Positions 1 through 33,624 of a stretch of DNA of 33,624 bases are shown here, in pieces. A program made the translations under genes and the position numbers. This stretch comes from a virus. Positions within the stretch are counted from its first letter, which is position 1. Each line of letters starts with the position of its first letter. The stretch is from the IMG/VR virus record IMGVR_UViG_3300025120_000260, positions 1 through 33,624 of that record. One strand, given 5' to 3'. The notes under the pieces are model-generated. The model ran no database searches. It had not been told where the DNA came from and saw nothing but the letters and a program-made list of their open reading frames with translations.

Positions 1-107
1 ACTTTATGACCCCAGCCTATTGTGCGAAATCCTTCGGTGTCTATGTAAACGTGATCTCTAAAGCCTTCGGATAATTTTACGGAACCAGCTAACTCGTCGT
101 ATGTCAT
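1..107 (-). CDS. Endolysin, GH24 lysozyme family (N-terminal fragment)
   Basis: The first 35 codons of a gene that runs off the left edge. The start is the ATG at 107-105, which shares one base with the TAA of the 114-aa gene upstream (TAATG). The translation begins MTYDELAGSVKLSEGF and continues through YIDTEGFRTIGWGHK. This matches the N-terminus of T4-type lysozymes: the catalytic Glu in SEGF (residue 13), the D-T-E-G-x-x-T-I-G hairpin and the GH pair. The family cleaves the beta-1,4 bond between N-acetylmuramic acid and N-acetylglucosamine in peptidoglycan. No signal peptide is visible, so access to the wall would depend on the holin encoded nearby. Only the N-terminal lobe can be judged, so completeness is unknown. 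Confidence 0.85.
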   Translation of the reverse strand, partial: MTYDELAGSVKLSEGFRDHVYIDTEGFRTIGWGHK

Positions 108-451
108 TAACAAGTGCTATAATCTATGACTAATTTAAAAGTCCCTGTTTGACCATCATTACCTGTCACAGTTATTTTAATATCAGTTTCATCAAAAAAA
201 TTTGTTGTAACTTTTTTAAAATCAAAGTCATCACCTTTGTTAACAGTGTAAGTGTGATTATAGTCATCACAGTTTGTTTTTATTTTTACGTCGTAGCTGC
301 CATCGGGTGTGTCATCTACAAGAGTTGCAGATCCTTTTACAGATACTCCTCCAGTGTATGCACTTTTCTCCCAAGTATCGCCTATATTACCCTTAGCGGT
401 ATAGTCTCCACTTTTACCTACAATGTGTTCTTCGTGTGAATTTTTTTCCAT
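107..451 (-). CDS. Hypothetical 114-aa beta-rich protein of the lysis cassette
   Basis: Not recognised. The protein is acidic and rich in Asp, Gly, Thr and Lys, with alternating polar and hydrophobic stretches (for example DIKITVTGN and TFKLVIDY) typical of a small beta-sandwich. It has two cysteines (residue 61 and the C-terminal one) and no membrane segment. A good ribosome binding site (AAGGAG, then GACT) precedes the ATG at 451. Its stop overlaps the endolysin start by one base, so translation of the two is probably coupled. Position inside the lysis cassette suggests a late-expressed protein. A small virion decoration or fibre-associated role is possible, but nothing in the sequence decides it. 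Confidence 0.7.
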   Translation of the reverse strand: MEKNSHEEHIVGKSGDYTAKGNIGDTWEKSAYTGGVSVKGSATLVDDTPDGSYDVKIKTNCDDYNHTYTVNKGDDFDFKKVTTNFFDETDIKITVTGNDGQTGTFKLVIDYSTC

Positions 452-472
452 AGTCTTCTCCTTTTTTGTTAA

Positions 473-586
473 TTATTTTTTTCTAATTACTTTCTGTAAT
501 GTTCTTGCTTGCTTTGCATGTAAGTTAGATGCTTTTTTCAAACCTTTAATTACTTTTTTAACTTTTTTCTTATTACCTTTTTTCAC
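473..586 (-). CDS. Small lysine-rich basic peptide (37 aa)
   Basis: A GTG-started frame of 37 codons. The GTG (586-584) overlaps the holin stop in a GTGA four-base overlap, the same coupling used throughout this genome, which is the main reason to call it. The product begins VKKGNKKKVKKVIKGLKK and is almost half Lys/Arg, with a heptad-like Leu/Ile/Val spacing that would form an amphipathic cationic helix. Function unknown. Inference: nucleic-acid or membrane-surface binding, perhaps as an accessory lysis peptide given its position between holin and endolysin. Confidence 0.6.
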   Translation of the reverse strand: MKKGNKKKVKKVIKGLKKASNLHAKQARTLQKVIRKK

Positions 587-993
587 TTAGTTAAACCCTT
601 TGCCTTCTCGAAACTTCTCATGCCAGCTACGCCGAGCATTGAAGTGACAATGGCTAGGAGGGGCCCAGTTTCGATAGCAGGAGGCACAATATCTATACCT
701 GCAAATTTTGCGTACCATTCAATACAGGGAGATAGGATGAAGCTAAACATTAAAGCAAGCCCTCCAATCCAGCCTATAAATGGTCGCCACCCAGCAACGA
801 ATACGCTGCGATGGGTGGCTTCTTTTGCATTAACATCTAACTGCTTTTCTGCAAGCTTTTGTTGGATGCGTTGCATTAAAATCTTTTTATCTAATTTCTC
901 TTCTTCTGATGTATGAATCTCATCGACAACTTTAGCGATGGTTTTTAAGGCTCCGCCTTTACCACCTAACATGCCTCCAAGAAGTTGTAGCAC
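583..993 (-). CDS. Holin, GTA-type with C-terminal membrane segments
   Basis: A 136-aa protein. A soluble amphipathic N-terminal half (residues 1-60) is followed by the conserved sequence RSVFVAGWRPFIGWIGGLAL and a second hydrophobic segment, so membrane spans are predicted at about 72-92 and 108-126. This is the layout of the holin family first described in gene transfer agents (GTA_holin_3TM), where ATxRSxFVAGWRPxIGW is the hallmark. Holins open the inner membrane at a set time so that the endolysin can reach peptidoglycan. The start is GTG at 993-991, overlapping the TAG stop of the membrane peptide upstream (TAGTG). Neighbours are a membrane peptide before it and the endolysin three genes later, a classic lysis cassette. 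Confidence 0.85.
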   Translation of the reverse strand: MLQLLGGMLGGKGGALKTIAKVVDEIHTSEEEKLDKKILMQRIQQKLAEKQLDVNAKEATHRSVFVAGWRPFIGWIGGLALMFSFILSPCIEWYAKFAGIDIVPPAIETGPLLAIVTSMLGVAGMRSFEKAKGLTK

Positions 994-1127
994 TATGCTG
1001 CTCCGCCTGTCATCCAGCTTAATATCCAGATAACTACGATCGCTACAATAGCGGCCTTAATCCAGTCCTTCATCTTCCAATCTGACCACTCTTTGATGTG
1101 TGACCATAGATCTTTTAGTAAGTTCAT
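993..1127 (-). CDS. Small single-span membrane protein of the lysis cassette (44 aa)
   Basis: A 44-codon gene starting at the ATG 1127-1125 with a near-perfect ribosome binding site (AGGAGG six bases or fewer upstream). The N-terminus MNLLKDLWSHIKEWSDWKMK is a charged amphipathic helix, followed by a hydrophobic span WIKAAIVAIVVIWILSWM and a short tail. The stop overlaps the holin GTG by one base. Position and topology suit a holin partner (second holin or antiholin) or a small pinholin-like peptide. This assignment is by context only. Confidence 0.75.
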   Translation of the reverse strand: MNLLKDLWSHIKEWSDWKMKDWIKAAIVAIVVIWILSWMTGGAA

Positions 1128-1158
1128 AGAACCTCCTTTGTTAAAGTAGCGAATTATA

Positions 1159-1344
1159 CTATTTTACGCCTTTAAAAGCTACTTTTTTAATCTGCATTCT
1201 GCTTGTTTGTCCTTGAGGCCCACTTCCTTTGTTATCTTTTACTACAAATGGAGAGAAAACTTGCTCTGCTGTTGAAGCAACCTGTGTGTTAGGAAATGGA
1301 TTTTTTTGAGGAACAATTGTCATTTTTGCATTTTTAAATTTCAT
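1159..1344 (-). CDS. Hypothetical 61-aa protein
   Basis: Not recognised. It starts at an ATG preceded by AAGGGGTCGT, the same ribosome binding site form used by the genes at 15973 and 16973. The product is basic, with a central stretch rich in Gly, Ser and Gln (about residues 36-50) that is probably disordered, and no membrane segment. It lies between the portal-side genes and the lysis cassette, so late expression is likely. A minor virion protein is possible. Confidence 0.65.
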   Translation of the reverse strand: MKFKNAKMTIVPQKNPFPNTQVASTAEQVFSPFVVKDNKGSGPQGQTSRMQIKKVAFKGVK

Positions 1345-1352
1345 ACGACCCC

Positions 1353-1571
1353 TTAGTGTACTGTTGGTTTTTGTTGTTCAAGTATGATTTCTTTATCATT
1401 CTCAAAAAGAGTATTACCATTGTTTCCTAATGTTTGTAAATAAATCATTTTTGCAGTCACCATCATCATAGAAGCGACGATTAACATCTCTTCTTGATTT
1501 CTATCATTTTCAAAAGCATAGTTAGTTAAATCATGAACGATTTCATCTACATTTAAATTAGGATTTTTCAC
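1353..1571 (-). CDS. Hypothetical 72-aa helical protein
   Basis: Not recognised. The start is a GTG at 1571-1569, two bases after the portal stop, with only a weak upstream purine run, so it is probably translated by re-initiation after the portal. The protein is acidic and helical (residues 5-45), with a methionine-rich hydrophobic stretch ASMMMVTAKMIYL that could be a helix core rather than a membrane span. The tail is Gln/Glu/Lys-rich. Its place right after the portal suggests a small head-completion or scaffold-like protein, but there is no direct motif. Confidence 0.65.
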   Translation of the reverse strand: MKNPNLNVDEIVHDLTNYAFENDRNQEEMLIVASMMMVTAKMIYLQTLGNNGNTLFENDKEIILEQQKPTVH

Positions 1572-1573
1572 AA

Positions 1574-3964
1574 TTATCTTTTATTTATTTTTTGCATCTG
1601 AATATTATTACGTTTAGCAGCTAATTCCGCTGTTTGTTGTAGTTTAGCTTCGTCTATTTCAGCTTTTTGTTGTAATTTTGCAACATCAAGCTCTGTTTTT
1701 GCCATTTTAGCCATGTTATCAGCTTGAACTCTTTGTTTTTCTATGTCTATTTCTTCTTTTTTAAGCTCTACCAGTGGATCTTCACCTCCACCTTCAAGAT
1801 ACTCTTGTTCTTCAGCGATCATTTGAGACATAAGCTCCATTTCTACTTGAGCAATTTGTTCATTTAATAATTTATTGACGGCAGATTGTACTTGTTCTGG
1901 TATTTGACCATTAAACTGTTGAGTAAGTGCATCAATTTTTTCTTTATTCTTCTCTAAAACATTTTGCGTTGCTAACATTGAAGTATGTTGAAGAATATGA
2001 GAGGTAATATTAACCATAACATCAGGCATAGTTCTAACCAACACGGAAGAGATGAAAGCTCTGTGTGTATTAATGTGTGCAACGTGATCTTGATCTGCAA
2101 AAGATTGAGCAGTTTTCTTCATAAGTAGTTCTGCATTTTCTGTAATTGGATCTTTTGGTTGTGGTTTAGCAGGTGGAGGTAAAATAGCGTCAACATTTTG
2201 TACTCCAAGTGCCTGATACATTCTTCTATACGCTTCATAAGCATTATGTATTTGTGGGTTAGATTGTGCTAATTGTAATTGTGCTTGAGCCAATTGAATT
2301 CTTTGCGACATTGAAAAGATGTTTGGATCGGATACTGGAATAATATCAATTCTTTCATCAAAATCCTGAACCTTAATTGTTCGCTCTCCGCCCGAAACAT
2401 TGTAAGGATATTCTGGTGGAAGATATAATTGAAATACTCTAGCTAATAATCTGAATTCAACTCTTTGAGCATAATGCATTCTTTTATGAATTGCGCTCAT
2501 AACTTTTGTTCCTTGTTCAATCATTGCCATTGTTGTTCCAACTGGATTAGCATTGTTTGAATCTGAAATTTTTGCGTCTGCTACAGCAGCAAATCTTTTA
2601 CCAGCATCTACACAAAAACTAAGAAGCATAAATAAAGTTTGACTTGGTTCTTTATATGGAAGAGGTACGAAGTTTGCTCTTAGATCTCCTCCCGGAGCAT
2701 CAACATCTCTGAACTCGCCAGGTTGTAATGGACTGTCATCATCTCTAATTCGAAGACCTCTTGCTTTAAATCCTGCTGGTAAATTTGATAATGTTCCCGC
2801 ATCAATAAGTTGACGTAGCGAGGAAGTAGCCGATCTTGATAAACCTCCCAACATATGGATAAGACCAAAACCATAAAAGCCAAGACCTGGAAGGAAACGA
2901 TAGTGAACGAAATATTGTATCTTCTTTTTTTGAGGATCTTCTTGTTTATAGTTTCTGTAGATTGATAAAACTTTTCCTGATCCTTCATCGATTGTAATTA
3001 TGTAAGGCAGTTTAATGCCTGTAGGCTCACCATTCAAACCGATATCTTCGAATCCTGGTATGTCTAAATCACAATGTATTTCAAGTAAGGTGCATTCATT
3101 ATCGTACTGAACATCACTAGGGCTTACTCCTTCAATAGAATTATATTTTTCTTGAATAGCACTTTCGTTTGGCAGCATAGACTCGAGATCAACATCTCGG
3201 TAAAAACCATTAACCTGACTTTTTCTTACTTCATTTTTATTTTGTTTTAAAACATGTGTAATACGCGGAGCTGTTTCTAGATCTGTAGAATGATAAGGAA
3301 CAACTAAATCTTCAACAGGAATAAATTTTGCAACTGCTCTTCCTAAGTTTGCATCGTAATAAACTTTTTTAAAAGAAGAACCAGCTAATGCTAAAAAGAA
3401 TAACATCTGATCCATATCAGGATCATACTCTTCCATTACAGAAGTAATTTGATAATTCATATAGTCTCGAACTCTTTTACTTTGTTCTTCGACTTGAGGG
3501 TTTACTGCCCCAACAATGTCACATTTCACTGGACCGCCTGCTGGAAGTAATTCTTTATATGCTTGTGCTTGAAACTGTGTAACAGATTCTGCTAACATTG
3601 GGTGGGTAACACCACTTGCTCCTTGAAAGGGCTGTGATCTCTCTTCGTATTTAAATCCTAGAAGGTCTAATCCTTGTGTGTAACCTTGTTCCCAATCCTT
3701 TCTTGTTTCTTTATCAGTCTCGTAATCAGCAATCAAGTCTGAACTCATTTTTTCTAAATCATCTTCATCAACAAATTCAGATAAATTAGAATCAAAAGTT
3801 GCTTGCATGTTAAGTGTTTGTGGGCCAACAATAGCTGATCCATCTTGTAGCATTTCTATGTTATCTTGCGGTTGTCCTTCAACACTGATGTCAATAGGGC
3901 TACTCGCATATTGATCTATAACAATGTCATTTTCTGTAGGTTGAATTTTTTTATCTATAGCCAT
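1574..3964 (-). CDS. Portal protein, P22-like (796 aa)
   Basis: The portal forms the dodecameric ring at the capsid vertex through which DNA is packaged and ejected. The length (796 aa) is close to that of P22-type portals and much longer than T7-type. Recognisable blocks are the DWEQGYTQGLDLLGF / THPMLAESVTQFQAQAYKEL region (about residues 90-145), a GSSFKKVYYD strand with PVEDLVVPY (about 195-225), the YFVHYRFLPGLGFYGFGLIHMLGG stem/wing region, and a long C-terminal Gln/Glu/Lys-rich helix (about 695-796) like the P22 barrel. The start ATG overlaps the stop of the 679-aa gene (TAATG). It lies downstream of the terminase large subunit with two genes between, a usual packaging-module order. 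Confidence 0.92.
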   Translation of the reverse strand: MAIDKKIQPTENDIVIDQYASSPIDISVEGQPQDNIEMLQDGSAIVGPQTLNMQATFDSNLSEFVDEDDLEKMSSDLIADYETDKETRKDWEQGYTQGLDLLGFKYEERSQPFQGASGVTHPMLAESVTQFQAQAYKELLPAGGPVKCDIVGAVNPQVEEQSKRVRDYMNYQITSVMEEYDPDMDQMLFFLALAGSSFKKVYYDANLGRAVAKFIPVEDLVVPYHSTDLETAPRITHVLKQNKNEVRKSQVNGFYRDVDLESMLPNESAIQEKYNSIEGVSPSDVQYDNECTLLEIHCDLDIPGFEDIGLNGEPTGIKLPYIITIDEGSGKVLSIYRNYKQEDPQKKKIQYFVHYRFLPGLGFYGFGLIHMLGGLSRSATSSLRQLIDAGTLSNLPAGFKARGLRIRDDDSPLQPGEFRDVDAPGGDLRANFVPLPYKEPSQTLFMLLSFCVDAGKRFAAVADAKISDSNNANPVGTTMAMIEQGTKVMSAIHKRMHYAQRVEFRLLARVFQLYLPPEYPYNVSGGERTIKVQDFDERIDIIPVSDPNIFSMSQRIQLAQAQLQLAQSNPQIHNAYEAYRRMYQALGVQNVDAILPPPAKPQPKDPITENAELLMKKTAQSFADQDHVAHINTHRAFISSVLVRTMPDVMVNITSHILQHTSMLATQNVLEKNKEKIDALTQQFNGQIPEQVQSAVNKLLNEQIAQVEMELMSQMIAEEQEYLEGGGEDPLVELKKEEIDIEKQRVQADNMAKMAKTELDVAKLQQKAEIDEAKLQQTAELAAKRNNIQMQKINKR

Positions 3965-6003
3965 TATATGCTTTCAAAGAATATTTCGATGTCAATCAAA
4001 GGATTTGCCTTTGAAGTTTTTGTTTTACCACCCTTTTTAAATTGAGGAAAGCCAATTTTCTTTAAAAGGTTAGGATCAAAATCCTCTCTAGCTTTTAAAT
4101 CAATATAAGGCATATTAATAAGTTGCAAAGTATTTTCAATTTGATCATAAGCAAATTCCTCTCTACTCCTTGTTTTTTCACCAGTTCTTACATATTTTTC
4201 CATTCCAGGAAACTGGTTTTGTCTCACTCTTGAAAAATATTCATCTCCTCCACTATCAAATTTATACTGGCCATCATTTCTTACTTTAAGTGTTGCCATT
4301 GAAATTTCATCATCACTCATGCCAAGTGCCTTACCTCTTTTGGTAATGTCTTTATTTAATTTTTTTATAAATTCATTTGTTTTATTATTGTAAATATTAA
4401 TAAAACCTTTGTAGTTATCTTTGTCTGCACCTTCATAATGAGATACAACTTCACCTGGAACCCATCCTAAAAAATCATCACCATCAATTAAGGCTTGTGT
4501 GAGTCTATCTTTCATTACTTGTTTTACCCAGTATTGAGCTCCGCCTGCATAAGGATAATTATTTTTACTAGAAGTAAAATCATTTGACGATGTTGGATAT
4601 TGAATTGCAGGTTTGTTACGATGAACGTCAGATTGCATTTCCATAATAATACTACCTTGATCACCATTTTCGTAATTTTGTATTTTTCTTCCTCTACTAA
4701 ATGCGATTGTATTATCCGCTGTAGGGTGTGAAGTATTGTGTTCGCTTGTTCTATTCTCTTGTCCAAATTTAGGATTAAAATTATGTGTAATAACAGAATA
4801 ATCCTCTGCACGAGTACCAGGTAAACCAATGTTCATGTGCTCATTCGTGAATACAGTACCTTGTAAGGTTGACCCTACTTGACGAATGTAATCTTGTATC
4901 TTTGCATACTCTCTATTTCTTTCTAGCATTGATGGATCAATTCCTTCTTCAGCTAATAACTCTTGTGTTTGTATTTGTATTCTAGCTAAAGAATCTGCTG
5001 CTGTATCTCTATCTGTAGAATTTTGTATACTTTTTAAATTATCCGTTACTAAATTTTTATATCTATCTACAAAATCTGACAGTTGACCCGGACGCATAAC
5101 AACATCCATTTCATTAATTCCGTTAATTGCATTTTGTACTGTTTGAGGAAAGAGCTCTTGGTCTCCTCCCATGATTTGATAATTACCAAAACCTGCTAAT
5201 TGATTATCCGCTCCTTGTACTAATTCTAATAATTCTTTTGCTGTAACTTTTCTTTTTGGGTCTGCTTGATTAATTTGTTCTAACTGAGCTGCAAGACCTG
5301 TATCTCTTAATTCTAATGTTAAACCTTTTTGTGGATTAAATAATTCATTAACCCAATCGTTAAGTAATTTTTTTTCACCAGCCGTGTAATTTGATTTAAG
5401 GTAATCTTCTGTTTGAGAAAAACGTGGGGCAATTTCACTTTGATATGTTTCCATAGGATCAGGTAGATCTGCCAAACTCTCCATCATCTTAGTCGGAACA
5501 AGTGCCTTGGATGTATCTTCTTTTTTCTTTTGATCGGACATTGTAATAATTGTAGGAAGCTTTTCTTCATCTGTTAATGGTGTAAAGCCCCCACCAACTG
5601 GTCCTACTTTTTCTTCGGGTACTTGAGTTGTAGGAGGAAGTTTAGTATCTATTTCAGGAATCTCGCCAGCAGTTGTATTAGGTAATCTATCCTTTTCTGA
5701 AAGTTGCTCAAAACCACCACCGACCATGCCTCCATATAAACCTAATCTTTTTTTCTCTTCTTCAGAGAGTTCATCAGGCGGAATTATTATTCCTCTATCT
5801 CTTGCTTCTGCTTCTGTCATAGCGCTAACAGCGGGATACGTTCCAGCAGCCATCATGGCTAACAACGGCCCGAGGTCCGCGGCTCCTAGTTTAGTAGGAT
5901 CGCCCATTAAATTAGGTCTCCTTATCATAGGAATGACATCCAATATATCTGGATCATCTAGAACACTAGCTGCGCCCGATTGAAATTTTTTCTTTTTATC
6001 CAT
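3964..6003 (-). CDS. Large virion-associated protein with a divergent polyvalent-protein-like domain (679 aa)
   Basis: Not a textbook head protein. The N-terminal 160 residues are Pro/Gly/acidic-rich and carry an internal repeat: GGGFEQLSEKDRLP (95-108) and GGGFTPLTDEEKLP (137-150). The C-terminal half has the order of motifs seen in domains of large phage and plasmid polyvalent proteins: an LPG...Y start at about 395-405, an SH-x-T-x-D-N-T-I-A-F-S-R strand, GSIIMEMQSDVHR (about 449-462, compared with the usual FIEEIQSDwh), then WVKQVMKDRLTQALIDG and a GWVPGEVVSHYEG strand. In other phages such domains sit in proteins injected with DNA. The chemistry of this domain is not known to me. The gene sits between the 131-aa protein and the portal, with one-base overlaps on both sides. 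Confidence 0.7.
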   Translation of the reverse strand: MDKKKKFQSGAASVLDDPDILDVIPMIRRPNLMGDPTKLGAADLGPLLAMMAAGTYPAVSAMTEAEARDRGIIIPPDELSEEEKKRLGLYGGMVGGGFEQLSEKDRLPNTTAGEIPEIDTKLPPTTQVPEEKVGPVGGGFTPLTDEEKLPTIITMSDQKKKEDTSKALVPTKMMESLADLPDPMETYQSEIAPRFSQTEDYLKSNYTAGEKKLLNDWVNELFNPQKGLTLELRDTGLAAQLEQINQADPKRKVTAKELLELVQGADNQLAGFGNYQIMGGDQELFPQTVQNAINGINEMDVVMRPGQLSDFVDRYKNLVTDNLKSIQNSTDRDTAADSLARIQIQTQELLAEEGIDPSMLERNREYAKIQDYIRQVGSTLQGTVFTNEHMNIGLPGTRAEDYSVITHNFNPKFGQENRTSEHNTSHPTADNTIAFSRGRKIQNYENGDQGSIIMEMQSDVHRNKPAIQYPTSSNDFTSSKNNYPYAGGAQYWVKQVMKDRLTQALIDGDDFLGWVPGEVVSHYEGADKDNYKGFINIYNNKTNEFIKKLNKDITKRGKALGMSDDEISMATLKVRNDGQYKFDSGGDEYFSRVRQNQFPGMEKYVRTGEKTRSREEFAYDQIENTLQLINMPYIDLKAREDFDPNLLKKIGFPQFKKGGKTKTSKANPLIDIEIFFESI

Positions 6004-6398
6004 TAACTAAGCTTTGCTTTTCTAAAACCTTTGTTAGCAATTCTAACACCACGGACCTTGGTACGCGAACCGTCTTTCATTGTTGCACCAGCAATTCTAT
6101 CCGCTTGTGTTGGCTTTGGATTTTTATCAATACCCTTTTTTACTGATAGCATACCGAAGTCAGTTTTCTTACCATCTTTTGCATTACTTTCAAAGACTCT
6201 TGAACCAGCAGGCCCTTTTCCTTGTTTTTGATTTATTTCATTAATGTTAGCTCCTGCTTTATTCATTGCATTTTTACCAATTTTTAAAACTTTTTTAGTA
6301 TTTTCTAAACCTTGTTCTAAAAAACCAAGTGTTTTTTTCAATTCTTCTTCTTTTTCAAGTTTCTTATTTTTTTTAAGAACTTTCTCGTCGATAGCCAT
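6003..6398 (-). CDS. Basic 131-aa protein between terminase and the 679-aa gene
   Basis: Function not recognised. Residues 1-50 are a strongly charged amphipathic or coiled-coil helix (KNKKLEKEEELKKTLGFLEQ). The rest is basic and Gly-rich with a likely disordered middle, ending in RGVRIANKGFRKAKLS. The start ATG has a good site (TTAGGAGTTATT). The stop overlaps the next start (TAATG). A DNA-binding or head-assembly role fits the charge and position but is inference. Confidence 0.65.
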   Translation of the reverse strand: MAIDEKVLKKNKKLEKEEELKKTLGFLEQGLENTKKVLKIGKNAMNKAGANINEINQKQGKGPAGSRVFESNAKDGKKTDFGMLSVKKGIDKNPKPTQADRIAGATMKDGSRTKVRGVRIANKGFRKAKLS

Positions 6399-6406
6399 AA
6401 TAACTC

Positions 6407-7870
6407 CTAATAATATTCTCGCATCTTCAACATACTTGGCTCATCCTCGTAGTCTTCTGGGTGCGTAATAAAATTTCCCTGTCTGAATCTTAACAGAGCT
6501 TGAGTGGTGGAGTCAACATAATCGTCGTGTTCACCAAAAGGAAAAGCAGCACATTCCTCAATAACCTCTTGCGCCCACCTTTCGTCAGGATAATAAACTT
6601 GTCCCGATTCAAATAGAGGTGCTACAGCGTTTACTCTTGAATGTTTATCATTTCCTTTGCTCGGTGTAAAGTTAACAACTGGAATTCCTGTTTGACGTAA
6701 CTCGTACGTTAGCGGAAGGCCTGACGCTTTCGCTTCGATGATCACGGTCTCGGGTTCCCAGTAATTGTACTGTTCGACCGCTTTCCGTTTTAATTCAGGA
6801 AACTCCCACCGCCCGCGTTTCGCGTCTAACAAAATACAAGCAGGTGCTCTCATTTCATCTCTATAGAAAACTCCCCATGTTGTAATCGCCGAATAGTCGG
6901 CTGTTTCTTTTTTACTATAGGCTGTATCGTAGCTTTGAATTATATGTTGGAGGGGTGGTGGATCGTCATGTTCATATAACTTCCACCAGTCACGTTTGAT
7001 AATGGAACCTTCTTCACTGGTGGGTTGCTGTTGCCACTGTGCTTGCCACTTCTGTTCTGACAGAGATGCTTTGACAGAAAGTAATTCATCTTCTTTCCAA
7101 TACTCAGGCCACATAGGATTACCCGTCTCAGGAAAGATTGCGGGAAACTCAATAATATCCCATTGATCTGCTTTAACACCTTTTTGTGCATTAACCAATT
7201 TACCTGTTAGATCTTTAACGGACCAACGGGTCATAACAATAACAATTGCTCCACCAGGTTGTAAACGCTGACGAGGTCCAGAGGTATACCATTCGTACGC
7301 ATTATCGAATGCGGTAGAGGATAAGGCATCTTGCTCTGAGTGTGGGTCATCGATGATAAGTAAATCCGCACCACGGCCCGTGATTGCACCACCAACACCC
7401 GCGCCAAAATATTCACCACCTTTATTCGTTTCCCAACGGCCCGCTGCCTTCGAATCTTGTGATAATTTTATATCTTGAAAAATATTTTTATAGTCTTCTG
7501 AATCCATGAGGTTACGTACCTTACGACCAAAACGATAAGATAATTCCGCTGTGTGTGTAGTTTGAATTATTTTTAATTTTGAATTGTGTCCCATCATCCA
7601 TGCGGGGAAAAGGAAAGAAGCAAATTCTGACTTGGTATGACGTGGAGGCATATTAACGATTAAGCGTTTTAACTTGCCCTCTTTGATTAAATTAAATTTT
7701 TCTGCAATTTTTTTATGGTGATACCCTGCAATAAATTCTGGCCATACGGCACGTACAAAAGATAGATAATCATCTCTTGAATGCTTTGACGTATCTATTT
7801 CAGCTTTTTTTAATTCTAATTTTTTAATTAAGTCTTCAGCTTCGGAATAAGTAATTTGATCATAATCCAT
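6407..7870 (-). CDS. Terminase large subunit (TerL), packaging ATPase and nuclease
   Basis: A 487-aa two-domain protein that pumps DNA into the prohead through the portal and cuts the concatemer. ATPase domain: Walker A variant MPPRHTKSE (residues 74-82), Walker B LLIIDDP (170-176), and the coupling motif VMTRW (212-216). RNase H-fold nuclease domain: SYDTAYSKKETADYS with the first metal Asp at 315, Glu379 in VIIEAKASG, and HDDYVDS with Asp450/Asp453. All key residues are present, so it should be active. The start at 7870 lacks a strong ribosome binding site and lies after a long intergenic region, so it may have its own promoter. The small subunit is not adjacent but 3 kb upstream. Confidence 0.96.
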   Translation of the reverse strand: MDYDQITYSEAEDLIKKLELKKAEIDTSKHSRDDYLSFVRAVWPEFIAGYHHKKIAEKFNLIKEGKLKRLIVNMPPRHTKSEFASFLFPAWMMGHNSKLKIIQTTHTAELSYRFGRKVRNLMDSEDYKNIFQDIKLSQDSKAAGRWETNKGGEYFGAGVGGAITGRGADLLIIDDPHSEQDALSSTAFDNAYEWYTSGPRQRLQPGGAIVIVMTRWSVKDLTGKLVNAQKGVKADQWDIIEFPAIFPETGNPMWPEYWKEDELLSVKASLSEQKWQAQWQQQPTSEEGSIIKRDWWKLYEHDDPPPLQHIIQSYDTAYSKKETADYSAITTWGVFYRDEMRAPACILLDAKRGRWEFPELKRKAVEQYNYWEPETVIIEAKASGLPLTYELRQTGIPVVNFTPSKGNDKHSRVNAVAPLFESGQVYYPDERWAQEVIEECAAFPFGEHDDYVDSTTQALLRFRQGNFITHPEDYEDEPSMLKMREYY

Positions 7871-8137
7871 TTTTCTGTGATGTTTAACACATATAATCGT
7901 TTGTGTAAAACTTACACGCTACGTGCATGCCCACAATGTATAGGGGGGAGAGGGGGGTGGCGTGGTTTTAGTGGACTTTTTCTGGCAAAATCGAGTTGGG
8001 ACTCTAGATCGTGTATACCTGGATGTAATAGCTACTAGATGTAGGGGCGTGTGGATCGGGGATTATTTTGGAACTGGCTGGTGTCGCTGGGGAATGGGGT
8101 ATGGAGATGGTAGAAAAACCATCTCCATTTTCGTAGA
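7871..8137. other. Intergenic region upstream of terL with G-runs and inverted repeats
   Basis: About 270 bp without a convincing gene. It contains two plus-strand G-tracts of six (7943-7948 and 7952-7957), unusual in this AT-rich genome. It also holds an imperfect inverted repeat GTTTAACACA (7882-7891) / TGTGTAAAAC (7902-7911), a small perfect hairpin GTGTAA-AAC-TTACAC (7903-7917), and a strong hairpin at 8101-8128 listed separately. Plus-strand open frames here cross the hairpin and look fortuitous. The region could hold a terL promoter, a packaging (cos or pac) site or an untranslated RNA. The sequence alone does not decide. Confidence 0.5.
8101..8128. terminator. Perfect 11-bp hairpin downstream of the 41-aa gene
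   Basis: ATGGAGATGGT (8101-8111) and ACCATCTCCAT (8118-8128) are perfect inverted repeats around a 6-nt loop, starting nine bases after the stop of the minus-strand gene at 8138. On the plus strand it is followed by TTTTC, and on the minus strand by ACCCC. It is therefore not a canonical intrinsic terminator for the minus-strand operon. It may act as a 3' stabilising or processing hairpin there. Confidence 0.6.
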
Positions 8138-8263
8138 TTATTTAATTACAAGATATTTGTAATACCATTTATGAGATAACTCTTTTAATAAGAGTTGAGC
8201 TTGTTCTTTAGTTGTAGCCCAACCCCTATTAACTTTAGTTTTAGTATCGTAGATAATAAACAT
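8138..8263 (-). CDS. Small conserved-looking protein (41 aa)
   Basis: A 41-codon gene whose ATG (8263-8261) overlaps the stop of the 89-aa gene in a TAATG arrangement, which strongly favours it being translated. The product begins MFIIYDTKTKVNRGWATTKE and ends YYKYLVIK: a short beta strand, a helix rich in Leu/Lys (TKEQAQLLLKELSH) and a second strand, plausible as a compact beta-alpha-beta mini-domain. No function is recognised. It ends the three-gene operon 8887 to 8138, and the hairpin at 8101-8128 follows it. Confidence 0.65.
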   Translation of the reverse strand: MFIIYDTKTKVNRGWATTKEQAQLLLKELSHKWYYKYLVIK

Positions 8264-8532
8264 TATCTTGTTAACCCAAACTTATTAGCTAGGTTAGACG
8301 ATAGTTGAATACCAAAGTCTTTTATTGTTTGGTTATCTCTATTCCTTAGTATGAAAGAAAACATTTCACTATCAAGATAACTAGCAACCAATTGCCAATC
8401 TACATCTTGATTGTCAGTTACTAAAGGCTCTGCGACCTCCGAGTTCTCTCTGTTGTTAACCGCTCTATTTGAGCGGTTAGTATTAGTTAAATTTCTTAGG
8501 TTTTGTAATTGTGTTACTAGATCATTAGGCAT
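8263..8532 (-). CDS. Hypothetical 89-aa protein
   Basis: Not recognised. The N-terminal half (residues 1-40) is Asn/Arg/Thr-rich and probably disordered. The C-terminal half (43-89) has helices such as WQLVASYLDSEMFSFILRN and IQLSSNLANKFGLTR. It overlaps the upstream 120-aa gene by eight bases and shares a one-base overlap with the gene after it, so it belongs to a three-gene operon read toward terL. No catalytic motif or membrane segment is seen. Confidence 0.65.
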   Translation of the reverse strand: MPNDLVTQLQNLRNLTNTNRSNRAVNNRENSEVAEPLVTDNQDVDWQLVASYLDSEMFSFILRNRDNQTIKDFGIQLSSNLANKFGLTR

Positions 8533-8887
8533 TAGCTATTCTCCCTAGTTGCTCTTCAATTTGTTGTTCTGTTTCCTTAGAATTAGTAACATTTTTAATA
8601 GCATAGTAACTTGAACTCTTAACTGGAATTTGTATTTTTTTCTGCGTTAAGATTTCTCTTACTTGTTTCATATCAGTTAACGATCTATTTACTGAACTAA
8701 TTGAGAAAACATTGTTGTTATGAGTAAAGATAAAGTTTTCTTTTTCAGTTAGTTTTTTATCATCAATTAATTGATAAACTTGTTTTTGTAATTCCTTACA
8801 CTTTTTATCTGCAAGGTTTTTAATATCTTGGTACTGTCTGTACTCAAGCATTAACTTTATTTCAAAAGCATTTAATTTTTTAGCCAT
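8525..8887 (-). CDS. Hypothetical 120-aa helical protein
   Basis: Not recognised. Mostly helical and Lys/Gln-rich: a long N-terminal helix with coiled-coil spacing (residues 4-50), a short beta segment (FIFTHNNNVFSIS), and a helical C-terminus. The ATG at 8887 has an upstream AAAGGAGTTACATC site, the common strong form in this genome. It heads the operon 8887 to 8138. The 20-bp palindrome at 8951-8970, about 65 bp upstream, is a likely operator. The position next to terL might suggest a packaging accessory protein, but a better small-subunit candidate exists at 10890-11405. Confidence 0.65.
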   Translation of the reverse strand: MAKKLNAFEIKLMLEYRQYQDIKNLADKKCKELQKQVYQLIDDKKLTEKENFIFTHNNNVFSISSVNRSLTDMKQVREILTQKKIQIPVKSSSYYAIKNVTNSKETEQQIEEQLGRIANA

Positions 8888-8950
8888 GATGTAACTCCTT
8901 TAGTTTAATCGTTTAAGGCTAGTATTAACTATTAATACAAATACTAATCT

Positions 8951-8970
8951 ACTTATAATTAATTATAAGT
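8951..8970. promoter_or_regulatory. Perfect 20-bp palindrome, candidate operator
   Basis: ACTTATAATTAATTATAAGT is identical to its reverse complement over 20 bases and lies upstream of the minus-strand operon that begins at 8887. Its half-site TTATAAGT recurs at 10263-10270 near the Gp88 promoter. AT-rich palindromes can arise by chance, but a perfect 20-mer placed in a promoter gap is consistent with binding of a dimeric regulator. It contains TATAAT on both strands, so it may overlap a -10 element. Confidence 0.5.
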
Positions 8971-9021
8971 AAAGATAATAATAATTTATTTTTTCATTTA
9001 ATTTTAACTCCAAAAATTCTG

Positions 9022-9043
9022 ATGACAGGAAAATGACAGGAAA
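9022..9043. repeat. Tandem 11-bp direct repeat
   Basis: ATGACAGGAAA occurs twice head to tail (9022-9032 and 9033-9043) in the gap between the 39-aa membrane peptide gene and the operon starting at 8887. Eleven bases is about one DNA turn, so two proteins could bind side by side on one face. It may equally be replication slippage. Confidence 0.6.
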
Positions 9044-9083
9044 AAATTAATCATTCCAGGTCAGCCCAGGTGATGTGTTCTAG

Positions 9084-9132
9084 ATCTATATAAAGACCAA
9101 ACGAGTGGCGAACAACTGATGTATTTTTCACG
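9084..9132. repeat. Copy A of the 37-nt-spaced repeat element
   Basis: ATCTATATAAAGACC at the left and GTATTTTTCACG at the right, with 37 bases between the first base of ATCTATA (9084) and the first of GTATTTTT (9121). The middle retains GTGGCGAA. This is the most diverged copy in its centre. It overlaps the last codon of the 39-aa membrane peptide gene. Confidence 0.7.
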
Positions 9133-9247
9133 ACAAGAACCCATGAACTGCGAAGAATAGAGCGAACAAACTAGCAAAAAGAAACGCAACGAAAGGATTT
9201 CGACCGACTGCAACCAAAACAATAAAGGTAAAAAAGAAAAACATCAT
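9128..9247 (-). CDS. Small hydrophobic membrane peptide (39 aa)
   Basis: A 39-codon frame starting at 9247 (or at the second Met, 9244), whose start forms an ATGA four-base overlap with the stop of the 84-aa frame upstream. It is almost entirely hydrophobic: FFFFTFIVLVAVG, then a short polar turn RNP, then FVAFLFASLFALFFAV. This predicts one long or two short membrane spans with no large soluble part. No recognisable ribosome binding site is present beyond the coupling. Role unknown. Confidence 0.5.
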   Translation of the reverse strand: MMFFFFTFIVLVAVGRNPFVAFLFASLFALFFAVHGFLS

Positions 9248-9498
9248 AGCGGCAACTCAGCTGCCACAGCTTCCGGGTGCCCTGGATCTATAAGAAACCC
9301 CAGAAAACGGCGATATTTCAACGTATTTTTCCACGGAAGCCCAGGTGGAGGCGACGCTTCAGGCTCCGAAGCTCCTAAAAAATGGCTGTTTTCTGCCGAT
9401 TCTTTGGGCTTGACAACGGAGAAACTCGCCGCTGGCGGCCTGCGTAATGTATAGTAAGGCCACAGACGTGGCGAAAAGTCAGCGTATTTTGTTGGCAT
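9244..9498 (-). CDS. Possible 84-aa protein encoded across the repeat block
   Basis: An open frame from 9498 to 9244 that coincides with repeat copies E and B. Its N-terminus (KYADFSPR) aligns with the C-terminus of the VRR-NUC protein (KYAKPYASI), because both are copies of the same repeat. Its C-terminal part (WKNTLKYRRFLGFLIDP) aligns with an untranslated stretch in the other block. It is Pro/Ala/Glu-rich with no domain I recognise. For it: an ATGA overlap with the membrane peptide that follows. Against it: no convincing ribosome binding site, and composition dictated by the repeat. It may be an opportunistic frame through repeat DNA. Confidence 0.3.
   Translation of the reverse strand: MPTKYADFSPRLWPYYTLRRPPAASFSVVKPKESAENSHFLGASEPEASPPPGLPWKNTLKYRRFLGFLIDPGHPEAVAAELPL
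9267..9490. repeat. Left flanking block (copies B and E) of the duplication around gp88
   Basis: A ~225-bp block holding copy B (ATCTATA at 9286, GTATTTTT at 9323) and copy E (ATGTATA at 9447, GTATTTT at 9484), each with the same 37-base internal spacing, placed 161 bases apart. Between them are GACGCTTCAGG and TTTTCTGCCGATT segments. The block at 10309-10540 has the same arrangement in the same orientation (copies 162 bases apart, with CACGCTTCAGGG and ATTTCTGCCATA segments). The two blocks are diverged direct repeats flanking the Gp88-family gene. Confidence 0.7.
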
Positions 9499-9506
9499 CG
9501 TTCCCC

Positions 9507-10142
9507 CTAATGTTTCAAGTAAGCTATATCAGGATGTTTTGGATCCCAACACGCCCGGCAAGTCTTGCATTCATTGCCTTGTTTATATGCTTGACATAGG
9601 TGGGACGTCGCCAAGTCTTCACTGGTGACAACCGTGGAACTGTGCCCGTGCGATTTATGCGGGACGCCGTTAACCATCGTCGCGGAAAGCCTGACAACTA
9701 AATTTTTTGGAAACTCGCCGTATTTGTTTTTATATTCTTTAACGAAACCAGCTTCGCGAGTTGGCAGCCAGTGCATAACGCCCGGCGTTTTATTGCACAC
9801 ATCAACAATTTTCTTTAAATGAGCCACGCCCTGGAGATCCCCGCTATCGTGCCATCTAAAATATTTTGATTTGTTTTTATACCAATTGATTAATGAAGCC
9901 ATAGCCTCAACCCATAATTTATTATCAATTGATTTTAATCGGCGCTGGTGCGCCTCGTATACATTCGGGAAAACATAACGACCTTTCAACGCATAACATG
10001 CAGAGCAAACACTGTTAGAAATTTTTCTTAATACGCTTCCTGTCTTGCAATCTTTAGCGCTTAATCCGTAGCCGTGGCCCGGCATCTTGGACGGCTTAGA
10101 CAAACCCCCGACCAGCGCCCACGCTTCTTTTACTGTAAACAT
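9507..10142 (-). CDS. Gp88-family cysteine-rich phage protein
   Basis: 211 aa from the ATG at 10142, chosen over an upstream in-frame TTG because it has a GAGGT site. The family (phage gene product 88) is known from many phages but has no established function. Conserved-looking features are SVCSACYALKGRY (CxxC), the YFRWHDSGDLQ segment, HWLPTREA, and a C-terminal cysteine cluster C-x8-C-x2-C-x2-C (CQAYKQGNECKTCRACW), in all about seven cysteines that could bind zinc or an iron-sulphur cluster. The gene is GC-richer than its neighbours and sits between two duplicated repeat blocks and between terS and terL, which points to acquisition as a cassette. A promoter-like TTGACT-16-TATATT lies upstream (10246-10273). 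Confidence 0.75.
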   Translation of the reverse strand: MFTVKEAWALVGGLSKPSKMPGHGYGLSAKDCKTGSVLRKISNSVCSACYALKGRYVFPNVYEAHQRRLKSIDNKLWVEAMASLINWYKNKSKYFRWHDSGDLQGVAHLKKIVDVCNKTPGVMHWLPTREAGFVKEYKNKYGEFPKNLVVRLSATMVNGVPHKSHGHSSTVVTSEDLATSHLCQAYKQGNECKTCRACWDPKHPDIAYLKH

Positions 10143-10245
10143 ATGACCTCTTTTTTCTGCGGGAGGGAACGAGCCCCGCAACTCGGGAGCTACTCTTAAG
10201 CATGTTTCAGGTATTAACCCTACCAGTTCAGTAACTCCATTTATG

Positions 10246-10273
10246 AATATAGTTATAACTTCTTATAAGTCAA
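10246..10273 (-). promoter_or_regulatory. Candidate promoter for the gp88 gene
   Basis: On the minus strand, TTGACT (10273-10268) and TATATT (10251-10246) are separated by 16 bases. The spacer carries the near-palindrome AGTTATAACTT (10251-10261), also found at other promoter gaps. TTGACT is the same -35 hexamer as at 18484. The distance to the gp88 ATG is about 100 bp, a long leader. Confidence 0.45.
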
Positions 10274-10308
10274 CCAATTAAAAATTTATTTTTCCCCAGC
10301 TGCAGGAT

Positions 10309-10540
10309 CAGCGGCTTCCAGGCGGCCTGACTGAATCTATATAGAAGCCCGGAAAACGGCGAAAAGTCAGCGTATTTTTCCCGTGCTTCCAGGGCCCAGC
10401 CAGGTGAAGCTCACGCTTCAGGGTAATTTTTGGCGGATTTCTGCCATATTTTAAAGTCTTCCCGCAGCTACCAGCGGCACCTGGTGCATGTAGTTAATCT
10501 ATATAGAGGCGTACGGTTTGGCGTATTTTTGGCGTATTTT
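10309..10540. repeat. Right flanking block (copies C and D) of the duplication around gp88
   Basis: The partner of the block at 9267-9490. Copy C has ATCTATATAGAAGCCCGG at 10335 and GCGTATTTTTC with its GTATTTTT at 10372. Copy D has ATCTATATAGAGGC at 10497 and GTATTTTG at 10534 (a second GCGTATTTTT lies 11 bases earlier). Both keep the 37-base internal spacing. Copy D encodes the last residues and stop of the VRR-NUC gene, so the repeat has been incorporated into that gene's end. Each copy is preceded by a short GC-rich inverted repeat of different sequence (for example ACCAG/CTGGT before D, CAGG/CCTG before C). Confidence 0.7.
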
Positions 10541-10927
10541 GACGAGCTCAACAAAGCGATCCTCGGACCATGTTTCGGTCATGACCAGATCTGGGGCGAG
10601 CTTCAAGCCTTTTTCCCCGAGTTCCGTGGCCCTTTTTCCCACATATATCAGCAGTGACCTCCGTAAGAGGGCCTTAACGCAGATGAAAGATGTACCACCA
10701 TACTTTTCATAGCGATGATGCCACGCAATTTGTTTAGAACTGAGCAAAACTTTGTTAGTCTTAGTTAATTTTAATTCGACCCAAAAGGTATGTCCAAAGC
10801 CTATGTCAATATCTTTAAAAAATCCATGTAAATCAGGAATTCCAGGCGATGTTTTAGACTCAACTCTATCCCACTTAACAATATTACTGTTAAGTCTTAT
10901 CGTCTTCCAAATATTTTTCTCTTTCAT
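10499..10927 (-). CDS. VRR-NUC-like nuclease (PD-(D/E)XK fold)
   Basis: A 142-aa protein from the ATG at 10927 (site AAAGGGTA); an in-frame ATG at 10957 would add ten residues. The core KTSPGIPDLHGF followed by HTFWVELKLTKTN matches the G-(I/V)-P-D...E-x-K active site of the VRR-NUC family, small standalone nucleases in phages thought to act on branched or flapped DNA, including Holliday junctions. The helix SSKQIAWHHRYEKYGG is also typical (Q-x-x-W/H after the active site). The last ten residues are encoded by repeat copy D. It overlaps the terS stop by 38 bases. Likely role: resolving branched replication or packaging intermediates. Confidence 0.8.
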   Translation of the reverse strand: MKEKNIWKTIRLNSNIVKWDRVESKTSPGIPDLHGFFKDIDIGFGHTFWVELKLTKTNKVLLSSKQIAWHHRYEKYGGTSFICVKALLRRSLLIYVGKRATELGEKGLKLAPDLVMTETWSEDRFVELVKIRQKYAKPYASI

Positions 10928-11405
10928 TACCCTTTTTCGTTTCACGTGAAAGCACATTTACTACCTTTGGAAACCTTTTTTTCAGGTCAGCAAGCCTTCT
11001 TTCAACCTCTGCTTTAGGCATACTATCAATTGAACCAGTCAAAATTTCTTTTCTATCAACATATAAACCTGCTGCTTTTCCCCTTGAAACTTCAGCACTT
11101 ACGGCTGCCGTATAATTGCCTTTTTCCTCTGCTGATTTAGATAAACTTGCAAGTCTCCTCATGTGACGATTATAGTTGACATGATATTTTTTATGTTGCT
11201 CTTCTCTTAACTCCAACAAGTAATCATATACTTTTGGATACCTCTCCCTATTTTGTAATTGACTAGCAATAACTCTAGCAGACTTTTCAGAATAACCTGC
11301 TTCAATAGCGCATTGAGTTGCCGTCCATTCGCCATCATACAAAATAATTAACTCACAAAATTTTCTTTGTTGAGGAGTTATTTCAACAATATTTGATTTT
11401 TTCAT
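10890..11405 (-). CDS. Terminase small subunit (TerS)
   Basis: 171 aa. The N-terminal region TPQQRKFCELIILYDGEWTA followed by TQCAIEAGYSEKSARVIASQ is the helix-turn-helix of the Terminase_2 family (compare LTxKQxxFVxEY...NATQAAIxAGYS), which recognises the packaging site and regulates the large subunit. The central part is helical (oligomerisation) and the C-terminus is Lys/Arg/Glu-rich (contact with TerL). The start has an AAGGGG site. It is separated from terL by about 3 kb containing a nuclease, the gp88 cassette and three small genes. Its promoter region carries the GTTACCT cluster. Confidence 0.85.
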   Translation of the reverse strand: MKKSNIVEITPQQRKFCELIILYDGEWTATQCAIEAGYSEKSARVIASQLQNRERYPKVYDYLLELREEQHKKYHVNYNRHMRRLASLSKSAEEKGNYTAAVSAEVSRGKAAGLYVDRKEILTGSIDSMPKAEVERRLADLKKRFPKVVNVLSRETKKGNEREKYLEDDKT

Positions 11406-11489
11406 AGTTTACCCCTTATACAGCATTTTTATCAAAATTAAAATTTTTACCTTTTTTCCCTCGCGCGCGATACCAGTAAGGTTTGAAAT

Positions 11490-11589
11490 GTTACCTGTTA
11501 CCTGAAGAATTGTCTCTCAGGTAACACAATAAGTAACACTTTTTTGTATGTTTTCTGCATGTTGTAGCCAAATGTTACCTGTGTTACCT
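11490..11589. promoter_or_regulatory. GTTACCT operator-like cluster around a terS promoter
   Basis: GTTACCT occurs at 11490 and 11497 (tandem), as its complement AGGTAAC at 11519-11525, and again at 11574 and 11583. GTTACCTGA (11497-11505) and TCAGGTAAC (11517-11525) form a perfect 9-bp inverted repeat with an 11-nt loop. Between the two groups a minus-strand promoter can be read: TTGGCT (11571-11566), 17 bases, TACAAA (11548-11543). Sites on both sides of the promoter suit repression or activation of the terS transcript. A 10-bp palindrome TCGCGCGCGA (11461-11470) lies further downstream in the leader. Confidence 0.55.
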
Positions 11590-11651
11590 CATATTTGAGC
11601 AAAAAGTAAAAAAATATTTTTTTCAAAATAATTACTTATATAGAGAGAACT

Positions 11652-11858
11652 TTAAAATACCTTTGGATCATCCGATATAGGCATTATTTCTGTTATTTTC
11701 TTTAATGCTTTAACACCTTGACCAACAATATATTCCCACTCTTGTTGACTATAAATTTTTTTAACATCATCCCAAAATGTGACGTGAACTTTATTACAAT
11801 CTGGGCAAGTAAAAACTTCCCTAATCGGACTTCGGGGTAAATGTGAGGACGTTACCAT
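11652..11858 (-). CDS. Hypothetical 68-aa protein with one CxxC
   Basis: Not recognised. The ATG at 11858 has a strong site (AAAGGAGAGAC). Residues 14-30 (REVFTCPDCNKVHVTFWDD) form a short CPDC knuckle flanked by beta strands, like half of a zinc ribbon. The rest is helical (SQQEWEYIVGQGVKALKKI). With only two cysteines plus a nearby His, metal binding would need a dimer or the His. It overlaps the upstream gene by 38 bases and is the last gene before the terS promoter region. Confidence 0.65.
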   Translation of the reverse strand: MVTSSHLPRSPIREVFTCPDCNKVHVTFWDDVKKIYSQQEWEYIVGQGVKALKKITEIMPISDDPKVF

Positions 11859-12027
11859 GTCTCTCCTTTAATTTTTTATTAATATATTTAGAAGCTGCTT
11901 GATGATCTATAAATTTAAATTCATTAATTAGGAGGGTGCACCTGGAGGAAAAATCATTAGGTGCTAGCCCCTCCAATAAGTGATCAATGACATTAGCTTG
12001 CGCTTCCAGTAAAATATCATCACTCAT
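11821..12027 (-). CDS. Hypothetical 68-aa protein
   Basis: Not recognised. The ATG at 12027 is preferred over one at 12048 because AAGGAG lies at the right distance before it. The product is acidic at the N-terminus (MSDDILLEAQANVIDHLLEG), helical throughout and ends in a basic tail (YINKKLKERHGN). No motif or membrane segment. It begins a two-gene unit following the hairpin at 12121-12158 and an ATAACTTATAAC motif at 12105-12116 that may be part of its promoter. Confidence 0.65.
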   Translation of the reverse strand: MSDDILLEAQANVIDHLLEGLAPNDFSSRCTLLINEFKFIDHQAASKYINKKLKERHGNVLTFTPKSD

Positions 12028-12120
12028 AAACTGCTCCTTAGCCACCATATCGGTTCAGCCATATAACAGTCTTAATTGTATACCTGAAAAGTTACAAGTA
12101 CACAATAACTTATAACGAGG

Positions 12121-12158
12121 TGTAGACGAAGTGAAAAAGAATAAAAACTCCGTCTACA
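12121..12158. terminator. Intergenic hairpin between small-gene operons
   Basis: TGTAGACG (12121-12128) pairs perfectly with CGTCTACA (12151-12158). The stem continues for three more pairs after one mismatch, around an A-rich loop. It lies after the operon ending at 12229 and before the gene starting at 12027. There is no clear T-tract on either side, so it may be a weak terminator or a transcript-stabilising hairpin. Confidence 0.5.
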
Positions 12159-12228
12159 TCTGTAATTTTATACTAAAATTTAAAAAGGTATAGGTTTTCC
12201 TTTTTGCCAACTAACCACGGGACACGGA

Positions 12229-12417
12229 TCAATGAATTTGCTTCTTTTCTTCTTGCTCTTGAACCACGGATCGCGGTACACGTCGAACCCAAATTTCTCC
12301 TTGGCTTTCGCATACTTGACATTGTTGCGTTGCACTTTCTCCTTCGAACGTAAGACGAATATACCCATTACCTTTGCACGCGGGACACGGTTTCTTGGTC
12401 AAATCCTCTAACTTCAT
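12229..12417 (-). CDS. Zinc-ribbon protein, DnaJ-like cysteine motif (62 aa)
   Basis: 62 aa, with an excellent ribosome binding site (GGAGGAGAT before the ATG). Residues 10-43 contain CPACKGNG (C10, C13) and CQVCESQG (C33, C36), which is the CxxCxGxG pair of DnaJ-type zinc fingers spaced to bind one zinc. The tail is rich in Arg, Gln, Glu and Lys. Such single-module zinc proteins are common in phages and are usually thought to mediate protein or nucleic acid contacts. It overlaps the upstream 66-aa gene by 50 bases. Confidence 0.75.
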   Translation of the reverse strand: MKLEDLTKKPCPACKGNGYIRLTFEGESATQQCQVCESQGEIWVRRVPRSVVQEQEEKKQIH

Positions 12418-12568
12418 ATCTCCTCCAAACTATTATTCTCAATCGTTCCCATAACAATCGATCGGCGACTTCGCGCGCAGTACGGGGCTCCCGTACGGCT
12501 TTTTTACTAATCTTCTCCAGTGCAGCACGTAAACATTTTTCTATATTCTTGTTTTTCTTGCTTGCCAC
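12368..12568 (-). CDS. Basic 66-aa protein
   Basis: Not recognised. It starts at a GTG (12568-12566) with GGAG seven bases upstream. The protein is strongly basic and helical (CLRAALEKISKKAVREPR, then VADRLLWERLRIIVWRR), which suggests nucleic-acid binding or a small helical bundle. It overlaps the 57-aa membrane gene upstream and the zinc-ribbon gene downstream in other frames. Such dense overlap is typical of this operon but makes the exact boundaries less certain. Confidence 0.55.
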   Translation of the reverse strand: MASKKNKNIEKCLRAALEKISKKAVREPRTAREVADRLLWERLRIIVWRRYEVRGFDQETVSRVQR

Positions 12569-12714
12569 TCTGGATCTCCATCACGTACACCTTTATTATA
12601 TTCCTCTTCCAGGCGAGGCTCATATAATCGTCGTATGCGCCATCCTCCTAAAAGATATCCTAAAACAAATACTCCAATTATGGCAACAAAATGCCAAAAC
12701 ATAAAATCACTCAT
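12541..12714 (-). CDS. Small N-terminally anchored membrane protein (57 aa)
   Basis: 57 codons from the ATG at 12714, with a GGAGG site five bases upstream and an eight-base overlap with the gene before it. Residues 5-24 (MFWHFVAIIGVFVLGYLLGG) form one membrane span, followed by positive residues (WRIRRLYEPR, cytoplasmic by the positive-inside rule) and a soluble tail including YNKGVRDGDPEWQARKTR. The GVRDGxPEW stretch looks conserved-like, but I cannot name the family. Possible role: membrane-associated takeover or superinfection protein. Confidence 0.7.
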   Translation of the reverse strand: MSDFMFWHFVAIIGVFVLGYLLGGWRIRRLYEPRLEEEYNKGVRDGDPEWQARKTRI

Positions 12715-12922
12715 CAACTGCCTCCACTAGATCTGAAAAAATTTTAAAAGCTGATGGGTTAGAATAAAATAATCTATTCAATGTTCGGTCCCGTAACTTT
12801 CTTGGTGCGTACTTAATTATAAAGATAACTGTGCGTTGTGGTTTGCGTAAAACTTTATCAAAATAAATACGCACAATACTAAACCACATCCAAAACAAAT
12901 AATTTTTTATGTGTTCATTCAT
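12707..12922 (-). CDS. Hypothetical 71-aa protein with a hydrophobic N-terminus
   Basis: Not recognised. The N-terminal 25 residues contain an aromatic, hydrophobic stretch (NYLFWMWFSIVRIYF) that could insert in the membrane. The rest is very basic (KVLRKPQRTVIFIIKYAPRKLRDR), then a helical end. The ATG at 12922 overlaps the stop of the RHH gene by four bases (ATGA), so it is probably co-translated with that regulator. Confidence 0.6.
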   Translation of the reverse strand: MNEHIKNYLFWMWFSIVRIYFDKVLRKPQRTVIFIIKYAPRKLRDRTLNRLFYSNPSAFKIFSDLVEAVDE

Positions 12923-13095
12923 TTAGGTAAACCTTTCCTTTTACCGCGTTTATTTTCGTTCTCTTCTTCGAACTCAACTAATTGCTCAATATATTTTGTT
13001 ATTGATTGATATCTTGCTTTAGCTAATTTTTTTAGCCGTGCATGAATATCATGCCTTACAGCAATCGTTGAGTAGGGTGAGTTTGATTTATTCAT
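12919..13095 (-). CDS. Ribbon-helix-helix (Arc/CopG-type) DNA-binding regulator (58 aa)
   Basis: 58 codons from the ATG at 13095, with an eight-base overlap with the DUF3310 gene upstream and an ATGA overlap downstream. Residues 8-42 read as an RHH fold: a beta strand STIAVRHD, a first helix IHARLKKLAKARY, a turn, and a second helix SITKYIEQLVEFEEE, the pattern of CopG/Arc/MetJ proteins, which bind DNA as dimers through the paired strands. A basic tail (NKRGKRKGLPK) adds DNA contacts. The operon promoter is overlaid by four 10-bp repeats (13631-13670), a plausible target for this protein and hence autoregulation. That link is inferred. Confidence 0.8.
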   Translation of the reverse strand: MNKSNSPYSTIAVRHDIHARLKKLAKARYQSITKYIEQLVEFEEENENKRGKRKGLPK

Positions 13096-13297
13096 TTTTC
13101 TCCTTTTGTTTAATTAATTTATTTAAATACCATTTAGCTTTTTTTAAATCTTCAATGCCATTCTTTGATTTATATCTAGAAATATACTTAACAATATTCC
13201 CTTCTAAAAAACCCATGTCATATTCAATAATAAAATCAGTTACTTGAATTTTTTTTCTATAGTAAGACGGATTTATTTTATCTTGTTCACGGGACAC
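13088..13297 (-). CDS. DUF3310 family protein (69 aa)
   Basis: The sequence INPSYYRKK, then VTDFIIEYDMGFLEGNIVKY, ISRYKSKNGIEDLKKAKWYL matches the DUF3310 pattern found in many phages (HPxHYxxxxxExIDxI...F..GNxxKYixRxxxKxxxxDLxKAxxYL). The biochemical function of the family is not established; members are often labelled as nucleotide-kinase-associated. The first histidines of the common pattern are replaced by NPSYY here. It overlaps the upstream 66-aa gene by 11 bases. Confidence 0.85.
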   Translation of the reverse strand: MSREQDKINPSYYRKKIQVTDFIIEYDMGFLEGNIVKYISRYKSKNGIEDLKKAKWYLNKLIKQKEKNE

Positions 13298-13487
13298 GGC
13301 GCATGAGCTCCTGTAGTTTATGAAAATAGATTATCCTAAATTCAATATCATCAGCACCTAACATCGCATTGATAAGATTCTGTTGGCGTCTTAAAAATAA
13401 TTCTTCAGTCATCGGCAACGGCTGATAATCAACCGTTGGACCTGGATGAATAGAATTTATTCCTGACTGCCATCCTATAACAACCAT
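13287..13487 (-). CDS. Hypothetical 66-aa protein
   Basis: Not recognised. The ATG at 13487 has a strong site (GGGGAGG). The N-terminus is Gly/Pro/Ser-rich, probably flexible. Residues 27-65 form helices (TEELFLRRQQNLINAMLG and RIIYFHKLQELMRRV). It overlaps the membrane peptide gene upstream by 13 bases and DUF3310 downstream by 11. Confidence 0.6.
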   Translation of the reverse strand: MVVIGWQSGINSIHPGPTVDYQPLPMTEELFLRRQQNLINAMLGADDIEFRIIYFHKLQELMRRVP

Positions 13488-13609
13488 TCGAAACCTCCCC
13501 TACTCCAAACGATCCAAAAACCAAACAACAATGCAAAAAGCAAAGTGTTTTTGTAGAGAACTATTCCCGCTATTAATATGATAGCTATTACTCCATGTAA
13601 CATTGTCAT
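13475..13609 (-). CDS. Small two-span membrane peptide (44 aa)
   Basis: 44 codons from the ATG at 13609, with the strong recurrent site AAAGGAGTTACGT. The sequence MTMLHGVIAIILIAGIVLY, a short KNT turn, then LLFALLFGFWIVW predicts two membrane segments forming a hairpin, with a short tail. It is the first gene of the small-gene operon, directly behind the 4 x 10-bp repeat promoter. Function unknown; membrane modification early in infection is one possibility. Confidence 0.7.
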   Translation of the reverse strand: MTMLHGVIAIILIAGIVLYKNTLLFALLFGFWIVWSRGGFEWLL

Positions 13610-13630
13610 ACGTAACTCCTTTCAACGGGA

Positions 13631-13670
13631 ATAACTCCCTATAACTACATATAACTATTTATAACTTTAA
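13631..13670. promoter_or_regulatory. Four tandem 10-bp ATAACT repeats over a promoter
   Basis: Exactly phased repeats: ATAACTCCCT, ATAACTACAT, ATAACTATTT, ATAACTTTAA. On the minus strand they overlap a candidate promoter TTGAAT (13675-13670), 16 bases, TATATG (13653-13648), which would drive the small-gene operon beginning at 13609. One helical turn per repeat puts four ATAACT/AGTTAT boxes on the same DNA face, as expected for cooperative binding by a small dimeric regulator such as an RHH protein. Confidence 0.6.
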
Positions 13671-13671
13671 T

Positions 13672-15156
13672 TCAAGATTTTTTTAAGACTTTTATCCATT
13701 CACGGTATTGTTCATTCAAAACTTTGTTGGAAATCTTGACTTTTCCTACCAAATTAGCGATGATATGCTCATCGACTGTGCCAACACATTGCAGATCTAT
13801 ATACAAAGTTTTTTGATCTTGGCCGTAACGATGAATACGATCTTCTGATTGAATGCGTACTTCTAAATCATAATTATTAGAATAATAAATAATTGTTTTT
13901 GACACAGTTAAGTTTAATCCGTACCCACCTGTCTTTGGATTGGCTACAAGATATTGCAGCTCAGACTTTGGATCTTTAAATTTTTCTATTATATCAACTC
14001 TCTCTTTATCTTTGGTTCCTCCATAAAAAGATTCTACAATAGAGTGATTGTCATACTTTTTTGTAATTGCTTTTACTATGTGTTCAATGTTGTGACGATA
14101 GTTTGCCCAGATAATAACTTTACCATCAATCTCATCTAAACAATCCATTAACGTCTCCAACCTTGGGATCATTCCCTTTTCATCATGAAGATCTACAATG
14201 CCATCATCATCGGTAACTAAAAAGCCACAAGCGATTTGATGTAAGCGTAACATCATTGTAAGTTTTGCAACAGCCGTTGTTTCTTCTCCTGAGTCTAGTC
14301 TAGCAATTTGTAATGCTTGCATTTGTAAATATGCATCTTCTTGTTTTTTATTCATTTGCACTTCCCTGGTAACAAATGTTTTTGGAGGAAGATCTAAACA
14401 CTCATCTTTTTTTACACGAAAAGAAAAATTATTTAGTAAACCAGTTAGATCACTTAAACGTTGATAGCCAAGAACTTTTTGAAAAGTGTAGTCTGCTGCA
14501 TAACCTGTTTCCATCACACAATATTTATTTTTAAATGACCAGTAACTTGGTTGTTGTAAATGTTTTGGGTCCAAGAAATAACATTGAGAAAATAAATCCA
14601 ACGGACTGCGGGTCACGGGCGAACCAGTCAAGATCCGACGATACCTGGCTAGTGTACCAAGTTTCATTATACTTTTAGTTCTAGCAGCTTTAGGATTTTT
14701 AATTGTCGTCGACTCATCAATCGCAAACATCGCTGGATATAATTGTAAAAATTTATCAGCAATCTTTTTTCCTTTAACACTTGAGAACGCTTCAACGTTC
14801 ATTAAAAAAATTTTAAATTTATTTCCATCCTTATATAAAAAATCATTACGTCTCTTTTTTTCTTTAATTGTATCCACAGGATTCCAATCATATACATCAT
14901 AATCTTCAATAAGTGGTGACATATGTGCTGGCAATTGTTCTACTTTCCAATTACGATAAACACCTTTGGGTGCAACAACTAATGCGCCTTTAATTTTATT
15001 TGTTAAAAATAATAAACAAATATTATCTATTAAAACCTTTGATTTACCTGTGCCCATCTCCATGAAATAAGCAAAACTGTCACGGCTCCATGACTCTTCT
15101 AATGCTTTTTTCTGATGTACAAAAGGTTTCGTTCTGAAACGATATTGTAACTCCAT
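13672..15156 (-). CDS. SNF2-like superfamily 2 DNA helicase/ATPase
   Basis: 494 aa from the ATG at 15156; upstream in-frame codons reach a TTG at 15249 but precede the first conserved block (PFVHQKKALE). Motif I MGTGKSK (34-40), motif II AIDEST (145-150), motif III-like ILTGSP (175-180), and the C-terminal lobe NPKTGGYGLNL with motif VI QSEDRIHRYGQ (436-446). The QxxDRxHRxGQ signature is diagnostic of the SNF2/RapA group. Phage members are thought to remodel DNA-protein complexes or branch-migrate DNA during replication and recombination. It is transcribed divergently from the replication block. Confidence 0.92.
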   Translation of the reverse strand: MELQYRFRTKPFVHQKKALEESWSRDSFAYFMEMGTGKSKVLIDNICLLFLTNKIKGALVVAPKGVYRNWKVEQLPAHMSPLIEDYDVYDWNPVDTIKEKKRRNDFLYKDGNKFKIFLMNVEAFSSVKGKKIADKFLQLYPAMFAIDESTTIKNPKAARTKSIMKLGTLARYRRILTGSPVTRSPLDLFSQCYFLDPKHLQQPSYWSFKNKYCVMETGYAADYTFQKVLGYQRLSDLTGLLNNFSFRVKKDECLDLPPKTFVTREVQMNKKQEDAYLQMQALQIARLDSGEETTAVAKLTMMLRLHQIACGFLVTDDDGIVDLHDEKGMIPRLETLMDCLDEIDGKVIIWANYRHNIEHIVKAITKKYDNHSIVESFYGGTKDKERVDIIEKFKDPKSELQYLVANPKTGGYGLNLTVSKTIIYYSNNYDLEVRIQSEDRIHRYGQDQKTLYIDLQCVGTVDEHIIANLVGKVKISNKVLNEQYREWIKVLKKS

Positions 15157-15262
15157 TTGCCCTTTATAGTTGTAAAATGCAGAAAAAACAACTAAATGTA
15201 AAATTGATTTGGTACTGTTATTTACGTAACTCCTTTCGTCCCAGATCAAGGCTAAAGAAATT

Positions 15263-15293
15263 AGGCTAGATTTTCCTCCCGAGAGTCTAGCCT
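15263..15293 (+). terminator. Terminator-like hairpin upstream of the replication operon
   Basis: AGGCTAGA (15263-15270) and TCTAGCCT (15286-15293) form a perfect 8-bp stem with a 15-nt loop, followed on the plus strand by TTTTCTTTTG. This is a good intrinsic terminator shape for plus-strand transcripts. It lies just before the replication operon promoter, where it would stop antisense read-through from the left. It is also inside the leader of the divergent helicase gene, where it could form in the minus-strand transcript. Confidence 0.6.
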
Positions 15294-15303
15294 TTTTCTT
15301 TTG

Positions 15304-15331
15304 TTGACAAGGTAATATAGTTTCATGTAAA
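15304..15331 (+). promoter_or_regulatory. Candidate promoter for the plus-strand replication operon
   Basis: TTGACA (15304-15309) is a perfect -35 hexamer. A 16-base spacer leads to TGTAAA (15326-15331), a moderate -10. It lies about 45 bases before the 15377 start and immediately after the terminator-like hairpin. The motif AGTTATAAGTT (15334-15344), related to the motif at other promoter gaps, follows. Confidence 0.5.
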
Positions 15332-15376
15332 GGAGTTATAAGTTGTTAGCTGCAACGATTAACATAAGGAGTTACG

Positions 15377-15964
15377 ATGCCCAAAGATTTAGATTCTATA
15401 TTTGACACACTTTCGACACAGGCTGTTGATCAAAAATTAAAAGAACTCGACGGAGAAGGCTTATCAGACATTGGGGCTCTTTGTAAAAAATTAGTAGAAA
15501 CAAAAGAACAAAAACAATTACATGAAAAAGCTGCTGAAGAAGCAACGCAAGAAATACAAAATTTAAGTGCAACAATTGGCACATACTTAAAAGAAAAAAA
15601 TTTAACGTCTTTAAAATTAACTGATGGTAGTCTTGTTGAATACGATGAAAAGTTAAGAGCAAATATAAAAAGAGAAAATACACATAAAGCATATGAATTC
15701 ATACGGTCACTGGGCGCTGGTGATCTAATTAAGAACGAAATAAAAATGCAATTTGGTAAAGGCCAAGATGAAGATGCAGAAAAGTTTCGTGAATTTTTAA
15801 TTAGTAAAGGTCTTCTTCCGCAAGAGAAGCAAGGCGTAGCTTGGAATACTCTCGATGCATGGTGCAGAGAGACAATCGAACAGTATGCAAGAGATGGTAA
15901 AACTTTTCCTGAAGAACTGTTTGGAATTTTTCGTTATCACAACGTAAAAATAAAAAATAAATAG
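15377..15964 (+). CDS. Conserved phage protein of unknown function, first gene of the replication block (195 aa)
   Basis: The ATG at 15377 has the site AAGGAGTTACG. Residues 25-75 form a long Glu/Lys/Gln-rich coiled coil. The C-terminal half (about 100-195) contains HKAYEFIRSLGAGDLIKNEI, FGKGQDEDAEKFREFLISKG and a basic or aromatic helix (NTLDAWCRETIEQYARDGK). The pattern of a short x-W/F-I/L-R-x-x-G-x-G-D-L-I-K-N-E segment, then F-G-K/R-G-E/Q, then a K-x-x-(V/H)-x-x-x-TL segment is one I associate with a widespread phage family lacking an assigned function. Its place beside ssDNA-binding and primase genes suggests a replication or recombination accessory role. Confidence 0.65.
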   Translation: MPKDLDSIFDTLSTQAVDQKLKELDGEGLSDIGALCKKLVETKEQKQLHEKAAEEATQEIQNLSATIGTYLKEKNLTSLKLTDGSLVEYDEKLRANIKRENTHKAYEFIRSLGAGDLIKNEIKMQFGKGQDEDAEKFREFLISKGLLPQEKQGVAWNTLDAWCRETIEQYARDGKTFPEELFGIFRYHNVKIKNK

Positions 15965-15972
15965 GGGGTCGT

Positions 15973-16818
15973 ATGGCTAAAAACGAAGTAGCTGCAAAAA
16001 AGAAAACAGAGGTAGCAATAAATGACGATGCACTAGATCTTATAGTGCAAAATTTAGGTGACGGATTAAGTAATGTTACCACACAAGATATATTAATTCC
16101 TAGGTTTCAAATTTTACAACCAATGTCACCAGAAGTAAGTGATAAAACTGTAAAAAATAATAGACCAGGAAATATTATTAATAAAGCAAACAAAGAAACT
16201 TTTGATGGAGACACAGGTATACGTGTAATTCCATGTGAGTTTTATAGAAATTATGTAGAGTGGGAAAAACGAGGGCAAGGTACAAGTAAAGCACCTGTCA
16301 ACGTTCATCCAGCTACGTCGGATGTCATGTCAAAGACTAAAAGAGATCCGAATGATAATTTAAATTATTTACCAAATGGTAATTATGTTGATGAAGTAGC
16401 AAATCATTTAGTTGTTGTACTAGATGAAGATGATCTACCTTTATCTAAAGCAATGATTACAATGAAAGTTTCGCAAATGAAGAAAAGTAGAATGTGGTTG
16501 TACATGCAAAAGACAGCCATTTTAAAAGTTGGAGAAAGAGTTATTCAAAATCCACCAAGCTACAGCTTCGTTTATAATCTAACTTCTACTTTAGAGTCAT
16601 CTGGCGGTAATCCCGTACATGGATGGGTTATTGAGAGAGAAGGTATGGTTAAGAAAAAAGAAACCTTAGAACAGTGCATCAGCTTTGCTAAATCTTTCCA
16701 AGAGGGAGATGTTGGCGTAGCTGCTGACCATGATGAAGAACAATCTAATAGTTCTGACTCTATGGTTGATGTTACTCCCACAGAAGAAAAAGAAGAAGTA
16801 ACGGGCGTAAAGTTTTAA
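15973..16818 (+). CDS. Probable single-stranded DNA-binding protein
   Basis: 281 aa, with the site AGGGGGTCGT. The body has the beginning DILIPRFQILQPMSPEVSDK, then GNIINKANKE and RVIPCEFYRNYVEWEKRG, a conserved phage arrangement. The last ~30 residues are strongly acidic and end in Phe (DHDEEQSNSSDSMVDV ... EEVTGVKF). An acidic tail with a terminal aromatic residue is the interaction tail of phage and bacterial ssDNA-binding proteins such as T7 gp2.5. Function is inferred from this tail and from position eight bases after the first gene and before the primase; no OB-fold motif can be proven by eye. Confidence 0.55.
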   Translation: MAKNEVAAKKKTEVAINDDALDLIVQNLGDGLSNVTTQDILIPRFQILQPMSPEVSDKTVKNNRPGNIINKANKETFDGDTGIRVIPCEFYRNYVEWEKRGQGTSKAPVNVHPATSDVMSKTKRDPNDNLNYLPNGNYVDEVANHLVVVLDEDDLPLSKAMITMKVSQMKKSRMWLYMQKTAILKVGERVIQNPPSYSFVYNLTSTLESSGGNPVHGWVIEREGMVKKKETLEQCISFAKSFQEGDVGVAADHDEEQSNSSDSMVDVTPTEEKEEVTGVKF

Positions 16819-16857
16819 GGTAAAGTTCGTAAGCGATTTATAGTAAAGTTAAAGTGA

Positions 16858-16969
16858 TGACCCTTTATGTACTGTTGATTGTTTACGCCGTGGATAATGC
16901 TCAGGTAATCGTTAAAAATAATTGTTATTTCGCCGTAACACCTGAGCATGGTTCACTCATAAGGGGTCA
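16858..16969 (+). promoter_or_regulatory. Structured leader that can hide the primase ribosome binding site
   Basis: Two nested inverted repeats. The outer arm TGACCCTTTATG (16858-16869) pairs with CATAAGGGGTCA (16958-16969) at 11 of 12 positions plus one G-U pair. The inner arm ATGCTCAGGT (16897-16906) pairs perfectly with ACCTGAGCAT (16940-16949). The AAGGGG ribosome binding site (16961-16966) of the primase lies inside the outer stem, four to seven bases before the ATG at 16973. Folding would block initiation, so the leader is a candidate translational switch. Confidence 0.6.
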
Positions 16970-16972
16970 AAA

Positions 16973-18478
16973 ATGTTTAACAGATTTAAAAATTTATTTG
17001 CGGGTTTAGAAAGAGCGCATGGTCAATATGTGGCTGGTGAACTTGACGAAAAAGGAAAAAAGGGTGGTAAAGCTTTTATTAAAAAAGCAATTGTTACAGA
17101 TACCCTTTGGGAAAATCACTTACTTGGTAAAGATCCAAGTCTTGGCATTGTGCCTATTAATGATGATAGCGCTTGTAAATGGGGTTGCATTGATGTTGAC
17201 ACCTACCCTATTGATCATCAATCTATTGTTGATGAAATAAAAAAATTAGAATTACCTTTAATTGTTTGTCGATCTAAAAGTGGTGGTGCTCACATTTTTG
17301 TTTTTACACAAGAATTTGTACCTGCAAAATTATTAAGATCTAAATTAATTGAATGGGCCGCGGATCTCGGTCATGCAGACACAGAAGTTTTTCCAAAACA
17401 AATTAGTCTTAACACCGAACGAGGAGACGTAGGTAACTTTTTAAACTTACCTTACTTTGGTGGAGATGAATCTTTTCGATATGCATTTGCAGAGGATGGT
17501 TCTAGTCTTACCCTTGAACAATTTTTAGATGCAGCAGAAAAAATATCAATCACTAAAGAACAATTATCTAGAAAAAAAGCAAAGAGAGAAACGAATAAAG
17601 AATTAGACGATGGTCCACCTTGTCTTCAAACATTAATGGCAATGGGTATATCTGAAGGTGGTAGAGATCAAGTTTTATATCAATATGCAGTGTATGCAAA
17701 AAAAGCTTTTCCAGATAATTGGCAAACCAAAATTGGTAAATTTAATTATCAATACTTCGAACCAGAGTTATCAATAGAACAAGTCAATAAAACAATTAAG
17801 CAACATGAAAAACAAGATTATCAATACAAGTGTAAAGATCAACCAATGTGTTCAGTGTGTAATCCTGTGCAATGTAAATTACGTAAACATGGTATTGGTT
17901 CAGCCTATCAACATCAATTAACAGACTTACAAAAGTTAGAAAGTGATGAACCAGTTTGGTTTTTAAATGTTGATGGTAAACGTATCGAATTAGATACAGA
18001 TACTTTGTATGATCAAAATAGATTTAGAAAAAAATGTATGGATGTTTTAACAGAGTTACCACCACGTATGAAAGAAGTTGACTGGGCAGCTAAAATAAAT
18101 TTTTTATTAGAAAGCTGCGATATCATTCCAATGCCAAAAGAAATTAGTAAGCAAGGTAGATTTGATGAGCATCTTAGATCTTTTATGCGTGAGAATGGTG
18201 AAGCATTATCTATTGATGAAGTTTTAATTGATAAAGTTTTTACAGATAAAGAAGATATATCTTGGTTTACACTAAGCGCCCTGGAAACTTTTTTAAAATC
18301 AAGAAAATTTACTGAGTATAACGAAACACAAATCTGTGGACGTATACGAGAGCTTGAAGGAGGAAGTAAAAAGAAAAGAGTCAAAGGAGCATTGGAACAC
18401 TTATGGTACATGCCCGCAATTAATTTTGATAGTCAACCTTTACCAACGAAAGATTTAATAGATGAAGTACCATTTTAA
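16973..18478 (+). CDS. DNA primase, archaeo-eukaryotic (AEP/TOTE-type) family
   Basis: 501 aa. Catalytic motifs of the AEP fold: motif I CIDVDTYP with Asp74 and Asp76, motif II SKSGGAHIF with His107, and a third motif DTEVFPKQ around Glu138, together forming the metal and nucleotide site. Residues 287-301 hold four cysteines (C287, C293, C296, C301) that may bind zinc. The C-terminal third is helical, likely a PriCT-like or helicase-contact region. It would make primers for the polymerase encoded 2.9 kb downstream. Its start is embedded in a structured leader. No separate DnaB-like helicase is seen, so the UvrD-like or SNF2-like protein may open the fork. Confidence 0.88.
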   Translation: MFNRFKNLFAGLERAHGQYVAGELDEKGKKGGKAFIKKAIVTDTLWENHLLGKDPSLGIVPINDDSACKWGCIDVDTYPIDHQSIVDEIKKLELPLIVCRSKSGGAHIFVFTQEFVPAKLLRSKLIEWAADLGHADTEVFPKQISLNTERGDVGNFLNLPYFGGDESFRYAFAEDGSSLTLEQFLDAAEKISITKEQLSRKKAKRETNKELDDGPPCLQTLMAMGISEGGRDQVLYQYAVYAKKAFPDNWQTKIGKFNYQYFEPELSIEQVNKTIKQHEKQDYQYKCKDQPMCSVCNPVQCKLRKHGIGSAYQHQLTDLQKLESDEPVWFLNVDGKRIELDTDTLYDQNRFRKKCMDVLTELPPRMKEVDWAAKINFLLESCDIIPMPKEISKQGRFDEHLRSFMRENGEALSIDEVLIDKVFTDKEDISWFTLSALETFLKSRKFTEYNETQICGRIRELEGGSKKKRVKGALEHLWYMPAINFDSQPLPTKDLIDEVPF

Positions 18479-18483
18479 ATTGT

Positions 18484-18512
18484 TTGACTTGTGTATTATA
18501 ATATGTTATAAC
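18484..18512 (+). promoter_or_regulatory. Strong internal promoter in the replication block
   Basis: TTGACT (18484-18489), a 17-base spacer that itself contains TATAAT, and TATAAC (18507-18512). The following AAAGGAG site and ATG at 18536 make a short leader. The element TGTTATAACTTA overlaps the -10 and is shared with the promoter gap at 32251-32260 on the other strand. Confidence 0.65.
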
Positions 18513-18535
18513 TTATTTTTAACAAAGGAGTTCAA

Positions 18536-18799
18536 ATGAAACTATCAAAAGAAATGTACAACTACATTTTAGAATGTATTGCCATAGAAGATAATAGTTG
18601 GAGAGATGACAACCATACTTATCTACCAATGAAAGAAGAAGCTACCAAATGGATTAAAGCTGTTTGGGAGAAACAAGAAAAAGGTAAATTAAAAAAGCTA
18701 AAAGACCTTAAACCTGGAGAGGGTTCTTCTAAATTACAAGATCCAAAAGAAAGACTTACACAGTGGTATGCTAAAAACAATGTGAAGATAGGCATATGA
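18536..18799 (+). CDS. Hypothetical 87-aa protein upstream of the methyltransferase
   Basis: Not recognised. Site AAAGGAGTTCAA. Helical and charged: an N-terminal Trp/Asp-rich segment (IAIEDNSWRDDNHTY), a basic middle (WEKQEKGKLKKLKDLKPGEG) and a helical end. Its stop overlaps the methyltransferase ATG by four bases (ATGA), so the two are probably co-translated. It could be an accessory to DNA modification. Confidence 0.65.
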   Translation: MKLSKEMYNYILECIAIEDNSWRDDNHTYLPMKEEATKWIKAVWEKQEKGKLKKLKDLKPGEGSSKLQDPKERLTQWYAKNNVKIGI

Positions 18800-19764
18800 A
18801 ATTAAAACACTTAGATTTATTTAGTGGTATCGGTGGTTTCAGTTTAGGACTTGAAGCCACTGGTGGTTTTGAAACAGTAGCGTTTTGTGATATTGATAAG
18901 TATTCAAAAAAAGTTTTAAAAAAGCAATGGCCGAACGTTAAACAATATGAAGATATAAAGGAGTTAAATTATGGAAGACTTAAAGCAGATGGAATTGGGC
19001 CTATCGACATCATCACAGGAGGATACCCTTGCCAACCTTTCTCCATCGCAGGTAGAAAAAAAGGTGAGGAAGATCCGAGACACCTCTGGCCAGAGTATTT
19101 TAGACTTATCAAAGAACTCAGACCGTCTTGGGTTATTGGAGAAAACGTTAGTGGACACATTAAACTCGGTCTCGACACCGTACTCGAGAACTTGGAAAGT
19201 GAAGGTTACTCCGCAAGGACATTTAGTATTTCAGCTTCGAGCGTCGGTGCAAAACATCAAAGAGAAAGAATCTGGATTGTGGCGAACGCCAGACAACATG
19301 GCGGGCGGATCGAACCTACCGGGAATTCAGAAGGCACTGGACGCGGGTCACTTGAAACGACCGAGCGGTCAGCAGATACAGATACGATTAGCCGATCAAG
19401 TGAGGGAGAAGAGACTTTGGCCAACTCCGTTGAACTCGGATTGGAAAAACATGGACACAGCGAAACAACAGAGTCTATCAAAAGAGGCGAAACTATGGCC
19501 GACACCAACGTCGAGGGACGGCAAGGGAGGATACATAGGGGGCAGAATAAGGAATGGGAAAGTCAGCAGAGATACTTTGGACGTAACAGTGCAACACACG
19601 GACAACAAGAACAAAACTGGTGGGACATTGAACCCGAACTGGGTAGAGTGGCTCATGGGATACCCAATAGGGTGGACAGACTTAAAGGACTAGGAAATAG
19701 TTTAGTACCTCAGATACCTTACTTCATCGCGCAATCAATTTTACAAGTAGAGGAACAATGTTAA
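18796..19764 (+). CDS. DNA (cytosine-5) methyltransferase
   Basis: 322 aa. All core motifs are present: motif I LDLFSGIGGFSLGLE (6-20) for S-adenosylmethionine, motif IV GGYPCQPFS with catalytic Cys79, motif VI GENVSG with Glu116, motif VIII QRERIW (155-160), and a C-terminal motif X GLGNSLVPQIPY. The target-recognition region (165-270) is low in hydrophobics and contains repeated (V/L/M)A(N/D) units, which in the +1 frame spell the LWPTP repeats of the nested gene. It transfers a methyl group to C5 of cytosine, probably to protect phage DNA from host restriction. No partner restriction enzyme is seen. Its final seven bases overlap the UvrD-like helicase start. Confidence 0.93.
   Translation: MKLKHLDLFSGIGGFSLGLEATGGFETVAFCDIDKYSKKVLKKQWPNVKQYEDIKELNYGRLKADGIGPIDIITGGYPCQPFSIAGRKKGEEDPRHLWPEYFRLIKELRPSWVIGENVSGHIKLGLDTVLENLESEGYSARTFSISASSVGAKHQRERIWIVANARQHGGRIEPTGNSEGTGRGSLETTERSADTDTISRSSEGEETLANSVELGLEKHGHSETTESIKRGETMADTNVEGRQGRIHRGQNKEWESQQRYFGRNSATHGQQEQNWWDIEPELGRVAHGIPNRVDRLKGLGNSLVPQIPYFIAQSILQVEEQC
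18971..19693 (+). CDS. Gene nested in the +1 frame of the methyltransferase, LWPTP-repeat protein
   Basis: A 240-codon frame entirely inside the methyltransferase gene. It has its own Shine-Dalgarno site AAAGGAG (18957-18963), seven bases before its ATG, the same form as other genes here, although that sequence lies in methyltransferase codons. The product has TPYSRTWKVKVTPQGHLVFQ (69-88), three LW(P/R)TP units (103-107, 149-153, 175-179), and a C-terminus NPNWVEWLMGYPIGW (221-235). This motif order resembles what I recall from proteins or frames found next to phage cytosine methyltransferases (LTWK..VTP.G...FQL, GLWPTP, LNP.WVEWLMG.P.GWT). Function unknown; a partner of the methyltransferase is the natural guess. 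An uninterrupted 240-codon frame with ordered motifs is hard to explain by chance. Confidence 0.7.
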   Translation: MEDLKQMELGLSTSSQEDTLANLSPSQVEKKVRKIRDTSGQSILDLSKNSDRLGLLEKTLVDTLNSVSTPYSRTWKVKVTPQGHLVFQLRASVQNIKEKESGLWRTPDNMAGGSNLPGIQKALDAGHLKRPSGQQIQIRLADQVREKRLWPTPLNSDWKNMDTAKQQSLSKEAKLWPTPTSRDGKGGYIGGRIRNGKVSRDTLDVTVQHTDNKNKTGGTLNPNWVEWLMGYPIGWTDLKD

Positions 19765-21344
19765 AAAATTTAAATAAAAATACATTAAAAATATTTGGTC
19801 CACCAGGGACGGGTAAAACTAAAACTCTTCTTGATATTATAGAACGGGAGCTGCAAGATAATTGTACACCTGAAGATGTTGGATTTTTTACATTCACTCG
19901 CAAAGCCAGACTCGAAGCGATAACTAGGGTAACAAAACTTTTGAAAGTCGATGCGAAAAAATTTGAATACTTTAAAACTTTGCATAGCATTGCTTGGAAG
20001 ATAGGAGGCTTTCAACCACAGAATAAAATGAAACCAAAAAATTGGTATGAGTTTGCCGAATTATGTAGATCGCAAAAGATAACAATGGATATAAATATGC
20101 GCGGTGATTTAGATGTAGATGAGATGGGTCGAAGTATAAGTGATAATCCTTACATACGATTAGTTGATTTAGCACGACAAAGAATGCAAGATTTAAAAAC
20201 ATTTCATAAAGTATCACGATCATTAGATGGTGGATATCTTACTTTGCAATTTATTGCAGACACATTGAAAAAATACAAAGATAGAAATCAGGTGTTTGAC
20301 TTTACAGATAGTATTGAAAAAATTGTTTATGAAGATGTACATATTCCAAAATTAAAAGTTGTCATTGTTGATGAAGCACAAGATCTCACACGTTTACAAT
20401 GGGCAATGATTTTAAAATTTATTAATCAAGCGGAGAGAGTTTACATTGCTGGTGATGATGATCAAGAGATATTTGATTGGGCGGGAGCAGAATCCTTGTT
20501 TTTCAAGAACTTAGAAGGTGAATCTAAAGTGCTTAATAAGTCATATAGGGTACCAAAATTGATAGCAGACAAGTCAAAAAAACTTATTGAACGTATACCT
20601 ACAGATCTTAGAGAACAAAAACAATGGGAAGCGGTCCACGAAGGTGGTAGTATACATTACTTGGATAACGAAAAATTTATTAATTATAGATTAGGCGGAT
20701 CTTATTATTTTTTAGCTACATGTGGTTACATGTTAGATAATGTAGTTAGAACATTACGACAGCATGGAATGTTTTATAAAAAATTTAAAACGCTTTCAAT
20801 TAAAGAAGAAGTTATTTACGCAATCAACACTTGGAAAAAATTACAAGAAGGCGGAGATGTGTACGCGGATAGCATTAAAAATTTATTTAATTTTATGTCA
20901 ACAAGAAATAAAAATAAACCTAGAGGTCTTTTAAAAACAGGTGCAAAACAATTTAAAAATTTAGACATGGATAAAAAGTATAATCTTTTTAACATAGAAG
21001 AACTTGGCCTGTTAGATCCAACATATACTACTGAGTGGCCTTGGCATGAAGCATTGGATACAGTTAATGCTGGTGATAGAACTTATATTGAAAAAGTTAT
21101 GGAACGTAATATTAATATAAACTCAGAACCACAAATTACCGTCAATACAATTTACGGCGTGAAAGGAGGAGAAGCTGATAACGTTATTTTATTTTCAAAC
21201 ATATCTCCAAGTGCCCAAGCTGCACTGAGAGAAAACATTAATGACTTGCGAAAAGTTTTTTATACAGGAATGACTAGAGCAAGAAAAAATTTATTTATTA
21301 CTCGGAATGATCGCGGGTATGTTTTTAAGGAACTTTACGCATGA
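19758..21344 (+). CDS. UvrD/Rep-type superfamily 1 DNA helicase
   Basis: 528 aa. Motif I GPPGTGKT (14-21), motif Ia FFTFTRKA, motif II VDEAQD (204-209), motif III AGDDDQEIFDWAGA, motif IV YRVP, motif V TIYGVKGGEADNVILFSN, motif VI VFYTGMTRARKNLFI. The set is complete, so it should be an ATP-driven 3'-5' translocase. It is shorter than cellular UvrD, with reduced 1B/2B insertions, as is usual for phage forms. It starts seven bases inside the methyltransferase end (site AGAGGAACA) and overlaps the DNA polymerase by four bases (ATGA), so it is co-expressed with replication genes and probably unwinds the fork or repair intermediates. Confidence 0.93.
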   Translation: MLKNLNKNTLKIFGPPGTGKTKTLLDIIERELQDNCTPEDVGFFTFTRKARLEAITRVTKLLKVDAKKFEYFKTLHSIAWKIGGFQPQNKMKPKNWYEFAELCRSQKITMDINMRGDLDVDEMGRSISDNPYIRLVDLARQRMQDLKTFHKVSRSLDGGYLTLQFIADTLKKYKDRNQVFDFTDSIEKIVYEDVHIPKLKVVIVDEAQDLTRLQWAMILKFINQAERVYIAGDDDQEIFDWAGAESLFFKNLEGESKVLNKSYRVPKLIADKSKKLIERIPTDLREQKQWEAVHEGGSIHYLDNEKFINYRLGGSYYFLATCGYMLDNVVRTLRQHGMFYKKFKTLSIKEEVIYAINTWKKLQEGGDVYADSIKNLFNFMSTRNKNKPRGLLKTGAKQFKNLDMDKKYNLFNIEELGLLDPTYTTEWPWHEALDTVNAGDRTYIEKVMERNININSEPQITVNTIYGVKGGEADNVILFSNISPSAQAALRENINDLRKVFYTGMTRARKNLFITRNDRGYVFKELYA

Positions 21345-23212
21345 AATTTGTAAAACAACATGAATGGCTTATGCCTGAAAATATACCCGATGCAGTTTTT
21401 GAATCAGATATTGTATCAATAGATTTAGAAACAAAAGATCCCAACCTTAAAAAATTAGGCGCTGGTTGGTCAAGAAATGATGGCAACACTATTGGCGTTG
21501 CAATTGCTGTTGATGGTTGGAAAGGTTACTTTCCTACTAATCACGAAGTAGGTCCAAACTTTGATGAGAAAGTTTTAAAAAGAATTCTTAAAAAACTATT
21601 AGCAAATGACTCTACAAAAGTATTTCATAATGCATCTTATGATCTTGGTTGGCTACAACATATGGGGCTCACGGTCCACGGAGAAATAAGAGACACAATG
21701 GTTATGGGAGCATTGGTCGATGAAAATAGACTCAGTTACTCGTTAAATAATCTATCTAAAGATTACTTGGATGATAAAAAATCTGAGTCGGGGTTATACA
21801 AAGCTGCTGAAGAGTTCAATGCAGATGCTAAAGCAGAAATGTATAAATTACCAGCTATGGAGGTAGGTCCTTACGCAGAACAAGATACAGTATTAACACT
21901 AAAACTTTATCATAAATTTTCAGCTTTAATTGAGCAAGAAGAGATGGACGAAGTTTATAAATTAGAAATGAAGTTACTACCAATAATTTTTAAAATGATA
22001 TCAAAAGGAGTTAGAATTGATTTGGAACAAGCTGAGAAGTCAGAAAAAGATTTATTACGAAGAGAGAAAAAGATACTTGATTACATCATTAAAGACACAG
22101 GCGTTGCAATTGATCCTTTCAATGCGCGTGCTATTGGTCGAGCTTTTGATGCGAAGAAAATTCCATATGAACGCACTGAGAAGTCTGGTCAGCCTAAATT
22201 TGATAAAGACTTTCTTTCAAATCATAGTTCTGATCTTGCAAAAAAAGTTGTTCAATTACGTGAAATTAACAAAGCGAGAACCACATTTATAGAAACTATT
22301 AAAAAACATTCTTATAAAGGTAGAATACATGCAAGCATAAATCAGTTGCGTAATGATATGGGAGGCACTGTTTCAGGTAGAATATCTATGCGTAATCCTA
22401 ATTTACAACAAATGCCAGCACGTAACCCAGAAGTATCAAATTTAATTAGATCTTTATTTCTTCCTGAAGAGGGAGAGAAGTGGGGTGCGTTTGACTATTC
22501 ACAGCAAGAACCAAGAATAATGACACACTTTGCATCAAGTGTAAAAGTAGATGGTAAAAATTTATATGGTGTTATGGATGTTGTTAAAGCTTATCAAGAT
22601 CCTAAAACAGACTTTCACCAACAGATCGCTGACATGGCTGAGATAGATCGTAAAACAGCAAAAACAATTAACCTTGGCTTGTCTTATGGTATGGGAATTA
22701 AAAAGTTATCTGGTGAACTAAGCATGGAACTTAGCGATGCAAAACAATTATTTAATAAGTATCATTCAAGAGTACCTTTTGTAAAACAATTGATTGATAT
22801 TGCTACTAACAGAGCAGAAAAATATGGGTTTATCCGCACGATAATGGGAAGAAAATGCCGATTCAATTTATATGTTCCCACTGAATGGGGTGTTTTCAAG
22901 CCACTACCGAGGGAGGCAGCAGAACTAGAATATGGTACTGGCTTCAATCAAATAAAACGCGCGGGTACTTTTCGGGCGCTTAACAGATTAATTCAAGGTT
23001 CAGCAGCAGATCAAACAAAAAAATCAATGGTAGATCTAGCCTCTGAAGGTTTATTACCTCTTATTCAAATTCATGATGAGCTTGATTTTTCTGTTGGCTC
23101 CGAAAAAGATCAAAAGAAAATTATTGAGATAATGGAAAACTCTGTAAATTTAAAAGTACCAAGTAAAGTTGATGTTGCTCTTGGTGATAATTGGGGAGAA
23201 GCTAATGATTAA
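21341..23212 (+). CDS. Family A DNA polymerase with 3'-5' exonuclease domain
   Basis: 623 aa, about the size of phage T7-like polymerases. Exonuclease: ExoI SIDLETKDP (26-34), ExoII NASYDLGWLQ, ExoIII YAEQDTVLTLKLY. Polymerase: motif A FDYSQQEPR with Asp385, motif B RKTAKTINLGLSYG starting at Arg437, and motif C IQIHDELDFS with Asp579. No 5'-nuclease domain. In motif B the position discussed for nucleotide discrimination (E. coli Phe762) is Leu here (INLGLSYG), a feature often linked with virulent phages and slower, higher-fidelity synthesis. It is translationally coupled to the UvrD-like helicase. Confidence 0.95.
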   Translation: MKFVKQHEWLMPENIPDAVFESDIVSIDLETKDPNLKKLGAGWSRNDGNTIGVAIAVDGWKGYFPTNHEVGPNFDEKVLKRILKKLLANDSTKVFHNASYDLGWLQHMGLTVHGEIRDTMVMGALVDENRLSYSLNNLSKDYLDDKKSESGLYKAAEEFNADAKAEMYKLPAMEVGPYAEQDTVLTLKLYHKFSALIEQEEMDEVYKLEMKLLPIIFKMISKGVRIDLEQAEKSEKDLLRREKKILDYIIKDTGVAIDPFNARAIGRAFDAKKIPYERTEKSGQPKFDKDFLSNHSSDLAKKVVQLREINKARTTFIETIKKHSYKGRIHASINQLRNDMGGTVSGRISMRNPNLQQMPARNPEVSNLIRSLFLPEEGEKWGAFDYSQQEPRIMTHFASSVKVDGKNLYGVMDVVKAYQDPKTDFHQQIADMAEIDRKTAKTINLGLSYGMGIKKLSGELSMELSDAKQLFNKYHSRVPFVKQLIDIATNRAEKYGFIRTIMGRKCRFNLYVPTEWGVFKPLPREAAELEYGTGFNQIKRAGTFRALNRLIQGSAADQTKKSMVDLASEGLLPLIQIHDELDFSVGSEKDQKKIIEIMENSVNLKVPSKVDVALGDNWGEAND

Positions 23213-23678
23213 AAATCAAAGAATGGCAAGGTATCGGAACACGGACAAAGGTCGTGTGGCTCATAATAAAGGTCAAATAAAATACATAGAAAATTTAAAG
23301 AAAACAATTTCAGGACGAATTAAAATTAGGTATGGTAAAATACAATCTTTATGGGGAAGAACCGTAGCAGATTGGTGGATAGATCAAAGGTGTCAATGTA
23401 AAATATGTAATAAACAATTTTATGAAAAAGCTCCAATTAGAGCCAAAAAAAATGCCCCTGATTGGGATAGAGAAATGGTTATAGATCACGATCATAGGTA
23501 TTCAAAGAAAGATTTTAAGAATAACTCTAATCTTTTACCCAGGGGAATGCTTTGTAATAAATGTAATCTTCTTTTAGGTATAGCAAAAGATGATATTCAA
23601 CGGCTTCAATCTTGTATAGACTATCTTAATGATAAAAACATTCGTACTAGTAATAAGCTTGTGGGGATACAACGGTAA
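23205..23678 (+). CDS. Endonuclease VII-like HNH nuclease
   Basis: 157 aa from the ATG at 23205, which has the site GGGAG and overlaps the polymerase stop by eight bases; an earlier in-frame ATG at 23169 lies within the polymerase and would add hydrophobic residues. Zinc ligands C65/C68 (CKIC) and C117/C120 (CNKC) frame the catalytic MVIDHDHRY (92-99), the recombination endonuclease VII arrangement. The family cleaves branched DNA such as Holliday junctions, needed to debranch DNA before packaging. The N-terminus is basic. This is the second junction-type nuclease in the window besides VRR-NUC. Confidence 0.9.
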   Translation: MIKNQRMARYRNTDKGRVAHNKGQIKYIENLKKTISGRIKIRYGKIQSLWGRTVADWWIDQRCQCKICNKQFYEKAPIRAKKNAPDWDREMVIDHDHRYSKKDFKNNSNLLPRGMLCNKCNLLLGIAKDDIQRLQSCIDYLNDKNIRTSNKLVGIQR

Positions 23679-23832
23679 CACTTGGGTATACACGGGCAAT
23701 CAAATGGCGCTTAAAGAATCAATGCCTAAAGAACAATGTGAAATGATTGCATCTAATTGGCAAAAGTTTGAGATGAATAAGTATTTTCGTTTTTCTATAG
23801 AATGTATTGAAGATATTAGAAAAAATATTTAA
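23629..23832 (+). CDS. Small protein with a hydrophobic start, possibly exported (67 aa)
   Basis: 67 aa, last gene of the replication block, overlapping the endonuclease gene by 50 bases. It begins MIKTFVLVISLWGYNGNTWV, a short hydrophobic stretch like a weak signal or membrane anchor, followed by a small domain with two cysteines (EQCEM and IECIED) that could form a disulphide outside the cytoplasm. I associate this pattern (MIKTFVLxISLWG...W.YxGNQM...EQC) with a widespread small phage family of unknown function. Its stop overlaps the stop of the opposite-strand gene. Confidence 0.65.
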   Translation: MIKTFVLVISLWGYNGNTWVYTGNQMALKESMPKEQCEMIASNWQKFEMNKYFRFSIECIEDIRKNI

Positions 23833-24056
23833 TTTTCTGTATCACTTACATCTATATAAACTAAATCATCTATTTTTTTATTAATTTGAACAACAGTAGC
23901 TTCAATAACAGATAGCCTTGCATCAATACGAAGCATATCTAAATCTTTAATTTTACTTTCATTAGCCATAACCCTCGTTACCAACATTCCATAACTATAA
24001 ATTACAGTCACAGTTGCAATACCTATTGCGGTAATGTTGAAAGGACTAAATTTCAT
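23829..24056 (-). CDS. Small membrane-anchored coiled-coil protein (75 aa)
   Basis: Residues 7-28 (NITAIGIATVTVIYSYGMLVTRV) form one membrane span and residues 33-65 a short coiled coil (SKIKDLDMLRIDARLSVIEATVV). This topology is common among small phage proteins near structural genes. Its start overlaps the 297-aa gene stop by four bases, and its stop overlaps the stop of the convergent gene (TTAA). Possible role: accessory lysis or ejection protein; no direct evidence. Confidence 0.65.
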   Translation of the reverse strand: MKFSPFNITAIGIATVTVIYSYGMLVTRVMANESKIKDLDMLRIDARLSVIEATVVQINKKIDDLVYIDVSDTEN

Positions 24057-24946
24057 TTAATAATTCCTAATTCTCTTAATTTTTGAGCTTGCGGAGTTCC
24101 TGGGTATGCTAATGCGTTTTCAATATCCGCTTGTGTAAATTGTGATGTTTGTAAAGTTCTATTAGGAATTTTAGCTGCTACATCTTCAATACTTGTGACA
24201 CGTTCTTGTTCAGGTAAACCTGTGCCCTTTAAAAAATTTGCTAAAGGAAAATCATACATTTGATTGTAGTCATCAGATGTAACGCCAGTTTGATTAAGTA
24301 AATTAACATCAGATCCTTGATCTAGCGTTTCCTCACCTAAAGCAGTCTCAGCTATATCTGTTGCATTATTTTTCTTAACCCCTAAAAAATCCCTAAATGC
24401 ACTTACACCTTGATCTAAGTCAGGCGTTAAATTTCTAAAATCACTTATCATTTGACCTGCATCTTTTTTAAATTTGCTTGGCAAAGCAGCAAAATCACCC
24501 GCCATGTTACTCAACATAGTATTGTCACCTGGAAAAAGGCCACTAGCAAAATCTTTTGTTTTATTAAATCCTGCACCTATTGATGATATCACATTACCTA
24601 ACATTGTACTTCTTGCAATTTTTTCTGGTGCCGTCATCATAAATTGTGTTAACGGAAAACGGTCCGCGTATGTTTGCATAGCTTCTGGCGTAGATGTTCT
24701 AAAATCTTGCATCATGTCCTGATATACATTCATTCCAGGTCTTTCTTGCGAAGCTTGATTTTTATAAATATCTTTATTATCTATGAGATTTTGTAATCTC
24801 ATTTCATTTGTAACAAGATTATCAGGTATATTAGGTAATTGAGCAGGACTTCTGTCAGGCTCTACTTTATTTGATGTATCCCCAGGATTACTAGGATTAT
24901 AAACGTACCTATCAGGATTTCCTGGTCTCCCAATTATTACAGCCAT
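24053..24946 (-). CDS. Putative internal virion or ejection protein (297 aa)
   Basis: Not recognised by motif. The N-terminal 60 residues are Pro/Asn/Asp-rich and look disordered. The middle has Gly/Met/Phe-containing helices (NVISSIGAGFNKTKDFASGL). The C-terminus has short helices ending LAYPGTPQAQKLRELGIIK. Coupled by one-base overlap to the 886-aa protein before it. As part of the large minus-strand block of low-complexity helical proteins it is most likely a virion protein ejected with the DNA. Confidence 0.6.
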   Translation of the reverse strand: MAVIIGRPGNPDRYVYNPSNPGDTSNKVEPDRSPAQLPNIPDNLVTNEMRLQNLIDNKDIYKNQASQERPGMNVYQDMMQDFRTSTPEAMQTYADRFPLTQFMMTAPEKIARSTMLGNVISSIGAGFNKTKDFASGLFPGDNTMLSNMAGDFAALPSKFKKDAGQMISDFRNLTPDLDQGVSAFRDFLGVKKNNATDIAETALGEETLDQGSDVNLLNQTGVTSDDYNQMYDFPLANFLKGTGLPEQERVTSIEDVAAKIPNRTLQTSQFTQADIENALAYPGTPQAQKLRELGIIK

Positions 24947-27606
24947 TAGATTGACTCCGTTGCTATTGCTCGCATCAATGGATCATCTCCAGCTAATGCA
25001 AGTCTAGATTGTGGGTTTAATTTTTGTGGTGTTTCAATTTCAGCCACGGTCCCCGTATCAGGAGCAATTGCTTCTGCTGGAACTTCAAAACTTGTAGGTT
25101 CAATTGACTGCGGTGCTTCTTTCTGTGTACCAAATATTTGAGGAACGATTAGTCCTTTATCTCGGTATCTCTTATCTAAGTATTGATCAACAGCATCCAT
25201 CGTGCCTAAACTATCTAATTGTTCTTGTGATTGCAAATATAAATCCTTTGCTAACGGATCACTTTCATTTGTCTGTGCTTGTAGTCTGTTAAATTCATTA
25301 TCAAGTTCTCCCGGTAATTCAGGAAATTGTTTATATAAAGTTTCAATAGCCTCTAATGCATATCTATTTGATATTGGTAAAGGTCTTTTTAATCCAGGTT
25401 TTACAAAAATATTTGTAGCAGATTTAGCACTAGCTTCCATTGCTTTTGTTGCTGCATCAAGTGCCATTGGGGATGAAATTAAATAACCCATTTTACGTGA
25501 TGCAATTAAACCAAGTAAAGTCAGTGGTATCGAAGCACCTCCAACTGTAGCTGCACCAGCAATAGGTAAGACAGCAGTTGCAAACGCACCAGCACCTCCT
25601 AGCATTGTTCTTCTTGCTAAGAATTGTGACATGTTTAAATTTTTACCATTAAAGAAAGTATCTGCTGCATTAGCAAATGCTAAAAGTTTTTTCGCATCAG
25701 GTATTTCAATATTCTTACCAGCAATATTTAAAGCTTCTTCTAAAGCAGAACCTTTTACTTCCAAAGATTTACCCATTTGATCTAAACCTAAAAGACGTTT
25801 AAATCTCTTTGCATCAAAAGTTAAGTTGTCAAAATTTTTAAATACATTTAAATCAAAATCTAGAATTCCTGGCTTATCTTGTTTACCTAAAATAAAAGAG
25901 TCTTCAAAAGTTGATAGTAATTTTGCTTTAACTCCTTTTGCAAACATCTCATCTCCCATTAAACGTCTCATTGATTTAACTGCATCAGGACTTTGAAAAT
26001 CTCTAAACACAACATTAAATAATCTGTCTGATTCAATGCTTCCAGGTGCTTTCATTAAAGCTTGAAAAGCAAATTTTGAATCTGCACCCAAAGCTTTTGC
26101 TGCTGGTTGTCCAAACAAAGTTACCATATCAGAGTAAGATTGATCTGCGTCTTTTAGTAAAGTTTTAAGTTGAGGGCCAATGGTAGAACCATCAGCATAC
26201 TTACCAAGTGATTTTTCTAATCCTTTTGATACTTCATATAGAGCATCACGAAGAGCTACATTACCAGTTTGTGCTGTGCCTTTTGCTCCATACTGATATA
26301 TTAAATCATTGACCGCTGTTCTTGTTTCTTTCCACGTCTCACCATTAATCATTTGTTGAGGAGACTGTGCGAGTCTTGATAACTGTTCATACATTGGTGT
26401 TCTTGTTACCGCTGGATTTAAAGCAGAAATTTCATCTATTCTTTTAAGTTGTGCTTTTGCAATATTAATTGTGTCACTAATATCTAAAACAGTTTTATTT
26501 CCAATAGTATTAAAAAAAGTATCATATTTACCTGAAACATTTTGAATAATTTTTTTAGAAATACTATCTCTTACTTTAGATAAGTCATGACCAAGTTCAG
26601 CTAAATTAAAAGATGGACCATTGTAAAAAACACTTTGTGCTGAATCCATAAATCTTTTTTGTGTTTCACCAAATGCTTTTTTTACACCTCCACCAAAGAA
26701 AGGAATTCTACCAAGTGCATTAGGAATTATTCTCATAATTTCAAACTTAGATACATCTGAAATAGAAGGTACTATACCTGTTGCATCTTCTACTTGCCTT
26801 GCATATGCTGTTTCTTGTTTTCCTACACCTAATAATTTTCTACCAATTGGTCTAAGTGCATTAACAGCAGGTCTAAAAAAACCAAATGCTGTGCCAAATG
26901 CTAAATCGATTGTAGCTTCTTTTGCTAAATATTTTTTAAATTCTTCTTGAGAAGGTCTGTCAATACCTTGATTGTATCCTAAAAACTCTCCAATTTCATT
27001 ATATGTGGGAGTGTAAAGCATACCTTTACTATTTAAATTATCCAACATTTTTTCATAACCAACTAACCCAGATAGATATCCTAATGTTCCACCTACAATA
27101 GAACCAGCTACGGCTCCCGCTGGACCACCAAACATTCCTACCCTTGCTCCAGTTACCGCACCTCCTACTGTTCCACCAACACTACCACCTAAACCAAGTA
27201 TAAGTTTTAATGCTGGAAAAGGATTAACCATTGCTGTGTTGTATTGATCTGAAGTAATTTCTTTACCACTTATTAATCTTGGATTCATTTCAGCATCAGT
27301 ATAACCAACTAAACTTTGAAACTGATCAGTAGCTTCCATTATTTCACCTTGTGTTTTACCTTGTGCTAAACCATTTCTAATAATATCCGACATGCTATTT
27401 CTAAAATCATTAAAAGGCATTTTATGTCTGTTAGGATCGTATCGTGTGGTACCAGTTGCACTTTCAGCAGCTTGAGTAAAACCTAAAAATTTTGGTAGCT
27501 TGGAATCTTTTGAAAGAAATGTATCATCACCATCTTGCATTTGAGGAGCAGATTGTTGTTTAACTGCTTGTTCTCTTATTTCTGATAACTCTTGTATAGT
27601 AAGCAT
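24946..27606 (-). CDS. Large internal virion / DNA ejection protein (886 aa)
   Basis: Two glycine-zipper membrane-insertion regions: residues about 131-183 (LILGLGGSVGGTVGGAVTGA, then GGPAGAVAGSIVGGTLGYL) and 668-708 (GAFATAVLPIAGAATVGGAS). Between and around them are long amphipathic helices. A big soluble virion protein with Gly-zipper helices is what is expected of proteins that leave the capsid and build a channel through the host envelope (analogues: T7 gp14-16, P22 gp7/16/20). No lytic transglycosylase motif is evident. The C-terminal ~60 residues are Pro/Glu/Thr-rich and disordered. It is two bases after the 677-aa gene and coupled to the 297-aa gene. Confidence 0.7.
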   Translation of the reverse strand: MLTIQELSEIREQAVKQQSAPQMQDGDDTFLSKDSKLPKFLGFTQAAESATGTTRYDPNRHKMPFNDFRNSMSDIIRNGLAQGKTQGEIMEATDQFQSLVGYTDAEMNPRLISGKEITSDQYNTAMVNPFPALKLILGLGGSVGGTVGGAVTGARVGMFGGPAGAVAGSIVGGTLGYLSGLVGYEKMLDNLNSKGMLYTPTYNEIGEFLGYNQGIDRPSQEEFKKYLAKEATIDLAFGTAFGFFRPAVNALRPIGRKLLGVGKQETAYARQVEDATGIVPSISDVSKFEIMRIIPNALGRIPFFGGGVKKAFGETQKRFMDSAQSVFYNGPSFNLAELGHDLSKVRDSISKKIIQNVSGKYDTFFNTIGNKTVLDISDTINIAKAQLKRIDEISALNPAVTRTPMYEQLSRLAQSPQQMINGETWKETRTAVNDLIYQYGAKGTAQTGNVALRDALYEVSKGLEKSLGKYADGSTIGPQLKTLLKDADQSYSDMVTLFGQPAAKALGADSKFAFQALMKAPGSIESDRLFNVVFRDFQSPDAVKSMRRLMGDEMFAKGVKAKLLSTFEDSFILGKQDKPGILDFDLNVFKNFDNLTFDAKRFKRLLGLDQMGKSLEVKGSALEEALNIAGKNIEIPDAKKLLAFANAADTFFNGKNLNMSQFLARRTMLGGAGAFATAVLPIAGAATVGGASIPLTLLGLIASRKMGYLISSPMALDAATKAMEASAKSATNIFVKPGLKRPLPISNRYALEAIETLYKQFPELPGELDNEFNRLQAQTNESDPLAKDLYLQSQEQLDSLGTMDAVDQYLDKRYRDKGLIVPQIFGTQKEAPQSIEPTSFEVPAEAIAPDTGTVAEIETPQKLNPQSRLALAGDDPLMRAIATESI

Positions 27607-27607
27607 A

Positions 27608-29641
27608 TTAATTCCTTAACTGTTCTAATAATTCAGGATCAACAAATCCATCTAATTTGTCAATCTTTTGATTATTAAAATAATTTGATGTTTGAGCAGA
27701 TGAACTAGCAGAACCTGTATCAGTTTTTAAAGGATTCCAACCACCTCTAAAAGATAAACCATCACTAGCTATTCTAATTTTATGGTCCTCGTACTCTTGT
27801 CCATCTAAAACATATTGTAACTCTTCATTGTATTCTCTTGTAAAATAATCAAGAAATTGTTTGTATCTGTTCATTGTTTTTTCATTGGAGTTTGTAAATC
27901 CACCTAAACGAACAATACTATTTGCTTGTTGAATAACGTCTTTAAGTAGTCTGTTTGATCCTTGCAAATATCTTGCAAAGGCAAATGTTTGCGTTGTTTC
28001 TAAAATTTTAATAATGTCTAGATCGGGATCACCTTTTAAATCTTGTTGAAACTGACCATAATATTGAGCTACTTTAGATGCCTCCGCTTCTTTTTCCTCA
28101 TTACTTAAACCACTTTGATATATCTCTTGAATGATAGCATTTTTTTGATCGTTGGCTACTGACACTAATTGATTATAATCCATGTCAACACCCAATTCGT
28201 TTAAAATTATTTGTTGCTGGTCTAAATTAGATTTACCCGCAATCTTTTCTTTTATTGCTTTAGCTTTATCTCCTTGACCAAAAAATTGAGCAAAAGTATT
28301 TGAGCCCTCATCTAAAATTTCTGAAAGAGTTTTTGAAAATATTCTTACATTATAGGATGGACCATAAACTGCTTGGCCTTGCTGTGCGTATTTATCACCA
28401 ATACCTAAAACAAGTTGTGTGTTGTCTAACCCTTGTTTAAGAAATCGTAAAGTTTCAGTGTGTTTTTGTAAAGCTTTTAAATCTTTACCAACTAAACCAC
28501 TTGTATATACTTGATCTGTTGCGCCAGGAGTTTGTGTAATCGTAAACATTTGTTTACCTACTAACTCTGCTGGTACAGATTGTCCTCCAATTGTTTCAGG
28601 GTATTTAAAATTAGAATAAAAAGTAGCTTCAGCAGGTGTCATGATAGGTTTAAAAAATGAAGTTTGCCCAGATCTATTACCCGCGTCATCATAATCAATT
28701 GCCATAACAGCAGAAGCAAAACGAGGATCTTCTTCAAATCTTTTTTGTGCTGCATCATCTTCTTCTTTTACTAAACTAAAAGCTGTTAAACCAATTTCTT
28801 TTAAATCATTTTGTTTTTGTGCTTTTTGTTGCATAATATACTGTGAGGTAGGAGCTAAGGCTTGAGCCACCGCATCGAGAAATTTGGGTAAAGGTTTTGT
28901 TCTATTTGATCTAGCATTTAGTAAGTCAACACCAAATTTAAATAACAACATATTTTTATCTAATTTTTCATCATAACCAATTGATTCTTTTAACTCTTCT
29001 GTTAAACTTGCCACTCTGTTTTTCTTTTCTTCATCTGTCATCTTACCTTCTTGACCTTTAAGAAATTCAAAACTTCTTTCAGCTTCATCATTTCGTAATT
29101 GATTAAAAGCTGATTTTAATTGTACTTCAGTTCTTACATTTTTGGTTCCTTCATTACCTTTAAATTTACCTGATATAAACTCGTTAAAAGCTTTTTCATC
29201 AACATCAGGAGTATTACTTGCTTCTTCATATTTATTTTTTTGTTTATCTGTTGATAAATCATATTGAGTAGAATCAGTAATTATTGGTGCAAATTGATTT
29301 GCTGTTGAAGCTAATGTAGGGTTTACTATAGAGTCTGGAGTATTGTTACTTACTGTGTCATTACTAGTGTTTGCACCTGGAACTATATTATTGCTTGTAA
29401 GATTTGCAATTCTTCCTTGTAAATTTCTTACTATTTCATCGTGATTGGTGTTTAAACTTAACACACCTGTGTTCATTTGTTTTACTGCATCGTTAAGTTG
29501 ATCTAAAGTAAAAGTTTGATAATTATTTTTTATAAAATCTGCTTTTTCAGCAGGTGTTTCTCGAGTAAAAAAACTGCCTATAGCAGAAATATCACCATAA
29601 AAATCATCTAAAAGACTTGAATTTTGATTTATATCATTCAT
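27608..29641 (-). CDS. Putative internal virion protein (677 aa)
   Basis: Acidic, Gln/Asn-rich and almost wholly helical. Residues 90-135 are Asn/Thr/Ser-rich and disordered. The segment LLFKFGVDLLNARSN followed by FLDAVAQALAPTSQ (about 236-266) resembles a module I associate with phage virion proteins (L..AG/GLN.L.G...P.FL..V...L.P). No enzymatic motif is seen. It overlaps the upstream 336-aa gene by eight bases. Together with its neighbours it forms the ejection-protein block. Confidence 0.6.
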   Translation of the reverse strand: MNDINQNSSLLDDFYGDISAIGSFFTRETPAEKADFIKNNYQTFTLDQLNDAVKQMNTGVLSLNTNHDEIVRNLQGRIANLTSNNIVPGANTSNDTVSNNTPDSIVNPTLASTANQFAPIITDSTQYDLSTDKQKNKYEEASNTPDVDEKAFNEFISGKFKGNEGTKNVRTEVQLKSAFNQLRNDEAERSFEFLKGQEGKMTDEEKKNRVASLTEELKESIGYDEKLDKNMLLFKFGVDLLNARSNRTKPLPKFLDAVAQALAPTSQYIMQQKAQKQNDLKEIGLTAFSLVKEEDDAAQKRFEEDPRFASAVMAIDYDDAGNRSGQTSFFKPIMTPAEATFYSNFKYPETIGGQSVPAELVGKQMFTITQTPGATDQVYTSGLVGKDLKALQKHTETLRFLKQGLDNTQLVLGIGDKYAQQGQAVYGPSYNVRIFSKTLSEILDEGSNTFAQFFGQGDKAKAIKEKIAGKSNLDQQQIILNELGVDMDYNQLVSVANDQKNAIIQEIYQSGLSNEEKEAEASKVAQYYGQFQQDLKGDPDLDIIKILETTQTFAFARYLQGSNRLLKDVIQQANSIVRLGGFTNSNEKTMNRYKQFLDYFTREYNEELQYVLDGQEYEDHKIRIASDGLSFRGGWNPLKTDTGSASSSAQTSNYFNNQKIDKLDGFVDPELLEQLRN

Positions 29642-30644
29642 TTTTTAAAGCCATTATTCCTTTGTTCATTGATCCACCATCTCTACTAAAAATGCCTGAT
29701 CCACCTAGAATAGCAGCTCCAGCGCCTAATACATCTTGAAGAGGCGAAGACGTTGAACCATAAGTTTCTTGTATTTGATATCCTTGATTACTTGGTAATC
29801 CACTTATAGCATCGGAGTAAGCTCCGTATAATTGTAAAGGTCTGTTTTGTGCCGCAAGAATATTTTGATATTCTGTATCTCCAGCTTCTTTTATAGCGGC
29901 TTGTTCTAAAGAACCAGCACCTAGCAGAGCAGAAATATCTTGTAAGCCAAGTTTACTCGCTAAACTTGCTAAACCTCCACCTACCTGAGCACCAGATAGT
30001 AAACTTTTTATTTGATCCGTCTGTGCTTTTGAACTTGCACTTGTATAGTAAGGAGCTAGTTGACCCGCTACTTGTTTTGATTTTTGTTCTTGACCAAAAG
30101 TACCAAGCGCCAACTGTAAAGCTTTATCAATAGCTGTTTGTGAAGCTTTTCCTACCGCACCCAATCTTGCTTCTTCTATTTGACCTTTAGCAACTTCTGC
30201 TCTGTCACCACCAAAAGCTCCTCTTTGTGTTGCAGCATCATCAGCTTTTTTATCGGCTAAACCTGCTTGTTTGTTAATTTCATCAATTACATATTTTTGA
30301 TATTCATTCATGTATTGACCAGCACTAGAAGGATCAAACTTCATGCTTGCTGCGTCAGATAAATATTGTTGACCTTGTGTTAAGAAATCAGGAATAGCCG
30401 TGCCCGCTGAAGCCACTCCAGAAGTAAAGGCATCTTGAGCTGTCGTTAAAGTAGGATCATATTGTCCAAGACCAGTTTTTAATTGTTCAATAGCAAACTT
30501 CTGCGTGTCAGATAATCCAGTCGCTTGTTTTTCAGGAAGACTTGGAATGTCCGTAATATATTGATTTAAAGCTGTTAATAAATCTTGCTGTGCCTTTTCA
30601 ATATAGGCGGGTTTACCATAAGTAATTGTTTGTGTCTCAGCCAT
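29634..30644 (-). CDS. Putative internal virion protein, Ala/Gln-rich (336 aa)
   Basis: Rich in Ala, Gly, Gln and Ser. The DKKADDAATQRGAFGGDRAE segment (about 138-157) is the A.RGAFGGxR motif I associate with phage head-tail or ejection proteins, where it is followed by long Ala/Gln helices as here. The C-terminus contains DVLGAGAAILGGSGIF, a possible membrane-active Gly/Ala helix. The stop overlaps the 677-aa start, and the ATG shares one base with the stop of the 532-aa gene (TAATG). Virion location is inferred from composition and context. Confidence 0.6.
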   Translation of the reverse strand: MAETQTITYGKPAYIEKAQQDLLTALNQYITDIPSLPEKQATGLSDTQKFAIEQLKTGLGQYDPTLTTAQDAFTSGVASAGTAIPDFLTQGQQYLSDAASMKFDPSSAGQYMNEYQKYVIDEINKQAGLADKKADDAATQRGAFGGDRAEVAKGQIEEARLGAVGKASQTAIDKALQLALGTFGQEQKSKQVAGQLAPYYTSASSKAQTDQIKSLLSGAQVGGGLASLASKLGLQDISALLGAGSLEQAAIKEAGDTEYQNILAAQNRPLQLYGAYSDAISGLPSNQGYQIQETYGSTSSPLQDVLGAGAAILGGSGIFSRDGGSMNKGIMALKNE

Positions 30645-32242
30645 TATCTTATCATCCTACTCATTTGTTGCGCATCTTCAAGACCTTTTACCACTGAACC
30701 CAAACCTGCGGTCATCATAGGGTCCGCGGTCATCGATCCGTCTTGCATGTTTCTACCCATTTTTTCTAAACCATTTGTTTCCATACCATCAGCAGCCATC
30801 ATTGGCATTTGCTGTTGTTTTGTTTGACTACCTGTGTTCAATCTTTGAATTATTGCCATGATCTCTTCAATTGATTTACCTTGAGCCATAAGCTTTTGTA
30901 TCATTTTCCTCATATCCATATTAGGTCCGCGAGTTTGTGTGCCATCTTGTGCCATAATTGGAGCATAATTCATTGAACCATCTTCTGCACCTTCAAAATC
31001 ATAACCCATTTGTTTAGCCATTGGTTTTGTTTTAGCTCGTAGATCATCCATCATTTGTTGACCTTTTTCTGTATTGCCACCACCCATTGCAAATAAAGCA
31101 TACTCAGGTATTACGTGTTCATTATTACTTACTCTTATCTCTTGCGTTTGACCAGAGTTTGGATCAACAATTTCACCTTCTAATAAATCTTCTCTACCCG
31201 CACCTCTACCAAGTATTCTTCCGCCAGTGGGATTTATTCTATCCCCACCTACTAAATTAGGATCAACAAGTTGCGCTATGCCCCCTTCGGCAAATAAACC
31301 AAAAAGTTTTCTTTTTTCTTTATCTTGTTTACCGCCAATCATAAGTGATTGATCATAAATAATATTTCTATATTCTTCAAACTCAGGGCTATCACTTGTT
31401 ACACCAGTTTTTTTCGCAAGTTCCATAGCTATTGCTTTTGACTCATCTGGATCCAAAGTAAATCTATACATACGTAACATTTCATCATTGTCCCCATATC
31501 TTGATCTTTGATCATCAAATCTATTAGGATCATTTAATCTACGAAATACCATGTTATTTAATATTAATTCTAAATCTTCAGGATTATTAGGATCGGGCGG
31601 AGGAGCAGCATACGTTGTCATGTCTCCATCTTTAAATGATCTACCACCATTAGCTAGTAAACCAATCTTTCTTAAATAATCTTCAATGCCACCTGGGACA
31701 TTAGGTAAGTAATCAAAGTCTTTAGCTTGTTGAAAAAATCCTGATTGAATATCATCCAAAGTGTTTTGACTTGGATCGTAAACAAAGTTTGCTGCTTTGT
31801 TTTGTGAAGGTTGTTCACCATCAAACAATCCAAGACCCCCAGCGAATCCTAAAGCGCCAGCTACTCCCGGTAAATTTTTAAATGGATTGTCATCAGCTAA
31901 ACCAGAAAATTGAGATGCACCTTTTAATCTATCAAAAGCTAACTTTCTTGCTTTACCTGATATGCCTCCCATGCCTCCAGTATTTACAGCTTTATTTTTT
32001 ATCATGTCTAAAGGAGAAATATATGTGCCAGCACCTTTACTGCCAAAAGTCTTACCGCCAAAGTATCCACCTAACCCACCAGCCATAGCTTTACCCGCAT
32101 CCTGACCAGCAATTAAAGGAACTCCAGCACCAATTAAAGTTGAATATAAGGGCCCTAAACCAAAGCCTGAAGCTATAAGTCCAGCATAAGGGGCGATATC
32201 TCCAGCAACATCTTTGATTTTTTTAAATAATTTTTTAAACAT
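30644..32242 (-). CDS. Putative virion protein with Gly-rich N-terminus and EHVIP motif (532 aa)
   Basis: First gene of the block, behind the promoter at 32253-32281, with an AGGAG site. Residues 18-75 are Gly/Ala-rich and hydrophobic (IAPYAGLIASGFGLGPLYST and AGKAMAGGLGGYFGGK), suited to membrane insertion. Around His376 the sequence IRVSNNEHVIPEYALFAMGG followed by NTEKGQQMMDDLR resembles a conserved phage motif (xSxGEYVIPAxVVxxLGnGxxxaGaxxLdxm). The C-terminal ~130 residues are Met/Gln-rich with repeated M-A-Q/A-D-G units (APIMAQDGT, MMAADGM). Likely an ejection or connector-associated protein. Confidence 0.65.
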   Translation of the reverse strand: MFKKLFKKIKDVAGDIAPYAGLIASGFGLGPLYSTLIGAGVPLIAGQDAGKAMAGGLGGYFGGKTFGSKGAGTYISPLDMIKNKAVNTGGMGGISGKARKLAFDRLKGASQFSGLADDNPFKNLPGVAGALGFAGGLGLFDGEQPSQNKAANFVYDPSQNTLDDIQSGFFQQAKDFDYLPNVPGGIEDYLRKIGLLANGGRSFKDGDMTTYAAPPPDPNNPEDLELILNNMVFRRLNDPNRFDDQRSRYGDNDEMLRMYRFTLDPDESKAIAMELAKKTGVTSDSPEFEEYRNIIYDQSLMIGGKQDKEKRKLFGLFAEGGIAQLVDPNLVGGDRINPTGGRILGRGAGREDLLEGEIVDPNSGQTQEIRVSNNEHVIPEYALFAMGGGNTEKGQQMMDDLRAKTKPMAKQMGYDFEGAEDGSMNYAPIMAQDGTQTRGPNMDMRKMIQKLMAQGKSIEEIMAIIQRLNTGSQTKQQQMPMMAADGMETNGLEKMGRNMQDGSMTADPMMTAGLGSVVKGLEDAQQMSRMIR

Positions 32243-32252
32243 AATCTCCTAA

Positions 32253-32281
32253 GTTATAACAATATTCTATATTGGGGGCAA
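32253..32281 (-). promoter_or_regulatory. Candidate promoter for the virion/ejection block
   Basis: On the minus strand, TTGCCC (32281-32276), 17 bases, TATAAC (32258-32253), shortly before the AGGAG site and ATG at 32242. The -10 and its surroundings (TGTTATAACTTA) are identical to those of the promoter at 18484-18512. Confidence 0.55.
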
Positions 32282-32366
32282 GTTGGATAAACTTGAAGAT
32301 AATAATCTATTTATTTATAGGCAAAATATTGCTATATTACAATATTTATTTGAAAAAGGAGTTTGT

Positions 32367-33059
32367 ATGGCGAAAAAGAATAAGCCTCAAGAACAAGTAT
32401 TAAAGTTTGACACTATAAGACCTTTTGGTCCTACGATAATGAGAGGCAGAATGCCTGACTTCATTACGAAAATGCTTGATGATAAAGCAACACAGATGTT
32501 AACTGATAAAAAATTATCTAAAGAGTTTGATCATTCAGGTAACTTAGCAGGCAACGTTAAACAAGAAGTTCGTTATCCTCAAGACTGGATGAACACAGAA
32601 GAATTTATGCCAATGGTTCAACTAATGGGTGAGATGGTTAAGAATTATATTTCTATACCACCAGCAAGTGAAACAATTAAACCAGAGTTTGTAGGCAAGA
32701 TGGTTATTGAATCTATGTGGTCCGTGAGCCAATATGCAGGAGACTTTAATCCTTTTCATATACACGAAGGTCAACTGTCTGGTGTTTGTTATTTACGAGT
32801 GCCTCCAAGTCTACCAGCAGAGTATGCAAAAGAAGATCATTACCCAACAGTAGGAGACATATGTTGGTTCAATGGTCAAGCGGCGACGTTCAGTGGACAT
32901 AAACATCAAGAGTCACCAAAGGTAGGTGATATATTTTTGTTTCCAAACTGGTTAGCACACGGCGTATATCCATTTAGAACACCAAATGAAGAGAGAAGAT
33001 CGGTATCTTTTAACTTACATTTAATTAAAAAAGAAGAACCACAGCCTTTAGATAACTAA
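32367..33059 (+). CDS. 2-oxoglutarate/Fe(II)-dependent oxygenase family protein
   Basis: 230 aa from the ATG at 32367 (strong site AAAAGGAGTTTGT); an upstream in-frame ATG at 32283 lacks a site. The C-terminal half has the family order: WSVSQYAGDFNPFHIHEGQL (118-137) with metal-ligand histidines around 131/133, a strand SGVCYLRVP, then GDIFLFPNWLAHGVYPF with the distal His198, and the 2-oxoglutarate-binding Arg in EERRSVSFNLH (210/211). This matches the 2OG-FeII_Oxy_5 / TIGR02466-like group common in marine phages. The substrate is unknown; hydroxylation of a protein or nucleic acid base is possible. One-base overlap with the next gene. Confidence 0.88.
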   Translation: MAKKNKPQEQVLKFDTIRPFGPTIMRGRMPDFITKMLDDKATQMLTDKKLSKEFDHSGNLAGNVKQEVRYPQDWMNTEEFMPMVQLMGEMVKNYISIPPASETIKPEFVGKMVIESMWSVSQYAGDFNPFHIHEGQLSGVCYLRVPPSLPAEYAKEDHYPTVGDICWFNGQAATFSGHKHQESPKVGDIFLFPNWLAHGVYPFRTPNEERRSVSFNLHLIKKEEPQPLDN

Positions 33060-33334
33060 TGTTTAACATCAACAAAGTACCTATGGTCCGTGTGACGTGG
33101 TTAGATGCTCGTGATACAGAAACAGGTTGGCTTGATATAAAAGATGTTATTAATGCTCCGTTGGCCGTGTGCCAAGAGGTGGGGTGGATGATACATAACG
33201 GGAAAGAAAAAATAATTATTATGCGTTCCTACAGTAAAGACAAAGAAGATATTACAGGTGGTGGTGCTATTGCTATACCTAAAGATTGGCTAAAAAAAAT
33301 AGAATACTTAACAGTGAGTTATAGTGAACACTAA
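33059..33334 (+). CDS. Small conserved phage protein (91 aa)
   Basis: The start overlaps the oxygenase stop (TAATG). It begins with VRVTWLDARDTETGWLDIKD and ends in GGAIAIPKDWLKKIEYL. The pattern W-x-D, then a V-G-x-(M/L)-I segment (EVGWMIHNGKEKIIIMRSY), then G-x-x-x-I-P-K is one I recall from many short phage proteins of unknown function. A compact beta-rich fold is likely. It lies between a 2OG oxygenase and a glycosyltransferase. Confidence 0.7.
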   Translation: MFNINKVPMVRVTWLDARDTETGWLDIKDVINAPLAVCQEVGWMIHNGKEKIIIMRSYSKDKEDITGGGAIAIPKDWLKKIEYLTVSYSEH

Positions 33335-33624
33335 AATATTTATTGGAACACCTTGTTATGGCAATATGATAACGGCAGATTATTTTAAAAGCTGTTTACA
33401 ACTTACAGCTTTTGCTGCACAGAAAAAAATAGAATTACAATTTGGAACTATTGGTAACGAGTCTTTGGTAACAAGAGCTCGTAATACATTAGTGCAATTA
33501 TTTATGGATAATACAGAGTATACTCATCTTTTGTTTATCGATGCTGATATTGCTTTTAATCCTAATTCGGTGTTTCGTATGTTAGACTTAGATGAAGATG
33601 TAGTAACAGGTGTATATCCTCGTA
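33324..33624 (+). CDS. Glycosyltransferase, GT-A fold (N-terminal fragment)
   Basis: Runs off the right edge after 100 codons. The start is a GTG at 33324 that overlaps the end of the previous gene. KIFIGTPCYGNMITADYF is the nucleotide-sugar-binding start, followed by ESLVTRARNTLVQLF and HLLFIDADIAFNP with the DxD metal site (DAD), then VVTGVYP. This is the usual layout of phage GT-A glycosyltransferases that modify virion proteins, host surface sugars or modified bases. The acceptor cannot be judged. Grouping with the oxygenase hints at a two-step modification, which is inference. Confidence 0.85.
   Translation, partial: MNTKIFIGTPCYGNMITADYFKSCLQLTAFAAQKKIELQFGTIGNESLVTRARNTLVQLFMDNTEYTHLLFIDADIAFNPNSVFRMLDLDEDVVTGVYPR

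Follow-up and report, generated by a model that had tools for sequence, protein, structure and literature searches.

An open reading frame of 240 codons, nested in the +1 frame of a phage C5-cytosine DNA methyltransferase gene, is almost certainly real and a gene, and both frames are under selection over about 720 bp of nested overlap. The window analysed here is an entire virus record of 33,624 bases; we call the methyltransferase frame alpha and the nested frame beta (Table 1). The open frame, its conservation and the selection on both readings are directly observed. It appears likely to us that the two products form a two-chain C5-cytosine methyltransferase in which beta is the target-recognition and motif IX subunit, a function that is inferred, as no data on translation or methylation are at hand.

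The initial annotation had proposed the nested frame together with an AAAGGAG site, spacing 7, inside the methyltransferase codons, and both are present. Beta lies entirely within alpha. The motifs attributed to the nested frame, TWKVKVTPQG...FQ, LWRTP, LWPTP, LWPTP and NPNWVEWLMGYPIGW, all occur in the sequence; its LW(P/R)TP units match VAN, LAN and MAD in the methyltransferase frame, as had been claimed, and NPNWVEWLMGYPIGW coincides with GRVAHGIPNR. The overlap had been described as lying over the target-recognition region, which is correct insofar as it covers the variable region, but it also spans catalytic motifs IV–VIII.

Table 1. Features of the alpha and beta reading frames in the window (res., residues).
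Feature	Position	Strand	Remarks
Alpha, C5-cytosine DNA methyltransferase ORF, 322 aa	18796..19764	+	PF00145 3e-43; phrog_363 2e-78
Alpha motifs I–VIII			res. 1–165 of 322 aa
Alpha motif X			about res. 300–320 of 322 aa
Shine–Dalgarno AAAGGAG, within alpha codons	18957..18963	+	7 nt, then ATG 18971
Beta, nested ORF, +1 frame of alpha, 240 aa, ATG start	18971..19693	+	phrog_1008 3e-32; frame conservation; dual constraint
Beta-N part, res. 1–102, over alpha catalytic motifs IV–VIII; contains TWKVKVTPQGHLVFQL	18971..19276	+	
Beta unit 1, LWRTP, res. 103–107; alpha frame VAN	19277..19291	+	T106, P107 >=90% conserved
Beta unit 2, LWPTP, res. 149–153; alpha frame LAN	19415..19429	+	T152, P153 >=90% conserved
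Beta unit 3, LWPTP, res. 175–179; alpha frame MAD	19493..19507	+	P177, T178, P179 >=90% conserved, 36-row alignment
Beta LNPNWVEWLMGYPIGW, proposed motif IX equivalent; alpha frame EPELGRVAHGIPNRV	19628..19675	+	
Alpha motif X region (GNSLVPQ ...), past beta end	19693..19758	+	alignment; confident helix in model

The arrangement is widespread. A tblastn search with the nested product matched 142 of 50,697 phage records. A first set of loci, made up of 8 named phage records plus the best 80 among 212 IMG/VR loci, was read in three forward frames with profiles built from those same 88 loci. Both proteins were found in 88/88 loci besides the window, the nested one always offset by +1 from its partner, and the intactness of this frame in homologues, proposed initially as a check, was borne out throughout the first-fetched loci. 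The +1 offset also holds in all 54 distinct loci (window included) that remained after removal of nine partial loci, one with alpha in two pieces (L060) and those more than 85% identical in alpha. A search with the alpha catalytic part returned at least 591 loci, and the best 80 all carry beta in +1; they are close relatives, 78–99% identical over that part, and some contigs are shared with the first set. Among GTDB genomes, 75 of the best 80 of 345 loci, a set with several near-duplicates, are clearly nested; the remaining five gave no motif X match (L180, L193), contain a stop (L185), are split (L238) or gave no N part match (L239). Under stricter profiles motif X was also not detected in 2/8 named phages (L003, L007), 2/80 IMG/VR loci (L053, L069) and 3/80 loci from the catalytic-part search (L094, L095, L122). 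The stop in the bacterial locus (L185:3153-3221) falls in the alpha frame between the variable region and motif X, with beta open; this break may be a sign of decay, an error or an intermediate on the way to the split form.

Of 212 loci, 182 have a Shine–Dalgarno core of at least 4 bases ahead of a candidate start of beta, compared with 13% of 4981 start codons in other frames, the former figure being flattered because the best of several candidate starts was taken per locus. Openness of the frame was assessed by keeping the methyltransferase protein fixed and shuffling codons among synonymous positions (2000 shuffles). The nested frame of the window has 0 stops, against a mean of 10.1 in the shuffles, and was open in 0/2000. 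P was below 0.01 in 52 of the 54 distinct loci (window included), with the other two at 0.0125 (L073) and a non-significant 0.19 (L084); the test is independent for the window only, since the other 53 loci were found through the nested frame. In a further nested locus (L331) the test over the core alone was not significant (0 vs 1.9 expected, P 0.10). Scored with profiles trained solely on loci below 50% alpha identity, real betas reach 120–279 bits, and the real beta exceeded all 20 permuted versions in each of 12 loci tested of the 54. The permuted sequences average 21–83 bits with a maximum of 119 bits, and part of the beta likeness is therefore inherited from alpha.

Selection on both frames is seen at fourfold degenerate sites of alpha. 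Between the window and one relative (L010) these sites differ at 1/99 positions in the overlap and 6/24 outside. The analysis was extended over 212 loci, 30 of which, without a recognised core boundary, were excluded from the overlap categories. In the closest divergence bin, fourfold change was 0.149 in the 5′ flank, 0.045 in the core part of the overlap, 0.032 in its variable part and 0.127 in the 3′ flank; the corresponding values were 0.416, 0.162, 0.128 and 0.375 in the second bin, 0.593, 0.265, 0.262 and 0.629 in the third, and 0.724, 0.526, 0.365 and 0.716 in the most distant. Relative to the flanks, the overlap changes approximately 2–5 times less across the four bins and 3–5 times less in close pairs, except that its core part is just 1.4 times lower at the greatest divergence. 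The constraint on synonymous sites, which the initial annotation had named as a further check, is met in all four bins. Among 305 pairs with 70–98.5% alpha identity and enough sites, the fourfold rate was lower inside the overlap in 280 and higher in 25 (e.g., L019–L021, 8/66 vs 1/32 outside); these pairs share history and are not independent.

The two readings are not conserved equally along the overlap. In the two closer bins, alpha is better conserved than beta in the core (0.971 vs 0.949 and 0.879 vs 0.809), and beta is better conserved than alpha in the variable region (0.910 vs 0.858 and 0.653 vs 0.571). In the two distant bins, aligned on alpha, beta does not exceed alpha in the variable region (0.398 vs 0.399 and 0.325 vs 0.362). 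Both readings had been supposed to be constrained over the target-recognition region; fourfold change is indeed lowered there, but the VAN, LAN and MAD units of the alpha frame look like a shadow of beta.

Alpha is a PF00145 protein with PCQ and ENV motifs, whose residues P78, C79, Q80, E116 and N117 are invariant in 111 rows. An AlphaFold2 model built on 111 sequences has a confident catalytic domain (residues 1–165, block pLDDT 74–98) and a confident final helix, and superimposes on M.HhaI with Z 24.5 over 190 aligned residues (rmsd 2.0). Residues 171–300 are modelled at a pLDDT of about 45–51 per block and 80% of the variable segment consists of polar or charged residues, Gly or Pro, which suggests a disordered link, with the caveat that low pLDDT is not proof. 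The best local profile alignment between alpha and canonical enzymes stops after motif VIII. By prediction only, alpha seems to have no ordered target-recognition domain (TRD) and no motif IX in the same chain. PADLOC gave only methyltransferase labels for alpha among the matches listed (25 of 61) and none for beta.

Beta matches PHROG 1008, "DNA methyltransferase", over residues 13–238 (E 3e-32), which answers the initial suggestion to search the 240-aa product against protein families; it has no Pfam family above the cut-off and no NCBIfam family. Its structural model is weak (pLDDT 63, pTM 0.34), with better-modelled stretches at about 51–90 and 111–160 and partial order in residues 41–95 of the N part. 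Neither Foldseek nor VIA-align gave a credible structural match for this model; short Foldseek alignments to DNMT1 (22–23 columns, probability 0.20–0.25) were not counted. Profile comparison by hhalign with four canonical methyltransferases produced no match (E 0.81), and a Pfam scan of seven second or fused ORFs of split loci and one beta found no methylase match. L220, P222 and W224–M229 of beta are invariant in 111 rows, the invariance of WVEWLMG being due in part to loci having been fetched by that motif. The surrounding motif LNPxWVEWLMGYPxGW has a counterpart just before motif X, in one frame, in single-chain relatives. We propose it as the motif IX equivalent, on the grounds of its position and these relatives and without a sequence match. 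The recognition module probably belongs to beta and not to alpha, because beta is better conserved in the variable region of close pairs and alpha is predicted to be disordered there.

Natural variants of the locus were found among 13 further named phage records, picked from a spread list of 50 of the 1019 that match the alpha catalytic part. Three are single-chain (Mycobacterium phages Phasih and Silvy, Gordonia phage Phinally), three split (Mycobacterium phages Nyxis and Familton, Streptomyces phage Lilbooboo, each annotated as two "DNA methylase" genes), two nested (Synechococcus phage Yong-M4-211 and Rhizobium phage RHEph18) and five canonical (L332, L334, L335, L337, L338). In the single-chain genes (L330, L340, L341) a single ORF runs in canonical order through the core, the LPTP units, a motif of the AFxEWMM type and motif X, and the C-terminal half of beta aligns to their stretch between motifs VIII and X (hhalign 97%, 5e-11). 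A +1 ORF over the core of these genes resembles part of beta (L330:1502-2077, 98 bits; L340:1766-2281, 56; L341:1787-2221, 55); whether it is a gene is undecided, because stops in the +1 frames of these three are not significantly depleted.

The split form consists of an N ORF and a second ORF in which beta is fused to motif X. Fetching with the fused ORF of L238 gave, among the best 80 of 329 loci, 36 split, 37 nested and 7 incomplete ones. Beta is in the +1 frame of the N ORF in 31 of the 36 split loci, is not so in two (L270, L272), and three have no N part; the match to motif X is weak (16–19 bits) in seven of the 36. In L238 itself stops interrupt the alpha frame along the variable region, with beta staying open and continuing into motif X, which would fit beta being the working frame there. 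We lean, without strong conviction, towards an old and widespread class of phage C5 methyltransferases whose recognition module, LW(P/R)TP units plus motif IX, moves between frames, lying in the catalytic frame in single-chain members, in +1 and fused to motif X in split ones, and wholly nested in +1 in the rest. In the nested form dual selection would act over about 720 bp, the module working in one reading and giving an unstructured link in the alternative one. As part of this same reading, target specificity may depend on how many LWPTP units are present, a number that varies.

The initial annotation had offered the nested product as a partner or regulator of the methyltransferase; we favour the partner, and nothing was found that favours a regulator. 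That beta is a separate regulator or inhibitor, or an unrelated protein, instead of a subunit needed for methylation would accord with its fold and profile matching no canonical methyltransferase part. We nevertheless regard this as improbable, given that its C-terminal half aligns between motifs VIII and X of single-chain enzymes, that split relatives have it joined to motif X and that alpha seemingly has no ordered TRD.

Little support remains for a programmed +1 ribosomal frameshift after motif VIII that joins the beta module to the catalytic chain, instead of or besides a separate beta. Single-chain relatives do unite the same modules in one frame, and a +1 shift after the core would land in the nested frame. 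However, the +1 frame is also constrained over motifs IV–VIII, upstream of such a shift (the closest-bin core value against its 5′ flank), and the Shine–Dalgarno cores before most candidate starts, even if these are the best of several, would be expected for separate initiation.

The five canonical genes bear on whether an open frame could arise passively. Their +1 matches to beta do not exceed 39 bits, and the four that were inspected for it (L332, L334, L337, L338) carry an in-frame RK(L/M)TPxEC...QGFP motif. In three (L334, L337, L338) the core +1 frame is stop-free, with 0 stops against 5.0–5.7 expected, and has 5, 24 and 7 stops after the core; an open core frame alone is therefore weak evidence. 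A constrained small +1 gene hidden in canonical methyltransferases was considered and rejected, as the single pair L334/L338 has no fourfold depletion (13/38 in the core vs 11/27 downstream and 2/16 upstream), and the open frame was left as a shadow. That beta as a whole is merely an untranslated shadow of the conserved methyltransferase protein is scarcely tenable: those three stop-free cores do give 30–39-bit beta-profile matches, but they lose the open frame past the core and the one pair compared is not depleted, whereas nested loci are depleted over the whole overlap and their betas score far higher.

Returning to the two-chain methyltransferase, we hypothesize that alpha, read in frame 0, would provide a catalytic chain with motifs I–VIII, a long disordered link and motif X, and that beta would be translated from its own Shine–Dalgarno start in the +1 frame, internal initiation being inferred. 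Beta would supply the target-recognition module with its LW(P/R)TP units and the motif IX equivalent, and the two chains would assemble as one active enzyme; assembly is likewise an inference, and no complex was modelled. Such an enzyme would methylate phage DNA, with beta selecting the site; both the site and the recognition role of beta are putative.

The genes around the methyltransferase in the window encode a primase, a UvrD-type helicase and a family A polymerase, and the families recognised in the 28 ORFs scanned, of 47, include terminase, holin, SNF2-helicase and endonuclease VII. Because no restriction-nuclease family was recognised in these 28 ORFs, the methyltransferase is likely an orphan protective enzyme, and methylation would probably evade host restriction, a benefit to the phage that is inferred. 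At the bacterial loci, a scan of 129 neighbouring ORFs (141 minus those of duplicate loci L187–L190, L201 and L225) revealed no restriction nuclease among 25 of the 77 Pfam families, those being mostly replication, integrase and other methylase families. A primase-like gene with an AEP-TOTE domain (8e-13) is located just upstream of the methyltransferase (window 16973–18478), and one was found near a bacterial relative (L170) too.

Existing annotations capture this arrangement only partly. The nested product resembles PHROG 1008, but the label of that family is silent on a +1 reading in another methyltransferase gene. Just one ORF of the two is annotated in 7 of 8 nested named records, and the second subunit may therefore be missing from many phage annotations; the remaining record, Paenibacillus phage Tadhana, has both frames annotated as DNA-cytosine methyltransferase. 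Long same-strand genes that are nested completely and for which selection has been measured in each of the two frames are, to our knowledge, rare. Since the two products are probably halves of one enzyme, dual coding and subunit co-evolution can be studied together here in many phage lineages, and the single-chain, split and nested forms offer a natural series for testing the origin of such an overlap. A table of P. larvae phages, in the portion of the paper available, lists two DNA-cytosine methyltransferase products, gp61 and gp62, and does not mention nesting there (PMC6070908). Our literature search did not find the nested phage gene described, with subscription literature mostly out of reach.

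A different kind of gene within a gene is the ShiLan domain, presented in the available part of its description as an HNH gene hidden in the other frame of a phage methylase gene (PMC11855218). According to that excerpt it is an inserted homing element and, unlike beta, not a part of the methyltransferase. Two of our loci (L060:789-2345 and L197:1144-2774) recall that insertion, as an HNH-endonuclease-like stretch (QAHHxDYN...WxCQKCHHxWHKN) breaks up their alpha near motif IV; the break in L060 is exactly at GGFP/CQP.

A precedent for the two-chain reading is M.EcoHK31I, which belongs to a restriction-modification system and in which an alternative frame within the large-chain gene encodes the small chain. 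In the window, too, the large chain has motifs I–VIII and X, as in M.EcoHK31I-type enzymes, and the small chain lies in an alternative frame; in contrast to the restriction-modification setting, no restriction-nuclease family was recognised in the window ORFs scanned. As far as the accessible sections of the sources go, M.EcoHK31I (YGGCCR) is a two-polypeptide C5 methyltransferase with motifs I–VIII and X on the large chain and only motif IX on the small one (PMC3404938), and has been termed naturally split (PMC3439449). Its TRD is predicted in the large chain in the same partly available text (PMC3404938), whereas the LW(P/R)TP module of the window is in the nested chain. Those sections describe M.AquI (CYCGRG) as another two-polypeptide enzyme, whose second ORF contains the variable region and motifs IX and X (PMC3404938). 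On that description it resembles the split relatives (L238, L250, Nyxis), with motifs I–VIII in one ORF and the rest in a second, and differs from the window in being divided through the variable region with motif X on the small chain, as motif X of the window is on the catalytic chain. A two-chain C5 methyltransferase is already known from M.EcoHK31I; what the present loci add is breadth, measured dual selection and a recognition module that may move between frames.
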